From Pacificibacter marinus (GTDB lineage Bacteria > Pseudomonadota > Alphaproteobacteria > Rhodobacterales > Rhodobacteraceae), in NCBI RefSeq assembly GCF_900109555.1, contig NZ_FNZV01000003.1, positions 186,001 through 250,000 of the forward strand: a stretch of DNA of 64,000 bases, read 5' to 3'. Under the pieces are notes generated by a model. That model had not been told where the DNA came from. It ran no database searches and worked only from the letters and a program-made list of their open reading frames with translations. Made by a program: the position numbers and the translations under genes. Of this stretch, positions 1 through 64,000 are shown in pieces. Within the stretch, counting starts at the first letter, position 1. Each line of letters opens with the position of its first letter.

Positions 1-2
1 AG

Positions 3-1280
3 ACACGCGGGCCAGTGTTGCGGATGCCGCCAGCATCAGTCGCGAAAGTCACCACATCGATTTATGCGCTAGAGCATTTGGGGCCTGATTTTACCTTTCA
101 AACCAAGGTGATCGCAGCGGGGCCAGTCGTCGACGGCAAGATCGTGGGCGATTTGATTTTGCAAGGCAGCGGCGATCCCACGTTGGATACCGATATGTTG
201 GGCGACTTGGCGGGGCAGTTGGCCGCGCAGGGGGTAACGGGCATCACGGGCGGGTTTTATGTAGATGGTACAGCGTTGCCGCGCATCGAGATTATAGACA
301 ACGAGCAGACCGAATACGCGGGATATAATCCGACGATTACGGGGCTGAATGTGAACTACAATCGCGTGCATTTCGAATGGAAAAAGCAGGGCGATGGGTT
401 TGCGTTAAAGATGGATGCGCGGGCCAAAAGATTTGCGCCGGATGTGAAGATTGCATCGATGACGATTGCGGATCGGGGTCTGCCAGTGTTCGATCATGTG
501 GCGGGGCAGGGGCGCGATGATTGGAGCGTGGCGCGGTCTGCGTTGGGCAATGGCGGTGCGCGGTGGTTGCCGGTGCGTTTGCCAGTGCTGTACGCGGGCG
601 AAGTTTTTGCCGCTGTGGCGCAGGCGCAAGGGGTGCTGTTGCCTAAAGCGCAGCCGATTGTGGCACGCGGGGACAGTGCCGTGCCGTTGACGGAAATTGC
701 CCGTCACGACAGCGCGGCTTTGACTGATCTTGTGCGCGATATGTTGAAATACTCCACCAATTTGACGGCGGAAATTTTGGGTCTGGCGGCCAGTCGAGCC
801 CGCGGATTGGACCCGAAAGATTTGAAAAGCTCGGCACAGGCGATGTCTACGTGGGCGCAAACGCGGCTTGGCACGCGTCATTTGGCGTTTGTCGATCATT
901 CCGGATTGGGCGGCGCATCTTTGGTGAGCACGACGGATATGGTGCGGCTTTTGTCTGCGTCAGGCGTGGAGGCTTTGATCGGGCCGTTGTTGAAACCCAT
1001 CGCGCCGCGAGATGATGCCTATGAGGTGATCAAGACGCCGAGCTTTGGCATCGACGCCAAAACCGGCACGCTGGATTTTGTATCGACTTTGGCGGGGTAT
1101 ATCACCGCACCAGATGGCACGCGGCTTGCCTTTGCCAGTTTCGCGGCGGATGTGCCCGCGCGGGTGCAGGCCAAAGCGCTGGGGCTTGAGGTGCCACGCG
1201 GGGCGCGCACGTTTAATGCCCGTGCCAAACGGTTGCACCAAGCGCTGATCGCGCGCTGGGCCGTGGTGTATGGCAGCTAG
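3..1280 (+). CDS. dacB: D-alanyl-D-alanine carboxypeptidase/endopeptidase, PBP4 (DacB) family, 5' end outside window
   Basis: Penicillin-binding protein 4 type peptidase (S13 family) that trims or cleaves peptide cross-links of peptidoglycan in the periplasm. All three active-site motifs are visible: SVAK (SxxK, the acylated serine) close to the left edge, STN (SxN) in the stretch YSTNLTAE around base 755, and KTG in DAKTGTLDF around base 1065. The frame is open to the left edge without a stop, so the signal peptide and N-terminus lie upstream of the window; a GTG at base 15 falls just before the SxxK motif and is not a credible start. It ends with TAG at 1280. The next gene is convergent, 13 bases away. 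The family assignment is firm; the exact peptidase specificity is inferred. Confidence 0.93.
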   Translation, partial: TRGPVLRMPPASVAKVTTSIYALEHLGPDFTFQTKVIAAGPVVDGKIVGDLILQGSGDPTLDTDMLGDLAGQLAAQGVTGITGGFYVDGTALPRIEIIDNEQTEYAGYNPTITGLNVNYNRVHFEWKKQGDGFALKMDARAKRFAPDVKIASMTIADRGLPVFDHVAGQGRDDWSVARSALGNGGARWLPVRLPVLYAGEVFAAVAQAQGVLLPKAQPIVARGDSAVPLTEIARHDSAALTDLVRDMLKYSTNLTAEILGLAASRARGLDPKDLKSSAQAMSTWAQTRLGTRHLAFVDHSGLGGASLVSTTDMVRLLSASGVEALIGPLLKPIAPRDDAYEVIKTPSFGIDAKTGTLDFVSTLAGYITAPDGTRLAFASFAADVPARVQAKALGLEVPRGARTFNARAKRLHQALIARWAVVYGS

Positions 1281-1293
1281 TGGCTTGAGTTGA

Positions 1294-1716
1294 TTATAGC
1301 GTGATGTAACGCGCGCGAGCGCCACGTTCGATGGCGGCGGCGTGCAGGCGATCCAGATCAAGTTCGTACCGGATTTCTTCGAGCAAGCGCAGTTCTGCTT
1401 CGCGGGTTCTGCCATCGGATGCTGCCACGTCACAGGCCAGCGCATAGGCGGTCTCGAAAAGGCGCTCTGGCAGGTTGTCTCGCACAAGGCCAAACAGCGC
1501 ATCCAGACCGTCTTCTTCGGAAAACAGATCAAAGACAGTCGAAGAGACCGTTTTGATCCGGTCCGCATCGTATTTGGCAAAAACAGGCAAATGATTGACG
1601 ATGGTTTCGATCGTCATCAGTTCCGAGGTGCGGATATTTTCATCGGATACAGACACAGCGACCATGATGGCCACAAGACAATCTTGTTCGGTCATAGAAT
1701 GTGGAGCGTCTGTCAT
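1294..1716 (-). CDS. TerB-like (tellurite resistance/DUF533-type) helical protein
   Basis: A 140-residue, largely acidic, all-helical protein resembling the TerB-like domain: an early segment with SVSDENIRTSE, a middle with LPERLFETAYALACDVA and then an acidic SDGRTREAE segment, as in the repeated metal-binding-like acidic loops of the family. There is no signal peptide or membrane segment, so it is probably cytoplasmic. A good ribosome site (AAAGGA) precedes the ATG. It is transcribed away from lysS, and the 180 bases between them must hold both promoters. Stand-alone TerB-like proteins are common in Alphaproteobacteria without a ter operon, so tellurite resistance is not implied and the role is unknown. 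Confidence 0.72.
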   Translation of the reverse strand: MTDAPHSMTEQDCLVAIMVAVSVSDENIRTSELMTIETIVNHLPVFAKYDADRIKTVSSTVFDLFSEEDGLDALFGLVRDNLPERLFETAYALACDVAASDGRTREAELRLLEEIRYELDLDRLHAAAIERGARARYITL

Positions 1717-1895
1717 GAGTTGTCCTTTGGGGCTGGGGTGTCTTTAAGATATGCGGATGGGGGGGCTCATTCAAGCACCGTGGCGGATTTAGCGGGTCTT
1801 TTGGCGCAGATATTGTTGACCAAAGCCCGCATGCGCAATACATGAGGCACTTGCGGCCACGGGGGTCGCACCAATTGATTTCAAGGATTGCTATC

Positions 1896-3539
1896 ATGAC
1901 TGACCTGCGCACTGCTGGTATGAGCTCCAAAGCCTGGCCTTTTGAAGAGGCCCGCAAAGTTCTCAAACGGTATGAGCAATCCAAGGACAAGAAAGGCTAT
2001 GTGCTTTTCGAGACAGGGTATGGCCCATCTGGTTTGCCGCACCTTGGCACCTTTGGTGAAGTGTTGCGCACCACGATGATCCGCCGCGCTTTTGAGGTGA
2101 TCTCAGACATTCCAACCCGTTTGATTTGTTTCTCTGACGACATGGACGGGATGCGCAAAGTGCCCTCGAATGTGCCAAACCAAGAGATGATGAAAGCAGC
2201 AGAGCAATTGCCCCTGACGGCTGTGCCCGATCCATTTGGCACGCACGCAAGCTTTGGCGATCACAACAACGCAATGCTGCGTCGTTTCTTGGATACGTTC
2301 GGGTTTGATTACGAATTCTATTCTGCCACGGATTACTACAAAACCGGCAAATTTGACGAGGTGCTCAAGCGCGCTGTCGACAAATATGACGACGTGATGA
2401 AAGTCATGTTGAAATCCCTGCGCGAAGAACGCGCGGCGAGCTATTCGATTTTCTTGCCGATCCACCCAGAAACGGGTCGCGTTTTGTACGTGCCGATTAA
2501 GTCGGTCAACAAAGACGATTACACCATCACCTTTGACGACGAAGACGGCAAAGAATGGACCCTGCCTGTGACTGGCGGCAATGTGAAATTGCAGTGGAAG
2601 CCTGACTTTGGCGCACGCTGGGCGGCCTTGGGTGTGGATTTCGAGATGTTTGGCAAAGACCACTCGACCAATGCGCCAATCTATGGCCGCATCTGTGACA
2701 TCTTGGGTGGCACGCGCCCCGAGAACTTTAGCTACGAATTGTTCTTGGATTCAAATGGTGAAAAGATTTCGAAATCCAAAGGCAACGGCTTGTCGATTGA
2801 TGAGTGGCTGACCTATGCGTCAACGGAAAGCTTGAGCTACTTCATGTTCCAAAAACCAAAGACCGCGAAACGGATGCATTTCGATGTGATCCCGCGGGCG
2901 ATGGATGAGTATCATCAACAATTGCGCGCCTATCCAACGCAAACGGTCGATCAGCAAGCGGCGAACCCTGTGTTCCACATTCATGGCAAAGACGTGCCTG
3001 CTTCAGACATGGTGGTGCCGTTTTCGATGCTGCTCAACTTGGCGTCTGTCGCCAATGCTGAAGAAAAAGATCAAATGTGGGGCTTTATGCAGCGCTATGC
3101 GCCAGATGCATCGCCTGAAACCCACCCCGGTTTGGATGCCGCAGCGGGCTATGCTGTGGCCTATTACAATGACTTTGTGAAACCTGAAAAAACCTTCCGT
3201 GCGCCAAACGATCAAGAACGTGCGGCCTTGGTTGATTTGAAAGCTGCATTGGCGTCACCTGAGGTTGCCTTGGCTGCGATTGCCAAGAAAAACGCGGCGA
3301 TGGGCAATGACGATGCTTTGCCAGAAGCGAACATGACGGATGCAGATTTCTTGCAGTCTATTGTCTTTGCTGTCGGCAAAAATCACGGGTTTGAAAACCT
3401 GCGAGATTGGTTCAAGGCGCTGTACGAAGTGCTTTTAGGGGCATCCCAAGGACCACGTTTCGGTGGGTTTGTGGCGCTGTACGGCGTGCCAGAAAGCATC
3501 GCATTGATCCAGCAGGGCTTGGACGGAGAGCTGTCTTAA
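1896..3539 (+). CDS. lysS: Lysyl-tRNA synthetase, class I
   Basis: Charges tRNA-Lys with lysine in the cytoplasm. This is the class I form (LysK type) used by many Alphaproteobacteria in place of the class II enzyme: the HIGH-like motif PHLG lies at residues 48-51 and the KMSKS-like motif KISKS in [10 protein letters not shown] about residue 290. The 547-residue length is normal for the class. The start chosen is the ATG at 1896, with an AAGGA site 9 bases upstream; an in-frame ATG at 1842 would add 18 unrelated residues. A strong intrinsic terminator follows at 3585-3619. No other gene shares its transcript. Confidence 0.96.
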
Positions 3540-3584
3540 GTCCGCCCGCACCCTGAGCGGCTATAAGTTATCTATGACATTTTA

Positions 3585-3619
3585 CCTTCGGCGCGTTTGA
3601 CGTGTCGGAGGTTTTTTTT
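3585..3619 (+). terminator. Intrinsic terminator of lysS
   Basis: An 11-base-pair stem (CCTTCGGCGCG with CGTGTCGGAGG, including G-T pairs), loop TTTGA, then a run of T residues. It lies 45 bases after the lysS stop. The remaining 217 bases up to the beta-helix gene contain no ORF that I can support. Confidence 0.85.
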
Positions 3620-3836
3620 ATGCAAAAATGTCGTGTTCCGATGGGCTTGGTGTTGCGCGCTGCGCTGTGGCTGCGCACGCCCGCTTAAGCGCGTTGTTAT
3701 CCCCTTGGGCTAGAACTCTCGGTGTCTGGGCATGCGCTGCCACGGCTTTCCAGTTGAAAGACCTTTGTTTGGGTCGACGATGTGTTCGTCGCTCCAACTG
3801 CGCATGTGACCTAAGAGATGTGTGAAAGGGGTTCGG

Positions 3837-6128
3837 ATGAACAAGGCCATTACTGAAGGGCTGGTGCTGATGCCGCCAGCGTTCGCGAGCGGTTTGGGCG
3901 TATGGTCCAGCGAAGACGGAACGCCGGGGTCGGCGACCTATGCGGGGGCGGGCAATGCGGCGTTTGTCGCGGCGGATGCTGATTTTGGCGGTGCGCTGGA
4001 AATCTACAAGCAAAATACCACAACCAAATTGCGTTACATGGGTGAGACGCCTTTGCGGCCTGGCATGTATTTACAGGTCACGGCACGGGTGAAAGCGGTG
4101 TCTGGCAATCTGCCGTCTGTGCGGATCGCGGGCTGGGCGGGCAATGCGTCTTTGACCCATGTCAGCGGCGTCACTGAAATCGCTGCTGCGGTGCCTTTGA
4201 CCGCCTATGGTGAGGTTGTCGAAATCTCTGCCATCGTTGGTGTCGGCGCGCGTGGTGGTGTGGATATGCCGTGGGGTCTTGAAACTGTTTATGGCCATTT
4301 CGGTCTTGATTTGACGGGGGCCAATGGTGGCTCTGTGCGGATCGATGATCTTAAAATAGAAGACGTGTCTTCGTATTTTCTGGCTGACAGTGTCGGCGTT
4401 ATTGATGTGCGTGATTTCGGTGCGATTGGGGATGGCACCACATCGTGCAATGCAGCGTTCGGGGCCGCAGATGCCGCTGCCAATGGTCGCAAAGTTTTGG
4501 TGCCTGAGGGCACGTATCGTTTGACCAGCAACTTCACCTTTATCCACGAGCCTATTTTCGAAGGCACGATGGTTATGGATGATCATGTGCGCCTTGCCTT
4601 GCGTCGTGGGTTTCATCTGAACTCGTATATCGACGCGTTCGGTGACGAAGTTTTGGCGTTCAAAAAAGCGTTCCAAGCGCTGGTGAACTACACCGACCAC
4701 GACAGTTTGGATATGTGTGGGCGTCGCATCGAGTTGCCGGGGCCGATTGATTTACAAGCTGCGGCTGAAAATAAAACGACCTTTGAAGTGCGTCGTATGA
4801 TCCGCAATGGGCAATTCAACTTCCAAGCATCAAGTGATTGGGATGTGGAAACCACGACATCTTCTGCGTCGTATTCTGCCGCCAACGGCAAGACGCTGAG
4901 CAATGTGTCAAACGTTGCAAATATCATCACTGGCAGTCATGTTTCAGGCAATGGTGTCGGCCGTGAAGTTTACGTGCGATCTGTGAATGTCGGGGCGCAA
5001 ACGGTGGAGCTCAGCCAGCCGCTGTATGGGCCAAGCTCGAACCAAACATACACCTTTACGCGATTTAAATATGCTCTGGATTTCAGTGGCTTCAGTAAGA
5101 TGTCGCAGTTCGTCATCTCTGATGTCGAATTCTTATGCAACGGGCATGGGTCGGGCATTAACCTGCCCAAAGAAGGCTCGGTCTTTCAAATCAAAGACTG
5201 CCATTTCAAATCGCCAAGCCATCGCGGGATTACATCAACGGGGCGTGGGTGCCAAGACTTGGTGATTGACCGCTGTTTCTTTGTATCCAATGAGCAAAGC
5301 GAGCGTTCAGAAGATCGCCAATCCATCGCGTTCAACGTGAATGCCAACGATTCCAAGGTGCGTGACAGTCGGTTCCAACGATTTGGCCACACGGGGATCT
5401 TGTGCGGGACAGGGCATTTGTTCGTGGGCAACCATTTGTTCCAAGGTGATAACTTTAACAGTAGTCCGCGCGTTGGGGGATTGATCTTTACCTATCCCAA
5501 TGTGAAATCCATCGTCACGGGCAACTACATCGACAACGCGTCTATTGAGATGAACAACGAACACGATGCCGCGCCAGATTTTGGCACCGAGTTTTCGTTT
5601 GGCGCCTTGACCATCACCGGCAACATTTTCATGTCAATCGATAGCGCTGATTGGTTCAGCTATATCGTGGTGAAACCCTATGGTGCGGGGCACTTTATCC
5701 AAGGTCTTTCGGTGCAGGGCAACACATTCAAAGCGATCAACGGTAACATCGATCGAATTGAAAAAATAGATACAAGCTTTGCAACACTCAACATGTCGCG
5801 GATGCGTAATATCGTCTTTGAGGGCAATACGTTCAACGCGATCTCTGATCCGTGCTTCAACCCTGTGTCCTTGGAATTCACCCAATCTACTGCGTCGTCA
5901 CAGTGGACGTTGGACCCCAGCAATTATCTACCGTTTGGCGGCTGGGCGCGGACTGTTGAATCCATGGTCTTTGTCGATGCCTTGACCAACAGCTCTGGCA
6001 GTCAGGTGGGTACAATTCCATATGCGACCGTCAATTACGGCAGCAATTCCGACCAAGTGCGCCTGACATTCCCGCAGGCCACGAAAGGCAAAGTGCGCTT
6101 GAGCGTGCGCATGGACAATCCAGTTTAA
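3837..6128 (+). CDS. Right-handed beta-helix protein, glycosyl hydrolase 28/pectate-lyase-3 related
   Basis: A 763-residue protein of a type recurrent in Roseobacter-group bacteria. Residues 1 to about 185 form a beta-rich module with a carbohydrate-binding look. At about residue 195 comes VRDFGAIGDGTT followed by VLVPEGTYRL, the usual opening of the pectate-lyase-3 / GH28-related beta-helix fold. Many short Asn- and Gly-rich rungs (for example VTGNYIDNASIEMNNEH) then run to about residue 690, with a short C-terminal beta module after them. There is no signal peptide, so secretion would need a non-Sec route, or it may work as a tailspike-like or intracellular assembled factor. The start at 3837 has GAAAGGGG upstream. 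Substrate and catalytic residues could not be assigned. It is monocistronic, with its own terminator. Confidence 0.75.
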   Translation: MNKAITEGLVLMPPAFASGLGVWSSEDGTPGSATYAGAGNAAFVAADADFGGALEIYKQNTTTKLRYMGETPLRPGMYLQVTARVKAVSGNLPSVRIAGWAGNASLTHVSGVTEIAAAVPLTAYGEVVEISAIVGVGARGGVDMPWGLETVYGHFGLDLTGANGGSVRIDDLKIEDVSSYFLADSVGVIDVRDFGAIGDGTTSCNAAFGAADAAANGRKVLVPEGTYRLTSNFTFIHEPIFEGTMVMDDHVRLALRRGFHLNSYIDAFGDEVLAFKKAFQALVNYTDHDSLDMCGRRIELPGPIDLQAAAENKTTFEVRRMIRNGQFNFQASSDWDVETTTSSASYSAANGKTLSNVSNVANIITGSHVSGNGVGREVYVRSVNVGAQTVELSQPLYGPSSNQTYTFTRFKYALDFSGFSKMSQFVISDVEFLCNGHGSGINLPKEGSVFQIKDCHFKSPSHRGITSTGRGCQDLVIDRCFFVSNEQSERSEDRQSIAFNVNANDSKVRDSRFQRFGHTGILCGTGHLFVGNHLFQGDNFNSSPRVGGLIFTYPNVKSIVTGNYIDNASIEMNNEHDAAPDFGTEFSFGALTITGNIFMSIDSADWFSYIVVKPYGAGHFIQGLSVQGNTFKAINGNIDRIEKIDTSFATLNMSRMRNIVFEGNTFNAISDPCFNPVSLEFTQSTASSQWTLDPSNYLPFGGWARTVESMVFVDALTNSSGSQVGTIPYATVNYGSNSDQVRLTFPQATKGKVRLSVRMDNPV

Positions 6129-6151
6129 TTTAGGGCCCTTTTAAAACTCTT

Positions 6152-6183
6152 AGCACCGAGCGGCGCAGGCTGTTCGGTGCTTT
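6152..6183 (+). terminator. Terminator-like hairpin between convergent genes
   Basis: Perfect 8-bp stem AGCACCGA/TCGGTGCT with a 14-base loop, followed by TTGG, so the T-tract is weak. It sits between the beta-helix gene and the convergent PNPOx-type gene and can serve both strands. Confidence 0.6.
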
Positions 6184-6190
6184 GGTGTGT

Positions 6191-6691
6191 CTAGATCAAA
6201 TCTGCGCGTGTGAGGTGGTAAGCCTTGCCAAACCCACCATTCAGATCGCCATGTAAAGGCGTGAATGCTATGAAATTAAAGTCGGAAAAGTCGATGTAGA
6301 GCGCTGATTTTGGATGCGTTTTCAACCACTCGTCGCGGCGCGCGCTATGGCTGGGATCATCGCGTGACAAAAACCGTACCTCTGCAGCAAGGGACAGACG
6401 TGGAAACGCCAAAGGGTCGCCTTTTTGCGGTGGATCACCAATCAAAAGCCCGCAACGTGGGTGCGCTTTTAGCCGTTTAGCATGGGCTGATAAATCGGAA
6501 ATAAGCGACACCATCGTGCCATCAGATTCTACGCCAAATGCGATGCGTGTCACTGCGGGCGCGCCGTTTTCATCCAAAACCGCCAATGCGGCATGGCGCA
6601 CATCCCCGATCAATTGACGCGCAAGCTGGCGCGCGTCGTCATCGGTTTCGCGCAATGGAAAAGAGGGTTGTGTTGCTGTTTCATCATTCAT
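6191..6691 (-). CDS. Pyridoxamine 5'-phosphate oxidase-like FMN-binding (HugZ-type) protein
   Basis: A 166-residue split-barrel protein of the PNPOx-like superfamily. The pattern is typical: an N-terminal helix (DDDARQLARQLIG), then AALAVLDENGAPAVTRIAFGV, then SDLSAHAKRLKAHPRCGLLIG, and a C-terminal F..F..GGFGKAYHL segment as in HugZ-like haem/flavin proteins. Such proteins bind FMN, haem or F420; which of these applies here cannot be told. The frame opens upstream to 6826, but the extra 45 residues look unlike the family, and homologous proteins begin near the chosen Met at 6691. It is divergent from the rhodanese gene, so the 183 bases between hold both promoters. Confidence 0.82.
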   Translation of the reverse strand: MNDETATQPSFPLRETDDDARQLARQLIGDVRHAALAVLDENGAPAVTRIAFGVESDGTMVSLISDLSAHAKRLKAHPRCGLLIGDPPQKGDPLAFPRLSLAAEVRFLSRDDPSHSARRDEWLKTHPKSALYIDFSDFNFIAFTPLHGDLNGGFGKAYHLTRADLI

Positions 6692-6874
6692 TCTTGCACC
6701 GTAGCCAACCCTTGCGTCAGCATCAATGCGCTTCAGTTTTGTTGGGCGGTTTGTGAGCAAAAACTGTTGGAAAAATACGAGTGCCTTGACGTGCTGCTGC
6801 GCCATTTCGCATAGTGTGTGCATCATTCACGTCGCGGCGCTCATGCGCTTGCTTTGACAAAAAAGGACTATGCC

Positions 6875-7486
6875 ATGACACGTCCACTGCGTTTTGCCGC
6901 CACCCTGTATTGCACCGTTTTCATCACCGCTATGGCCGCACAGGCCCATGCAGACGGCACCGTTAATATCACGCCCGAAACGGGGGTGTTTGAAATACAA
7001 ACCGACGCAGGTGTTCAAACCATCTCGCGCAATCAAGACGAAGCCAATGTGGTCAGTGGCGAATGGGCGCGCACCTCGCGGCCCTGTCCGAATTTTTGCA
7101 TCCAACCGATGCAACCTGCTGACGGGGTGACGACCATCGGCGAATTAGAATTGATCGCGATGCTGCAAGACCCGAATGCAATGGTGATCGACAGTCGGGT
7201 TGTCGCAAATTTTGAAGGTGGCGCTATCCCCGGTGCGGTGAACATTCCCTACACCCAAGCCGCAGATCGTCTGGATGAGCTGGGATGTGAACTGGATTTC
7301 GACGGGTTCATTTGTACAGGCGATGCTGTCAAACCTGTGGCGCTGTATTGCAACGGGCCATGGTGCGGCCAATCCCCCACCGCCGCCCGCCGCATGATCG
7401 CAGCAGGCTTTCCGGCTGAGAAAATTTCATACTACCGCGGCGGTATGCAAGTCTGGCGGATGCTGGGGCTGACGGTGACGGAGTAG
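6875..7486 (+). CDS. Periplasmic rhodanese-domain protein
   Basis: A 203-residue exported protein: an N-terminal hydrophobic signal peptide ends near AAQAHA, followed by about 60 residues of unassigned sequence containing two cysteines (PCPNFC), then one rhodanese domain (VIDSRV, GGAIPGAVNIPYT, active-site loop YCNGPWCGQS, and a final YYRGGMQVW). The active-site loop carries two cysteines, and the first is in the catalytic position. The likely role is sulfane-sulfur or thiol chemistry in the periplasm; no partner gene is adjacent. AAAAGGA lies 7 bases before the ATG. The frame extends upstream to 6818 but without a signal peptide at that start. Confidence 0.85.
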   Translation: MTRPLRFAATLYCTVFITAMAAQAHADGTVNITPETGVFEIQTDAGVQTISRNQDEANVVSGEWARTSRPCPNFCIQPMQPADGVTTIGELELIAMLQDPNAMVIDSRVVANFEGGAIPGAVNIPYTQAADRLDELGCELDFDGFICTGDAVKPVALYCNGPWCGQSPTAARRMIAAGFPAEKISYYRGGMQVWRMLGLTVTE

Positions 7487-7499
7487 GGGGGGCTTCGGG

Positions 7500-8400
7500 T
7501 TATGAAGCTAGAAGCTTGTCCTCAGGAAACTTGCGTTCCCATGTTTCAATGAGAAATAGAGCTAGAGTTGAAGCCGAACCTACGGCTAACCTTGCAATCC
7601 TTGGGTCTAATCTCTGAAATCCTCTTTCTCTTCCGTGCGCTGTTCCTGAATGTGAACGCAAAGCGCCAATTCCTTGTATGGCATTACTAAGCGCACTTAA
7701 GATTGTTCGAACGTCTGCCTGAATCTCAGATTCTTGGACATCTTTTGATGGGGATAGGCCGAGAGGGTCTCGTATCGCTTTGTAGAGGACCTTTATTTCC
7801 ATGGATCTAGGCATGTCAATTTCGGGTCTCGCATTGATGATCGAACGAAATACACTTTCTAGCATTGAGCACGCGGCTGTAACCGCAGCTTCTGGGTCTG
7901 TCTCGAGGTTGTCGAACGCACGCGAGAACTCACGTTCGACAGTATCAAGTGTCCACTCTGAACTAATCTTCATTAGATGCGGGGCTGCTGTGTGGCTTGG
8001 TTGAGTTGCAATTTCCCCCACCAACTTCTCAAATGGCAAATCTTCAATTGATGCTTGGTCGTACAGCGCCGAGACATATTCAAGAGAGATATTCCAAACG
8101 TCTGAGTCAATTTGGCGTTGCGCCTCTTCTAGTTCAGAATTCCGTTCCGAGTTGCGCTTAGACCAAAGTAGCTGGAGCAACTCGATTACCAAGTGTGGGG
8201 GGGGATAGCTCTACAAATGAAAGAAGTCTATTGAATTTGGAGGTGCCTTTTTCGCTAAATGCGTCAGCGTAAATGTTTGTTTCAAAATGATCTTCGAAAA
8301 ATTCTTCAAATGTCCTATTTGAAAAATCTAATACATAACCAGGTTGGGGACAGAACCAGTCTCTGATTTGATCTTTCTGGTAGTGCTTTATTTTTGCCAT
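7500..8400 (-). pseudogene. Abortive-infection C-terminal (Abi_C) family protein, frameshifted in a G8/C8 tract
   Basis: Read as one gene this encodes a 299-residue two-part protein. The N-terminal part has the GYVLDFSNRTFEEFF signature and SKFNRLLSFVE found at the start of Abi_C proteins. The C-terminal part ends with LRSHSGTAHGRER followed by an alanine/leucine-rich helix, the Abi_C hallmark. The two parts are in different frames: the first runs 8400-8158 (80 residues) and the second is open from about 8192 to 7500. The junction is a run of eight G (eight C on the coding strand) at 8197-8204. Removing one base makes a single frame of exactly 300 codons including the stop. The start ATG is one base after the uvrB stop codon and uses a ribosome site inside the uvrB end, so it is translationally coupled to uvrB. 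Whether this is a sequencing error, a true mutation or phase variation cannot be decided here. Confidence 0.78.
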
Positions 8401-8401
8401 C

Positions 8402-10615
8402 CTACCTCTTCCCCCGACGTCCAGAATTCCCGCCACGCATACCACCTCGGCCACCCGTAGAGCGCCCCGACGCCGTCTTGGCATCCGTCACGGCCTTCTC
8501 AACATCCGCTTGTTTCGCCAGAGGGTCTTCGGCCACGGCCAGTTCCACGGCTTCCAGTCGTTTGACTTCGTCGCGCAGGCGGGCGGCTTCCTCGAACTCT
8601 AGGTTCTCGGCGGCTTTGCGCATGTCGGTGCGCAGACCTTCCAGAACGGTCGCAAGATTGCCCCCTGCGAACGGCGCGTCGATGGTGGCGGTGACGCGGT
8701 TCATGTCCACATCGCCTTTGTAGAGCCCCGCCAAAATATCTTCGACGTTCTTTTTCACCGTCTGCGGTGTGATGCCGTGTTCAACGTTATAGGCCATCTG
8801 ACGTTCGCGGCGGCGCGAGGTCTCGCCCATGGCGCGTTCCATCGATCCGGTGATTTTATCAGCGTACAAAATTACGCGGCCCTCAGCGTTGCGCGCGGCA
8901 CGGCCGATGGTTTGAATCAATGAGGTTTCCGAGCGCAAAAAGCCCTCTTTATCGGCATCCAAAATGGCGACCAATCCACATTCGGGAATGTCCAATCCTT
9001 CGCGCAAAAGGTTGATCCCGATCAGCACATCAAACGCGCCAAGGCGCAGATCGCGCAAAATCTCGATACGTTCGATTGTGTCGATTTCAGAGTGCATATA
9101 CCGCACCCGCACCCCTTGTTCATGCAGGTATTCTGTCAGGTCTTCGGACATGCGTTTGGTCAGCGTAGTGACCAAAACACGGGAATTGTTGGCGGCTTGT
9201 TTGCGCACCTCATCCAGCAAATCATCGACCTGTGTGTCCACTGGGCGGATTTCAATCACAGGGTCCAAAAGTCCCGTGGGGCGAATGATTTGTTCGGTGA
9301 ATACGCCCCCCGTTTGCTCAAGTTCCCACTGGGCAGGCGTGGCGGACACGAACACAGATTGCGGGCGCATCGCATCCCATTCCTCGAATTTTAGCGGACG
9401 GTTGTCCATGCATGAGGGCAGGCGGAACCCGTGTTCGGCCAGCGTTGTTTTGCGTCTAAAGTCACCTTTGTACATGCCGCCTATCTGGGGCACAGACACG
9501 TGGGATTCATCGGCAAAAACGATGGCATTGTCGGGGATAAATTCAAATAATGTGGGCGGCGGTTCGCCCGGGGCACGGCCCGTCAGATAGCGCGAATAGT
9601 TTTCGATCCCGTTGCACACGCCCGTCGCCTCAAGCATTTCAAGATCAAAATTGGTGCGCTGTTCAAGGCGCTGTGCTTCTAACAATTTGCCTTCGTTGTT
9701 GAACTGATCAAGGCGCATTTTCAGTTCTTTTTTGATGCTGACAATCGCTTGTTTGATGGTCTTTTGTGGCGTCACATAATGCGAATTCGCGTAGACGCGC
9801 ACCTGTTTAAAGGTGTCGGTTTTGGCGCCAGTAAGCGGGTCAAATTCGGTGATGCTTTCCAATTCTTCGCCAAAGAAAGACAGTTTCCAAGCGCGGTCAT
9901 CCAAGTGGGCAGGCCAGATTTCCAAGCTGTCGCCCCGGACGCGAAATGTGCCGCGTTGAAACCCATGATCGTTGCGTTTGTATTGCTGGGCAATGAGATC
10001 GGCGATGACTTGGCGTTGGTCGTATTCACCACCGACATGCAAATCTTGTGTCATCGCGCCGTAAGTTTCTGCCGATCCGATGCCGTAAATACAAGACACC
10101 GAGGCAACGATGATCACGTCATCACGTTCCAACAAAGCGCGGGTCGCGGAGTGGCGCATGCGGTCGATCTGTTCGTTGATCTGGCTTTCTTTTTCAATAA
10201 ACGTGTCTGAGCGCGCGACGTAGGCTTCTGGTTGGTAGTAGTCGTAATAGGACACGAAATATTCGACGGCGTTTTCGGGAAAGAACCCTTTGAATTCGCC
10301 GTAAAGCTGGGCTGCCAACGTTTTGTTGGGCGCTAGAATGATCGCAGGGCGCTGGGTTTCTTCAATGACTTTCGCCATGGTGAATGTTTTGCCCGTACCT
10401 GTTGCACCGAGCAAAACCTGATCATGCTCGCCGTCTTTGATGGCGCTTGAAATTTCTTTGATCGCTGTCGGTTGATCGCCTGCGGGTTCAAAGGTCGAGT
10501 GCATGATAAACCTTCGCCCGCCTTCAAGTTTGGGGCGTGCACTGACATCGGGGGCAGGGTGGGCTAGGGTGACACTGTCATCGATTGGGCGTTTGTTGTT
10601 ATGGGCGTAGGGCAT
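8402..10615 (-). CDS. uvrB: Excinuclease ABC subunit B
   Basis: DNA-damage-recognition helicase-like subunit of nucleotide excision repair; it receives DNA from UvrA and recruits UvrC. Seen: Walker A GATGTGKT at residues 70-77, the Tyr-rich beta-hairpin ([15 protein letters not shown]), helicase motifs including DESHVSVPQ and the motif VI stretch QTIGRAARN, and the UVR domain near the C-terminus ([16 protein letters not shown]). It has 737 residues from the ATG at 10615, preceded by AAGGA; the frame is open to 10660, but no good ribosome site supports an earlier start. The C-terminal tail is Gly/Arg-rich. A LexA-like half-matching box lies upstream. The frameshifted Abi_C gene follows immediately. 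Confidence 0.97.
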
Positions 10616-10662
10616 GAGGCAGTCCTTTGCGGTTGCCATATATTTGCGCTCGCAGCCCAAAG

Positions 10663-10693
10663 GTTCAAGGCTTGTACTGACAGTTCCTGTCAG
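10663..10693 (-). promoter_or_regulatory. Possible LexA box and overlapping dyad upstream of uvrB
   Basis: At 10663-10677 the plus strand reads GTTC-N7-GTAC, one mismatch from the alphaproteobacterial LexA consensus GTTC-N7-GTTC. It is followed directly by a perfect dyad CTGACAG-TTC-CTGTCAG at 10677-10693. Both lie 48-78 bases before the uvrB start, a suitable place for SOS control. uvrB is a usual LexA target, but binding is inferred. Confidence 0.45.
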
Positions 10694-11177
10694 CTGAGAG
10701 CATATTGGGGATAAAAAGACGGCGTGCCTGAGGGGGGAAGCTCAAACATGTGCGTTCGGGGCGGCATTTTTGGGGGGCAGGTCGAGATTTACTGAGAATG
10801 GATATCTACCGTAGGGGGAGTATTTTTACTATTTATGCAACTTAAGCGATATTTTTTCTTGCGTGAAACTATTTTGCATTCTAGTTTAATCCTGCAAGCC
10901 ATCTAAATTGATTGCCTGATCTTGGATGTACCCCACCCCACCCCTCGCTCCACATTCAAGATCGGGCCGTCGATTTTGCATTTCGCTTTTATCCCCCCCC
11001 GTTTTGCATTTCATTGTTATCTTGCACTTTCATAATGATGGTGTGCTGTGTGTGCCGTGTTCAAGCGGTGCAATCTGTCGCGCATTTGGCCTATTTTGCC
11101 AGCCTATAGATGCGGTTTAACTTGAACTGCACTGCAGAAAAGCAGATAAGCAGCGCTATCAAACGAAGGAGTCTCCT
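10694..11177. other. 484-bp non-coding stretch with a C-rich-loop hairpin and repeated TTTTGCATT
   Basis: No supportable gene. It contains a 12-bp inverted repeat at 10918-10963 (GATCTTGGATGT with ACATTCAAGATC, one G-T pair) enclosing a 22-base C-rich loop, so the opposite strand has three consecutive GGGG runs. TTTTGCATT occurs three times (near 10872, 10974 and 11003), and there is a C8 run near 10990. The right end must hold the promoter of the complex I subunit gene, whose ribosome site GAAGGAG is at about 11165. Confidence 0.55.
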
Positions 11178-11489
11178 ATGCGCGCCCGTATTTATCAGCC
11201 TGCCCGCAACGCAATGCAATCTGGTCAAGCTAAGACCAAAGATTGGATTTTGGATTTTGCGCCAGCCACCAGCCGCGATATTGATCCGCTGATGGGGTGG
11301 ACTTCTAGTGCAGACACCCAAGCGCAAGTACGTTTGAAGTTTGACAGCAAAGAAGCGGCGATTGCCTATGCCGAAGAGAAAGGCATGGAGTACATCGTGA
11401 ACTTGCCGCACAAGCGCGCTCATAACGTGCGTAAAGGTGGTTACGGCGATAACTTTGCCACAAATCGCCGCACCATTTGGACGCACTAA
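11178..11489 (+). CDS. NADH dehydrogenase accessory subunit, NDUFS4/ETC complex I conserved-region family
   Basis: A 103-residue homologue of the 18-kDa complex I accessory subunit (NDUFS4), which in Alphaproteobacteria and mitochondria sits at the N-module/Q-module junction of respiratory complex I. Typical features are the opening [14 protein letters not shown], the WILDF stretch, the MGWTSSAD motif, and the C-terminal [17 protein letters not shown]. The gene is distant from any nuo operon, as is usual for this subunit. A strong GAAGGAG site lies 6 bases before the ATG. It is probably monocistronic and ends in an intrinsic terminator at 11578. Confidence 0.92.
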
Positions 11490-11577
11490 GTCTTTGTAAG
11501 TCTGACTTAAATTAAGCCAGAGTTGGATTGCGGCTTGGCCAGAGTGTTGGAGTGCGCAAGGCAAGATATATTTCAAG

Positions 11578-11602
11578 GACGACCTATGGGTCGTCTTTTT
11601 TT
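11578..11602 (+). terminator. Intrinsic terminator of the NDUFS4-type gene
   Basis: 7-bp perfect stem GACGACC/GGTCGTC with loop TATG, followed by seven T residues. It lies 88 bases after the stop codon. Confidence 0.88.
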
Positions 11603-11661
11603 ATGCGGTCATTATAGTGATTGGTTGCATGATCGAAACAGTGTTGACTCGCGTTTATTAT

Positions 11662-11677
11662 ATCAATAGTTCTTGAT
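11662..11677 (+). promoter_or_regulatory. ArsR-type operator ATCAA-N6-TTGAT
   Basis: Inverted repeat ATCAA-tagttc-TTGAT ending two bases before the arsR start codon. This spacing and sequence match the core of known ArsR/SmtB operators. A TTGACT -35-like element at 11644 places the operator over the -10 region, so the repressor would autoregulate arsR-acr3. Confidence 0.65.
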
Positions 11678-11679
11678 GT

Positions 11680-12012
11680 ATGGATAAAAATAACGCTCTC
11701 ACCGCCTTTTCTGCACTCAGCCAAGAAACGCGTCTCGATGTGTTCCGTCTGCTCGTCAAAGCGGGTGAGACGGGGATGTCGGCGGGCGATATTGGCGACA
11801 CTCTTGGGGTGCGCCAAAATACGATGTCGGCCAATCTGGCTATCTTGGCGCGGTCGGGATTGATCCGCAGTAAGCGCGAAGGGCGCAGCATTCGTTACCT
11901 TGCAGATATGGATGGGATGCGCGGCCTGTTGGCGTTTTTGATGGAAGATTGCTGCGGCGGACAGCCAGAGCTGTGTCAGCCCGTCATCAATGAACTCGCC
12001 TGCGTGTGTTAG
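11680..12012 (+). CDS. arsR: ArsR-family arsenite-responsive repressor
   Basis: A 110-residue winged-helix repressor: ALSQETRLDVFRLLV, then the recognition helix region GVRQNTMSANLAILARSGLI, then the wing REGRSIRYLA. Near the C-terminus it has adjacent and spaced cysteines (EDCCGGQPELC) and ends in CVC. C-terminal Cys clusters form the As(III) site in some ArsR lineages; here they are the only plausible metalloid ligands, since the helix-3 ELCVC-type motif is absent. No ribosome site precedes the ATG and the operator abuts it, so the mRNA may be nearly leaderless. acr3 follows after 103 bases on the same strand. Confidence 0.9.
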   Translation: MDKNNALTAFSALSQETRLDVFRLLVKAGETGMSAGDIGDTLGVRQNTMSANLAILARSGLIRSKREGRSIRYLADMDGMRGLLAFLMEDCCGGQPELCQPVINELACVC

Positions 12013-12115
12013 GGCATCTCGCCAAAGACACCCACATCATTTTGTTGCTTTGCACTGGTAAGCACCGCACGACGACAGCCCAAACAGTTTGACCTCTAAT
12101 TTTCGAAAGATCGAC

Positions 12116-13183
12116 ATGACAGATACATCACGTGCCGCCGCCGCTGGCCTCGGAACCTTTGAACGCTGGCTTTCTGTTTGGGTGGCACTTGCCATTGGGG
12201 CAGGATTGCTACTGGGTAATCTCTTTCCAAGCTTCTTTGCCGCTCTTGCTGGGCTGGAAGTGGCCTCGGTCAACTTGCCGGTTGCGGTGCTGATCTGGGC
12301 TATGGTCTATCCGATGATGGTCGGGGTGGATTTTGGCGCGCTGCGTCAGGTGGGCGACAAACCAAAAGGTCTTGTGGTGACATTGGTGGTGAATTGGCTG
12401 ATCAAGCCTTTCACGATGGCAGCGCTTGGTGTGCTGTTTTTCAAATACGTTTTTGCAGGTTTGATCCCACCCGAAGACGCGCAAGCCTATCTGGCGGGCG
12501 TGATTTTATTGGGGGCCGCGCCTTGCACGGCGATGGTGTTTGTTTGGTCTAATCTGACACGTGGCGATGCGACCTATACGTTGGTGCAAGTCAGCTTGAA
12601 TGATGTGGTTATGGTGTTCGCTTTTGCGCCTATCGTCGCCTTTTTGTTGGGGGCTACGAACATCGTGGTGCCTTGGGACACGCTGATGTTGTCCGTGGGG
12701 TTGTACGTTATGTTGCCACTGTTTGTCGGTTATCTGACCCGACGCAATCTGATCGCCAAAGGCGGCGAAGCGGCTGTGGATGCGTTTAAATCCCACGTGC
12801 AGCCTTTTTCGATTATCGGGTTGTTGGTCACAGTCGTGCTGCTCTTTGCCTTTCAGGGTGAAGTGATCCTTGATCGCCCAATGGTCATTGCCCTGATTGC
12901 CGTGCCTTTGCTGATCCAATCCTATGGCATCTTCTTTTTGGCTTATGGCGCTGCAAGAGCATGGGGTATTCCGTTCAATGTTGCGGCCCCTTGCGCTTTG
13001 ATCGGCACATCCAATTTTTTTGAACTTGCTGTGGCGGTCGCGATTAGCCTGTTCGGGCTAGGGTCTGGGGCGGCACTGGCGACTGTTGTTGGGGTGCTGG
13101 TTGAGGTGCCTGTCATGTTGTCTCTCGTGGCCTTTGCAAATAGAACGCAGCACTGGTTTCCCTCCAAGGACGGCTCAGCGTAA
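12116..13183 (+). CDS. acr3: ACR3-family arsenite efflux permease
   Basis: Inner-membrane arsenite exporter (ACR3 / arsenical-resistance-3 class), 355 residues with about ten hydrophobic segments. Diagnostic segments are YPMMVGVDF in helix 2, the [15 protein letters not shown] stretch with the conserved cysteine required for As(III) transport in the family, and [17 protein letters not shown] near the end. The start at 12116 has a GAAAGA site; a frame opening at 12089 adds only nine residues. Placed behind arsR, it forms a minimal detoxification unit; no arsC reductase is visible in the window. Confidence 0.94.
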
Positions 13184-13216
13184 CCGTTGAAATCCATTAA
13201 TCTTTGTGCGCCCGTG

Positions 13217-13243
13217 ACGCGCCTGTCACAGTGGCAGGCGCGT
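13217..13243. terminator. Hairpin between convergent acr3 and the IMPase gene
   Basis: Perfect 9-bp stem ACGCGCCTG/CAGGCGCGT with a 9-base loop, without a T-run on either side. It is positioned to act as a bidirectional transcript end. Confidence 0.5.
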
Positions 13244-13251
13244 GCTTAGGT

Positions 13252-14040
13252 TTATGACGCGTGATAGTTTTGCAGCAAGGCGGAAAGCTCGTGTTCTTCG
13301 CTGCAAAGGGCACAAAGGGATGCGCCGTGTTGCAAGTAGTGTTCAAGCGGGGGCATTTTGACCGTGCCACCTGCGGACCTGATCAAAGCAATGCCTGCCG
13401 CCGCGTCCCAAACATTTAAATGTTTCTCAACATATGCATCCGTCCACCCCGCCGCGACGCTGAGCAACCCTATGGTCGCGGCCCCAGGGCGGCGATACTC
13501 TGCGCCTTTTGCGATCAAATCCCCCAGCAGCGCAGCATGCGCGCTAAATTCTGTGCGTGGCGACCAGCCAACAGTGACCAAAGCAGTGTTGGCCGCACGC
13601 GCCTTTGAAACGGCCATCGGCACGCCATTGAGTTGGGCCGATCCGCCGACGCCACTGTGACCTTGGGCCATGAGATCAAGATCAGGGGCAAAAATCACAC
13701 CCAGAACAATCTCGCCGTCATGACAGTAAGCGATTGAAACGGCCCAATCCGGCAGACCGCGCATGAAATTGGTCGTCCCGTCGATGGGATCGATAATCCA
13801 CAAATGCGTGTTGGTGCCTTGCAAACCACCTTCTTCGCCAAGCACAGCATCGTCGCCGAAAGCCTCGCGAATACGCAGGCGGATCAAATCTTCGACCGCT
13901 GTGTCTGCCGCCGTGACAAAGTCTTGGTGACCTTTTTCAGCAATGTTCAATGCGTTTGGATTTTTGCGCATGGTTTGGGCCAGTTTTCCCGCCTCACGGG
14001 CGGTGCGGGCGGCGAACAGCAATCGATCTGATAGGGACAT
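13252..14040 (-). CDS. Inositol-monophosphatase-family phosphatase
   Basis: A 262-residue Mg-dependent, Li-sensitive phosphatase of the IMPase/FIG superfamily. Metal-site motifs are GEEGG and WIIDPIDGTTNF, with the C-terminal metal-binding WDAAAG; these are all intact. The family removes phosphate from inositol phosphates, glycerol phosphates, histidinol phosphate or PAP, and motifs alone do not tell these apart. It is the last gene of the seven-gene ABC operon, 21 bases after the LacI regulator. Since a glycerophosphodiesterase is in the same operon, a role in dephosphorylating the product (glycerol or inositol phosphate) is the most economical inference. Confidence 0.88.
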   Translation of the reverse strand: MSLSDRLLFAARTAREAGKLAQTMRKNPNALNIAEKGHQDFVTAADTAVEDLIRLRIREAFGDDAVLGEEGGLQGTNTHLWIIDPIDGTTNFMRGLPDWAVSIAYCHDGEIVLGVIFAPDLDLMAQGHSGVGGSAQLNGVPMAVSKARAANTALVTVGWSPRTEFSAHAALLGDLIAKGAEYRRPGAATIGLLSVAAGWTDAYVEKHLNVWDAAAGIALIRSAGGTVKMPPLEHYLQHGASLCALCSEEHELSALLQNYHAS

Positions 14041-14061
14041 AAGCGTTCTAACTATTTTCTA

Positions 14062-15063
14062 TTATTTGGTCGTGCCGCGTAAAACCGGCGTGAGAGTTTG
14101 GTATTGAAGTGAGGCGGGTGTGTCTGGATCGGTGAGGCGCTGACGCATGGCTGCGACAGCCATAGATACTTGCCCCTCTAGGTCCTGCTTGATGCTGCTC
14201 ATATTATAAGAGCCCCAGCTGGCCTGTTCGATGTCATCAAAGCCAAGCACTTGTATATCGCTTGGAACACTGCGGCCCAAGTCGTGGCGCAGGGCATCAA
14301 GCACGCCACACGTCGCAAGATCGGTCGCGCCGAAAATTCCATCGCAGTGCGAAATTTGATCCCAATGCTTGATGACGGCTTGGCGTCCAGCGTCGTAGCT
14401 TTGGCCTTCGCTTGGGATCAATACACAGTCAAAGCCAGCGTGCAGGGCTGCAGCTTGAAACGCAAGAACACGCCCCGCCACAGAATAGGTTTTATCTTGC
14501 GGCAAGATCGCAGCAAAGCGTTGGACGCCAGCAGCGCGCAACGTGTCAAACGCCAAGTGTCCTGCGGCTTTGGGATCGATTTGAACGCGGTCCCCGCCCG
14601 CAAGCGATGGGTCGCGGTTGATCAACACCACAGGCACCTGCAACTTTGCGCATTCTTCGATAAGAGCGTCTGGGGGGCTGTCCGATGTAACGATCATGCC
14701 AGACAGACAATAGTCCAACATCGACGACAGCAATCGCGGCACATCCGACGCGGATTCAGCCGTCAACAACAACGGACGATAACCTTCTTTGATCAAGGCA
14801 TGCGTCAACAATTTAACCTGACGTGCGCGCACTGGCGAATCCATCCGCGAGGCCAAAACAGCAACAAGTTGGGATTCTTGGGTTTGCAAATTTCGGGCCA
14901 ATGTATTGACGCGGTAGCCAATGTCTTGCGCTGCTGCGATGATCTTTTCGCGGGTTTGTGCATTGATGCTTGCCCCTGGCGTAAAGGCACGCGACACGGC
15001 CGAGCGCGACACGCCAGCCACGCGAGCGACATCAAAAGACGTTGGGCGTTTATGGTCAGTCAT
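14062..15063 (-). CDS. LacI-family transcriptional regulator
   Basis: A 333-residue repressor with an N-terminal LacI helix-turn-helix (SFDVARVAGVSRSAVSRAF), hinge helix region (VNTLARNLQ) and a periplasmic-binding-protein-like effector domain. It overlaps the end of the glycerophosphodiesterase gene by 8 bases, so it is co-transcribed with the transporter it presumably regulates. A perfect even palindrome with central CG upstream of the operon (21150-21161) fits LacI-type operators. The effector is unknown. Confidence 0.93.
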   Translation of the reverse strand: MTDHKRPTSFDVARVAGVSRSAVSRAFTPGASINAQTREKIIAAAQDIGYRVNTLARNLQTQESQLVAVLASRMDSPVRARQVKLLTHALIKEGYRPLLLTAESASDVPRLLSSMLDYCLSGMIVTSDSPPDALIEECAKLQVPVVLINRDPSLAGGDRVQIDPKAAGHLAFDTLRAAGVQRFAAILPQDKTYSVAGRVLAFQAAALHAGFDCVLIPSEGQSYDAGRQAVIKHWDQISHCDGIFGATDLATCGVLDALRHDLGRSVPSDIQVLGFDDIEQASWGSYNMSSIKQDLEGQVSMAVAAMRQRLTDPDTPASLQYQTLTPVLRGTTK

Positions 15064-16486
15064 GACAGTCTGCCCGTAGGCTTGCTATAAGGGTGGCGAT
15101 TTCAAAAGGCGCGTCAATATTGGCCATATCAGGCGCGGCATGGATCACTTGGGTAAGCGTATCCGTGTCACGTTTTTGTGTCGCGACCATGACGCGACGC
15201 CCATCTGCGCGGGTGGCCGCGAAATCATCTGTACCCTCGGTCAAAGTGAACTCGATAATCTGCGGATCATAGTCGGCAAATGTGGTCGCAAGGCTTGGAT
15301 AATCTTGCCGCCGTGCCATCAGTTGCGCTTTGGGTGCGATCTGGCGCATCTCGCGAATGGCATCTGTGTTGAAGGACCAGAAAAACACGCGATCTTCCAG
15401 CCCTGCGGCTTGAACCGCTTGCCAAACCGGTAAAGGCGGTGCGGATTTCAATTCGAGATAGGCCTTCGCGTTATACTTATGTAAAAGCTCAAGGGTCTCG
15501 CCCAACGTTGGTATTTGCGTGCCGATGAAATGCCGCGAAAACCAACCGCCTGCATCCAGGCCCCGCAGCTGAGCTAGGGTTTGAGAGGTCACAGCCCCAA
15601 ACCCATTTGTGGTGCGTTCCAGCGTGGGATCATGAAACACTACGATTTCGTCATCGGCAGTTATGTGTAAATCTACTTCTATGAAACCAAATCCCGCCGC
15701 CAACGCACATTCCAACGCAGGCAACGTGTTTTCGGGGGCAACCTGATTGGCCCCGCGATGGCACACAACCTCGAATGGCAGATCTTTGCCCATAGGGTTC
15801 ACCATCTCGGGGCGATCCGAACAAATACCAATCACGGGTTTGGTGCGGATCGCGGCCATGCGAATGGGGTCTTCTTCATGCCAAATGGCGATGCGTTGGT
15901 TTGCGGCAAAAGCCCGTTCAAACATTTCAGGCGTCAGCGTGTCTTGTGGGCGCTCCATGCGTTCCCAACACAGGTGGATCACATCCGTGCCCTTGGCATA
16001 GTCAAACGGTTCGGCGCCAAGCGGAACAAGCACGGAACGAGGATAGGGACTGTCTGCCTCTTCCAGTATTTTAGCAGCCTCAGGATCAAACGCGCCCAAA
16101 ATAGCGTGGTGAATTTCATGGTGTTTTAAGGCGTTGAGCGTGGGCAACGTGGCCGCATTGTCTTTGATGTCGGCATAAATTCCAGTGCCAAGCGTCGCGG
16201 CCAAAGCGATCACATCGTCGAGCAATGGACAGGGGCGCAGCTCAGCCGTTGTGTGGGCGAGAATGTCTTTGTAATCAAGATCGACAATCTTGCGCCCATC
16301 CGACAGGATTTTGTCGTGAAAGGCGATGACTTTCCCATCACGGCTCACGCGAATGTCCACTTCCCACATATCCGCGCCCAAACGGCTGGCAAGGGCAAAG
16401 GCGGCAAGCGTATTGTCGGGCGCATAGGCAGACGCGCCGCGATGGGCGATGGCATAGGGGCGGGCGGGCTGGGTCCAATCGGTCAT
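15056..16486 (-). CDS. Tandem-domain glycerophosphodiester phosphodiesterase
   Basis: A 476-residue protein made of two complete-looking GDPD domains. Domain 1 begins at about residue 10 with IAHRGASAYAPDNT, then WEVDIRVSRDGKVIAFHD. Domain 2 begins at about residue 236 with VCHRGANQVAPENT, then IEVDLHITADDEIVVFHD, and continues with TLERTTNGFG. Each has the HRG, E-x-D and H-D metal/catalytic elements. The family hydrolyses glycerophosphodiesters to glycerol 3-phosphate and an alcohol. With no signal peptide it would act on imported substrate. The start at 16486 overlaps the ATPase stop (ATGA); the open frame upstream to 16540 lies inside the ATPase gene. Confidence 0.92.
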   Translation of the reverse strand: MTDWTQPARPYAIAHRGASAYAPDNTLAAFALASRLGADMWEVDIRVSRDGKVIAFHDKILSDGRKIVDLDYKDILAHTTAELRPCPLLDDVIALAATLGTGIYADIKDNAATLPTLNALKHHEIHHAILGAFDPEAAKILEEADSPYPRSVLVPLGAEPFDYAKGTDVIHLCWERMERPQDTLTPEMFERAFAANQRIAIWHEEDPIRMAAIRTKPVIGICSDRPEMVNPMGKDLPFEVVCHRGANQVAPENTLPALECALAAGFGFIEVDLHITADDEIVVFHDPTLERTTNGFGAVTSQTLAQLRGLDAGGWFSRHFIGTQIPTLGETLELLHKYNAKAYLELKSAPPLPVWQAVQAAGLEDRVFFWSFNTDAIREMRQIAPKAQLMARRQDYPSLATTFADYDPQIIEFTLTEGTDDFAATRADGRRVMVATQKRDTDTLTQVIHAAPDMANIDAPFEIATLIASLRADCHD

Positions 16487-17529
16487 AGACGTGTCCCATC
16501 CGCGCCAAAGATATGCAGCCGGTCCATCTGCGTGCCCCATGAGATGTCTTGCTCAAGTTTCAGCCCATGCCCTGATGGCGCAATGGCGCGCAGTTTTTGC
16601 CCGCACGGCAGCATAACATCAATCAAATCTTCGCGCCCTTGGGGTTCGATAAAGCTGATCTGTCCGCTGATTTTGGGGCCATCATGTTGAGGGCCGAAAT
16701 GTTCAGGGCGGATACCGAGAGTTAGTTCTCCTTGCACGGCTTTCCCGATCGGCAAAGGCAATGCATTCCCATGCCCCAAATCAAGCGAAGCGTCAGCTTT
16801 TGCTTGCAAGAAAGAGATCGGCGGGTTGCCCAGAAAGCTGGCCACATAATGGCTGGCGGGGCTTTCATACATTTGCGTGGGCGTGCTGATCTGTTCTATG
16901 CGTCCGTCTTTCATCAACGCTATGCGGTCACACATCGACATGGCTTCGATTTGATCATGAGTCACAAGGATGGCTGTGATACCTGTTTCACGCTGCAAAC
17001 GACGAATTTCAGACCGCATTTCAAGGCGCAGCTTGGCGTCGAGATTGGCGAGGGGTTCGTCCAACAGCAACACGTCAGGTTTGCGGATCAAAGCACGCGC
17101 AAGAGCGACACGTTGTTGTTGCCCACCCGACAGCTGCATCGGTTTGCGGTCTAACAAATTTCCGATTTGCACAAGCTCTGCAATCTCGCCGACGCGAGCA
17201 TTGATTTCAGCGGTTTTGAGCTTTTGCACTTTCAGTGGAAAGCCGATGTTTTGCGCCACAGACATATGCGGGTAGAGCGCATAGTTTTGAAACACCACAC
17301 CGACAGAGCGTTCTTGAGCGGGCAAATTGGTGACGTCTTTATCGCCAAAATGCAACGTTCCGCCGTTGATTTTATGGATGCCGCTGATGGCAAAAAGCGT
17401 GGTGGATTTGCCGCAGCCAGATGGCCCAAGCAGGGCGATCATTTCGCCATCCTCAACAGTCAGGTTCATGTCTTCGATGACGGTTGTGTCACCGAAGGTC
17501 TTTTTGAAGTTTTGCAGGTGTATCCGCAT
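16483..17529 (-). CDS. ABC transporter ATP-binding protein, UgpC/MalK type
   Basis: A 348-residue nucleotide-binding subunit of a carbohydrate-type importer. Seen: Walker A GPSGCGKST, Q-loop VVFQNYALYPHM, signature LSGGQQQR, Walker B VLLLDEPLANLD, the H-loop in VTHDQ, and a C-terminal TOBE/OB regulatory domain with IRPEHFG. It overlaps the upstream permease stop by one base (TGATG) and the downstream glycerophosphodiesterase start by four, so the operon is tightly coupled. Confidence 0.94.
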   Translation of the reverse strand: MRIHLQNFKKTFGDTTVIEDMNLTVEDGEMIALLGPSGCGKSTTLFAISGIHKINGGTLHFGDKDVTNLPAQERSVGVVFQNYALYPHMSVAQNIGFPLKVQKLKTAEINARVGEIAELVQIGNLLDRKPMQLSGGQQQRVALARALIRKPDVLLLDEPLANLDAKLRLEMRSEIRRLQRETGITAILVTHDQIEAMSMCDRIALMKDGRIEQISTPTQMYESPASHYVASFLGNPPISFLQAKADASLDLGHGNALPLPIGKAVQGELTLGIRPEHFGPQHDGPKISGQISFIEPQGREDLIDVMLPCGQKLRAIAPSGHGLKLEQDISWGTQMDRLHIFGADGTRL

Positions 17530-18353
17530 CAGCCTTTCGTGCCTCCGCCATAAATGTTCATGAGTTGCTTTTGGAACAGCAGGTAAACGGCGATCACAGG
17601 CAGCGCGTAAAACACGCCGATCGCCTTAAATAGTCCATAATCGGGGCGCATGTCGTCCGCGATCACGGCGTTCATATACGTGGCAAGCACCTGCGCATCT
17701 GCGCCGGGGGCCAACACCAAGGGCAAGATGAATTCAGACCATCCAGCCAAGAAAGAAAAGATCAACAACGCGGCCAGACCCGGTTTGACTTGGGGCAAAA
17801 TCAGCTCACGCCAAACGCGAAACCGTGAGGCGCCATCTTGCACGCCAGCCATTTCGATTTCCCATGGTACAGAGTCGTAAAACCCTTTCATGATCCAAAT
17901 GCCAAAGGGCAATTCAAGTGCGGCTTTCACAAGGATCACACCGATGAGACTGTCATAAAGCCCCAAGAATTGCAGCACGATGAAGATGGCGATAATCAAG
18001 GTGATCGTCGGAAAGGCATGCAGCATGATCAACCCCGCCAAAAAGAAACGCCGCGCTGGAAAGTTAAGCCGTGACAGCGCATAGGCTGCGGTGATGGAAA
18101 AGGCGCAGACCAGCAGCGCCGTAGAGGCCGCAAAGACGAATGTGTTGAATGTCACACGCCAAATAGACGGACGCGCACTGTCGATGGTTTCCCAAAGAAA
18201 GCGCCAATTCCCCAATTCCCATGTTTGGGGTAAAAATCCCCCAAGCGCAGGCCGCGATACGCTGTCGATCAGTTGAAACACATACATGATCACCAGCGGT
18301 GTAGAAATCAGCGCTAAAATAGCGATGAGAAAGAGGTTTGAGCGGGATCTCAT
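17529..18353 (-). CDS. ABC transporter permease, MalG/UgpE type
   Basis: A 274-residue inner-membrane permease with about six hydrophobic segments and the cytoplasmic EAA loop (ELPFGIWIMKGFYDSVPWEIEMA is the stretch just before it, with AGVQDGASRFRVW following). The type fits the CUT1 carbohydrate group. It overlaps the previous permease by four bases. Its partner permease, ATPase and binding protein are adjacent. Confidence 0.92.
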   Translation of the reverse strand: MRSRSNLFLIAILALISTPLVIMYVFQLIDSVSRPALGGFLPQTWELGNWRFLWETIDSARPSIWRVTFNTFVFAASTALLVCAFSITAAYALSRLNFPARRFFLAGLIMLHAFPTITLIIAIFIVLQFLGLYDSLIGVILVKAALELPFGIWIMKGFYDSVPWEIEMAGVQDGASRFRVWRELILPQVKPGLAALLIFSFLAGWSEFILPLVLAPGADAQVLATYMNAVIADDMRPDYGLFKAIGVFYALPVIAVYLLFQKQLMNIYGGGTKG

Positions 18354-19651
18354 TGTTCAATCCTCGGTTTGGCGACAAGTTCGCGGAAGTTGAAGAAACG
18401 CAAGTAAATGGCGGAAAGAATGATCCCGATGATCACCAGAGCCAGCGCATAAGCCGCCCCCAAACCATATTCGAGATTGCCGCCATAATTGGACAAAGCC
18501 GTGTGATAAGCGGCCAGTGCCCAGACCTCGGTTTGGCGCCCCGGCCCGCCATCGGTGGAGAGTAGAATATATTCAAACGAGGTGAGTAAAGAGAGGGTCT
18601 GATATGAGGTGATGAACAAGATCGGCCATCGCATTTGTGGCAAAATCACATAGCGAATTTGCTGCCAGCGGCCCGCACCATCCACTTGCGCGGCGTAAAA
18701 CTGTGTTTGCGGAATGGCGCGCAGAGATGATGAAAACAAGATCATGCCCAAAGACGCGCCGACAAAGCCGTTGATCAGAACTAAAACAGTCCAACCATGC
18801 ACCGCGCTGTGGCGCATCCAGTCGATCCGGTCCACGCCCAAAGGGGCAAGCAAAGAGGAAATAAACCCCTGATCCCATGTCATCCATTGCCACATCATCA
18901 CGTAGAGAACAGGCGGCAGGATGCGCGGCAAAAACCATATGGTGCGAAAGGTTTGCGCGATCCGATCTGGCAAGAAAAAGGTCGACAGCGCAAGGAATAG
19001 CCCCAAAGTTACGTTGAAAACCAGCGTCAAGGATACGTAGATCACTGTGTTTATAGCGTAGCGCCATGTGGCGGGCAGCTGCCAAAGCAATTCAAAATTC
19101 TGGGTCGTAAAGGTCCAGCCCGTATAGGCAACTTCGGTGAGTGGCTGCGTGTCAGCGGCGGAAATATTCAGCGCGCTGACGGCATTGGCAAAGTCGTCTT
19201 TCGTTTCATACCGCTGACCCAAAATAGACTGGCGAAACAGCTCTGCGGCGGCTTTGCGCTCGCGTGTGCTGCGCAAGGGATCGGTGCGCAATTCTTTGAG
19301 CGCGCGTTCCATGTCGCGGCGACTGTCAAAGGTTGCATCCGGAAATTTCTGAGCCAATTCATCTGCGCGGGTCTTGCCAAATTCGGTTTCGAACGCGGTC
19401 AGGCTTTCGTCTGTCATCGCATATCCCGCGCCTTGCAAAAGGGTGATGGCTTCGTCGCTAACCCCCGCGCCAGACAAGTCATCTAGATCGCTTTGGGTGA
19501 GCTGATATTCACCGCCAAGAATGCCCGTAGATGTGCTCATATTCGTAAAGGAAAACACGACTGTCAGGATCACAGGGACTAGAAAAAAGACGATAACCGC
19601 GATCAAGGCAGGGCTGATAAAGGCAGCGCCGAGCAGCTTTTGTTTGTTCAT
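18350..19651 (-). CDS. ABC transporter permease, MalF type with large periplasmic insert
   Basis: A 433-residue permease. After the first membrane segment (about residues 5-30) there is a long hydrophilic insert of roughly 150 residues, rich in Asp, Glu and Arg, before the remaining membrane segments; the EAA loop is AAQVDGAGRWQQI. Such a large first loop resembles the P2 loop of MalF rather than the short loops of UgpA-like permeases. The start at 19651 has GAGGG 5 bases upstream; the frame is open to 19699. Confidence 0.9.
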   Translation of the reverse strand: MNKQKLLGAAFISPALIAVIVFFLVPVILTVVFSFTNMSTSTGILGGEYQLTQSDLDDLSGAGVSDEAITLLQGAGYAMTDESLTAFETEFGKTRADELAQKFPDATFDSRRDMERALKELRTDPLRSTRERKAAAELFRQSILGQRYETKDDFANAVSALNISAADTQPLTEVAYTGWTFTTQNFELLWQLPATWRYAINTVIYVSLTLVFNVTLGLFLALSTFFLPDRIAQTFRTIWFLPRILPPVLYVMMWQWMTWDQGFISSLLAPLGVDRIDWMRHSAVHGWTVLVLINGFVGASLGMILFSSSLRAIPQTQFYAAQVDGAGRWQQIRYVILPQMRWPILFITSYQTLSLLTSFEYILLSTDGGPGRQTEVWALAAYHTALSNYGGNLEYGLGAAYALALVIIGIILSAIYLRFFNFRELVAKPRIEQ

Positions 19652-19709
19652 TTGAGCCCTCATCAAGAGAAGAAATAGGAGGCCCCCAAAAGGCGGCACT
19701 GTAAAAGGT

Positions 19710-19735
19710 GCTCAGACCCCAACAAGGGTCTGAGC
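19710..19735 (-). promoter_or_regulatory. Intercistronic stem-loop between binding-protein and permease genes
   Basis: Perfect 10-bp stem GCTCAGACCC/GGGTCTGAGC with a 6-base loop and no T-tract. Stem-loops placed after the first gene of ABC operons usually protect the binding-protein mRNA 3' end and lower expression of the permeases. Confidence 0.65.
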
Positions 19736-19757
19736 TGTATTGAGATGATTGGTCGGT

Positions 19758-21101
19758 TTAGCGAATGATCAGATCATCGCCCAAAGTCACGCTGAGCTGT
19801 GCTTCAACTTCAGCAACGGCTTGTTCAGGGGTTTGAACGCCTGTCCACGCGGCTTCGAGACCTTTGAACATAGCTTCTGAAAAGGCACCGTAGCTTGGGT
19901 GGTTAGGTTGCGCATTTGCGTAGGGCAAAAGCACTTCTGTCGCTTCTGCAGCCCAGCGGTTGTTGGAATACAGATCAACCCCAGATTCTGCTTTGCCGAT
20001 CGCAAGGTGTGAAGATTGGATCGCGTGCAACGTGTTAAGGCGTGGTTCGCTGGCGATGGATACCAATTGCGCCGCAATCTCTTCTACGCGGTCATCTTCT
20101 TGGTTTGTGATCAAGTAAACGAGCGGGTGCGTGATTGTGTTAGCGCGCCCTGCGTCATTGCCCGCTGGGATCAATGTAAAGCCAATGGAACCAAAGAAAT
20201 CTTCATTGCCTTCTTTGCCTGTGTAGCGGCCATAGTGCCATGTGCCACCGTGCCAAAACGCAGCTTTGCCTGTAGCAACTTCCGAATACCACTGGTCCCA
20301 ATCTGTGCCGATGTGGTTTTTGCGTAGAACTTTTGCGTCCACCGCATCCACAAAGAACTGATACATTTCAGTCATTGCAGTCCGGTCAAACAACAGTTTG
20401 CCTGTTTCTGGGTCGATCAATTCACCGCCAAAGGACTGATAGAACTGTGCATAATCAGGACCGTTTGAAACGCGTGGGTAGAAACCATAGCCTTCTTCGA
20501 CAAGACCCATTTCAACGGCTTTTGTCGCATCAGCCAACATGTCGCGCAACGTGTATTCACCAGCACGCACGCGGGCAGGCATTGCGGCGATATCTTCTTC
20601 GGTGTGGCCGAGTTTCAGGAATGTTTCTTTCCAGAAAAAGAAAGGACGGCTTTCCGCATCTTGAGGCACACCCCATTGCATGTCGTCGTACTGAGCGATT
20701 TCCATCAGGTTGCTATAGACGTTTGAAAGCGGCCATGCGTCTAGATCGACATAATCTTCAACGGGTACGATGTAACCTGCGCTGGCCCAAGGCGCGATGT
20801 CGAGGTGAGAGGTAACGACGATTTGAGGCGCGTTGCCTGCTTCGGCGCTGAGAGTGACGGCTTGTTTGAAACCATCCCAGCCGTCAAAGTCACGTTTGCC
20901 TTCAACGGTGATATTTAGCTCTTCACCGCGGATCGCGGCTTCGCGCTCCAACAGGTCAGCTGCAATTGAAATATTGTCGAGACGGTAGCTGTCCGCATCG
21001 TTAGAGCCGCCAGCCCACACGTTGATTGTGATGTCTTCAGCGAAAGCTGGACCCGCTGCCAAAGCAGTGATCAGCGCCAATTTGCATGTCAGTGTCTTCA
21101 T
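19758..21101 (-). CDS. ABC transporter extracellular solute-binding protein, family 1
   Basis: A 447-residue periplasmic binding protein with a clear signal peptide ending AGPAFA before EDITINVWAGG. The fold family is that of MalE/UgpB-like binding proteins (cluster B/D). It is the first gene of the operon. The ligand is not evident from sequence; the downstream double glycerophosphodiesterase and phosphatase suggest a glycerophosphodiester or related phosphorylated polyol rather than a plain sugar. Confidence 0.9.
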   Translation of the reverse strand: MKTLTCKLALITALAAGPAFAEDITINVWAGGSNDADSYRLDNISIAADLLEREAAIRGEELNITVEGKRDFDGWDGFKQAVTLSAEAGNAPQIVVTSHLDIAPWASAGYIVPVEDYVDLDAWPLSNVYSNLMEIAQYDDMQWGVPQDAESRPFFFWKETFLKLGHTEEDIAAMPARVRAGEYTLRDMLADATKAVEMGLVEEGYGFYPRVSNGPDYAQFYQSFGGELIDPETGKLLFDRTAMTEMYQFFVDAVDAKVLRKNHIGTDWDQWYSEVATGKAAFWHGGTWHYGRYTGKEGNEDFFGSIGFTLIPAGNDAGRANTITHPLVYLITNQEDDRVEEIAAQLVSIASEPRLNTLHAIQSSHLAIGKAESGVDLYSNNRWAAEATEVLLPYANAQPNHPSYGAFSEAMFKGLEAAWTGVQTPEQAVAEVEAQLSVTLGDDLIIR

Positions 21102-21149
21102 GAATCATGTTCTCCGAGCGAAAGAAAAAGGTGCGACAGTGAATCGACC

Positions 21150-21161
21150 GCACACGTGTGC
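21150..21161 (-). promoter_or_regulatory. Candidate operator of the operon's LacI regulator
   Basis: Perfect 12-bp palindrome GCACACGTGTGC with central CG, 49-60 bases before the binding-protein start codon. LacI-family operators are typically even palindromes with a central CG. Confidence 0.55.
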
Positions 21162-21293
21162 AATTCATGAGTGTTGGATGTAACGCGGGAACTTCAGATA
21201 TGTTTCATATTTGTGAAAGCTGTAGGTTTCTGGCCTGTATCGCCAAAAATCTAAAGTTTGGGGCGCCGTTAGGGCGCTATCCCTCAAACATAA

Positions 21294-21323
21294 ATCTGGG
21301 GCGCCCAAATGAGCGCCCCAGAT
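21294..21323 (-). terminator. Terminator of katG
   Basis: Perfect 11-bp stem ATCTGGGGCGC/GCGCCCCAGAT with an 8-base loop, followed on the minus strand by TTTATGTTT. It lies 33 bases past the katG stop. Confidence 0.75.
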
Positions 21324-21355
21324 CAGTTATACTAGCATGGTTTCGTATGTGTGGT

Positions 21356-23554
<2,199 letters not shown>

Positions 23555-23610
23555 TCAGCTACGTAAATTTCTGGGGCTGAGATTGATTCCAGCCTGTCTC
23601 GTAAAAAGAG

Positions 23611-23628
23611 TATCGAAGTAGTTCGATA
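23611..23628. promoter_or_regulatory. Palindrome in the katG-oxyR intergenic region, likely OxyR site
   Basis: Perfect inverted repeat TATCGAA-gtag-TTCGATA centred between the divergent genes, 60 to 78 bases from each start codon. LysR-type regulators commonly bind such dyads in the promoter shared with their divergent target. Confidence 0.6.
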
Positions 23629-23670
23629 AGATAAATTTGCATTTTTCAATCGATGTGATAGGAAAATCTT

Positions 23671-24558
23671 ATGATAAATATCTCGATCAAACACCTGCGC
23701 TATTTTGAAGCCCTTGCGCGACTTGGGCATTTTGGTCGCGCGGCGGAAGACTGCGCCATCTCTCAACCCGCTCTGTCGGTGCAGATCAAAGATTTAGAAG
23801 CGATGCTGGGCGCGCCATTGGTGGAACGCGGCCCCAAAAGCATTCGGGTCACGGGATTGGGCGAAGAGGTCGCGCACAGAGCGCGCGAAATCTTGCGGTC
23901 GGTCGAGGAACTTGGTGATCTGGCACGTGCCTCGAACAATCCGCTCATTGGCCGCCTGCGTCTTGGGGTCATTCCCACAATCGCGCCGTATTTTTTACCT
24001 GCGGTGATCCGAACCTTGAATGTTAAATACCCAGACTTGGATATTCGGCCCCGTGAAGCGGTCACACAACATCTGATCCAAGATCTTCTGGATGCGAAAT
24101 TAGATGCGGCCATCGTCGCGTTGCCCGTTTCTGAGCCAACCTTGCACGAAGAGCCGCTGTTCGAAGAAGAATTCGTTTTGGTGCGTCCACAACATGACGC
24201 CGATAAGCCTGTGCCCAACGCGGATATGCTGCGGGACATGCGATTGTTACTGCTCGAAGAGGGGCATTGTTTTCGCGATCAGGCGCTGTCTTTTTGCAAT
24301 ATATCCGCAGCGACTCCGCGCGAGTTGATGGAGGGCAGTTCGCTGTCGACCTTGGTGCAAATGGTCGGTGCGGGCATCGGTGTCACGCTGATCCCTGAGA
24401 TGGCCATTGCCATCGATACCCAATGCGCACCGGTGTGTGTCGCGCGATTTGCGCACCCACGTCCGACACGATCTATCGGTATGGTTTGGCGCAAGAACAG
24501 CCTGTTGTCGGATCATCTCATGTCTTTGTCCCAAATCGTCAGAGGCCTTTCGGCCTGA
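23671..24558 (+). CDS. oxyR: Hydrogen-peroxide-sensing LysR regulator OxyR
   Basis: A 295-residue LysR-type activator: N-terminal helix-turn-helix (HFGRAAEDCAISQPALSVQI) and an effector domain with the redox pair Cys200 and Cys209 in the pattern GHC-FRDQALSF-C, which is diagnostic for OxyR rather than a general LysR protein. Oxidation of the pair to a disulfide would switch on katG, the divergent neighbour. There are no other genes on its transcript before the tRNA. Confidence 0.95.
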   Translation: MINISIKHLRYFEALARLGHFGRAAEDCAISQPALSVQIKDLEAMLGAPLVERGPKSIRVTGLGEEVAHRAREILRSVEELGDLARASNNPLIGRLRLGVIPTIAPYFLPAVIRTLNVKYPDLDIRPREAVTQHLIQDLLDAKLDAAIVALPVSEPTLHEEPLFEEEFVLVRPQHDADKPVPNADMLRDMRLLLLEEGHCFRDQALSFCNISAATPRELMEGSSLSTLVQMVGAGIGVTLIPEMAIAIDTQCAPVCVARFAHPRPTRSIGMVWRKNSLLSDHLMSLSQIVRGLSA

Positions 24559-24717
24559 TCGGGCCTTGGGGCGCGGCAAGATTTGCAGGATTGTGGAATT
24601 TTTCTTTTAAATGTTCCACGCGACTTATGTGGTTGAAATTGTCTTAATCATCCTGCCGTATATTTATGATGCTTTTGGCTTGAAAATCCCGCGTCACTCG
24701 CGCAAAACACATGCAAC

Positions 24718-24794
24718 GGTCCCTTAGCTCAACTGGATAGAGCAGCTGCCTTCTAAGCAGCAGGTTTGAGGTTCGAGTCCTCAAGGGATCGCCA
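24718..24794 (+). tRNA. tRNA-Arg, anticodon TCT
   Basis: Full cloverleaf: acceptor stem GGTCCCT with AGGGATC, D-arm GCTC/GAGC, anticodon stem GCTGC/GCAGC with loop CTTCTAA (anticodon TCT at 24752-24754, reading AGA), T-arm TGAGG/CCTCA with loop TTCGAGT, discriminator G and an encoded CCA at 24792-24794. It is 77 bases with no intron. No integrase or duplicated 3' end was seen next to it. Confidence 0.97.
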
Positions 24795-24925
24795 TTTGTG
24801 TAAAAAGTCAGGTCACACAACTTAGCAACACCTCTTTTACCCCTTTGTGCGTTGCCTTGGTATCTGCTTTTCAAAGCCCCCTAGACCGAGTAGGTATCCA
24901 AATCTTTGAAGGCTTGGAACAAATC

Positions 24926-25471
24926 ATGGCGCAAAAAGCCACCATTCATAAAGTTGAACTCTCAGTCTGCGACATGGACCGTCACTATTATGAGACCCAC
25001 AAATTGACCGTGGCCAAGCATCCTTCAGAGACGGATGAACGGTTGATGGTGCGCATTCTCGCTTTTGCATTAAATGCTCACGAGCGTTTAGAGATGACAA
25101 AGGGCCTTTCAACGGATGATGAGCCAGACATTTGGCAGAAAAGCTTGGGCGGAGAGCTTGATGTGTGGGTGGCTCTGGGTCTTCCGAGTGAAAAGGTTGT
25201 ACGTCAATCCTGTGGCAAAGCCGACAAAGTGATCGTTTACCCCTATGGCGGCAGGACTGCCGAAATGTGGTGGGACAAAATCAAAAACAGCACCACCCGT
25301 TTTGATAACCTTCAGGTGATAAATTTTTCCGAGACTGACACAGGCGCACTGGGAAAATTGGCAAGTCGCGCGATGAAACTTCAGATCAATATTCAGGACG
25401 GCGATGTGATGGTCAGTGTTGATGATAACATCGTTTACGTGACTCCCGTAAAGTGGAAGAGCGCTGCGTAA
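24926..25471 (+). CDS. yaeQ: YaeQ family protein
   Basis: A 181-residue member of the YaeQ family, a PD-(D/E)XK-nuclease-like fold of unsettled function. Recognisable elements are the opening ATIHKVELSVCDMDRHYYE, the central HPSETDERLMVRILAF, the DEPDIWQKS segment, and the YPYGGRTAEMWW stretch. The start at 24926 was chosen because the family begins there; the frame is open to 24845 but the extra 27 residues are not family-like. It stands alone, 131 bases after the tRNA. Confidence 0.9.
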   Translation: MAQKATIHKVELSVCDMDRHYYETHKLTVAKHPSETDERLMVRILAFALNAHERLEMTKGLSTDDEPDIWQKSLGGELDVWVALGLPSEKVVRQSCGKADKVIVYPYGGRTAEMWWDKIKNSTTRFDNLQVINFSETDTGALGKLASRAMKLQINIQDGDVMVSVDDNIVYVTPVKWKSAA

Positions 25472-25858
25472 TTCACGGTTGCTTCCGCAAAGACAGACTT
25501 GAGTTGCTAAATGGTGGCCATCTAAGTCAGGTGTGACTCTCCAATGTCCGCACGGGGTAAGCCGCAGCGCGGTTTCCGAAGACCAGCGGCGGCTATGGGC
25601 TGTTCTCTTCGGGCGACATTTCGGGCGGAAAGTATGCGTAATTGGGCAGCCTTTCGCTTTTAGGCCATCTGATGTGTGGATGATTCATTTACTAGATGTC
25701 TGTTTTGACAAACATGTATCCTGAAATGCACGCGTGCATATCGGAATGTCATTCCAGACCTTGATCTGCGTGCTTTCATCTGAAATGAGGTGCTTATCCT
25801 ATGAAAGGGCGATCTGTTGCTTGCCTTTTTCAGTTGACCCAATTTTTGGAGCGTGCCC
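25472..25858. other. 387-bp intergenic stretch, no gene recognised
   Basis: No coding signal I can support. One perfect 14-bp palindrome, ATGCACGCGTGCAT, is at 25726-25739. The ribosome site of the next gene (GGAG) is at about 25848. Confidence 0.5.
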
Positions 25859-26776
25859 ATGACCATCTCTCATCTTGTGACCCATTCTGGCGGCTTCCAT
25901 GCGGACGAATTGTTGTCTTCTGTCGTGCTCACACGCTTGTACCCTCAGGCCAAGATATTGCGCACACGGGACCGAGAATGGATCACACCTGCGGCTGATA
26001 AAATCATTTACGATGTGGGGGGCGCATATGATTGCGATGCCCAGATATTTGATCACCATCAACGCCCCGGCCCGCTGCGTGAGGATGGGCAGCCGTACAG
26101 CTCTTTTGGGTTGATCTGGGCACAATATGGACGCGCATATCTGGCTGCGATGGATGTGCCACAGGATGATGTCGAAGCCATCCATGCCAAGTTTGATGCT
26201 AAATTTGTGTTGCCGATTGACCTATTGGACAACGGCGCAATAGAGCCAGCTGTGGCAGGGCCGCTGTCGATCTTGACGTTACCTGCACTTTTGGGCAGTT
26301 TGAAACCTGTCTTTGATGACATGTCACCAACGGCAGACGACGATGCTTTTTTGACTGCCTTGCCCATTGCTCGCAGTTTTGTTGAAGCTCAAATCCGCAA
26401 CTTTGCAGCAAAATCTCGTGCGCAAAGCATCGTGATCGATGCCATTGCCGCGGCCGGTACATCACCTATTCTTGAGCTTCCTATGGGGATGCCATATCGC
26501 TCAGCGCTGGATAAGGCCGAGGCTGACCATATCTTGTTTGTGGTTAATCCGCGCGGTGACGATTGGATGCTGGGCGGTATTAAGTTGTCAAATGACACCT
26601 TTGAACAGCGCGCCGATTTGCCCGCTGCTTGGGCTGGATTGACGGATGCTGCATTGGAAGAGGCTAGCGGGGTCAAGGGCGCTAAGTTTTGTCATAACGC
26701 GCGCTTTATTGCTGTTGCTAGCACCCGTGAAGCGATCCTTGAAATGGCAAGAATTGCAGTACAAGAAGCTTTGTAG
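25859..26776 (+). CDS. MYG1-family protein (UPF0160, DHH-like hydrolase/exonuclease)
   Basis: A 305-residue homologue of eukaryotic MYG1, a DHH-superfamily metal-dependent 3'-5' RNA exonuclease. Metal-site motifs are HSGGFHADE at residues 7-15 and FDHHQRPG near residue 62, with a further DLLDNG segment. The start at 25859 has GGAG 7 bases upstream; a GTG two codons earlier sits too close to it. The gene is solitary. The bacterial substrate is unknown. Confidence 0.85.
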   Translation: MTISHLVTHSGGFHADELLSSVVLTRLYPQAKILRTRDREWITPAADKIIYDVGGAYDCDAQIFDHHQRPGPLREDGQPYSSFGLIWAQYGRAYLAAMDVPQDDVEAIHAKFDAKFVLPIDLLDNGAIEPAVAGPLSILTLPALLGSLKPVFDDMSPTADDDAFLTALPIARSFVEAQIRNFAAKSRAQSIVIDAIAAAGTSPILELPMGMPYRSALDKAEADHILFVVNPRGDDWMLGGIKLSNDTFEQRADLPAAWAGLTDAALEEASGVKGAKFCHNARFIAVASTREAILEMARIAVQEAL

Positions 26777-26795
26777 ACTGGCTGGATTGAAGTGG

Positions 26796-26910
26796 CCCGA
26801 CAAAACTGGACAGGGTGTTAAGGCGTATCCAACAACGACGATAGGGTACGAAAATGACTCGCAGTTTGTCAGACAAATTCAAAGCGGCAATGGCACTTTT
26901 TGAGGTGTAA
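26796..26910 (+). mobile_element. Probable IS3-family end with orfA N-terminal remnant
   Basis: The segment starting GCCCGACAAAACTGGACAG (close to the style of IS3-family terminal repeats) is followed by an 18-codon ORF at 26854-26910 whose product begins MTRSLSDKFKAAMALFEV and then stops. This resembles the first residues of IS3-family OrfA transposase (helix with KFKA). No second terminal repeat, orfB or target duplication was identified, so this is a short degenerate scrap at most. Confidence 0.4.
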
Positions 26911-27604
26911 ACAGCCCTGTTTGACAATGGATCGAAAACGATTTTTTATCATAGTGGCTGAAGGCAGGCGATCTTTTCTAAAGAAATAAATCGATGAGTT
27001 CGCCTGATCGCCTCACCTTTTCCTAAAGTTTAGAGAGTTGCGATCACTGGTTGAGAATGTCGCCGTTCTTGATGGAATAACGCGCAGTTTCCAGAGCCAA
27101 TATGCTGTTCCTCATACCCGCGCGGCGCACACGATTATATATCTCGCGTCTGCCGAAGTAGCGATGGACATAAATTGGAGGATTTTTAATCCGCGCCAAC
27201 TGCAAGATGCAGACGTCTCTATGACTTATTATTCTTTGTTTATATGCTCTGAATCCTCGCGGCCTCCACAACAAAAGCTGTGGTTAAGAATAACTACCTA
27301 TATATTTGTAAATTTAGTTTTGATTATTTTGGAAAATACCCAAAAAATTGTCATTTTTATAAAATTAAATTAACAACTATGGACAAATATTGCAAATACG
27401 AATACTAATTCCCCAACGCTATCGATGTGGTTTGGGTGGATTCCATGTGTTGAACAGTTTGGTGGGTTATTTGCGCCCTCCTTGCGGATCATCAAGTGGC
27501 CCCTCTGAAATCGGCAGGTAATGATGCTTTGAGGTGAGTTTTCTCTGGGAAGGCTCAGTGTAGGACAACAGTGGCCGAGTAGGGCTGTACGTGAGGAGAA
27601 AATC
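26911..27604. other. 694-bp intergenic stretch, AT-rich, no gene recognised
   Basis: The 111-codon open frame at 27038-27373 has no recognisable domain and no ribosome site, and I do not call it a gene. The region around 27290-27400 is very AT-rich. The right end carries the GAGGAG ribosome site of the RraA-like gene at about 27592. Confidence 0.45.
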
Positions 27605-28330
27605 ATGAGCGATTATATTTTATCGAATGAAACGCGCGAGAAGTTAAAGCAGGTTTCCACAGCTTCAGTAGCCACTGCGCTCTACAAGCGCGGATTGCGC
27701 AATCAGTTCGTGCAGGGCGTGGTTCCGATCGGGCACAAGCCTGTGACAATGGTCGGCCAGGCCTTCACTCTGCGCTACATTCCAGCGCGTGAGGATCGCA
27801 ATCCGATCACTGTTTTTCGCGAGCGTGACCACAAACAACGCGTCGCGGTAGAGACTTGTCCAGAGGGGCAGGTGTTGGTGATGGATGCGCGTAAAGATAG
27901 TCGTGCGGCCACGGCCGGTTCTATCCTTGTCACGCGGCTTGCTCAGCGCGGCGTAGCGGGTGTGGTTTCTGACGGGGGCGTGCGGGATGCGGCAGGTATT
28001 GGAGCACTTAATATGCCCGCTTATTTCGCCTGCGCATCGGCGCCGACGAACCTGACGCTGCATGAAGCGATTGACATAAATGTGCCGATCTCTTGCGGCG
28101 ATGCGCCTGTCTTTCCGGGCGATGTGATGCTGGGGGATGGCGATGGTGTGATGGTGATCCCAGCGCATCTTGCCGATGAAATCGCAGAAGAATGCATGGG
28201 AATGGAATCCTATGAGGATTTTGTTCTGGAGCAGGTCAACCAAGGCGCGGGAATTATCGGGCTTTACCCCGCCACTGACGAAGAAAATATCGTGAAATAC
28301 AAGGCTTGGCGCGAAGAAAATGGTCGTTAA
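27605..28330 (+). CDS. RraA-like 4-hydroxy-4-methyl-2-oxoglutarate aldolase / oxaloacetate decarboxylase family
   Basis: A 241-residue protein of the RraA/HMG-aldolase superfamily (often mis-annotated as a menaquinone methyltransferase). The key loop SDGGVRDAAGI holds the Arg-Asp pair used for substrate and divalent metal in the class II pyruvate aldolases; the GDGDGVMVIPAHLA stretch near residue 180 is also typical. Members with both activities cleave hydroxy-methyl-oxoglutarate or decarboxylate oxaloacetate. It lies upstream of the tctCBA transporter on the same strand but has its own terminator, so it is a separate transcript. A link between its substrate and the transporter's ligand is plausible but inferred. 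Confidence 0.85.
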   Translation: MSDYILSNETREKLKQVSTASVATALYKRGLRNQFVQGVVPIGHKPVTMVGQAFTLRYIPAREDRNPITVFRERDHKQRVAVETCPEGQVLVMDARKDSRAATAGSILVTRLAQRGVAGVVSDGGVRDAAGIGALNMPAYFACASAPTNLTLHEAIDINVPISCGDAPVFPGDVMLGDGDGVMVIPAHLADEIAEECMGMESYEDFVLEQVNQGAGIIGLYPATDEENIVKYKAWREENGR

Positions 28331-28485
28331 TGATTAGCTGTCCTGCCAGCATGAACTTTGGCGTGACGTCTGTCGGCCCCCTGTCGATCCGCCGCTTCTT
28401 GCGCCCTGTTTGTTATTAAGGCCTCTCTGATGCTCTCCTCCCTGAGGGCCGCTTGACAGCTTAGCTGTCATTTGTCCTCTTCTTG

Positions 28486-28525
28486 GGTCCGCTGTCGCGC
28501 TTTCTTGTGATGGCGGGCCTTTTTT
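28486..28525 (+). terminator. Intrinsic terminator after the RraA-like gene
   Basis: 11-bp stem GGTCCGCTGTC/GATGGCGGGCC (with G-T pairs) followed by six T residues. It is preceded by a smaller hairpin TGACAGC-tta-GCTGTCA. Confidence 0.75.
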
Positions 28526-29045
28526 AATTTCGGATGGATGTGGTTTTGCTGCGATAGATTCGCTCAGGTTCACTTTGAGTATAATATTTACTTATTTTGG
28601 CAAATATGAAGAAATTTCCGCTTACTTCGTCATAATTTAGCTTATTCCTCAAATATACAGGGTAAAATCCGGTATAATTGTAATAATAGGTAATTTTTAT
28701 TGTTGATTTGTAAAATAAGTCTTGTAGAGTGAGTTAGGGTTTATGGGGTGCAAGATTGCACGCATGGATGGGGGAGCTTCGGCTCGAAGTAGGGGGAGGA
28801 TTATGTGCTCGCGCCAGTGATGCGGGTATGTGATGCATCATAAAATGCACATTTTGGCCAGACGGCAGCACGCTTTTCTGTTTGATCGTGTTCAGTTTTC
28901 CTACATCACAAGCAAGGTTCAAATCGTTTGAAAGTTTTGCTTGTGCTCTACAAGGCGCTCCTGATCCCACGCTGGTTCAACGATCTGCTCTGCCAGACGT
29001 ATCTGAATAATAATATCTAAGAAGTCTAAAAAGGAGGAATAATCT
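28526..29045. other. 520-bp intergenic stretch, AT-rich leader of tctCBA
   Basis: No gene seen. The stretch 28570-28730 is markedly AT-rich compared with its surroundings and has several TATAAT-like hexamers (near 28580 and 28672), as expected for a strong promoter region. A 10-bp palindrome TGATGCATCA is at 28831-28840. The ribosome site AAAGGAGG lies just before the tctC start. Confidence 0.5.
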
Positions 29046-30011
29046 ATGTTTTCGAAAGGCTTGAAAAAAAGCATCATTTTGGCGCTCGGCGCCTGTGTTG
29101 TTGGCACATCTGTTGCCGCGGCTGATTTCCCGACTCGCGACATTCGTCTTATCGTTCCGTGGCCTGCTGGCGGCGGCGCTGATGCCATTTCGCGCAAGAT
29201 CAGCAACCTTGCAGAGCAAGAATTACCAAAGTCGATCTACGTTGAAAATATCGCTGGTGCGGTGACGGCGACGGGTCTGATCCAGATGACCAGTGCGCGT
29301 CCAGACGGCCACACAGTTGGCGTTTTGACATATGATAGCGTCATCACGTTGCCTCGCGGCCAAATGGTTCCAGGCTACGGGTTGGAAAACATGTCTTTGA
29401 TCGCGCGCATCACCAGTGAAGCGGACGCAATCGTTGTGTCTAAACACTCTGGCATCAACAGCTTTGAAGAATTGGTCGAAAAAGCCAAGGAAAACCCTGG
29501 TAAAGTGCGCGTTGGCGTCGCTCCAAAAGGGTCTGGTCCGTATTTGTCTGTCATCCAGCTTGAAACTTTGTTGGACGTTGATTTCAACGTGATCACCTAT
29601 GCTGGTTCTTCTAGCGCCGAAGCTGAAGCGCTTTTGTCTGGTGAATTGGACGCTGCGATCTCTAGCCTTGGTGACTTTAGCGGGATCATCGAATCCGGCG
29701 ACGCTAAGGGCGTGATCGAACTGACATCTGTGCAGAACTTGACCTACACTGATGTACCGACAATCAGCTCAAAAGGCTTTGATCTGCAAACAGGTAGCTT
29801 TATTGTTCTTGCGGCTCCGAAAAACACACCGGATGAAGCAGTCGACGTGATCGAGAGCGCCTTTAAAGCGGCTTATGACAGCGAAGAGTTCCAAGGCTGG
29901 CTCGCACAAATTGGTGTGACACCTGATTGGCTCGGCTCTGACGAAGTGAACGGCTGGGTTGAAGGACTTCAGGAAAAGACATTCTCTCTCATGGATGATC
30001 TGAACCTGTAA
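29046..30011 (+). CDS. tctC: Tripartite tricarboxylate transporter substrate-binding protein (TctC family)
   Basis: A 321-residue periplasmic binding protein of the TctC/Bug family. A signal peptide ends near SVAAA, then FPTRDIRLIVPWPAGGGADAI, the standard opening with the ligand loop. The TctC family binds carboxylates such as citrate, tartrate and various dicarboxylates or aromatics. It is the first gene of a tctC-tctB-tctA cluster and is preceded by an excellent AAAGGAGG site, fitting high expression. Confidence 0.93.
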   Translation: MFSKGLKKSIILALGACVVGTSVAAADFPTRDIRLIVPWPAGGGADAISRKISNLAEQELPKSIYVENIAGAVTATGLIQMTSARPDGHTVGVLTYDSVITLPRGQMVPGYGLENMSLIARITSEADAIVVSKHSGINSFEELVEKAKENPGKVRVGVAPKGSGPYLSVIQLETLLDVDFNVITYAGSSSAEAEALLSGELDAAISSLGDFSGIIESGDAKGVIELTSVQNLTYTDVPTISSKGFDLQTGSFIVLAAPKNTPDEAVDVIESAFKAAYDSEEFQGWLAQIGVTPDWLGSDEVNGWVEGLQEKTFSLMDDLNL

Positions 30012-30025
30012 TCTATAAAATAAAC

Positions 30026-30052
30026 ATGCCCCCAGCGTTGCGTTGGGGGCAT
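30026..30052 (+). promoter_or_regulatory. Stem-loop between tctC and tctB
   Basis: Perfect 9-bp stem ATGCCCCCA/TGGGGGCAT extended by G-T and C-G pairs to about 12 bp, without a T-tract. It is placed right after the binding-protein gene, so it probably stabilises its mRNA and reduces read-through into tctBA. Confidence 0.6.
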
Positions 30053-30190
30053 CGTCTTGGCACTGGACTTAAGGGGCCAAGAATAACTTGGTTTTAACTA
30101 AAACCGTTACAAGCGACTGGCGCAAAATCGAGTGGATTTCTGATATCTGCCGATTGCGTCAAAGACCCAGCCTCATATCGGGAGAAAACG

Positions 30191-30640
30191 ATGTTCATAC
30201 ACAGGCAAAACGCATTTCTTTACTTCATTCTCGTCGTGTCTGTCGGATATCTTATCTCGGCAATGAGCCTCGGCGCACCTATCGTTGATAACGGTTTGAC
30301 GCCATCGTTCTTTCCCATTGTTGTGGGGGCAGTAGCTATCCTTTTTTCCACAGTGCTCATCACGCAAAGTCTGCGAAATCCACCTGAAGAAAGAGCGTCG
30401 GATGAGCCACGCAATTATACGCATCTGTGGGTTGTTGCAGCCATCTTTGTCTACATCGTGGCGTTCCGGCAAATTGGATATTTCATTTCCTCAAGCCTGT
30501 TTGTCTTTGCGCTCATCATGATTTTCTCTCCCTTGGAGAAGTTTTTGCTGAAGGCGGGGATCTCGGTTCTGGTCGTCGCAATTTGCTATGTCATGTTCCA
30601 GAAATTGTTCGGGGTCCGCCTCCCGACACTGTGGGGTTGA
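30191..30640 (+). CDS. tctB: Tripartite tricarboxylate transporter small membrane subunit (TctB family)
   Basis: A 149-residue protein with four hydrophobic segments, matching the size and topology of TctB; the segment GLTPSFFPIVVGAVAILFS is typical. A GGGAGA ribosome site precedes the ATG. tctA starts 3 bases after its stop codon, so the two are translationally linked. Confidence 0.88.
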   Translation: MFIHRQNAFLYFILVVSVGYLISAMSLGAPIVDNGLTPSFFPIVVGAVAILFSTVLITQSLRNPPEERASDEPRNYTHLWVVAAIFVYIVAFRQIGYFISSSLFVFALIMIFSPLEKFLLKAGISVLVVAICYVMFQKLFGVRLPTLWG

Positions 30641-30643
30641 ACC

Positions 30644-32173
30644 ATGGATTTTATACTTCTCGTCATTAATAGTTTTTCTTTGCTGATGGACCCGTTCAAC
30701 CTGACCTATGTCGTGCTTGGGTTTCTTGTCGGTACCATCTTTGCGGCCATTCCTGGCCTGACGGCGACCTTGGCGATGGCCTTGTTGTTGCCGCTGACTT
30801 ACACGTTGAGCGTTGAAACCGCGCTTATGGCCTGTGCTAGTATCTACATGGCTGGCATGTGTGGGGGCAGCATCACAGCGACCACAATCAATATCCCCGG
30901 TGCGCCGTCGTCAATGATGACCGCTTTGGACGGATACCCCATGCAGCAGCAGGGCAAAGGCGCACTGGCGCTTGGCCATGCGGCTTTGGGGTCCATGTTT
31001 GGCGGTGCTGTTGGGGCGTTGCTTTTGATTGCCGTCGCTCCTTTTGTGGCCGAGCTTTCGTTGCTCGTCAAAACGACGGGCAAGTTTTCTTTGCTGGCAT
31101 TCGCGATCATTGTTGTGGTGATTGCACAGCGCGGGCGTATTCCCCAAGCTGGCTTGGCTGCTTGTATTGGGTTGATGTTGGCGACTGTCGGTCTGGATGC
31201 AATGGAGCCGATCACACGCTTTACCTATGGCGATAGCAATCTGACGGCAGGGATTGCGCTTATGCCCGTTATTATCGGGACATTCGCCATCGCCGAAGTT
31301 CTAATGCAAGCGTGCTCACCATCGGATGATCTGGCTGTGAAAGCGGCTGCCGAACAAGTTAAAATCCGACGTCGGGATTTTATTCCGCCGTGGTCTGATA
31401 TCCGTAAAATCGGTTTTAAATGCTATTTCAAATCCTGCCTGATTGGTTATTTTGTCGGAACATTGCCAGGGGCAGGCGGGTCGATGGGGTCATTTTTGGC
31501 CTATACAGAGGCCGTGCGAACATCTGATGAGCCAGAAACCTTTGGTAAAGGCAATCCGAAAGGCATTGTCGCCTCTGAAAGCGCCAACAATGCCGTCTGT
31601 GGCGGGGCTATGGTGCCAATGTTGACCTTTGGCATTCCAGGCGATCCGATCACTGCGATTATGCTTGGGGTTCTGGTGATCAACGGTGTCCAACCTGGGC
31701 CGCAGTTGATGACGGATCAAGCCGGTTTGATTGCGCCGATGCTGGCAGCTTTGCTGTTCAGTGCGGTCGTTCTCATCCCTTTGACGCTCTATTTGCTTGG
31801 GCCTTATTTCATCAAGATGGTGACCATTCGCAAGGATGTGCTCTACGCGGTGATTGCACTCTTGGCGATTGTCGGCAGTTTTGTTGCAACCTATTCGACG
31901 TTCCAGATGTTCATGGCGCTGGCGATGGGGGTTCTTGCCTTTTATTTGCGGCGCAATGGTTTTCCTGTGATCACCATGTTGCTCGGATATATTTTAGGCC
32001 CGAACCTTGAGGAATTCCTGCGGAGGTCTCTGGCTTTATCTAATGGCAATCCGACAACCTTTGTGACAAATATGGACAGCTTGTTCTTTGTTCTGCTGAC
32101 TTTTGTCTTTATCTACTTTCTAGTCATTAGAAAGCCAGTGCAAAAAACGGCGGCAAGTCGCAGCAAATCCTGA
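30644..32173 (+). CDS. tctA: Tripartite tricarboxylate transporter large membrane subunit (TctA family)
   Basis: A 509-residue, roughly twelve-helix permease. Conserved TctA signatures are GTIFAAIPGLTATLAMALLLP near the start, the repeat-like GTLPGAGGSMGSFLAYTEA, and TFGIPGDPITAIMLGVL. Together with TctC and TctB it forms a secondary, ion-driven uptake system for carboxylates. An intrinsic terminator follows. Confidence 0.95.
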   Translation: MDFILLVINSFSLLMDPFNLTYVVLGFLVGTIFAAIPGLTATLAMALLLPLTYTLSVETALMACASIYMAGMCGGSITATTINIPGAPSSMMTALDGYPMQQQGKGALALGHAALGSMFGGAVGALLLIAVAPFVAELSLLVKTTGKFSLLAFAIIVVVIAQRGRIPQAGLAACIGLMLATVGLDAMEPITRFTYGDSNLTAGIALMPVIIGTFAIAEVLMQACSPSDDLAVKAAAEQVKIRRRDFIPPWSDIRKIGFKCYFKSCLIGYFVGTLPGAGGSMGSFLAYTEAVRTSDEPETFGKGNPKGIVASESANNAVCGGAMVPMLTFGIPGDPITAIMLGVLVINGVQPGPQLMTDQAGLIAPMLAALLFSAVVLIPLTLYLLGPYFIKMVTIRKDVLYAVIALLAIVGSFVATYSTFQMFMALAMGVLAFYLRRNGFPVITMLLGYILGPNLEEFLRRSLALSNGNPTTFVTNMDSLFFVLLTFVFIYFLVIRKPVQKTAASRSKS

Positions 32174-32192
32174 GCTGTGATTGAGAAATGGA

Positions 32193-32237
32193 ACCGCCCC
32201 TATGGCTACCTATCAGGTGTCATAAGGGCGGTCTTTT
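32193..32237 (+). terminator. Terminator of tctCBA
   Basis: 12-position stem ACCGCCCCTATG/CATAAGGGCGGT with one mismatch, followed by CTTTT. Confidence 0.7.
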
Positions 32238-32344
32238 CGTAGGTACCCCCGCCTTTGGGGGCTGCTGGCGCAAGGCGACTGAAAAGTAAAACGTGATTGA
32301 TCAAAAGAATAGATCAGGCGGAATTTGAAGCAAAGGAGATCCAG

Positions 32345-33043
32345 ATGTCAGAGGCACGACGTCCCTCATTGGCCGACCAAGTTTACGACCAACTGATGGT
32401 GGAAATTCTCGAAGAGGGATATCCGGTGAATAGTCGGCTTCCGGCTGAAGATGTTCTTGCGCAAAATTTCGGTGTGTCCCGTCCGATCGTGCGGGCGGCT
32501 CTTTCGCGTTTGCGCGATGATGGGATCGTTCAATCTCGCCGCGGTTCTGGCAGTTATGTTCTGCGACGCCCCGACCGCCAATTGATCAGTTTTGTCCCCC
32601 TTGAATCGATCTCTGACGTCCAGCGGTGTTACGAATTTCGCATCGACGTGGAAGGTTCTGCAGCGGCATGGGCAGCGAAACGCAGAGACGACGAAGATCT
32701 CTCTGCAATGGAACATGCCTATCAGGTCATGGAACAGGGCTACCAAGAAAACGAACTTGCTGTCGAAGCGGATCAGATGCTTCATCTCGCTGTGGCGCGG
32801 GCGTCAAAAAATCCATTCTTCGCGTCCGTGCTTGAATCTCTGGGCGAACAGATCGCTTTTGGGGTCAAGCTGTCGCGGTCTTTGACATTATTGGATACGC
32901 CTGCGCGCCAAGAGCTTGTGTTGGCCGAACACCGTGCTGTGTTAGAAGCCATCCGTTTGAGGCAACCCGAGGTCGCAGCGGCCACCATGCGGTATCACAT
33001 CACGGCCGCAAAAGACCGAATGTTTGTTGGCACTCAGGAATGA
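32345..33043 (+). CDS. GntR-family (FadR/FCD) transcriptional regulator
   Basis: A 232-residue regulator: N-terminal GntR winged helix (LADQVYDQLMVEILEEGYPV, then LAQNFGVSRPIVRAALSRL) and a C-terminal all-helical FCD ligand domain with the expected metal/ligand residues (E..R in FRIDVEGSAA, and HLAVARASKN). FCD regulators usually sense organic acids. It follows the tctCBA transporter on the same strand after a terminator, so it probably regulates that transporter and perhaps the RraA-like gene. The start at 32345 has AAAGGAGA upstream; the frame opens at 32297. Confidence 0.9.
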   Translation: MSEARRPSLADQVYDQLMVEILEEGYPVNSRLPAEDVLAQNFGVSRPIVRAALSRLRDDGIVQSRRGSGSYVLRRPDRQLISFVPLESISDVQRCYEFRIDVEGSAAAWAAKRRDDEDLSAMEHAYQVMEQGYQENELAVEADQMLHLAVARASKNPFFASVLESLGEQIAFGVKLSRSLTLLDTPARQELVLAEHRAVLEAIRLRQPEVAAATMRYHITAAKDRMFVGTQE

Positions 33044-33201
33044 GTTTCGCCCCAGTTATCGGACAGGAACTGTCGTAAGGCGGCAGATCCTGTCGATAAA
33101 ATAGACTTGGCAAGAGCGGGTGACACCGACCAAGTGCACGATATAAAAAGTGCTGTTGTCAGCATATTTTTACCCGCGTGTGTTCGGTGCTTCGCCGTTC
33201 A

Positions 33202-33860
33202 TTAGTCGCGCACAATCAACACATCTGTGACAGGTGTGCGCGCGTGTTCAAATGCCAGACTCACACTGTTAGCTTACCTCAGGTTTTGACATGCCCTTGG
33301 GGATGTCATTTTTATCCCACCACTGCGTCAATCGATTGTTTGCCGCGTTGAGGAAAGGGGGCGTCTGTTTTGTCGATGCGCGAGGCGCGATCATCCCGCG
33401 ATAAGGGACGTGAACCGCGTGAAATGTGGTCACTGGTGCATCTGGCTCAGGCTCATCGCAGTGCGCCCTGCAGCAAGACAAGATGGCGATAAATCAAGGC
33501 CGCACAAAATTGATTGATACGGACCCGTGACGGGATGACTAACCAAAAGCACGGGATATTCCAAGATGCGCACGATACGTTCCACGGTTGTCCCCGTGTA
33601 CATATCAAAAAAATACGGGGTTTAAGGGTGCCTAACACGACAAGATCAGGGCCCATGCTTTTTGCAAAGGCGACAATAGTGTCCATGATCGGACCCGTTT
33701 TGATCACCACTTTGGCGTTTTTTGGAGCCCGTTCAGATTTCAAAGCTGCGGCAAGGGTTTCTTGGGCCGCCACACACATTTGCGCGATCATAGCCGCAAC
33801 AACGACATCGTGACATCTTGTAAAGGACGATCAAAGTTCGCGCGTGTTTGACCGTTTCAA
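33202..33860 (-). pseudogene. Decayed tandem universal stress protein (UspA) gene
   Basis: UspA homology runs along the minus strand but jumps frame at least three times. A first-domain piece (VVAAMIAQMC, then MGPDLVVLGT) is open to about 33615. The frame breaks in an A7 run at 33607-33613 and resumes with DMYTGTTVERIVRILEYPVLLV. The second domain opens with YQSILCGLDLSPSCLAAGR, then shifts again near 33445 to VTTFHAVHVPYRGMIAP and NRLTQWWDKNDIPKG. A final shift gives VTDVLIVRD and the stop at 33202. The N-terminal third is barely recognisable. It lies between gntR and rhaK, convergent to the first. Confidence 0.75.
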
Positions 33861-33910
33861 TGGGTTTGTGGCCTTGTTGTTGGTTGCGCGAAGTCTTAAT
33901 CGATCGTTGT

Positions 33911-35287
33911 TTATATACACTTGCGCCGCCACTGTGCTGCATAATTGGCTTTCGCATGTGCCTTTGCATCAAAACCAACTGCTTTGGGCGCTGGTAGTGA
34001 GCTTTCATTGCCAAACAAAAGAGCCGCGCCAATGCTGGTGCCCGTGGCCCCTTGGCTTTGCAGCACTGGGCGTTGAGTGGCAGCCGAAAGCATCGTCATG
34101 AACTGCATATTGCGGGCAAATGGCCCTTCTACAATTGTGGGGCCATCCGCAGCTGTAAGCTCTAGGCAGGTGCTGGTCATCATGGCGAGATAAAATGACA
34201 ATGCGGCGGACCGTATACCTGTGCCTTTGGCTGGCTTTTGTCCTGTCCAGCGCATTGTGTGGTTTTGAAACGGCCCTGTGAGCGGCTCAATGGCGGGCAA
34301 AATCATCAAAGAGTTTGCAAGAACATGTGCGACATCTTCGGGCGCGGGGTCTATGCCTTGTCCCGCTTGGATGATCTCATATTCACGCCCGCCCATAAAC
34401 CGCGCGGATGGCACAGGGTGGCCCAAAGCATTCACATTCATCACCGTATCGCGTGCAGGGTCTAATACTTGGGCTTGTCCGTCTACAGTCATGACGATGA
34501 CCCAAGTGCCTGATGAAACAACCGAAAACGGGCCTTTTTGCGACAGGATGTGCGGGTAAAGGGATGCGTTGGAATCGTGGATTCCGACCGCCACAGGTGT
34601 GTCTTTGGGCAAGCCTGTGCTTTGGGCTATCTCGGGTAAAATGACCCCAAGGATATCATTCGATTTACGCACTGGAGCAAGCTTGTCTGCGATGCCCAAT
34701 GTCTTAGCGAGGTCCGAAAACGTACCAGTGTTGGGGCACCACAAATCTGTGTGGCAGCCGATTGAAGTTACGTCGCAAGCAAGCGCACCTGTCAATCTGT
34801 GTCCCCAGTATTGCGGATAGGTGACGATATGTGCAGTGCGCTTTCGCAGGCTGGGGTCTTGGTGAAACTGCCAGTGCAATTGCGCCCCAAGGTTCAAACC
34901 ACCCGACAATCTAGGCGATCCTGTTTGGGCAAAAGGTGGCCTGATTGTATCGTAAAGATCGGCGACTTCATTTGGCCCGATATGTTCATAATCAAGACAC
35001 GGCGCTGCCAGTTTTTCATTTGCATCTAGCAAAACCGCGCAGGCCCCATGCGTTGTCACTGAAATGGCATCCACACGGTGCGCGCGGTGAAATTTTCCCA
35101 ACGCATCCAGCAAAAATGCCCAATGCCCTTCAAGATCAAAATGCGGCCATGGCGGCCCTTGTAAGACTGTATTCGGGCGCGTCACAACTGCAATTTCTGT
35201 CAATGTGGAACGGTCTACCAATGCCAATTTGGCGTTGGTTTTACCGATGTCTATGACGGCAATATGGTGTGGCACAGTCCGTGTCAT
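33911..35287 (-). CDS. rhaK: L-rhamnose pathway sugar kinase (FGGY family)
   Basis: A 458-residue carbohydrate kinase of the FGGY/hexokinase fold: phosphate-1 loop [17 protein letters not shown] at the N-terminus and the adenosine region [15 protein letters not shown] near the C-terminus. In the rhizobial rha operons the equivalent gene, rhaK, is needed both for rhamnose catabolism and for transporter function. It is the last gene of the minus-strand rha operon and overlaps the mutarotase stop by four bases (ATGA), which fixes the start at 35287; the longer open frame up to 35374 lies inside rhaM. Confidence 0.9.
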
Positions 35288-35601
35288 AGCAGATGAAAAA
35301 CACGTGGCAAAGGCACTGCAACTGGTGCGTTGTCGCCTGTGGTTTGCATGATATCTGCCATATGCGCCCACCATCGTTGCATCACGGGATGATCGGGCAG
35401 ATCATCCATACCGTGATCATTTGTGCGGGTTAAAATACCAATCAATAGACCTGTGTCTTGGTCTAAATGAATTGAATAGTCGCTGACCCCAGCATCTTTG
35501 ATCAACGCCGCCAGTTCAGGCCAGATCGCATCGTGACGGCGCTGGTATTCCTCTGCCATCCCATCGTTTAACTGCATGCGAAACACGTAGCGTTCGGTCA
35601 T
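35284..35601 (-). CDS. rhaM: L-rhamnose mutarotase
   Basis: A 105-residue protein (RhaM, called RhaU in Rhizobium) that interconverts alpha- and beta-rhamnopyranose. Family features are the opening [19 protein letters not shown], the [12 protein letters not shown] segment, and the C-terminal [15 protein letters not shown]. It overlaps the upstream permease (ATGA) and downstream kinase (ATGA), so it is strictly in the operon. Being 105 residues, it is of normal length. Confidence 0.94.
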
Positions 35602-36602
35602 GAGGCTCTCCGTGCTGTAAACATCGACCAAAGCCGTGGCAGTGCGATGACGCCGATCAAAAGCAAGCCGATGAAAATGGACATAACGATCCCCGGTACA
35701 TTCAACAGCCCCAAGCCAAATGTTACTAGCCCCATGACAAAAGCTGCGATAACCACGCCAGGAATTGACCCTGATCCACCCAAGATGTTGATGCCGCCGA
35801 GCACCACCATCGTGACGACTTCTAGTTCCATCCCTGTGGCAATGCTGGGGCGTGTTGATCCCAACCGTGAGGTCAAACAGATCGCTGCGACGCCTGACAT
35901 CAAGCCTGTGAGTAAGAACAAAATGAATTTGACTCGTTGCACGCGAATGCCGCTGAACAGCGCTGCCGTTGGGTTGTTGCCGATGGCGTAAACCGCGCGA
36001 CCAAAGTTGGTTTTGTGCAGTAAAACACCATAAAAAATTGCAATCACAACGAAAAATAGCATCTCAACGGTGAACACCCAGTAAAGATAGCCCTGGCCAA
36101 ACCACGCAAAGCTGTCGGGGTATCCGCGAAAGGCGTTGTCGCCTAAAATGATGTAACTGATCCCACGAAACAGGCTCATGGTGCCGATGGTCACCACGAT
36201 TGACGGTAGGCCCAAGATGGTGACAAAGACCGCATTAAATGCCCCGCACAATAATCCGACACCAAGGCCAATCAAAACCAATTCTGGCGTGCCCGCGCCG
36301 TATTGCACAGCTAAACCCATCGCGGTGCTGGCCAGCGCGATGATTGAAGCGACTGACAAATCGATTTCACCAGAGATGATCAGCAATGCCATGGCAAAGG
36401 CGATCATCGCTTTTTCGGTAAAATTAAACGTCGCATCGCTAAGATTCCACGCGTTTAAAAAATAGGGCGAGGTGAACGTGTTGATGACGAATATGGCGAT
36501 GGCGACCCCAAGCAAAAGCGTTTCCCAACTGCGCAGAATGCGAAAGGCGCGGCTGTTCAACCGATCTGGGATATGGCGGGTCTGTGCGGCTGTATCGCTC
36601 AT
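35598..36602 (-). CDS. rhaQ: Rhamnose ABC transporter permease
   Basis: A 334-residue, multi-helix permease of the ribose/CUT2 type ([19 protein letters not shown] region, then the conserved [17 protein letters not shown]). It is the second of two adjacent permeases, corresponding to RhaQ in Rhizobium rha operons. It overlaps the upstream permease stop by four bases. Confidence 0.91.
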
Positions 36603-37582
36603 GAGTTTGCCTCTGTCGTTTTCAAAATAATCCGCCCTTTGGCGCGCCCTGCGCGGGCGTTAAAGGCGACAGCGATCAAGATCGCGCTGCCAGAAATCGC
36701 AAGTTGCCAAAAGGGAGAAATATTGACGACGGGCAAAGCATTTTTCACGACACCTAAAAAGATTGCGCCCAAAACTGCGCCCCCGACCGAGCCTGCACCC
36801 CCTGCAATAGAAATACCGCCAATGACGCATGCCGCTACGACTTCCAACTCAAATCCTCCAGCAATATCAACATAGGCCACGGCGTAGCGTGCCACCCAAA
36901 GATAGCCAGTTAACCCCGCCAATGCGCCGGAAATCACGAAAGCGAAAAACTGTGTTTTGCCGACATTGATGCCCGTGTAGACCGCAGCATGGGGATTGCC
37001 GCCCACTGCGAAAATGGAGCGACCCAGTGGGGTGCGGGCCATCATGATTGCGAAAATAATCACCGTAGCGATGGCTGTCCATGACAGCACTGGTAACCCT
37101 AGAAATGCGGCGCGAGGAAAGCCGGTAAAGGCCGCACTCATTTCGTGTGAGTTGACCCATTTACCGTCGGAAATCAAAAAGATGATGCCGCGAAAAATTG
37201 TCATTGTACCCAAGGTCACGACGATAGGCGGGATCGCGAGTTTCCAAACCAAAACACCATTGATCGCGCCCATAATCGCCCCAAGCATCACAGCAATCGC
37301 GATGATCACAGGGATGGGCAAGCCGGGCAGTGCGACATTGATCATGGCGGTGGCCATGCCCGTCAACGCCAGATTGGCAGCAACAGAGAGATCAATACAA
37401 CGCGTCAAAATCACCACGGTTTGGCCAAGGGCCAAGATGATCAAAGGGGCCGTGTCATTGAACACATTTGCAAGGTTTGACGGGGCTACAAATCCATGAA
37501 ATCGCGATGCAACAATCACAAGCAACAGCATAATCGCACTGGCCAAAATGGTTTCACGGGCGGGGAATAATCGGGATAGCAT
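36599..37582 (-). CDS. rhaP: Rhamnose ABC transporter permease
   Basis: A 327-residue CUT2-type permease (ILTRCIDLSVAANLALTGM, then IPPIVVTLGTMTIFRGI), paired with the next gene. Positionally RhaP of the rhizobial system. It starts three bases after the rhaT stop. Confidence 0.91.
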   Translation of the reverse strand: MLSRLFPARETILASAIMLLLVIVASRFHGFVAPSNLANVFNDTAPLIILALGQTVVILTRCIDLSVAANLALTGMATAMINVALPGLPIPVIIAIAVMLGAIMGAINGVLVWKLAIPPIVVTLGTMTIFRGIIFLISDGKWVNSHEMSAAFTGFPRAAFLGLPVLSWTAIATVIIFAIMMARTPLGRSIFAVGGNPHAAVYTGINVGKTQFFAFVISGALAGLTGYLWVARYAVAYVDIAGGFELEVVAACVIGGISIAGGAGSVGGAVLGAIFLGVVKNALPVVNISPFWQLAISGSAILIAVAFNARAGRAKGRIILKTTEANS

Positions 37583-37585
37583 ATC

Positions 37586-39121
37586 TTATGCCTCCTGTCG
37601 TTTGGGGGCGGTTGTGATATCTGCTGCATGGCGCACCAGCGTTTCTGGGCGCAGGTCATCACCTGACAATTCGGCTGCGATACGTCCGTCGCGCATCACG
37701 ATAACACGATCGGACATGCCGATGACTTCGGGAATTTCTGAACTGACCATGATCACGGACAGACCTTGGCTGGCCAGTTCGGTCATAAATTCATGCACGG
37801 CAGCTTTGGACCCGATGTCGATGCCTTTGGTTGGTTCGTCCAGAATGATCACTTGCGGTTGGGTGGCCAACCATTTGGCGATGACAACTTTTTGTTGATT
37901 GCCGCCAGACAGGTTGCCGACATCTTGGTCCAGCGATGCGGCGCGTAAATCAAGGCGCTGTGCATATTCACGCGCCAGTTTGAATTCTTCGGCCAACTGT
38001 AAAAAGCCAGAGCGCGATGTGCGTTTGAGCGAGGGCAGGGTGATATTTTGGAAAATCGGCAGCCCGATCACCGCGCCTTGTTTGCCTCTGTCTTCGGGCA
38101 CGTAGACGATACCATTGGCCACAGCGTCAGCGGGCGAGCGGATGATGCGGATCTTTCCGTTGATTTTACACGCACCTTTGGAAGGTCTCGTTATCCCAAA
38201 CAAGGATTGCATAAATTCGGATCTGCCTGCGCCGACAAGGCCGTAAAATCCAAGAATTTCGCCGCGCTTTAAGGTAAAGTTGATATCGGCGAATTCAGTG
38301 GGGTGATCATAGCCGACGACTTGCAACACATCTTCGCCCAAGTTTGGCGTGCGTGTTGGAAATATTTGATCGACCGCGCGGCCCACCATCATTTTCACCA
38401 GTGCATTTTCGTCTATATCAGCAATCAAACCATCACCGACAAAGGCCCCATCGCGAAAGACGGTATAGCGGTCAGCGATCCGAAAGATTTCGTCGAACTT
38501 GTGGCTGATGAACAAGATCGCTTTGCCCTGCGCTTTGAGCGTTTCGACCAGTGTGTAAAGTTCTTCGATCTCTTTATGAGACAGCGCTGCAGTGGGTTCA
38601 TCCATGATCACAACACGGGCATCAACAGACAAAGCGCGGGCGATGGCGACAAGGTGCTTGTTGGCAATACCAAGGTCGCGCAGTTGGGCGTGTGTGCTAA
38701 AGGGCGCGCCGATTTCATCGAGCAAAACCTGTGCGGCGCGGTGCATTTCGCGGGTGTCAATCAGTCCCAGTTTGTTGCGTGGGGCGTGGCCGATAAAGAT
38801 GTTTTCTGCGACGCACAACTCATCAAATAATACGGTTTCTTGATGAATGGCGGTGATGCCCGCGTCAGACGCAGCATTTGGATTGCCAAAGGCAATAGGC
38901 GTGCCGTCGATACGAATGGTGCCGCCGTTGGGTTGATAAATGCCTGTCAAAACCTTGACTGTGGTCGATTTTCCTGCACCATTTTCCCCAACCAAAGCAG
39001 TGACTTGACCTGGATAAAGATCAAGTTTGACTTGGTCTAGCGCTGTCACCCCAGGAAAGGTCTTGGTGATGGCATCCATGGAAACGACAGGCGTTTGTAC
39101 TGGCGTGGCTGACTGAGGCAT
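37586..39121 (-). CDS. rhaT: Rhamnose ABC transporter ATP-binding protein (two ABC domains)
   Basis: A 511-residue protein with two fused nucleotide-binding domains, as in all CUT2 importers. The first has Walker A GENGAGKST, a signature-like segment and VVIMDEPTAALS. The second has the degenerate Walker A VGAGRSEF but an intact LSGGNQQK signature and VIILDEPTKGID. The name RhaT here is the Rhizobium ATPase, not the E. coli permease of that name. Confidence 0.93.
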   Translation of the reverse strand: MPQSATPVQTPVVSMDAITKTFPGVTALDQVKLDLYPGQVTALVGENGAGKSTTVKVLTGIYQPNGGTIRIDGTPIAFGNPNAASDAGITAIHQETVLFDELCVAENIFIGHAPRNKLGLIDTREMHRAAQVLLDEIGAPFSTHAQLRDLGIANKHLVAIARALSVDARVVIMDEPTAALSHKEIEELYTLVETLKAQGKAILFISHKFDEIFRIADRYTVFRDGAFVGDGLIADIDENALVKMMVGRAVDQIFPTRTPNLGEDVLQVVGYDHPTEFADINFTLKRGEILGFYGLVGAGRSEFMQSLFGITRPSKGACKINGKIRIIRSPADAVANGIVYVPEDRGKQGAVIGLPIFQNITLPSLKRTSRSGFLQLAEEFKLAREYAQRLDLRAASLDQDVGNLSGGNQQKVVIAKWLATQPQVIILDEPTKGIDIGSKAAVHEFMTELASQGLSVIMVSSEIPEVIGMSDRVIVMRDGRIAAELSGDDLRPETLVRHAADITTAPKRQEA

Positions 39122-39201
39122 CGCAAGGCTCTTTTAATGAGGGGGGATTGAAGCATGCGTTTGGCCCGATGCGTTGCAGCACCGGACCAAGCGTGAGAGG
39201 T

Positions 39202-40197
39202 TTAGAAAATCGACTTGAAAGCGTCGATGTTGCTTGAGTCGTAGACGAATGGATCAGCCATCGCGCCCTCGTTTTTCTCATCAAGCGTCAGTGTCCCCAT
39301 GCGACCCATTGGAATCTCAGCGCCAGGGGCAGCCTCAATTCCATTTTGGCTTAACTCATAGGCCAGCATTGTCGCGGAATACCCAAGATCAATCGGGTTC
39401 CAAATCGCAAAGGATTGCGATGCACCGCTTTCAATCGCGCCTGCCATTTCAGATGGCAAACCAAGACCTGTGACATTCACTTGACCCACTTTTCCAGCAT
39501 CAACAACAGCTTGTGCCGCTGCCACGATGCCAACAGATGTTGGGGCAATAATAGCGTCAAGATCAGGGTATGATTGCATCAAGCCAGTGGCTTCGCGGTA
39601 AGATTTGTCTGCCAAATCATCACCGTAAACAGTCGCTACAACTTCGACGCCGGGGTAGTTGCCCATCACTTTGTTCATCTCTTCCATCCAGATGTTCTGG
39701 TTGGTGGATGTGGTGGTCGCGGACAGCAAAGCCACCTGACCGCCATCTGGCAAATGGTCTGCCGCCAATTTGATGATCATATTACCGATCAATGGGTTGG
39801 AGGATGGGTTCAGGTGCAATTGACGCCCTTCGGGGGCCACGCCGGAATCCCAGCTGATCACTGTAATGCCGCGCTGCATAGCGCGTTTTAGCGCTGGCAC
39901 CAAGGCGTCTGTGTCATTCGCAGAGATCGCAATTGCGTCGACTTTTTGCGCGATCAAAGCGTTGATCACTTCGATCTGACCTTCGGCTGTGGTGTCTGTC
40001 GGACCTGTGTAGATCACTTCGACGTTGCCAAGTTCTGCGGCGGCTTCTTCTGCGCCTTTTGCTGCGGCTTCAAAAAAACCGATCCCCAGCGCCTTGACGA
40101 CCAATGCCACGCGGACATTGTCTTGGGCAAGCGCGGGGCTTGCAAACATAGCACCCGCGACGGCTGCTGTGGCTAGTAGTTTCGTAAATACACTCAT
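39202..40197 (-). CDS. rhaS: Rhamnose ABC transporter substrate-binding protein
   Basis: A 331-residue periplasmic binding protein of the ribose/rhamnose (cluster B) group: signal peptide ends near SPALA before QDNVRVALVVKALGIGFF. Later segments such as VDAIAISANDTDALVPALKRA and VISWDSGV are typical of sugar-binding proteins with DxxxGI-type folds. The start at 40197 is followed by a clear signal peptide; the frame opens 7 codons upstream. It corresponds to RhaS of the Rhizobium system. Confidence 0.92.
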   Translation of the reverse strand: MSVFTKLLATAAVAGAMFASPALAQDNVRVALVVKALGIGFFEAAAKGAEEAAAELGNVEVIYTGPTDTTAEGQIEVINALIAQKVDAIAISANDTDALVPALKRAMQRGITVISWDSGVAPEGRQLHLNPSSNPLIGNMIIKLAADHLPDGGQVALLSATTTSTNQNIWMEEMNKVMGNYPGVEVVATVYGDDLADKSYREATGLMQSYPDLDAIIAPTSVGIVAAAQAVVDAGKVGQVNVTGLGLPSEMAGAIESGASQSFAIWNPIDLGYSATMLAYELSQNGIEAAPGAEIPMGRMGTLTLDEKNEGAMADPFVYDSSNIDAFKSIF

Positions 40198-40233
40198 GGT
40201 TTCCTCCCTAACGAGCATTTCGAATTGACTGGC

Positions 40234-41037
40234 TTATGATGCCACCTCTGATTTCGGCGCAGCGCTGGATGGCACCACGGTCAGCGTAATATCGGCCGCC
40301 TCAAGCATCGCCGCAGTGCGGTCATCGATGCCTTCGTCGGTGATAATTGTGTCGATCCGGTCCAAGGCGCACAGGATCAAGCTTGAGCGATTTGCAAATT
40401 TTGAACTGTCGACCAGAACGATGAGTTCTTCGGCCTGTCCAATCAATTTTTGTTCGGCTTGGATCAGCAGCGGGTCTTGTTCCATCAAACCCAGCGGACC
40501 GATGCCTTGCGCGCCCATAAACACGCGTTTTGCATAGAAATTGCGGGTTACATCATTTTCAAACGGGGACAAAACGATGTTTTGCTCGCGGTAAATGATG
40601 CCACCAGACAGCAAGACTGTGTTGCTGGAGTTTTTCAACAAATGCTCTGCGATGGGAAACGAGTTGGTAAAAACCTGCAATTGGCGCGAGGCCAAAAGGT
40701 GCACCATTTGAAAGGTCGTGGTGCCGCCATTGATAATAATCGGTTCGCCGTCTTGGCACATGGCCACGGCTGCGGCGGCAATGGCCTGTTTTTCAGCGAT
40801 GTGCAGTGTTTCATTCACAGAAAAAGGGCGTCCAGACAACCCAACAAACGGGGCGGTGGTCAGGGCTTCTGCCCCGCCGCGCACTCGGCGCAGGCGTTTT
40901 TGTTCGTCAAGCGTATTGATGTCACGGCGAACGGTCGCCTCTGATGCGCCAGTGAGAGCGCACAGATCGATGACCGTGACCACAGAGCGGTCCTGAACGG
41001 CTGACAAAATAACGCGATGGCGGTCTTTCTCGTGCAT
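40234..41037 (-). CDS. rhaR: DeoR-family repressor of the rhamnose locus
   Basis: A 267-residue DeoR-type regulator: N-terminal helix-turn-helix (VIDLCALTGASEATVRRDINTL) and a C-terminal sugar-phosphate-sensing domain with the usual IINGGTTTFQMVHLL loop and LSGGIIYREQ. It is the first gene of the minus-strand rha operon, 36 bases before rhaS, and lies divergent to rhaD. A TGATTG repeat array in the shared promoter region is its probable operator. In Rhizobium the equivalent RhaR is a negative regulator. Confidence 0.92.
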   Translation of the reverse strand: MHEKDRHRVILSAVQDRSVVTVIDLCALTGASEATVRRDINTLDEQKRLRRVRGGAEALTTAPFVGLSGRPFSVNETLHIAEKQAIAAAAVAMCQDGEPIIINGGTTTFQMVHLLASRQLQVFTNSFPIAEHLLKNSSNTVLLSGGIIYREQNIVLSPFENDVTRNFYAKRVFMGAQGIGPLGLMEQDPLLIQAEQKLIGQAEELIVLVDSSKFANRSSLILCALDRIDTIITDEGIDDRTAAMLEAADITLTVVPSSAAPKSEVAS

Positions 41038-41049
41038 GGTTTTCCCTTT

Positions 41050-41153
41050 TGATTGGCCAACGATGACGCAAGTTGCTGATTCTTGTCAATCATAAATTGT
41101 CATAAACAATCATGCTGCAGTGCAGTATGATTGAACGTGATTGAAAGTGATTG
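41050..41153. promoter_or_regulatory. TGATTG repeat array in the divergent rhaR-rhaD control region
   Basis: Six copies of the hexamer TGATTG: on the plus strand at 41050, 41128, 41138 and 41148, and as CAATCA (minus strand) at 41087 and 41107. The three right-hand copies are exactly 10 bp apart and the two inverted copies exactly 20 bp apart, so they lie on one DNA face. This is the expected pattern for multiple repressor molecules; DeoR-family binding is inferred. Confidence 0.65.
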
Positions 41154-41223
41154 ACTTGAGCGATGCAGAACGGCAGCTTAGGCATGAGTAATTTAAATCT
41201 ATCCGTCGTCCATGGAGACCACA

Positions 41224-43326
41224 ATGACCACAGCAAACGCCGCAGCGCGCCTTGAAAATAAATGGAATTCTGCCTTGGCGCAGGACATGGACGAGCCTGA
41301 AAAACTGCTCTACCGCTCTAATCTTTTGGGGTCCGACAAAAGAATCACGAATTATGGCGGCGGCAATACCTCTGCAAAAGTGACGCAAAAAGATCCGCTG
41401 ACAGGAAACATGGTCGACGTTCTCTGGGTCAAAGGGTCTGGCGGGGACGTTGGCTCAATCAAGATGGATGGCTTTTCTACGCTGTATATGGACAAGTTGA
41501 ACGCATTGCGCGGGATTTATCGCGGGGTAGAATTCGAGGATGAAATGGTTGGCTATTTGCCCCATTGCACCTTTAATCTCAATCCGCGCGCGGCCAGCAT
41601 CGACACGCCGCTGCACGCCTATGTGCCAGCCAAACATGTGGACCACATGCACCCAGATGCAATCATAGCGATCGCAGCCGCTAAAGACAGCAAAGCGCTG
41701 ACGCAGAAAATCTTTGGCGACACCATTGGGTGGCTGCCTTGGAAAAAACCGGGGTACGAACTGGGACTGTGGTTGTCTGATTTTTGTGCCAAAAATCCGG
41801 ATGCCAAAGGTGTGGTTTTGGAAAGTCATGGCTTGTTTACATGGGCCGACGATGCCGAAGATTGCTATGCTTTGACACTTGAGATCATTCAAACTGCAAT
41901 GGATTGGTTTGCAACTGAAACGGCGGGTAAAACTGCATTTGGGGGCGCGGTTCATGACAGTTTACCTGCTGATGCGCGCCGCGCAGCCGCAGCGCGTTTG
42001 ATGCCTGCCATTCGCGGCATGGTGTCTGGCCAGCAACATATGGTTGGCCATTTTGACGACAGCGACGCGGTATTAGAATTTGTAAACGCAAAAGATATGG
42101 AGCGTCTCGCAGCGCTCGGCACATCCTGTCCAGACCATTTCTTGCGCACGAAAATTTGCCCTTTGGTGGTCGATTTTGATCCTGAAAACCCTGATGTTGA
42201 CGCAACATTGGCGGGACTGGCCGATGCCGTGGCGACCTACCGCACCGGATACCAAGCTTACTATGATCGTTGCAAACGTGATGACAGTCCCGCCATTCGC
42301 GATCCGAACGCAGTGGTGTATTTGGTGCCCGGCGTTGGGATGATCACCTTTGCCAAAGATAAAGCGACAGCGCGGATTTCTGGCGAATTTTACGTCAACG
42401 CGATCAACGTGATGCGCGGTGCGGATGCAGTGTCTGAGTACCAAGGTCTGCCAGAGCAAGAAGCATTCGATATTGAATACTGGTTGCTTGAAGAAGCCAA
42501 ATTGCAACGCATGCCTGCACCTAAATCCATGGCCGGTCGTGTGGCGCTTGTCACAGGTGGCGCTGGTGGAATTGGGTCAGCGACAGCCGAGCGGTACTTG
42601 CGCGAAGGGGCCTGTGTGATGCTGGCCGATATCGATGATGCGGCTTTGGCTGAGACTGCCAAAAACCTTGCCGCGCGCTATTCATCCGACATGGTGCGCA
42701 CGGTGAACATGAATGTCACCGATGAAGATGCTGTTATCGCTTCTTACGCCAACATCGCAGCCGAATTTGGCGGCGTGGATATTTTGGTGTCCAACGCGGG
42801 CATCGCCAGTTCGGCCCCGATTGAGGACACAAGCCTTGATCTGTGGAACAAAAATATGGCGATTTTGTCGACGGGGTATTTCTTGGTTAGCCGTGAGGCG
42901 TTCAAGCTGTTCAAAACCCAAGACATGGGGGGCGCCGTTGTGTTTGTTGCCTCTAAAAATGGTCTTGCTGCCTCGCCAAATGCATCGGCATATTGCACAG
43001 CAAAGGCTTCTGAAATTCATCTTGCGCGGTGTTTGGCCTTGGAAGGCGCGCCCATGGGCGTGCGGGTCAATGTGGTCAATCCTGACGCCGTGCTCAAGGG
43101 GTCGAAAATTTGGCAGGGCGAATGGTTGGATCAACGCGCTGGCACCTATGGCACCGATAAAGAGGGGCTTGAGGAAATGTATCGCGAACGCTCCTTGCTT
43201 AAACGCTCTGTGTTGCCCGAAGACATCGCAGAAGCGGCGTATTTCTTGGCCTCTGATCTGTCAGCGAAATCGACAGGCAATATCATCAACGTAGACGCTG
43301 GCAATGTCCAAGCGTTCACCCGCTAA
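41224..43326 (+). CDS. rhaD: Bifunctional rhamnulose-1-phosphate aldolase/lactaldehyde dehydrogenase
   Basis: A 700-residue two-domain enzyme. Residues 1 to about 430 are a class II (zinc) aldolase with ITNYGGGNTSAK, the zinc ligands in HVDHMHPDA and a third His in ESHGLFTW. Residues about 435-700 are a short-chain dehydrogenase with the NAD motif TGGAGGIG, NAG in VSNAGIAS and the catalytic Tyr-x3-Lys in NASAYCTAKA. The product pair is dihydroxyacetone phosphate and lactaldehyde, the latter oxidised to lactate. The start at 41224 has a GGAG site; the Met at 41212 overlaps that site. rhaI follows after 12 bases. Confidence 0.95.
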   Translation: MTTANAAARLENKWNSALAQDMDEPEKLLYRSNLLGSDKRITNYGGGNTSAKVTQKDPLTGNMVDVLWVKGSGGDVGSIKMDGFSTLYMDKLNALRGIYRGVEFEDEMVGYLPHCTFNLNPRAASIDTPLHAYVPAKHVDHMHPDAIIAIAAAKDSKALTQKIFGDTIGWLPWKKPGYELGLWLSDFCAKNPDAKGVVLESHGLFTWADDAEDCYALTLEIIQTAMDWFATETAGKTAFGGAVHDSLPADARRAAAARLMPAIRGMVSGQQHMVGHFDDSDAVLEFVNAKDMERLAALGTSCPDHFLRTKICPLVVDFDPENPDVDATLAGLADAVATYRTGYQAYYDRCKRDDSPAIRDPNAVVYLVPGVGMITFAKDKATARISGEFYVNAINVMRGADAVSEYQGLPEQEAFDIEYWLLEEAKLQRMPAPKSMAGRVALVTGGAGGIGSATAERYLREGACVMLADIDDAALAETAKNLAARYSSDMVRTVNMNVTDEDAVIASYANIAAEFGGVDILVSNAGIASSAPIEDTSLDLWNKNMAILSTGYFLVSREAFKLFKTQDMGGAVVFVASKNGLAASPNASAYCTAKASEIHLARCLALEGAPMGVRVNVVNPDAVLKGSKIWQGEWLDQRAGTYGTDKEGLEEMYRERSLLKRSVLPEDIAEAAYFLASDLSAKSTGNIINVDAGNVQAFTR

Positions 43327-43338
43327 AGGATCTGTTTC

Positions 43339-44613
43339 ATGATCAAATCTGACATCATTGCGCAGGCCAACGATGCCGCATCCGCCAAGCTCAACGCGGA
43401 CTACGATCAACTGGGGGCGCATTTGGATCGGCGCGGTATCGACATTGCCGCGATCAAGACAAAGGTTGCCAAATACGGCGTTGCGGTGCCCAGTTGGGGC
43501 GTTGGCACGGGGGGCACACGCTTTGCGCGCTTCCCAGGTGCGGGCGAACCGCGTCATGTTTTCGACAAGCTTGACGACTGTGGTGTGATCCAACAATTGA
43601 CCCGTGCCACGCCGTCTGTATCGCTGCATATCCCGTGGGACACGCAGCCCGCAGCCGATCTAAACAGTAAAGCTGAAGAGGTCGGATTGGTTTTTGACAC
43701 GATGAATTCGAACACGTTTCAAGATCAGTTAGATCAGGAACATAGCTACAAATTCGGATCGCTGTCACACACCGATGCCGCGACGCGTCAACAAGCCGTG
43801 GATCACAACATCGCGTGTATTGAACTTGGACAAGCGATTGGATCAAAAGCGCTTACAATTTGGGTGGGCGATGGGTCTAATTTTCCGGGTCAAACCAATT
43901 TTACTCGCCAATTTGAACGCTATTTGGATGCGGCCAAACAGGTCTACACTGCTCTGCCTGACGATTGGACGTTGCTTACTGAACATAAGATGTACGAACC
44001 CGCGTTTTATTCTACAGTTGTCCAAGACTGGGGCACAAACCTGTTGATTGCGCAGCAAATGGGCGACAAGGCGAAATGCCTTGTGGATTTGGGTCACCAT
44101 GCGCCAAATGTAAACATCGAAATGATCGTGGCACGCTTGACCCAGTTCGGCAAACTTGGCGGCTTTCATTTCAATGACAGCAAGTATGGCGATGATGATC
44201 TCGATACCGGCAGCATTGATCCATACCGCTTGTTCTTGGTGTTCAACGAATTGGTAGAGGCGGAAAGCAACCCTGATTTCAATCCAATGCATATGTTGGA
44301 CCAAAGTCATAATGTGACGGACCCGATTGAAAGCTTGATGGTGTCCGCGACCGAAGTCCAACGGGCTTATGCACAAGCGCTTTTGGTCGACCGTACTGCG
44401 CTTGAAGGGTTTCAAGACACCAATGATGCATTGATGGCGACAACAACGCTAAAGCATGGATTTCGCACAGATGTGGAGCCCATTTTGGCCATGGCACGGT
44501 TTGAATCTGGCGGTGCGATTGATCCTGTCGCAGCTTACCGCGCCTCAGGTTATCGTGCCAAAGTGGCGTCTGAACGCCCTGCGGTGAGCGGCGTTGGCGG
44601 CGGCATTGTTTAA
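43339..44613 (+). CDS. rhaI: L-rhamnose isomerase (catabolic, rhizobial type)
   Basis: A 424-residue xylose-isomerase-fold enzyme converting L-rhamnose to L-rhamnulose. Typical segments are PSWGVGTGGTRF, IWVGDGSNFPGQ, TEHKMYEPAFYSTV with metal-binding residues, and FHFNDSKYGDDDLDTGSIDPYR with the second metal cluster. It is the last gene of the plus-strand operon. A strong terminator follows. Confidence 0.95.
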   Translation: MIKSDIIAQANDAASAKLNADYDQLGAHLDRRGIDIAAIKTKVAKYGVAVPSWGVGTGGTRFARFPGAGEPRHVFDKLDDCGVIQQLTRATPSVSLHIPWDTQPAADLNSKAEEVGLVFDTMNSNTFQDQLDQEHSYKFGSLSHTDAATRQQAVDHNIACIELGQAIGSKALTIWVGDGSNFPGQTNFTRQFERYLDAAKQVYTALPDDWTLLTEHKMYEPAFYSTVVQDWGTNLLIAQQMGDKAKCLVDLGHHAPNVNIEMIVARLTQFGKLGGFHFNDSKYGDDDLDTGSIDPYRLFLVFNELVEAESNPDFNPMHMLDQSHNVTDPIESLMVSATEVQRAYAQALLVDRTALEGFQDTNDALMATTTLKHGFRTDVEPILAMARFESGGAIDPVAAYRASGYRAKVASERPAVSGVGGGIV

Positions 44614-44640
44614 GTCGATCTAGCCTGACTAAGACACAAT

Positions 44641-44676
44641 AAAGCCGCTGCAGACATTGGATTTGCAGCGGCTTTT
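44641..44676. terminator. Bidirectional terminator after rhaI
   Basis: Perfect 12-bp stem AAAGCCGCTGCA/TGCAGCGGCTTT with T-run on the plus strand and A-run (T-run on minus), serving rhaI and the convergent MFS gene. Confidence 0.88.
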
Positions 44677-44685
44677 ATGTGAGAT

Positions 44686-45891
44686 TTAGGTCGCGGCGCG
44701 TCGCCAGTTTCGCAGCATCACAATGCAGCCAAGCAGCAATATGGCAGACAGTACAAAAGGCGCGCCCGGAAGGTAAAAGAGCGTTCCGACATGGGTGAAA
44801 TAGGCAAAAGTCTGTGTCATCACCAGCGGGCTGATGATGGTGGCGAGTGCTGCGATTGATCCGAGAACCCCTTGCAATTCGCCTTGTTGATCGTCGCTGG
44901 CGGCGCGGCTCATGATGCCTTGCAGGGCGGGCATGACGATGGACCCAAGCCCTGATAATGCACAGAAAATCCACACAATCCACGACTGGGTGATCACTGC
45001 AAATGTAGCGAAAATCACCATTTCCAGGCCCATGCCGTAGATCGCCGTTTTATAGGCGCCAAAGCGTTTGACGCAGGGCCCGACCAAGACGGCCTGCGAC
45101 AGCGCCATAGAGATGCCAAAGGTGAACAGCGTCAGGCCAATGTCGCGGGCCGAAAACCCAAATTGTTCACGCCCGAAAAAGGCCCAAACTGCGGGGTAGA
45201 CGAAATGGGCGATCTGGTAGAGGAAAAATAAAATTAGCAAAGGGCGCACACCATTCAAAGCGCTGATGGATTGAAATGAGGATAAGGGATTGGCGCGTTT
45301 TATCGAAAAAGGTCTGCGCCGTTCTTGGGGTAGGGATTCAGGCATAACCAACAATCCAAAGATCCCGTTGAGCAGCGCCATTGCCCCTGCAGCCCAAAAT
45401 GGCGCACGGGTGTCGATGCCTGCCAAAAGTCCGCCAATCACAGGCCCCAGTGCAAAGCCTACGCCCATGGCTGCACCAACAATGCCAAAGTTGCGTTCGC
45501 GATCTTCAGGGGCAGAAATATCAGCCATAAATGCGGATGCTGTAGAATAGGTCGCGGCCATCAGCCCCGCAATGACACGGCCTAGTAGTAACAGCCAAAT
45601 TGATCCTGCAATGGCCATAATCATGTAATCGATGGCCAGCACAAACAGCGCAGAGATCAAGATGGGCTTGCGCCCGTAGCGATCAGAAAGGTTGCCTACA
45701 ATCGGACCAAATAGAAATTGCATGACGGCATAGCCAGTCGCCAAAACACCACCCCAGATAGCGGCCTCGGCCAAGGTTTTGCCCGTGACGTCCAAAATCA
45801 AATCGGGCAGCACGGGAAAGATCAAGCCCGCGCCAATACCATCCAGCAAAATGGTTGCGACAATAAAAATGATTGGCAAGCGAGACCGCAT
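44686..45891 (-). CDS. MFS transporter, TCR/Tet type drug exporter
   Basis: A 401-residue major facilitator with about twelve hydrophobic segments. The GNLSDRYGRKPI loop between helices 2 and 3 and the GPVIGGLLAG stretch in helix 5 are marks of the Tet(A)-like 12-TMS drug:proton antiporter branch. Many chromosomal homologues export unknown compounds, so a drug should not be assumed. It is the last of a minus-strand set of hydrolases and transporters, 89 bases after the alpha/beta hydrolase gene. Confidence 0.85.
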   Translation of the reverse strand: MRSRLPIIFIVATILLDGIGAGLIFPVLPDLILDVTGKTLAEAAIWGGVLATGYAVMQFLFGPIVGNLSDRYGRKPILISALFVLAIDYMIMAIAGSIWLLLLGRVIAGLMAATYSTASAFMADISAPEDRERNFGIVGAAMGVGFALGPVIGGLLAGIDTRAPFWAAGAMALLNGIFGLLVMPESLPQERRRPFSIKRANPLSSFQSISALNGVRPLLILFFLYQIAHFVYPAVWAFFGREQFGFSARDIGLTLFTFGISMALSQAVLVGPCVKRFGAYKTAIYGMGLEMVIFATFAVITQSWIVWIFCALSGLGSIVMPALQGIMSRAASDDQQGELQGVLGSIAALATIISPLVMTQTFAYFTHVGTLFYLPGAPFVLSAILLLGCIVMLRNWRRAAT

Positions 45892-45979
45892 AATGGTGTC
45901 CGGTTTTAAAACTACAAAGCGTTTGCCTTTGTAGATTGCCGCGTTCCTTTTGCAAACCCGTGGTGTTTTTAGAGTGTGT

Positions 45980-46702
45980 TTACGGGCTGGATATCAAAAG
46001 GCTGACCAAGCCTGTGGGATCTGCCAAAAACGGCGAATGACCGCAGTTCATGCGCTCAATTGAGCCTTGGGGCCAGTCTGCGGTCATTTTTTCTTGCTCT
46101 ACCGGTGGGATCACGCGGTCTTGTGTGCAAATTATATAACGGCGCGTGATGTTTTGGGCCGGGGCTAAATCAGGTACGGGTGTGCTTTGAGGCGCGATAG
46201 GTTGTGGTCTGAGTTGTGCCATAGCTTTTTGCGCAAGCGCATCTGCGCAATCGTGGTAGAGGGCATCACGCCCTGTGTCAGTGCGAAATTCAAAGGCTTC
46301 GCCGTCTGGTGTTTTCCGTATCAAATCCAAGATCGGCTGATGGTCTGCAGTTTTGCGCATATCCGCAAGGCTTTGCCCCGCTTGAGGCACATAGGCGCAA
46401 ACATACACAAGCTCTGCGACTTTTTCGGAGGCATAGGCCGCTGCTGCGGTGATTGCATATCCGCCCGCCGAATGCCCCACTAAAATTACAGGTGCGCCGC
46501 CATGAGCATCGATGTCATCCAAAATGGTTTGGCGATAGTCTTGTAACGTTACTTGTGCATGCGGGGCAGGGCGATAGGGTGGCAGGTCCAGCGCGCGAGC
46601 GGTGTGACCTTTGGCTTGCATCTGCGCGATGACGTCGCGCCAACACCATGCGCCGTGGCACGATCCGTGGATGAACACATATGCGGGACTGGCGTCATGC
46701 AT
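45980..46702 (-). CDS. Alpha/beta-fold hydrolase
   Basis: A 240-residue soluble hydrolase. The oxyanion-hole HGSCHGAWCW, the nucleophile elbow GHSAGGY (Ser in GxSxG), the acid in CTQDRVIP and the histidine in NCGHSPFL make a complete catalytic triad. It resembles plant-type salicylate/methyl ester esterases in length and motifs. It overlaps the upstream PcaD-like gene by 8 bases. Substrate unknown. Confidence 0.86.
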   Translation of the reverse strand: MHDASPAYVFIHGSCHGAWCWRDVIAQMQAKGHTARALDLPPYRPAPHAQVTLQDYRQTILDDIDAHGGAPVILVGHSAGGYAITAAAAYASEKVAELVYVCAYVPQAGQSLADMRKTADHQPILDLIRKTPDGEAFEFRTDTGRDALYHDCADALAQKAMAQLRPQPIAPQSTPVPDLAPAQNITRRYIICTQDRVIPPVEQEKMTADWPQGSIERMNCGHSPFLADPTGLVSLLISSP

Positions 46703-47480
46703 GGCTTATCTCCCTTAGAAAAGTGTTGAGGTGCGCGGCAAAAGCATCTGGTGTCTCGATCATAGGGAAATGCCCTGAACGGCGTAGCAATTCAAACCGG
46801 GCACCCGGAATCAGGTCGATGGTTTCACGCATCAAATCTGGTGGGGTCACTCGGTCATCAATGCCGCAAAGCCCCAAAGTAGGCAGGCGCAATCCTGACG
46901 TGGGGGTGTAGAAATCTGTACCAGAAATGGCTGTGCATGTTGCGTTGTAGCCTATGGGGTCACTGTAGGCCAAAGCATTGGCCCAAAATTGTGCCAGTGG
47001 TGTATTTTGTGTGGCACGTCCGAAATTGAGTGCGCTTAACGTTGGGGCCATGCTGGGCAGGCCCTTGGTTTCGATCTGCTGAATGCGCTTGGCCCATTGT
47101 GCAGGAATGCCGATTTTCGCAGCCGTGCCGCACAATACCATGGCGCGTATTTGGTCTAGCCGTTTGACCGCAAGCCCTTGTGCAATTAATCCGCCAAGCC
47201 CTGCGCCAACACAAACGCAATCTTTGATGTTTAGGTGATCCAAAATCTGTTCCGCATCGCGGATCAATTGCCCCATGCTATAGGGCGCTGGGGGCACGTC
47301 AGAGGCGCCATGACCGCGCGTGTCATATCGGATCAGGCGCAGTGTTTTGGGCATCTGCGCGCAGACATCATCCCAAATACGCAAGCTTGTTCCAAGCGGA
47401 TGGATAAAGACCACCGCTGGGGCATCTTTGGGACCGTCATCTAAAATGTTGAAAGTTATGTCACTGACTTCGACGCGCAT
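46695..47480 (-). CDS. PcaD-like alpha/beta hydrolase with nucleophile replaced
   Basis: A 261-residue homologue of 3-oxoadipate enol-lactonase, with FIHPLGTSLRIWDD near residue 25 and RYDTRGHGAS. In the nucleophile elbow it reads VGAGLGG where PcaD-type enzymes have a GxSxG; the codon is GGG (Gly) where Ser is expected. The acid region (GIDDRVTPP) and the histidine (RRSGHFPMIE) are preserved. The start was placed at 47480 (AGGA site); the longer open frame to 47762 covers unlikely sequence. Without the serine the protein cannot work as a classical enol-lactonase. No other pca genes are nearby. Confidence 0.8.
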   Translation of the reverse strand: MRVEVSDITFNILDDGPKDAPAVVFIHPLGTSLRIWDDVCAQMPKTLRLIRYDTRGHGASDVPPAPYSMGQLIRDAEQILDHLNIKDCVCVGAGLGGLIAQGLAVKRLDQIRAMVLCGTAAKIGIPAQWAKRIQQIETKGLPSMAPTLSALNFGRATQNTPLAQFWANALAYSDPIGYNATCTAISGTDFYTPTSGLRLPTLGLCGIDDRVTPPDLMRETIDLIPGARFELLRRSGHFPMIETPDAFAAHLNTFLREISHA

Positions 47481-47539
47481 TTCTATCCTACCTAGGTGAC
47501 CTATTGGGCCCGATTTGGGAGTAACGCGCGTCGACGCAT

Positions 47540-47866
47540 TCAGTGAGCTACGGCAATCATGCCGGAAATGATAAGGCCTCCGCCGAGTATCATTCTGGGG
47601 GTAAATTTTTCGCCCATGAAAAGTGCACAGACCAGCACGAGCGCGGTCTCGACACCCACCAAGATGAGATATAATTGACTCATCGAGTTGTTTTTTAGCA
47701 GTGCTATTTCGCCGGTCGCGGCGAGAGCTAACCCCGCGAGGATGAGAGCGGCTCCTCCCCAAGCAAATTGAATACCTGAGACGAGCTTCATCCCCATAGT
47801 GGCAAGCGCATAGCTTGAACCGACAAGGATTAATAATACGGATTGCGGTACTGCATAGGCTAACAT
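47540..47866 (-). CDS. Small four-helix membrane protein, SMR/EamA type
   Basis: A 108-residue hydrophobic protein with four transmembrane segments, as in the small multidrug resistance/drug-metabolite superfamily (EamA-like). An EamA-like segment such as VETALVLVCALFMGEKFTPRMILGGGLIISGM ends the protein. A ribosome site AAGGGG precedes the ATG at 47866; a longer open frame to 48022 overlaps the preceding hydrolase. It sits within a set of hydrolases, so it may move their product or substrate. Confidence 0.65.
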   Translation of the reverse strand: MLAYAVPQSVLLILVGSSYALATMGMKLVSGIQFAWGGAALILAGLALAATGEIALLKNNSMSQLYLILVGVETALVLVCALFMGEKFTPRMILGGGLIISGMIAVAH

Positions 47867-47954
47867 AAAGCCCCTTATTGTTGTTGACGATGGCTGAATA
47901 ATAAACCTGCGCAGAGACATTGCCAACATAAATATGATGCAGCTTTGAGATGTG

Positions 47955-48791
47955 TTATGTGATGTACGCCATAAAGCGCTTAATGACATTTTGGCTTTCT
48001 GGTTCATCCAAAAACGGCACATGACCGCGGTCTGGGACCTCGGCTGAAATCATATCTGGGCGTAGGTTTCGCATTTTGCGCCAGCATTCGGGTGTCAAAA
48101 GATTTGAATTGGCGCCACGCAATGCCGCTAAAGGCAGGTCGTTCAACGCATGAAATAGCGGCCATAGGTCTGGCGATTCTGCCAATGCGCTTTGGGCCTG
48201 TACAGCGTCACGCAGCTTTGGGTCATAGCGCAGTTGCAATCCGTCTGGGCCTTCATGCCAAAGGCGCTGGGCGTAGGTCATCCACTGAGCGCGCGACACA
48301 TTTTGAAACTGTGCGCCCATGGCTTTGGGTAATTTATCAGCGGCATCTTGATACGATTTATAGGCGCAAGGCCGCCCTAGATACTCCATGATATGGCCAA
48401 GTCCTGCAGGGTCCAATTCCGGTCCAATATCATTGAGCAACACGCCAGACAGGCGATGTTTGGCCGTGGCTGCCAGTACCATCGCAATCAACCCACCACG
48501 CGAGGTGCCGATGATGGCTGTGCGGTCGATGCCAAGGTGATCGAGCAGTGCGATTGCATCAGCCGCTTCTTGTGGGATCGTATAGTTTTGCGGGCTCGGA
48601 TCATAATCAGAGGCACCGCGCCCGCGACTATCAAGCCGAATGATCATCGCACGATCTGAAAAACCGGCGACGATGGGATCAAAGTCATCCATGTTACGTG
48701 TGAGCCCTGCCAAACACAGCACAGGTTTGCCTGTCCCGTGGATGTCATAGGCCAGCTTTAGTCCATCAGGAGTGGTAAAGGTACTGTGCAT
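47955..48791 (-). CDS. Alpha/beta-fold hydrolase (MhpC/haloperoxidase type)
   Basis: A 278-residue hydrolase with the nucleophile elbow GTSRGG, an oxyanion-hole region LAGLTRNMDDFD, the acid in the late region and His in DRGHVPFLDE. It is closest in pattern to haloperoxidase/MhpC-type hydrolases, with LDSRGRGASDYD typical of the group. It is the first gene of the minus-strand set, and the small membrane protein follows after 88 bases. Substrate unknown. Confidence 0.86.
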   Translation of the reverse strand: MHSTFTTPDGLKLAYDIHGTGKPVLCLAGLTRNMDDFDPIVAGFSDRAMIIRLDSRGRGASDYDPSPQNYTIPQEAADAIALLDHLGIDRTAIIGTSRGGLIAMVLAATAKHRLSGVLLNDIGPELDPAGLGHIMEYLGRPCAYKSYQDAADKLPKAMGAQFQNVSRAQWMTYAQRLWHEGPDGLQLRYDPKLRDAVQAQSALAESPDLWPLFHALNDLPLAALRGANSNLLTPECWRKMRNLRPDMISAEVPDRGHVPFLDEPESQNVIKRFMAYIT

Positions 48792-48913
48792 TTCGGGACC
48801 ATGAAATAGGGGTTGCTAAAGGGATTAAAACGACGTGAATGCATCAGCTTTGCACGCTGCGATGCGTAAGGAAAGCCTAGTCTCAAGGCTTGCCTTGTAC
48901 GTCGGAAATACTG

Positions 48914-48931
48914 CCCGTTTGGCCAAACGGG
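48914..48931. terminator. Perfect palindrome hairpin downstream of fabI
   Basis: An 18-bp perfect palindrome CCCGTTTGGCCAAACGGG in the 240-bp gap between fabI and the hydrolase. Without a T-tract on the minus strand it is a weak terminator candidate only. Confidence 0.45.
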
Positions 48932-49031
48932 TTTGATAGATATCGCGCAGAAACGCAAAACACCCCACTTGGAATTCAAGCGAGGCGTTTGATGTCTTCG
49001 TGTGCAGGCTGTCTGCACAATCGTGGGTCGA

Positions 49032-49820
49032 TTACAGGTTTTCGACCTGCGGCATGCCGATGGTGTGAAAGCCGCCATCCACGCGAATGATTTCACCGGT
49101 GGTGTATGCGCCGCCGTCCGAATTCAAATACACAGCAGTCGCGCCCACGGCTTCCAACGTTGCGTTTGACCGCAAGGGCGCATTTTCTTCTGCAAAGCGA
49201 TACGTGCGGCGGGCACCACCGATGGCAGCTCCTGCAAGCGTTTTCATTGGACCAGGGGACACAGCATTGACGCGGATGCCTTGGGGGCCAAGGTCGTTAG
49301 CAAGATAGCGCACTGAGGATTCCAGCGCCGCTTTGGCCACGCCCATGACGTTGTAGTTTGGTGTCACGCGGTTTGATCCGCCGTAAGTCAGCGTGATCAA
49401 TGAGCCGCCATTTGGCATCAGTTCTGCTGCACGTTTGGCCACATCGATGAACGAGTAGCACGAAATATGCATGGAGTTTTTAAAGTTCTCTACCGACGTG
49501 TCGCGAAAGCGGCCGGTGAGTTCGTTTTTGTCTGAATAAGCGATGGCATGCACAACAAAATCCAGCGTGCCCCATTTGTCTTTCAGCGTTGCGAAAGCTT
49601 CGTCCATTTGTGCAGGGTTGGTGACATCGACATCGACCATCGTGTCAGATCCAACACGTTCGGCCAATGGGGCAAGACGTTTGCCAAACGCTTCGCCTTG
49701 GTAGGTAAACGCCAGTTCCGCGCCCTCGCTGGCACAAGCTTTCGCGATGCCCCAAGCGATGGAGCGCTCATTTGCGACCCCCATGATAAGTCCGCGTTTG
49801 CCTTTGAGAAGATCTGCCAT
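49032..49820 (-). CDS. fabI: Enoyl-[acyl-carrier-protein] reductase (NADH), FabI
   Basis: Last reduction of type II fatty acid elongation in the cytoplasm. A 262-residue short-chain dehydrogenase-like enzyme with the FabI-specific catalytic pattern Tyr146, Tyr156 and Lys163 (YNVMGVAK). The N-terminal NAD motif is the FabI variant GVANERSIAWGIA rather than the usual GxxxGxG. No substitution is seen at the triclosan-contacting residues I can align by eye. It stands 146 bases from lysE and is in the same orientation as fabA and fabB. Confidence 0.96.
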   Translation of the reverse strand: MADLLKGKRGLIMGVANERSIAWGIAKACASEGAELAFTYQGEAFGKRLAPLAERVGSDTMVDVDVTNPAQMDEAFATLKDKWGTLDFVVHAIAYSDKNELTGRFRDTSVENFKNSMHISCYSFIDVAKRAAELMPNGGSLITLTYGGSNRVTPNYNVMGVAKAALESSVRYLANDLGPQGIRVNAVSPGPMKTLAGAAIGGARRTYRFAEENAPLRSNATLEAVGATAVYLNSDGGAYTTGEIIRVDGGFHTIGMPQVENL

Positions 49821-49966
49821 CGTAAAACCCCATAATTTGTTGGATGGTATTTGACGCTTTTACGGCGTGGCGTCAAGTTTTTGGAATGTTTAGCGCAGAT
49901 TAGATGGTGCTTATCATTTGCGCTGATACCTCTTTTGCGGACAAAAAATCCCTGAGTTCACAGTTA

Positions 49967-50593
49967 TTATGCGCGCTTAAAGGCGGCTGCCGCGACACCC
50001 ATCGCAATCAACGCACCACCACCAACACGCGAGAACCATTCCAATACAAATGAATGCGCTATTTTAGACCTTAGCTTGTCAGCCAGCAGAGCATAGGTCA
50101 GTGCATTTATAGCTGCGAGCCCCACAAAGGTTAGGATCAAAATACTGAACTGCGGCAAAAGTGGACTGTCGACTGCGATGAACTGTGGAACAAAAGCGAT
50201 GAAAAATATGATGGATTTTGGGTTGAGCGCGGTAACAGCTGCGGCGTGCCCGAATACCTTTGAAGCGCTGGTGTAGGACACTTTTTCTAAATCACCAAGC
50301 GATGCGGTCGACGCGCTTTTAAAGAGTTTGATGCCTAGATAAACAAGGTAAATTGCACCGACCCATTTGATCACAGTAAAGAGGGCAGCTGAGGCCAAAA
50401 CCAAAGCACCCAAACCTGCGAGCGATGCCGTCATCGCGATAAAATCACCGAGAGCAACGCCGCCGACCGTCGCAAGCGCAACGCGCTTTCCTTGGCTAAT
50501 GGCATAGCTGAGAACAAGCAGAACCGTTGGTCCAGGGATGAGAAGCAGTGCTATTGAAGCGGCGACAAACGCCAGCCAGATTTGAAAATCCAT
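49967..50593 (-). CDS. LysE/RhtB-family amino acid exporter
   Basis: A 208-residue membrane protein with about six hydrophobic segments and the LysE signature LLLIPGPTVLLVLSYAISQG near the N-terminus. Family members export amino acids or their derivatives; the exact substrate is unknown. The start chosen at 50593 has AAAGG 7 bases upstream and gives the usual family length; the open frame goes to 50668. It lies between fabI and fabB, but no functional link is apparent. Confidence 0.88.
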   Translation of the reverse strand: MDFQIWLAFVAASIALLLIPGPTVLLVLSYAISQGKRVALATVGGVALGDFIAMTASLAGLGALVLASAALFTVIKWVGAIYLVYLGIKLFKSASTASLGDLEKVSYTSASKVFGHAAAVTALNPKSIIFFIAFVPQFIAVDSPLLPQFSILILTFVGLAAINALTYALLADKLRSKIAHSFVLEWFSRVGGGALIAMGVAAAAFKRA

Positions 50594-50731
50594 TGGAATG
50601 CCTTTCCAAGCTTTTTCAAAGTCAGCCATAGCTTCAACGGACAGTAAAGAAAAATATGCCTGTATCATCGTGGTGGCGTGCAGTCTTGGGCGGACTGGAT
50701 GCTAATCCGTAGTCACTTCATGCCCTACACA

Positions 50732-50767
50732 TACAAAAACGGCCACGCTTTTTAAGCGCAGCCGTTT
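50732..50767 (-). terminator. Intrinsic terminator of fabB
   Basis: On the minus strand a 7-bp stem AAACGGC/GCCGTTT with an inner CGCTT/AAGCG stem, followed by TTTTT-like sequence. It lies 22 bases past the fabB stop. Confidence 0.8.
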
Positions 50768-50788
50768 GTATTTTCAAATTTGAAAAGC

Positions 50789-52018
50789 TTAGTCGCGGTA
50801 TTTCGACATCAACATTGACCCGTTGGTGCCGCCAAAACCAAACGAGTTGGTCATGACCGTATCAAGGCCTGCATTGTCGACGAGCCCTGTGGCGATTTCG
50901 CCGACGTTGATCGCGGGGTCCAATGTTTCCACGTTGATTGATGGTGCGATGAAGTCATTTTGCAGCATGAGCAAACAGTAGACGGCTTCTTGTGCGCCTG
51001 TGGCCCCTTGCGAGTGACCCGTCATGGATTTCGTGGATGAAATGAGTGGGGTCGTGCCTGTGCCGAACACACGACGCACCGCTTCGACTTCGCCAACATC
51101 GCCCACAGGGGTCGATGTGCCATGCGCGTTGATGTAGCCGACTTTGCGATCTTTTGGCAGGGTTTGCAGTGCCAAACGCATTGCGCGCTCGCCGCCCTCA
51201 CCAGAGGGGGCTACCATGTCGTGGCCGTCTGATGTGGCTGCAAATCCAGTGACTTCTGCATAGATTTTCGCGCCGCGTGCTTTTGCGTGCTCCAATTCCT
51301 CGAGAACCAAAATTGCGCCACCACCGCCAATGACAAAACCATCACGGTCGGCATCAAACGCGCGGGATGCTTTTGTGGGGGTGTCGTTGTACTTGCTGGA
51401 CATCGCGCCCATGGCATCGAAAAGGCAAGACAAGGTCCAGTCCAATTCTTCGCCACCGCCTGCAAACATGACGTCTTGTTTGCCCATCATGATCTGCTCT
51501 GACGCAGAACCAATGCAGTGCAGTGATGTGGAACAGGCAGAGGTGATGGAATAGTTGATGCCCTTGATTTTAAAGGCGGTCGCAAGGTTCGCAGAAATCG
51601 TAGAGCCCATGCATTTAGGCACAGCAAACGGCCCGATGCGTTTTGTGGCGCCTGATTTCAGCACAGCTTGGTGCGAGGCAAACATCGTTGATGTTGACGG
51701 ACCGCCAGAGCCCGCGATCAGGCCTGTGCGCTCGTTAACAACGTCTTTTTCTTCCAGACCCGCGTCAGCAATAGCTTGCGACATAGCGATAGAGGCATAC
51801 GCCGCCCCTGGTCCCATGAACCGCAAAGCCCGCTTTTCAACGTGGTCTTTGATGTCGAGTTTGATGTTGCCCGCGATTTGGCTGCGAAATCCGTATTCTT
51901 TCATATCCTCATTGGCAGTGATGCCAGAGGTACCTGCTTTGAGAGAGGCCAAAACCTCATCAGCGTTGTTGCCAATTGACGAGACAACGCCAAGACCAGT
52001 GATAACGACACGACGCAT
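50789..52018 (-). CDS. fabB: 3-oxoacyl-[acyl-carrier-protein] synthase I, FabB
   Basis: Elongates acyl chains and is needed for the unsaturated branch of fatty acid synthesis. A 409-residue thiolase-fold condensing enzyme with active Cys162 (SACSTS), His299 (NAHGTST), Lys330 and His335 (KSMTGHSQGATG). The length and the GEELDWTL segment fit KAS I (FabB) rather than KAS II (FabF). It follows fabA in the same orientation but is separated from it by a gene on the other strand. Confidence 0.95.
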   Translation of the reverse strand: MRRVVITGLGVVSSIGNNADEVLASLKAGTSGITANEDMKEYGFRSQIAGNIKLDIKDHVEKRALRFMGPGAAYASIAMSQAIADAGLEEKDVVNERTGLIAGSGGPSTSTMFASHQAVLKSGATKRIGPFAVPKCMGSTISANLATAFKIKGINYSITSACSTSLHCIGSASEQIMMGKQDVMFAGGGEELDWTLSCLFDAMGAMSSKYNDTPTKASRAFDADRDGFVIGGGGAILVLEELEHAKARGAKIYAEVTGFAATSDGHDMVAPSGEGGERAMRLALQTLPKDRKVGYINAHGTSTPVGDVGEVEAVRRVFGTGTTPLISSTKSMTGHSQGATGAQEAVYCLLMLQNDFIAPSINVETLDPAINVGEIATGLVDNAGLDTVMTNSFGFGGTNGSMLMSKYRD

Positions 52019-52214
52019 GGTGTGCTCCCTTTATACGTTTGCTCTTTTGTAAGGCAGGCGGGGGGAAAGGTGCAAGGGGATAGGCAGCTGCGGCGGGTGT
52101 ATGGCTGGCGCGCATAGGGGATTTTGACGGGTAAATGTGCACAACATTGAGGTGGATCAAGCGTGTTACCTGATTGAGATGCTAGGATCATGGTGAAACT
52201 GGGAGAATGTCATC

Positions 52215-52583
52215 ATGTTAAATGTTACTAAACCGAACTCGGATCGTGTGGAAATTGAGCTTTCTGGTCATCTGGACGCTGATGGTATGCGCTTGGGCTT
52301 AGATCGTTTGATCGAAGTGTCCGAGAATGTGCGCCACGGGCAGATGTTATACACGATTTCGGATTTTTCCATGCCGACTTTGGGGGCCTTTGGTGTTGAA
52401 GTGGGCCGCCTTCCGAAACTTTTCGGGCTGTTGGGGAAGTTTGATAAATGCGCGGTCATCTGCGACACCGCGTGGCTGAGAAAAGCCGCGATGGTTGAGG
52501 GCGCTCTTTTTCCGGGGCTCGACATCAAAAGTTTTGAGCCAAGTGAAACCGCACAAGCCGAAGCATGGTTGACGTCAAGCTAG
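52215..52583 (+). CDS. SpoIIAA-like (STAS/SEC14-type) protein
   Basis: A 122-residue cytoplasmic protein of the SpoIIAA-like fold, with VEIELSGHLDADGMRLGLDRL at the front, the YTISDFSMPTLGAFGVE middle segment, and the final LDIKSFEPSETAQAEAWL. Such proteins are small lipid- or partner-binding folds of unknown job in Proteobacteria. The gene lies between fabA and fabB but on the opposite strand, so it splits the expected fabAB pair. A GGGAGAATG-like site precedes the start. Confidence 0.78.
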   Translation: MLNVTKPNSDRVEIELSGHLDADGMRLGLDRLIEVSENVRHGQMLYTISDFSMPTLGAFGVEVGRLPKLFGLLGKFDKCAVICDTAWLRKAAMVEGALFPGLDIKSFEPSETAQAEAWLTSS

Positions 52584-52621
52584 GCCTAAGGGCTATGCGG
52601 ACTTCAGCGTATCAAAACGAA

Positions 52622-52653
52622 AACAAGCGACAGGTTTGACGCTGCCGCTTGTT
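52622..52653. terminator. Bidirectional terminator between the SpoIIAA-like gene and fabA
   Basis: 8-bp stem AACAAGCG/CGCTTGTT extended inwards by CAG/CTG. On the minus strand it is followed by TTTTCG, suiting fabA. Confidence 0.75.
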
Positions 52654-52688
52654 CCAAATTTGTCTCAGACAGTGATCGCCAAAGCGAC

Positions 52689-53198
52689 TTAGCTCTCGGA
52701 CAAAGCCACTTTCATGTCTTTCACTTCATAAGCCAATTCGCCGTCAATTTTGACGATACCGTCCGCGACACCCATGGTTAGGCGGCGGGTTTGGATGGCT
52801 TTGGTAAAGTTGATCTCATAGGTCAAAAGCTTGGCTTCTGGGCGTACCATGGCTTTGAGTTTGATCTCGCCAACACCTAAAGCATAGCCGCGACCTGTCC
52901 AGCCGCGCCAGCCAAGGTTAAATCCTGTCAGCTGCCACAGACCATCAAGGCCAAGACAGCCAGGCATAATCGGGTTGCCTGGAAAGTGGCATTCAAAGAA
53001 CCACAGGTCTGGGGTGATGTCGAATTCCGCCATCACGTGACCTTTGCCATGTGCGCCGCCATCGCTTGAGATGTCGGTGATGCGGTCCATCATCAACATG
53101 GGTGGGGCTGGAAGTTGGGCGTTGCCTTCGCCAAACAATTCGCCGCGCGAACATTTCAATAGGTCTTCTTTGGTGAAGCTTGTCGGAAAATCGGCCAT
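52689..53198 (-). CDS. fabA: 3-hydroxydecanoyl-[acyl-carrier-protein] dehydratase/isomerase, FabA
   Basis: Introduces the cis double bond of unsaturated fatty acids at the C10 stage. A 169-residue hotdog-fold enzyme with catalytic His71 and Asp85 ([17 protein letters not shown]). The length is normal for FabA. It is divergent from irr; a fabA-fabB-irr arrangement is typical of Rhodobacterales. Confidence 0.96.
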
Positions 53199-53411
53199 GG
53201 ATGCGATTGCCTTATGTTAGGGTCTTTTTCAGGTTTGGCTGTCTTTATCACTGTGAAAGCAATTGGTGCAAGTGTACAGGGTCAGCGGCGATGTGCCGTA
53301 TTTATGGGAATTTTGTTTGAAAAATACCTCTGTAAGGCTTTATAGTACGGGAAACCCGCGCAGGGTGCCTTGAGGAAGGCACTCACTGGCACATTTTGAA
53401 ACGGCACCCAA

Positions 53412-53858
53412 ATGACACAATCCATGATACAAGAGACGACCATGGCCGCGCTGCAAACACAGCGGGGGGAAGCTTGGCTGGCCAAAGCTGATGTGCGCCC
53501 AACACGGCAACGCGTTGCTTTGGCTGCGATGTTGGTGGGGGATGGGCAAGATCGTCATGTCACCGCTGAAAGCTTGTTTGCCTCGGTCTGTGCGTCGAGT
53601 GAAAAAGTGTCTTTGGCCACGGTCTATAATACGTTGCGCACGTTTTGCGATGCAGGGCTGATGCAAGAGGTCACAGTGGATGGCACGCGGTCTTACTTTG
53701 ACACCAATATGAAAGAGCACCCGCATTTTTACTGGGAAAACAGTGGCGAACTTACGGATGCGCCTGCGGAAGCACTGCAAATCGTTGGTCTGCCAGATGC
53801 GCCTGAGGGTACTGAAATCGCTTCGGTCGATGTCGTGATCCGCTTGCGCAAAACCTAA
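53412..53858 (+). CDS. irr: Iron response regulator Irr (Fur family)
   Basis: A 148-residue Fur-superfamily regulator: winged-helix part RPTRQRVALAAMLV and SLATVYNTLRTFCDAGLMQE, and the dimer/metal part with HPHFYWENSGEL, whose HxH is a mark of Irr in place of Fur's HHHDH. Irr represses or activates haem and iron genes when haem is low. Alternative Met starts lie at 53424 and 53442; the last has an AGAGA site. Its stop overlaps the stop of the convergent Cys-rich gene. Confidence 0.88.
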   Translation: MTQSMIQETTMAALQTQRGEAWLAKADVRPTRQRVALAAMLVGDGQDRHVTAESLFASVCASSEKVSLATVYNTLRTFCDAGLMQEVTVDGTRSYFDTNMKEHPHFYWENSGELTDAPAEALQIVGLPDAPEGTEIASVDVVIRLRKT

Positions 53859-54370
53859 GGCGCGCTGGACACAAAAGCGGCCAATCCGCGGAGCCATGTG
53901 TTGATTTCGACCGCAACGCCGTCTGTTTCAAATCTTTGTAAAGTGTCTACAGACCACTGGTTTGGGGAAAGCTGCGTGAAAAATGCAGCGCGCTCGACCT
54001 CAAGCTGCACGGGCAGTGTTAATGCCTGTGCTGCGGCCAAAAGCTGTAAGCAAGATTGCACGCTGCGCATTTGGCGAAAAGCATCCATCATCGGGGCGAT
54101 TAGTTTGGGGTCATCGCGCCACGTTTGATCGAAAAGCGCCGTGACACGTTGCCCGGCACCAAGACATTGATAGGCGACGCACCCCGAATAACCTTTTCGT
54201 GTCAGGTCTTTATGGATAGAGCAGCCGGATGTCGCAGGCGACAGATTGTGGCACGGGCTGCCCGCCGTTTTGCTGTGTGCAAAGCTATCGCCCTGATCAA
54301 AGGCCAAAGCCAGACAGCAAAGTTCGGCACACTTGGCGCAGTCAGAGGCGAAATCATTCAGATCAATCAT
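53855..54370 (-). CDS. Cysteine-rich protein of unknown function
   Basis: A 171-residue protein with seven cysteines in its first 80 residues (DCAKCAELCC, GSPCHN, SGCSIH, YSGCVAYQC), a pattern seen in Zn/Fe-chelating N-terminal domains that in other bacteria are fused to pentapeptide repeats; no pentapeptide repeats are present here. The C-terminal half is helical. No export signal. It lies between irr and slyD, both metal-linked; a role in metal binding is only suggested by the cysteines. Confidence 0.68.
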   Translation of the reverse strand: MIDLNDFASDCAKCAELCCLALAFDQGDSFAHSKTAGSPCHNLSPATSGCSIHKDLTRKGYSGCVAYQCLGAGQRVTALFDQTWRDDPKLIAPMMDAFRQMRSVQSCLQLLAAAQALTLPVQLEVERAAFFTQLSPNQWSVDTLQRFETDGVAVEINTWLRGLAAFVSSAP

Positions 54371-54405
54371 GCTCTACAGGTGCCATTGGCGGCACAGCGG
54401 CGCAA

Positions 54406-54438
54406 GAAAAAAGGCGACGCATCATATGTGCGCCGCCT
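54406..54438 (-). terminator. Intrinsic terminator of slyD
   Basis: 10-bp stem with one G-T pair (AGGCGGCGCA/TGCGTCGCCT on the minus strand), followed by six T residues. It lies 46 bases past the stop of slyD. Confidence 0.85.
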
Positions 54439-54483
54439 AAATCTGTCGTAGCGTTCGGGCAGATGGCCCGCGCCGAATGTGGC

Positions 54484-54912
54484 TTATGCGATTTCAACAA
54501 GCTCAATGTCGAATGTCAGGTCTTTGCCTGCCAACATGTGGTTCGCATCAAGTGTCACTGTCTCTTCTTCGATCGACACAACAGACACGGGAATCACTTG
54601 GCCCTCTGGAGATTGCATTTGCAACTGCATGCCAACTTCGAGTGGAATATCTGCAGGGATCATTTCGCGCGGCACGTTTTGTTGGGCGTCATCTTGGCGT
54701 TGGCCATAGGCTTCGTCAGCGACAGCCACGATGGTTTTCTTTTCGCCAACAGTCATGCCGATCATTTCTTTGTCCATACCGACAATGACTTGGCCCGCGC
54801 CAACTGTGAATTCCAATGGATCTCGGCCTTCCGAACTGTCGAAAACAGTGCCATCGTCCAATGTACCTTTGTAGTGAATGCGTACTTTGTCGCCAGATTT
54901 TACGTCGCTCAT
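54484..54912 (-). CDS. slyD: FKBP-type peptidyl-prolyl isomerase, SlyD type
   Basis: A 142-residue FKBP-domain protein with the IF (insert-in-flap) chaperone segment: VRIHYKGTLDDGTVFDSSEG, VIVGMDKEMIGMTVGEKK, then the flap region with PREMIPADIPLEVGMQLQM, and the end TVTLDANHMLAGKDLTF. It accelerates proline isomerisation and binds unfolded chains. The C-terminal His-rich nickel tail of E. coli SlyD is absent. Confidence 0.9.
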   Translation of the reverse strand: MSDVKSGDKVRIHYKGTLDDGTVFDSSEGRDPLEFTVGAGQVIVGMDKEMIGMTVGEKKTIVAVADEAYGQRQDDAQQNVPREMIPADIPLEVGMQLQMQSPEGQVIPVSVVSIEEETVTLDANHMLAGKDLTFDIELVEIA

Positions 54913-55024
54913 GATGCGTCCTTACTATGGGTTGCGCCGCACGCTTCGTTGGGGTGCCGCCATTATTTCTGGCGGGCAAGATAGGGATGTGGACACAGAT
55001 GTAAACCCGATGATCCAGTTGGTC

Positions 55025-55879
55025 TTAAAACCATTGCCCCGGCTCCATCAGCCCCAGATCAAGCAATTGTTGCGAGTGCCAATCAAATGGCACGGAATTG
55101 TGCCAACGAAAGGTGTCGATATCAAAGGATGAACCCGCGTTTTCTTTTAGCGCCTTAGCTGTGCGAAAGCTGCCAATAGCTGCAGTGATATTGTGATGCC
55201 ATGGGCAGGAATACGTGTTGTATTCTTCCATATTAAACGTGTGATCTTCGCGCAGCTCTAGACCTTTTTGGGATTTGAATATCGCGATCCGATCAATACG
55301 GCGACGTGCGATAGGCATATGTTCCTCAAACCGCCACCGCAGCCCACCAAAGAAATCAAGCTGGCGTTCTTTAGGGGCATCTGCCCGCTGCAAAGCATAA
55401 TAGCCCGATTTGTCTAAATACGCAGTCTCAATGGACACGCCGTTTGGATGCTCATGTAGATCGCCCGCGTACAGATCAACCACATAGGTCAACATGCTGT
55501 CGCGGCGCTCTTCGGTGTGAAATGCCAGCATATCGCCGACTGAGCGGGTTTCGCAAAACGGGTAGAATAGATATTCGGCGTTGTAACAATAGTACATCCA
55601 AATATCGGGGGCTGCGGCGATCAGTGCATTGATCGCCTGTGTCAGCATCTGCGGGGCGCGGGTGTTATAGGTGATGCGATGAGTTTTTAGTTCAATGGGT
55701 TTTGGCAGGGTCACATCGTCGGGCGCGAACAAGATCACCGATTTAAACCCCAATGACAGATGGTGGCGCACGCAGGTGTCCACCTCAGTCGGGTCTTCGG
55801 CAAAAATGATCGCAATTGGCCCTTTGGCCAGCGCATCTTTGCCGTCTTTTAAAAAGGTTTCTAAGCTGTCAAAGCGCAT
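55025..55879 (-). CDS. Glycosyltransferase-like protein, unassigned
   Basis: A 284-residue soluble protein whose start (PIAIIFAEDPTEVDTCVRHHLSLGFKSVILFAPDD) looks like the Rossmann-type nucleotide-sugar opening of family 2/92-type glycosyltransferases, with a WMYYCYNAEYLFYPF segment and a late DHTFNMEEYNTYSCPWHHN stretch. The acceptor and sugar are unknown. The start at 55879 has GGAGA 5 bases upstream; the frame is open to 55900. It is divergent from miaB. Confidence 0.6.
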   Translation of the reverse strand: MRFDSLETFLKDGKDALAKGPIAIIFAEDPTEVDTCVRHHLSLGFKSVILFAPDDVTLPKPIELKTHRITYNTRAPQMLTQAINALIAAAPDIWMYYCYNAEYLFYPFCETRSVGDMLAFHTEERRDSMLTYVVDLYAGDLHEHPNGVSIETAYLDKSGYYALQRADAPKERQLDFFGGLRWRFEEHMPIARRRIDRIAIFKSQKGLELREDHTFNMEEYNTYSCPWHHNITAAIGSFRTAKALKENAGSSFDIDTFRWHNSVPFDWHSQQLLDLGLMEPGQWF

Positions 55880-56114
55880 GGGGTCTCCTGAACACTGCAT
55901 TCAGTGTTTCTGTTCGTGATAAAAAAGCCATGAAGACCGGCAGATTGCAAGCGCTGTGGACACAATCTTGGTGCAAGACTGGGGCAATCTGCCCCCTATT
56001 TCGCGCCTGCGCCGTTTATCGCCTGAGTTGGTTATGTGCTGTGGATTGCAAGCTGCTTTGGTATTGTGTAGCAAGGCGCTTCAAAAGCACCCTTTCAACG
56101 CACGGAATTCTGGC

Positions 56115-57476
56115 ATGGCTGACACAAAGTCTGATACAAAAGCTGAAGTAAAAAAGCTGTTCGTTAAGACGTACGGCTGCCAAATGAACGTTTACGATTC
56201 CGAGCGTATGGTCGAGGCATTGGGTGGGTCTGGCTATGTCGAAGTGAGCAGCCCTGAAGAAGCTGATATGATTTTGCTGAACACCTGTCACATCCGTGAA
56301 AAAGCGGCTGAAAAGGTGTATTCCGATCTGGGGCGTTTTAAAGATATCAAGCTGGCGAACCCGAATTTGAAGGTTGGCGTGGCGGGCTGTGTTGCGCAGG
56401 CCGAGGGCGAAGAAATCATCCGCCGTCAGCCTATGGTCGATCTTGTTGTCGGCTCGCAAGCTTATCATCGTCTGCCCGAACTTGAGGCAAAGGTGGGCAA
56501 CGGCGTGACAGCTGTTGATACCGATTTCCCTGAAGTTGATAAATTCACTGCCATGCCCAATCGGCCCAAAGCGCGGCGTGCGCCAGCGGCGTTTTTGACG
56601 GTGCAAGAAGGCTGTGACAAATTCTGTGCATTCTGTGTCGTGCCTTATACACGTGGCGCCGAAGTGTCACGCCCTGCCGACCGTGTCTTGCGTGAAGCGC
56701 AAGATCTTGTTGAGCGTGGTGTGCGCGAAATTACCCTTTTGGGCCAGAATGTTAATGCCTATCACGGGCAGGCCACCGGTGGTTCGAAAGACACGTGGGG
56801 CTTGGCGCAGCTCATCCGTAAATTGGCTGAAGTGGACGGATTGGAACGTATCCGGTTCACCACATCACACCCCAATGACATGGAAGACGATCTGATCGCA
56901 GCCCATGGCGACTGTGCGAAATTAATGCCCTATTTGCACCTGCCTGTGCAATCTGGGTCGAACAAAATTCTCAAAGCGATGAACCGCAAGCACACAGCTG
57001 AGCAATACATCGAACTGATGAAACGCATGCGCGCGGCGCGCCCTGATATGGCGCTGTCTGGTGATTTTATTGTCGGCTTCCCCGGTGAGACAGAACAAGA
57101 TTTTGAAGACACCATGGCACTGGTGCGCGAAGTGAAATATGCATCAGCCTATTCTTTCAAATACTCACCGCGCCCTGGTACACCAGCGGCTGAAAAAGAC
57201 GGCAAAATGGTCGACCACGCTGTGGCTATGGATCGTTTGCACCGTCTGCAGGCGTTGATTTCAGAGCAACAATATGCGTTTCAAGAAAGCATGGTTGGCC
57301 GCGATGTTTCTGTGTTGTTCGAGAAAAAAGGCCGCCAAGAGGGGCAGATGATCGGCAAGTCCGAATATCTTCACGCGGTGCATGCCTCTGTTGAAGGTGT
57401 CAATATTGGTGACATCCGGCGCGTGAGAATCACCCAAAGCAAAACGAACTCGCTTGAAGGTCAATTGATTGACTGA
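56115..57476 (+). CDS. miaB: tRNA-2-methylthio-N6-dimethylallyladenosine synthase, MiaB
   Basis: Radical-SAM methylthiotransferase acting at position 37 of tRNAs reading U-starting codons. A 453-residue protein with the N-terminal auxiliary cluster ligands Cys22, Cys58 and Cys92 and the radical-SAM cluster Cys167, Cys171, Cys174 (GCDKFCAFC); a C-terminal TRAM domain with [13 protein letters not shown] ends it. The start at 56115 (ACGGA site) was chosen; the open frame to 55956 lies in leader sequence. It begins the conserved block towards phoH. Confidence 0.96.
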
Positions 57477-57734
57477 TTTGTTATTTGGTAACGCCTGAGT
57501 CTAAATATAGGCCGCGCCATTTAAAAATATCCATGTGCTTTACGTTGCGTCGACAAAGCGGCAATATTTGCGGTATCGTTTTCAATATGGGCACAATATA
57601 TGGTAATTTTTCTTCACAATGATGCGTAATTTGTTATGTATGCACCAAATTTGCGGGTACTACGCCGAAATGTTGATCTAGTCGATGCGTCGAGTGGGAA
57701 AGCCTGAAAAAGTTAATCAAAGGGGACTGAAGAC

Positions 57735-58298
57735 GTGACGAACGAACTTCTTTCTAAAGCACGAGCCACGCTTGCTGGCTCATTGGTTGCTGCTATGGCT
57801 TTTGCGGGCTCGGCGGCGCACGCGCAAACGATCTCTGGTGGCGAAAGCTATGAACCCACCATCTGGATCGATCCAGATGGGTGTGAGCACTGGGTGATGG
57901 ATGATGGTATTGAGGGCTATATGGACCTTAAAGTTGACCGTCAGGGCATGCCCACGTGCCATCCCGTTCAAACGTGTGCTGTGATGAATTCAGATCAGCT
58001 TTTCGGGACAGGACGGTCTGCTATTTCTGCGACAGGTCGCAAACATTTGGCTGACTTTTTTGCAACGGCAGGGGCGACAGCCTACACGATCATAGGTCAC
58101 ACAGACAGTCGTGGCTCTGATGAATACAACATGAAACTTAGCGCCAACCGTGCCAATACTGTTGCAGGAATCGCAAAGCAAGCTGGCGTGCGGGTTGCTG
58201 ATGTGCGTGGCTACGGCGAGCGTATGCCAATCGCATCCAACGCAACGGCCGCTGGTATGCAAAAGAACCGCCGCGTCGAAATCATTTGTATCAAATAA
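57735..58298 (+). CDS. OmpA-family protein with Cys-rich N-terminal module
   Basis: A 187-residue exported protein starting with GTG (57735) and with a signal peptide ending near AAHA. Residues about 43-75 form a module IWIDPDGCEHWVMDDGIEGY...VDRQGMPTC. Residues about 85-187 are an OmpA-like peptidoglycan-binding domain with TIIGHTDSRGSDEYNMKLS and the GYGERMPIASNAT end. It probably anchors in the periplasm or outer membrane. The next gene encodes a lipoprotein with the same module; the pair is inserted between miaB and phoH. Confidence 0.85.
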   Translation: MTNELLSKARATLAGSLVAAMAFAGSAAHAQTISGGESYEPTIWIDPDGCEHWVMDDGIEGYMDLKVDRQGMPTCHPVQTCAVMNSDQLFGTGRSAISATGRKHLADFFATAGATAYTIIGHTDSRGSDEYNMKLSANRANTVAGIAKQAGVRVADVRGYGERMPIASNATAAGMQKNRRVEIICIK

Positions 58299-58309
58299 GG
58301 AGCGAACGC

Positions 58310-58639
58310 ATGAAAGCTATTAAAGGCATTGCCATTCTGTCTGTCGCTGTTTCTTTGTCTGCCTGTGAAACTGGCCTAACTGAGCTCGCGAGTGGTAATA
58401 AGCGCGACAAAACAGTCGATCGGGGTTTTGACTCAAAGCATTTGTCCACGCTGCAAGCTGGAATTTGGATTGATCCCATTGGGTGCGATCACTGGATTAT
58501 TGACGATGGGGTTGAGGGCTATCTATCTCCTCGTGTTGATAAATACGGTAAGCCTGTGTGTTCTGGTTCGGCCGCGCCAAGCACAGCAATTGGTGATTTT
58601 AAAGAGGGCGGTTCAAGCCTTTTTGGTGACCCTGTCTAA
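58310..58639 (+). CDS. Small lipoprotein with the same Cys-rich module as its OmpA-like neighbour
   Basis: A 109-residue lipoprotein: signal peptide with lipobox LSAC (Cys about residue 20) followed by a Glu, so outer-membrane sorting is likely. Residues about 52-84 contain IWIDPIGCDHWIIDDGVEGY and VDKYGKPVC, aligned position by position with the OmpA-like neighbour. It begins 11 bases after the neighbour stop with an AAGGAG site, so the two form one operon. No known domain name fits the module. Confidence 0.72.
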   Translation: MKAIKGIAILSVAVSLSACETGLTELASGNKRDKTVDRGFDSKHLSTLQAGIWIDPIGCDHWIIDDGVEGYLSPRVDKYGKPVCSGSAAPSTAIGDFKEGGSSLFGDPV

Positions 58640-58660
58640 GCGCACCGATTGTACTATTCT

Positions 58661-58690
58661 AAAAGCCGCTCAGTTTTGGGCGGCTTTTTT
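58661..58690 (+). terminator. Intrinsic terminator of the OmpA/lipoprotein operon
   Basis: 9-bp stem AAAAGCCGC/GCGGCTTTT with a short loop and a T-run, 22 bases after the lipoprotein stop. Confidence 0.88.
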
Positions 58691-58831
58691 GGTGGCGTAA
58701 TGCTGTGCAAACTTGTGCGCAGGGTTGCGCCTATTTCTGCTTGCTGGTGGAATCTTGCGGATCACGTCTTGCGTCCGTCACAATCCCTTGGCACCCTCTA
58801 CATATAGACATATGACGAGTCGGAGACACAT

Positions 58832-59875
58832 TTGGCCACCACCGAGCTTTCCCCCCCGCTGATGCAAGATAACGGTCACGAAACTCTGTTAGAGTTTGAT
58901 GACAATAGATCTCTTATAGATCTTTGCGGTGAATATGATCGTAACCTGGCACAGATTGAAACCAATCTTTCCGTACAAATTGTGCGACGCGGAAATATTT
59001 TGGCTGTGATGGGCGATGTTGAACCTCGCGCACTGGCATGTTCGACGTTAACCGAATTGTATCTCAAGCTGGATGCGGGGCGCGACATCGACGAGGGCGA
59101 AATTGCTGGCACCATTCGCATGGGAAAAAGCGTTAAAGGTCGAAGCAGCAAAGCCGAAGCACGTCGCGGTGATGGCGCTTTCCCTGCGGATCAAATCGAA
59201 ATGTTCAAAGGCTCAGGCTCTGAAATCAAGACCCGTAAAAAAACCATCGAGCCGCGCACTGAGGCACAAAAGGCGTATGTGGAGAGTCTGTTCAAAAGCG
59301 AGTTGGCCTTTGGCATCGGGCCTGCTGGTACGGGCAAAACATACCTCGCGGTAGCTGTGGGGGTGAACATGTTCATCAACGGGCATGTCGATAAGATTAT
59401 CTTATCGCGCCCTGCTGTGGAAGCGGGCGAGCGTTTGGGTTTTTTGCCCGGTGATATGGGGGAAAAAGTCGATCCCTATATGCAACCGCTTTACGATGCT
59501 TTGAATGACTTTTTGCCAGCCAAACTGGTGAGCAAGCTCAAAGAAGAAAAAACCATCGAAATTGCACCTTTGGCATTTATGCGTGGGCGCACACTTAGTC
59601 GCGCTTTTGTGGTGTTGGACGAGGCGCAAAACGCCACAACCATGCAGATGAAGATGTTTTTAACCCGCTTGGGCGAAGGCTCGCGCATGGTGATCACTGG
59701 CGATCGCACTCAAATCGATTTGCCGCGCGGCGTGCCATCGGGTCTGCGTGATGCCGAACGGATTTTGGCGGGTGTTAAAAACGTGGACTTTAATTATTTC
59801 ACCTCAAAAGATGTTGTGCGTCATGCGCTTGTGGCCGCCATCATTGAAGCCTATGAGGCTGACGAGGCCAAGTGA
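58832..59875 (+). CDS. phoH: PhoH-family ATPase (PhoH-like)
   Basis: A 347-residue cytoplasmic ATPase: N-terminal KH-like part, then a P-loop GPAGTGKTYLA near residue 170 and the DEAQNATT Walker B. The PhoH-like branch next to ybeY is tied to RNA metabolism and ribosome quality. The start is a TTG at 58832, with GGAGA 7 bases upstream; the first in-frame ATG at 58862 is possible but lacks a good site. It opens the conserved phoH-ybeY-corC-lnt block. Confidence 0.93.
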   Translation: MATTELSPPLMQDNGHETLLEFDDNRSLIDLCGEYDRNLAQIETNLSVQIVRRGNILAVMGDVEPRALACSTLTELYLKLDAGRDIDEGEIAGTIRMGKSVKGRSSKAEARRGDGAFPADQIEMFKGSGSEIKTRKKTIEPRTEAQKAYVESLFKSELAFGIGPAGTGKTYLAVAVGVNMFINGHVDKIILSRPAVEAGERLGFLPGDMGEKVDPYMQPLYDALNDFLPAKLVSKLKEEKTIEIAPLAFMRGRTLSRAFVVLDEAQNATTMQMKMFLTRLGEGSRMVITGDRTQIDLPRGVPSGLRDAERILAGVKNVDFNYFTSKDVVRHALVAAIIEAYEADEAK

Positions 59876-59946
59876 GGGCATCTGCCTTTTCGTGTGCCTT
59901 GTATGTTTGGTGCGATTTTGAGTTTTGAAAGCGGGCGTTGAGCGCG

Positions 59947-60438
59947 ATGCAAATTGACATTGATATTACGGACCCGCGGTGGGCTAACCTTGGGTTGGCG
60001 GCTATTGCCGAGACCGCGATGGGGGCTGTTCTGGGGCGACTTGGCCTTGATGCGGATGACTGCGAAGTTTCCATTCTTGGGTGTGATGACACTCGGATCA
60101 AAGAGTTGAACGCCGATTTTCGCGAAAAAGACAAAGCCACTAATGTGCTGTCATGGCCGGCTGAGGAACGTGGTGCAGGTGAGGGTCAAGTGCCCGATCT
60201 GCCCGCGCCGGATGTGTTCGGCGCAATTGAGCTTGGCGATATCGCTATATCTTACGACACTTGCGCGACCGAAGCCGCCGCGGCACTAAAGCCATTAGAG
60301 CATCATGTGACCCATTTGGTTATTCATGGTTTGTTACATTTGCTTGGATATGATCACATAAATGATGCAGATGCGGCGTTAATGGAAGCGCTTGAAACAG
60401 AACTACTTGAAACTATGGGTATCCCTGACCCATATTAA
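59947..60438 (+). CDS. ybeY: Endoribonuclease YbeY
   Basis: A 163-residue zinc-dependent endoribonuclease required for 16S rRNA 3' maturation and ribosome quality control. The metal site HGLLHLLGYDH is near residue 128, with LNADFREKDKATNVLSW before it. It starts at the ATG at 59947, 3 codons after a TTG that has no ribosome site. It is next to phoH, as in most Proteobacteria. Confidence 0.93.
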   Translation: MQIDIDITDPRWANLGLAAIAETAMGAVLGRLGLDADDCEVSILGCDDTRIKELNADFREKDKATNVLSWPAEERGAGEGQVPDLPAPDVFGAIELGDIAISYDTCATEAAAALKPLEHHVTHLVIHGLLHLLGYDHINDADAALMEALETELLETMGIPDPY

Positions 60439-60479
60439 GGGTCTTAGCCGCATTTCGGCTGTAAATTTGGAAAGGACGC

Positions 60480-61466
60480 ATGGGCGACACCGAGCCTGGG
60501 TCTTCTACGGCAGCGCAAAGCGCGCGCCCAGACCCCAAGAGAGCCTCAGATATGAGCCTCTCCCCGAACGACACGAGCCACGGCTCTGAGAAAACTGCCT
60601 CCAAACCGAGCTGGTTTGCACGCGCGTTTTCTGTTTTCTCACCGCAAATGCCTGCGGTCACGCCTGTGATCGGCACCCCAGAACCCAGCGTTCCTGTTGA
60701 ACGCCCTGGCATGATGAACCTGCGATCTATGCGGGTTGATGATGTGGCTGTGCCCAAAGCTGAAATCACGGCTGTGCCAGCAGACATTGAAAAAGACGAT
60801 TTGGTTAAAGTGTTCCGTGAAAGCGGCAACACACGGCTGCCTGTTTACAACGGCACGCTGGACACACCTATCGGGCTTATTCACCTCAAAGATTTCGCGC
60901 TTCATCACGGGTTCAACGCCAAAGGCGAGCCATTCAATCTTGAAAAAATGCTACGCCCTTTGATCTTTGCGCCGCCCTCAATGCCCATCGGGGTGCTTTT
61001 GACCAAAATGCAAACTGACCGTATGCACATGGCTTTGGTTATTGATGAATACGGCGGCGTTGATGGTTTGGTGACGCTCGAAGATTTGGTCGAGCAAGTG
61101 ATCGGCGAGATCGAAGATGAACACGACATCGAAGAAGACGTGTTTTGGACTCTTGTCGAAGATGGCATTTACATTGCCCAAGCGCGCACGCCGTTGGATG
61201 ATTTCGAAGACGAAATTGGTCTGCGCCTCACGCCTGATGATGCCGACGAAGAAATCGAAACGCTTGGCGGGCTTGTATTCTTGCTCACGGGGCGGGTGCC
61301 AGTGCGTGGCGAAGTGATCCCGCATCCCTCGGGTGCTGAATTCGAAATCATCGATGCCGATCCGCGTCGTATCAAACGCATTCGCGTGCGTTTGCCCAAT
61401 GCCGCACGCGCCCCCAAAACGTTGATGGGCGCATTGTCGTCTGCCATTGAAACGGCTTCGGCCTAA
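60480..61466 (+). CDS. corC: CBS-domain protein of the CorC/TlyC (hemolysin-like) family
   Basis: A 328-residue protein with a pair of CBS domains (about residues 75-205, with MVPKAEIT-type VAVPKAEITAVPAD and DEYGGVDGLVTLEDLVEQVIGEI) and a C-terminal CorC_HlyC domain (about 225-318). No membrane segment is seen, so it is the soluble CorC type. A role in Mg/Co balance or envelope biogenesis is inferred from the family. A GGAAAGGA site precedes the ATG. lnt follows after 2 bases. Confidence 0.87.
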   Translation: MGDTEPGSSTAAQSARPDPKRASDMSLSPNDTSHGSEKTASKPSWFARAFSVFSPQMPAVTPVIGTPEPSVPVERPGMMNLRSMRVDDVAVPKAEITAVPADIEKDDLVKVFRESGNTRLPVYNGTLDTPIGLIHLKDFALHHGFNAKGEPFNLEKMLRPLIFAPPSMPIGVLLTKMQTDRMHMALVIDEYGGVDGLVTLEDLVEQVIGEIEDEHDIEEDVFWTLVEDGIYIAQARTPLDDFEDEIGLRLTPDDADEEIETLGGLVFLLTGRVPVRGEVIPHPSGAEFEIIDADPRRIKRIRVRLPNAARAPKTLMGALSSAIETASA

Positions 61467-61468
61467 CG

Positions 61469-62968
61469 ATGTATACGGTGCAGCGTTTCAAGGCTGTCAT
61501 GTGTAAACCGCAGATGCGTGCGTTTATCGCGGGTATTATATGTGCCTTTGGCCAAGCACCGTGGCAATCTACGGTCTTGGCAGTGCTTGGATATGCTGTG
61601 GCGGCTGTGCTTTGGGCGCAGTCGTCCAGCCCGCGCAATGCGGCTCATGTAGGTTGGTTTTTCGGGCTCGGCACGTTTTTAATTTCTGTGTCATGGCTGG
61701 CAGAACCGTTCTTGGTCGAACCCGAACGCCATGCATGGATGATCCCCTTTGCCTTGGCTGGCATGGCGGGTGGTTTGGCTCTATTTTGGGCCTTGGCCTT
61801 TTATCTGTCCAAGCGGGTGAGGACGGGCCTTTGGGGGCTCGTGGCCTTTTGGGGGCTCGCTGAATTGGCGCGCGGTTATGTTTTAACGGGCTTTCCTTGG
61901 GCTTTGCCCGCCTATATTTGGCTCGATACTCCTGTGGCACAGATCGCGTCCTACATTGGGCCATATGGCCTGACGGCAATGACCTTTGGTTTGGCTGCCC
62001 TGTGCGCGCGGGCTTACCTGAAAAAAAGCTATGTGGCCGCTGCGTGGCCGATTGTTTATGTCTGCGCTATGGTCGGCAGCGGTGCATTTATCTTTGCGCA
62101 ACCTTTGCCTGCAGACACTGACCACACCTTGCGCATCGTACAACCCAATGCTGCACAGCATCTCAAGTGGGATCCTGCGTATATTCCGATCTTTTTTGAG
62201 CGCGCGCTTGATTTGTCTGCGCCCGAGGGGGCGGATTTAGTGATCTGGCCAGAAACCTCAGTCGCAGCACCGCTGTATGCCGCTCAGCCATATCTTGAAC
62301 AAATAGCAACCCGTTCAGCGCCAGTTCAAACTGTGGTCGGGTTGCAGCGCGTAGAAGGGTATCGTGGCTACAATTCGGCTGCCGTTATTGGCACTGGCGG
62401 CGCGGTGACGCAGATATATGACAAGCGCCATTTGGTGCCGTTTGGTGAATATATGCCCTTGCCAAACATCATGAACGCACTTGGTTTACGCAGTTTTACG
62501 GCGCAAGAAGGATACGGGTTTTCAGCAGGAACAGAGGCAGCACTGTTTGATTTTGGCCCATTGGGCAAAGCGCTGCCCTTAATTTGTTACGAGGCGATTT
62601 TTCCCCGCGACACCCGCAGTGAAACCCGCCCCGATTGGCTTTTACAGATCACCAATGACGCATGGTTTGGCAAGCTGTCTGGCCCGCAGCAAAGTCTGGC
62701 CCAAGCGCGGTTCCGCGCGATTGAATTGGGCCTGCCGATGGTGCGTGCGGCCAATACGGGCGTATCTGCTATCACAGATGCGCGCGGCACTGTGCGCGCG
62801 TTTATTCCTTTGGGCCAAGCGGGTGCTCTCAACGCTATTTTGCCGTCTGCCTTGCCACCCACGCTCTACGCTCGTTTGGGCGAACGCGGTGTTTTCGGTT
62901 TCTTAATCTTTGTTGCTGTATGTGCATGGTTGCTGCCCCTTAGGCGCATATTCCGAAAAACCGTTTGA
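61469..62968 (+). CDS. lnt: Apolipoprotein N-acyltransferase, Lnt
   Basis: Adds the third acyl chain to outer-membrane lipoproteins, in the inner membrane. A 499-residue protein with about seven N-terminal hydrophobic segments and a periplasmic nitrilase-like domain with the catalytic triad Glu262 (WPETS), Lys319 (DKRHLVPFGEYMP) and Cys373 (ICYEAIFP). It follows corC by 2 bases, so it is co-translated. The product also serves the lipoprotein encoded nearby. Confidence 0.95.
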   Translation: MYTVQRFKAVMCKPQMRAFIAGIICAFGQAPWQSTVLAVLGYAVAAVLWAQSSSPRNAAHVGWFFGLGTFLISVSWLAEPFLVEPERHAWMIPFALAGMAGGLALFWALAFYLSKRVRTGLWGLVAFWGLAELARGYVLTGFPWALPAYIWLDTPVAQIASYIGPYGLTAMTFGLAALCARAYLKKSYVAAAWPIVYVCAMVGSGAFIFAQPLPADTDHTLRIVQPNAAQHLKWDPAYIPIFFERALDLSAPEGADLVIWPETSVAAPLYAAQPYLEQIATRSAPVQTVVGLQRVEGYRGYNSAAVIGTGGAVTQIYDKRHLVPFGEYMPLPNIMNALGLRSFTAQEGYGFSAGTEAALFDFGPLGKALPLICYEAIFPRDTRSETRPDWLLQITNDAWFGKLSGPQQSLAQARFRAIELGLPMVRAANTGVSAITDARGTVRAFIPLGQAGALNAILPSALPPTLYARLGERGVFGFLIFVAVCAWLLPLRRIFRKTV

Positions 62969-63006
62969 CCCTGACAAGACCGAGCTATATCGCAACTGGA
63001 CATCGG

Positions 63007-63054
63007 CCCAACACAACGGCTTCCTGACGTGATGGGCGACATAAAACTGGAGCA
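63007..63054 (+). promoter_or_regulatory. SAM/SAH-type riboswitch of metK
   Basis: The metK leader matches the SAM/SAH riboswitch known from Rhodobacterales metK: P1 stem CCCA-a-CAC with GTG-a-TGGG, the conserved AACGGCTTCCTGAC core, and a 3' GGAGC that can pair with GCTTCC to form the pseudoknot. The GGAG is also the Shine-Dalgarno, 6 to 11 bases before the metK start, so ligand binding would block translation. I assigned this by recognising the sequence pattern, not by a model search. Confidence 0.85.
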
Positions 63055-63060
63055 CCACCC

Positions 63061-63984
63061 ATGTCTCGTAAAAATTATATTTTCACTTCGGAATCTGTTT
63101 CCGAAGGCCATCCCGATAAAGTGTGTGATCGCATTTCTGATGCTGTTCTGGATGCATTCCTAACCGAAGAACCCGAAGCGCGGGTTGCAGCAGAAACGTT
63201 TGCCACCACCGACCGCGTTGTTATTGGCGGCGAAGTTGGCCTGTCTGACCCCGAAAAACTCAAAGAGTATATGGGTAAGATTGATGGCATTGTGCGCGAT
63301 TGCGTGCGTGACATTGGCTATGAACAAGAGAAGTTCCATTGGAACACGCTCCAAGTGTCGAATTATCTGCATGAACAATCTGCGCATATCGCTCAAGGCG
63401 TTGATGCGTCTGGCGACAAAGATGAGGGCGCTGGCGATCAGGGCATCATGTTTGGCTATGCCACGCGCGAGACTGACGCGTTGATGCCTGCACCTGTGCA
63501 CTACGCCCATGCCATTTTGCGCCGTTTGGCCGAAGTGCGCAAAGATGGCACAGAACCACGCCTTGGCCCAGATGCGAAATCTCAGCTTTCTGTACAATAC
63601 CGTGACGGCAAACCTGTTGGTATTTCGTCCTTGGTTTTATCCACGCAGCATCTTGATGAGACAATGACTTCTGCGGACGTTCGCGATCTAATTACGCCAT
63701 ATATTCTGGATGTCCTGCCCGAAGGTTGGATCACGCCAGACACCATTTGGCACGTGAACCCGACTGGTAAATTCGTGATCGGTGGCCCCGATGGGGATGC
63801 CGGATTGACGGGCCGTAAAATTATCGTCGACACTTACGGTGGTGCGGCCCCACATGGTGGCGGCGCCTTTTCGGGCAAAGACCCAACCAAAGTGGACCGC
63901 TCGGCGGCTTACGCAGCACGGTATTTGGCGAAAAACGTCGTAGCGAACGGACTAACGGAAAGCGCAACCATGAAACGAGCCTAA
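63061..63984 (+). CDS. metK: S-adenosylmethionine synthetase, MetK, reading frame ends early
   Basis: Makes SAM from methionine and ATP in the cytoplasm. Homology is full from [20 protein letters not shown] to [19 protein letters not shown], covering the N-terminal and central domains with the ATP-binding [12 protein letters not shown] and the [10 protein letters not shown]-loop-like motif. After [14 protein letters not shown] the frame runs to KRA and stops at 63984, giving 307 residues, where the family has about 390. The missing part is the C-terminal domain. No other frame before the right edge of the window restores it. It is unclear whether this is a frameshift, an insertion or a sequence error at the edge. 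Confidence 0.9.
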
Positions 63985-64000
63985 AAAACCAGCGTGCCCA

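Follow-up and report, generated by a model that had tools for sequence, protein, structure and literature searches.

A frame-broken AbiJ-like gene adjoining uvrB in a slot of variable content in Rhodobacteraceae

AbiJ is a HEPN family with an Rx4-6H motif, and many HEPN families carry a second motif, Ex3[KR], as set out in the parts of the source that we draw on (PMC3710099). A tie between bacterial defense and DNA damage is provided by the operons of CapK and CapS, whose response to mitomycin requires both uvrA and uvrB, according to the sections of the paper used here (PMC13373217). As for homopolymers, a Campylobacter phage-receptor gene is given as an example of a phase-variable gene in the portion of the text consulted (PMC5808241).

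The window analyzed here, a stretch of 64,000 nucleotides from Pacificibacter marinus (3.87-Mb genome, draft of 43 contigs), carries uvrB on the minus strand at positions 8402 to 10615. Its start was inferred to be the ATG of MPYAHNNK at 10615, in a frame that is open to 10660, and the protein is 82 to 85% identical to the UvrB proteins of Ruegeria and of further family members. The uvrB stop codon (TAG, 8404 to 8402) is separated by the single base 8401 from an ATG (8400 to 8398) on the same strand, just as the first-pass annotation, made from the sequence itself, had described. From this ATG, ordinary reading follows frame A (8158 to 8400, minus strand), the N-terminal part of an Abi_C gene, which enters a C run at 8204 to 8197 and terminates in the wrong frame at 8158 (TAA, 8160 to 8158) after 80 residues in total. 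The remainder of the gene lies in frame B (7500 to 8195, minus strand) and ends at a TAA (7502 to 7500). Two further statements of that annotation, that the frames would add up to exactly 300 codons once one base is dropped and that they meet in an eight-G run at 8197 to 8204, proved accurate: positions 7500 to 8400 comprise 901 bases, or 300 codons with the stop included plus one base, and the plus strand has exactly eight Gs at the site of the frame change (Cs on the coding strand). A convergent rhodanese-like gene, named by sight, lies on the plus strand at 6818 to 7486, 13 bases from the Abi_C stop, and forms the distal border of the slot. Farther along, at 3822 to 6128, the window encodes a 768-amino-acid protein, a relative of which stands directly behind uvrB at locus L047 (72%) and another near the Abi_C gene at L026 (41%). 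As its relatives adjoin uvrB or Abi_C, we count this protein as part of the wider neighborhood of the slot.

The frame B product matches Pfam Abi_C (PF14355) with 72.7 bits (E 2.6e-20; positions 3 to 83 of 83), against a curated threshold of 24 bits, and the matching domain spans 7545 to 7787 (minus strand; residues 137 to 217 of the frame B protein). Three of the relatives described below (L008, G282, and G455) also match Abi_C, at 66.6 to 72.8 bits. Against the PADLOC AbiJ profile, frame B scored 48 bits (E 3.4e-13), covering profile positions 134 to 280 of 281 with the N-terminal half of the profile uncovered; the L008 protein scored 46 bits. The window protein contains the catalytic-type HEPN motif R-x6-H (RSHSGTAH; 7635 to 7658, minus strand) and the second HEPN-type motif E-x3-[KR] (ESVFR; 7845 to 7859, minus strand), and R247, H254, and E181 of these motifs are invariant in five relatives. 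The predicted protein thus has both of the HEPN motifs described in PMC3710099, and by its sequence it is Abi_C/AbiJ-like.

The N-terminal domain is harder to place. The 65-amino-acid N fragment matched no Pfam or PADLOC family above cut-off, and it aligns at 71 to 83% with the N termini of L007, L008, G282, and G286 and at 40% with that of G455. Since no Pfam model matched this domain in the proteins scanned, it was not placed among AbiJ-NTD1 to AbiJ-NTD5. The domain recurs at seven further loci (L253, L254, L255, L258, L259, L260, and L262) that have no match to the Abi_C part, and for this reason it is probably a module, which would fit a build of sensor plus effector. An AlphaFold2 model based on three sequences (L008, L007, and window frame B) was all-helical with a pLDDT of 45, too poor for a fold search, and a profile search of solved structures gave a best E value of 0.17.

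Among named organisms, the closest relatives come from Ruegeria: a search of public genomes returned R. intermedia DSM 29341 (L007) and R. pomeroyi SZCCDBG043 (L008). When 394 genomes of the family were searched, 26 had a match, with full-length relatives in G282, G286, and G455. All five relatives carry the N- and C-terminal parts in a single frame, and we therefore regard the two frames of the window as one Abi_C-type gene, in agreement with the first-pass annotation. The genes in L008, G282, G286, and G455 are complete; that in L007 is open, but its 3' end differs (last residues VSCKTSDLI) and lies near a contig end. All six full-length genes point in the same direction as uvrB and begin 1 to 8 bases behind its stop: 1 base in the window, 8 in L007, 4 in L008, 7 in G282, 3 in G286 (TTG), and 2 in G455 (TTG). 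The start codons in G286 and G455 were set by alignment, and in G455 a GTG overlapping the uvrB stop is an alternative. Placement behind uvrB therefore holds in every one of the six genomes, that of the window included, in which a gene of full length and no less than 39% identity was found. Homologues behind uvrB in related strains, for which the first-pass annotation had proposed to look, thus exist in five other genomes, 2 to 8 bases behind the stop; their absence, which it had named as part of a refutation, is not what was found. Because one-piece relatives occupy this position elsewhere in the family, we take the location to be meaningful.

Beyond these genomes, matches were partial or distant. 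The other 22 of the 26 family matches start no earlier than residue 57 of the frame B query, and in a search of the class, where 31 of 385 genomes matched, only the C-terminal or the N-terminal part was matched, the window aside. No uvrB was found beside the partial-match loci in flanks of up to 1.5 kb, some of them shortened by contig ends (the G776 locus set aside). Among plasmids, 244 records matched, all below 60% identity; of the best 20, 18 covered 46 to 65% of the query, and two of the 244 covered at least 80% of it, at 27.9%. These represent a distant full-length relative on two Phaeobacter inhibens plasmids; one of the two records was inspected, and uvrB is absent there from the surrounding 4 kb. 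Four phage records matched, all below 60% identity, among them an unannotated phage-like record with 21.5% over 92% of the query, and no relatives were found in viral contigs. Within the genus of the window, the gene is missing from all 19 other genomes.

On balance, and with modest confidence, we favor the reading that this is an accessory, AbiJ-like single gene in a variable slot behind uvrB, which a recent and private break in a C8 run has turned off here. In the intact protein, a linker would join an N-terminal domain of roughly 90 residues to the Abi_C/AbiJ domain at the C terminus, presumably an RNase of the HEPN kind. From its position, the gene would be expressed as part of the uvrB message. 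Judging by the family, the N-terminal part would act as a sensor of infection or damage, upon which the HEPN part would cleave RNA and halt growth. In the window copy, the C8 break would part the N-terminal domain from the HEPN domain, and the full protein would not be made; such a break may mean that a costly gene was lost in a single event, or it may be a state of the tract from which slippage could restore the frame.

The slot was examined by locating uvrB in 20 genomes of the same genus (window included) and reading up to 1.5 kb downstream. The rhodanese-like border was found within this distance in 9 of the 20 genomes (8 of 19 when the window is excluded), and these nine have nine different contents between the border and uvrB: Abi_C in the window, a MrcB_N protein in L045 (9.6e-44), an Mrr-type gene in L059, which clusters with that of L053 (Mrr_cat, 6.1e-20), a NYN RNase in L055 (4.1e-10), proteins of 206, 129, 96, and 186 amino acids without a Pfam match in L046, L049, L050, and L060, respectively, and nothing in L048. 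Several contents recur in the genus, namely, the NYN gene (L052 and L057), the Mrr-type gene (L053), and the 96-amino-acid type (L051 and L056). On the 5' side, the neighbor of uvrB is the same small gene, which we take to be NDUFS4-like, in each of the 18 genomes of the genus that were examined (G006 lay outside the set) as well as in G282 and G286. With nine contents on one side and one invariant neighbor on the other, the 3' side of uvrB turns over while the 5' side is constant.

To this we added the slots of family genomes and of the two Ruegeria, giving 106 in all (window, L007, L008, L045 to L063, and L127 to L215). The open reading frames (ORFs) of the slots were listed mechanically, and false ones are possible; L195 (G286) and L197 (G455) were dropped from the lists because their stretches lack the uvrB end. 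Profile scans of 94 of the 103 proteins behind uvrB (those of L007, L008, L047, L048, L063, and L202 were excluded, as was one ORF of the pair in each of L146, L154, and L188) yielded Abi_C, counted once (G282), Abi_alpha, Mrr_cat, MrcB_N, and TIR_2 among the matches, as well as an FGGY sugar kinase, LysR regulators, and others. Ten same-direction neighbors, picked for their closeness to uvrB and hence giving a yield that is not a rate, were scanned singly, and six had no Pfam match. In another genus, an unrelated Abi_alpha gene (PF14337; L186:109-864:+) lies 4 bases behind the uvrB stop, and in L182 a DUF5677 gene follows at 7 bases. Four ORFs without a Pfam or PADLOC match (L190:106-867:+, L204:114-1265:+, L160:2368-2988:-, and L206:2436-2996:-) start no more than 10 bases from the stop of uvrB and are candidates for unknown defense genes. 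The last codons of uvrB contain a ribosome-binding-site-like GAGGT immediately before the stop, both in the window (8402 to 8410) and in relatives, the terminal bases being GAGGTAG, GGAGGTAA, and similar in several carriers. The uvrB end itself may therefore be a predicted ribosome-binding site for docking genes, which could explain why they dock there.

Constant borders, changing contents, and more than one defense family give the slot the features of a defense hot spot. This brings up the alternative that the link to uvrB is a hot-spot effect and nothing else, with any gene able to land there and damage control irrelevant, a reading that we consider only a little short of probable. It is favored by the metabolic contents, such as the FGGY sugar kinase, and by orientation: the first ORF of at least 100 amino acids behind uvrB runs in the same direction in 68 of the 106 slots and in the opposite direction in 38, and because genes enter in both orientations, uvrB may border a hot spot without being a selected partner. 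What speaks for more than chance landing is the tight, codirectional spacing of all six full-length Abi_C genes, together with the unrelated Abi_alpha gene at a similar distance in another genus; the distant 28% relative on a plasmid without a nearby uvrB, for its part, counts against the tie to uvrB.

Damage control would leave its trace in LexA boxes, for which the alphaproteobacterial consensus is GTTC-N7-GTTC. Of 23 regions preceding uvrB, 18 contained a match with one mismatch, against 3.47 in base-shuffled regions. In 14 of 18 same-genus relatives (L219 to L233 except L225), the sequence GAACAAAAAGRGATC stands upstream of uvrB, and this conserved GAACAAAAAGRGATC is probably a LexA box. 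Of the four Abi_C carriers examined besides the window, three (L007, L008, and G286) have LexA-like boxes of other forms, and G282 has none upstream of uvrB. The window's own match is weak and differs from the conserved box in both sequence and place, and no such box stands upstream of uvrB in the three closest sisters of this genome (G009, G010, and G002), which again favors a mere hot-spot effect. Across the whole window, there were 30 near-matches to the consensus, fewer than in shuffles (mean, 47.5). Expression of Abi_C tied to damage through uvrB transcription is thus plausible in some relatives, as far as promoter sequences can tell, and unsupported in the window genome, given the deviant match there and the lack of any box in the nearest sisters. 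The boldest proposal, that uvrB docks unrelated suicide-type defense genes at translational-coupling distance, so that repair and suicide would come from one damage-induced message with the homopolymer as a reversible safety catch, we regard as a long shot.

The accessory nature of the gene is consistent with its composition and divergence. Its two fragments have GC contents of 34.9% and 47.2%, compared with 57.1% over the final 900 bases of uvrB. At the protein level, the window and four carriers share 66 to 70% identity in Abi_C, and the carriers share 62 to 73% among themselves; over the C-terminal 300 residues encoded by uvrB, the corresponding values are 80 to 81% and 87 to 91%. G455 stands apart, with 39 to 40% in Abi_C and 79 to 83% in uvrB. 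Because the identity of Abi_C stays flat while the uvrB of the window diverges further, the gene looks exchanged, on the strength of these comparisons; the flat identity could also stem from a fast-evolving ancestral gene with many losses. The longest words shared with the uvrB 3' end in the 106 slots were about as long as in shuffles, with no sign of an attachment site, and, as no repeated uvrB end was found, recombination in the flanks would be the simplest route of exchange.

Turning to the break itself, the C run corresponds to S-P-P-H codons in four relatives (L007, L008, G282, and G286), in which this stretch is spelled TCGCCCCCGCAT, TCACCTCCTCAT, TCTCCACCTCAC, and TCTCCCCCGCAC. These four have at most five consecutive Cs at the site and G455 lacks the motif, so that the eight-base run is private to the window genome among the six carriers. 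The first-pass annotation had suggested that the tract might switch the protein on and off by slippage; since no relative carries a long C run, a conserved switch is not supported. Of 75 positions at which all five relatives agree, the window copy retains the shared residue at 71, and in the same test the four other carriers (G455 left out) retained 71 of 75 or 76. By this comparison, no decay beyond the single break is visible, with which a recent mutation, a reversible tract state, and a misread tract agree equally well. We consider the break to be probably an ordinary recent loss. As ordinary translation would give no full protein once the N-terminal part is split from the HEPN part, the gene is, by its reading frames, off in the window genome, and the frame B product might still arise by reinitiation or slippage.

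Of the explanations specific to the break, the one that fares best after recent loss is a sequencing or assembly error, by which the tract length was misread and the gene is intact in the cell; we think this unlikely but worth serious weight. A single break, located in a homopolymer within an otherwise conserved gene of a 43-contig draft, is what such an error would look like. Runs of at least eight G/C are not rare in the 3.87-Mb genome (55 distinct contexts), and among eight loci inspected by eye, the Abi_C gene included, one further split gene was found, which also speaks for misreading: an accessory, phage-type integrase at L102 (G000:C29:137179-140186), split at an eight-base G/C run (tract 1501 to 1508), whose downstream piece matches Phage_integrase (3.7e-12). 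Against this, the frame was kept in all 18 contexts that have a clear codon-usage signal on both sides, the other 37, with the Abi_C gene among them, falling below the signal threshold on this criterion. Since G/C runs generally leave genes unbroken, wholesale misreading is disfavored, and one misread tract would agree with these counts as well.

It is more doubtful that we are dealing with a phase-variable defense gene, whose product would be switched on and off as the tract length shifts among cells of the population. The presence of a C8 run within a gene in which everything else is intact would fit, as would the cost of such a gene, whose off state would be favored in the absence of phage, but the five or fewer consecutive Cs in relatives argue otherwise. 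In the Campylobacter phage-receptor gene, the frame reportedly breaks in a poly-G/C tract. Programmed slippage, in which ribosomes would change frame on the C run so that the eight-base tract yields a certain amount of the full-length product, is very improbable, for although +1 is indeed the shift required at UCC CCC CCC ACA and CCC-C is a slippery site for +1 frameshifting, the relatives need no shift to encode the same protein. In the parts of the literature drawn on here, +1 frameshifting is a topic for proline tRNAs (e.g., PMC4519876 and PMC7577736).

We thus return to recent loss of an accessory, AbiJ-like gene, and in our view the slot and the tight docking to uvrB are of more interest than the frame break. 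A core repair gene of Rhodobacteraceae is followed by a variable slot whose contents include Abi-type and restriction genes, and this offers a simple, testable case for defense tied to damage. Among the entries listed in searches of open-access papers, none names the uvrB slot.

Compared with the AbiJ HEPN family (PADLOC AbiJ, with PF14355 at the C terminus), the window protein is alike in its C-terminal domain, in R-x6-H, and in E-x3-[KR]. Like the AbiJ proteins with various N-terminal domains in the sections of PMC3710099 used here, it has an N-terminal domain fused in front; unlike AbiJ as described, this domain matches no Pfam model, the gene stands behind uvrB, and the window copy is frame-broken. 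With the Campylobacter phage-receptor gene, it shares a frame break in a poly-G/C tract, whereas the window tract is not conserved in relatives and is seen at a single length in the one genome of its species covered. The CapK/CapS operons share the idea of a lethal defense tied to DNA damage, as far as the relevant sections of their description go; they have a dedicated regulator pair, whereas the window gene is only placed behind uvrB. A fixed place, changing contents, and several restriction or Abi-type genes are features that the uvrB slot has in common with the core defense hot spots of Pseudomonas aeruginosa (PMC10250203) and the defense islands of E. coli (PMC10121019), to judge from the portions of these two papers drawn on. 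Unlike the hot spots in those portions, the uvrB slot often holds one gene, some of its contents start 10 bases or less behind uvrB, its contents are only partly defense-like, and its border is uvrB.
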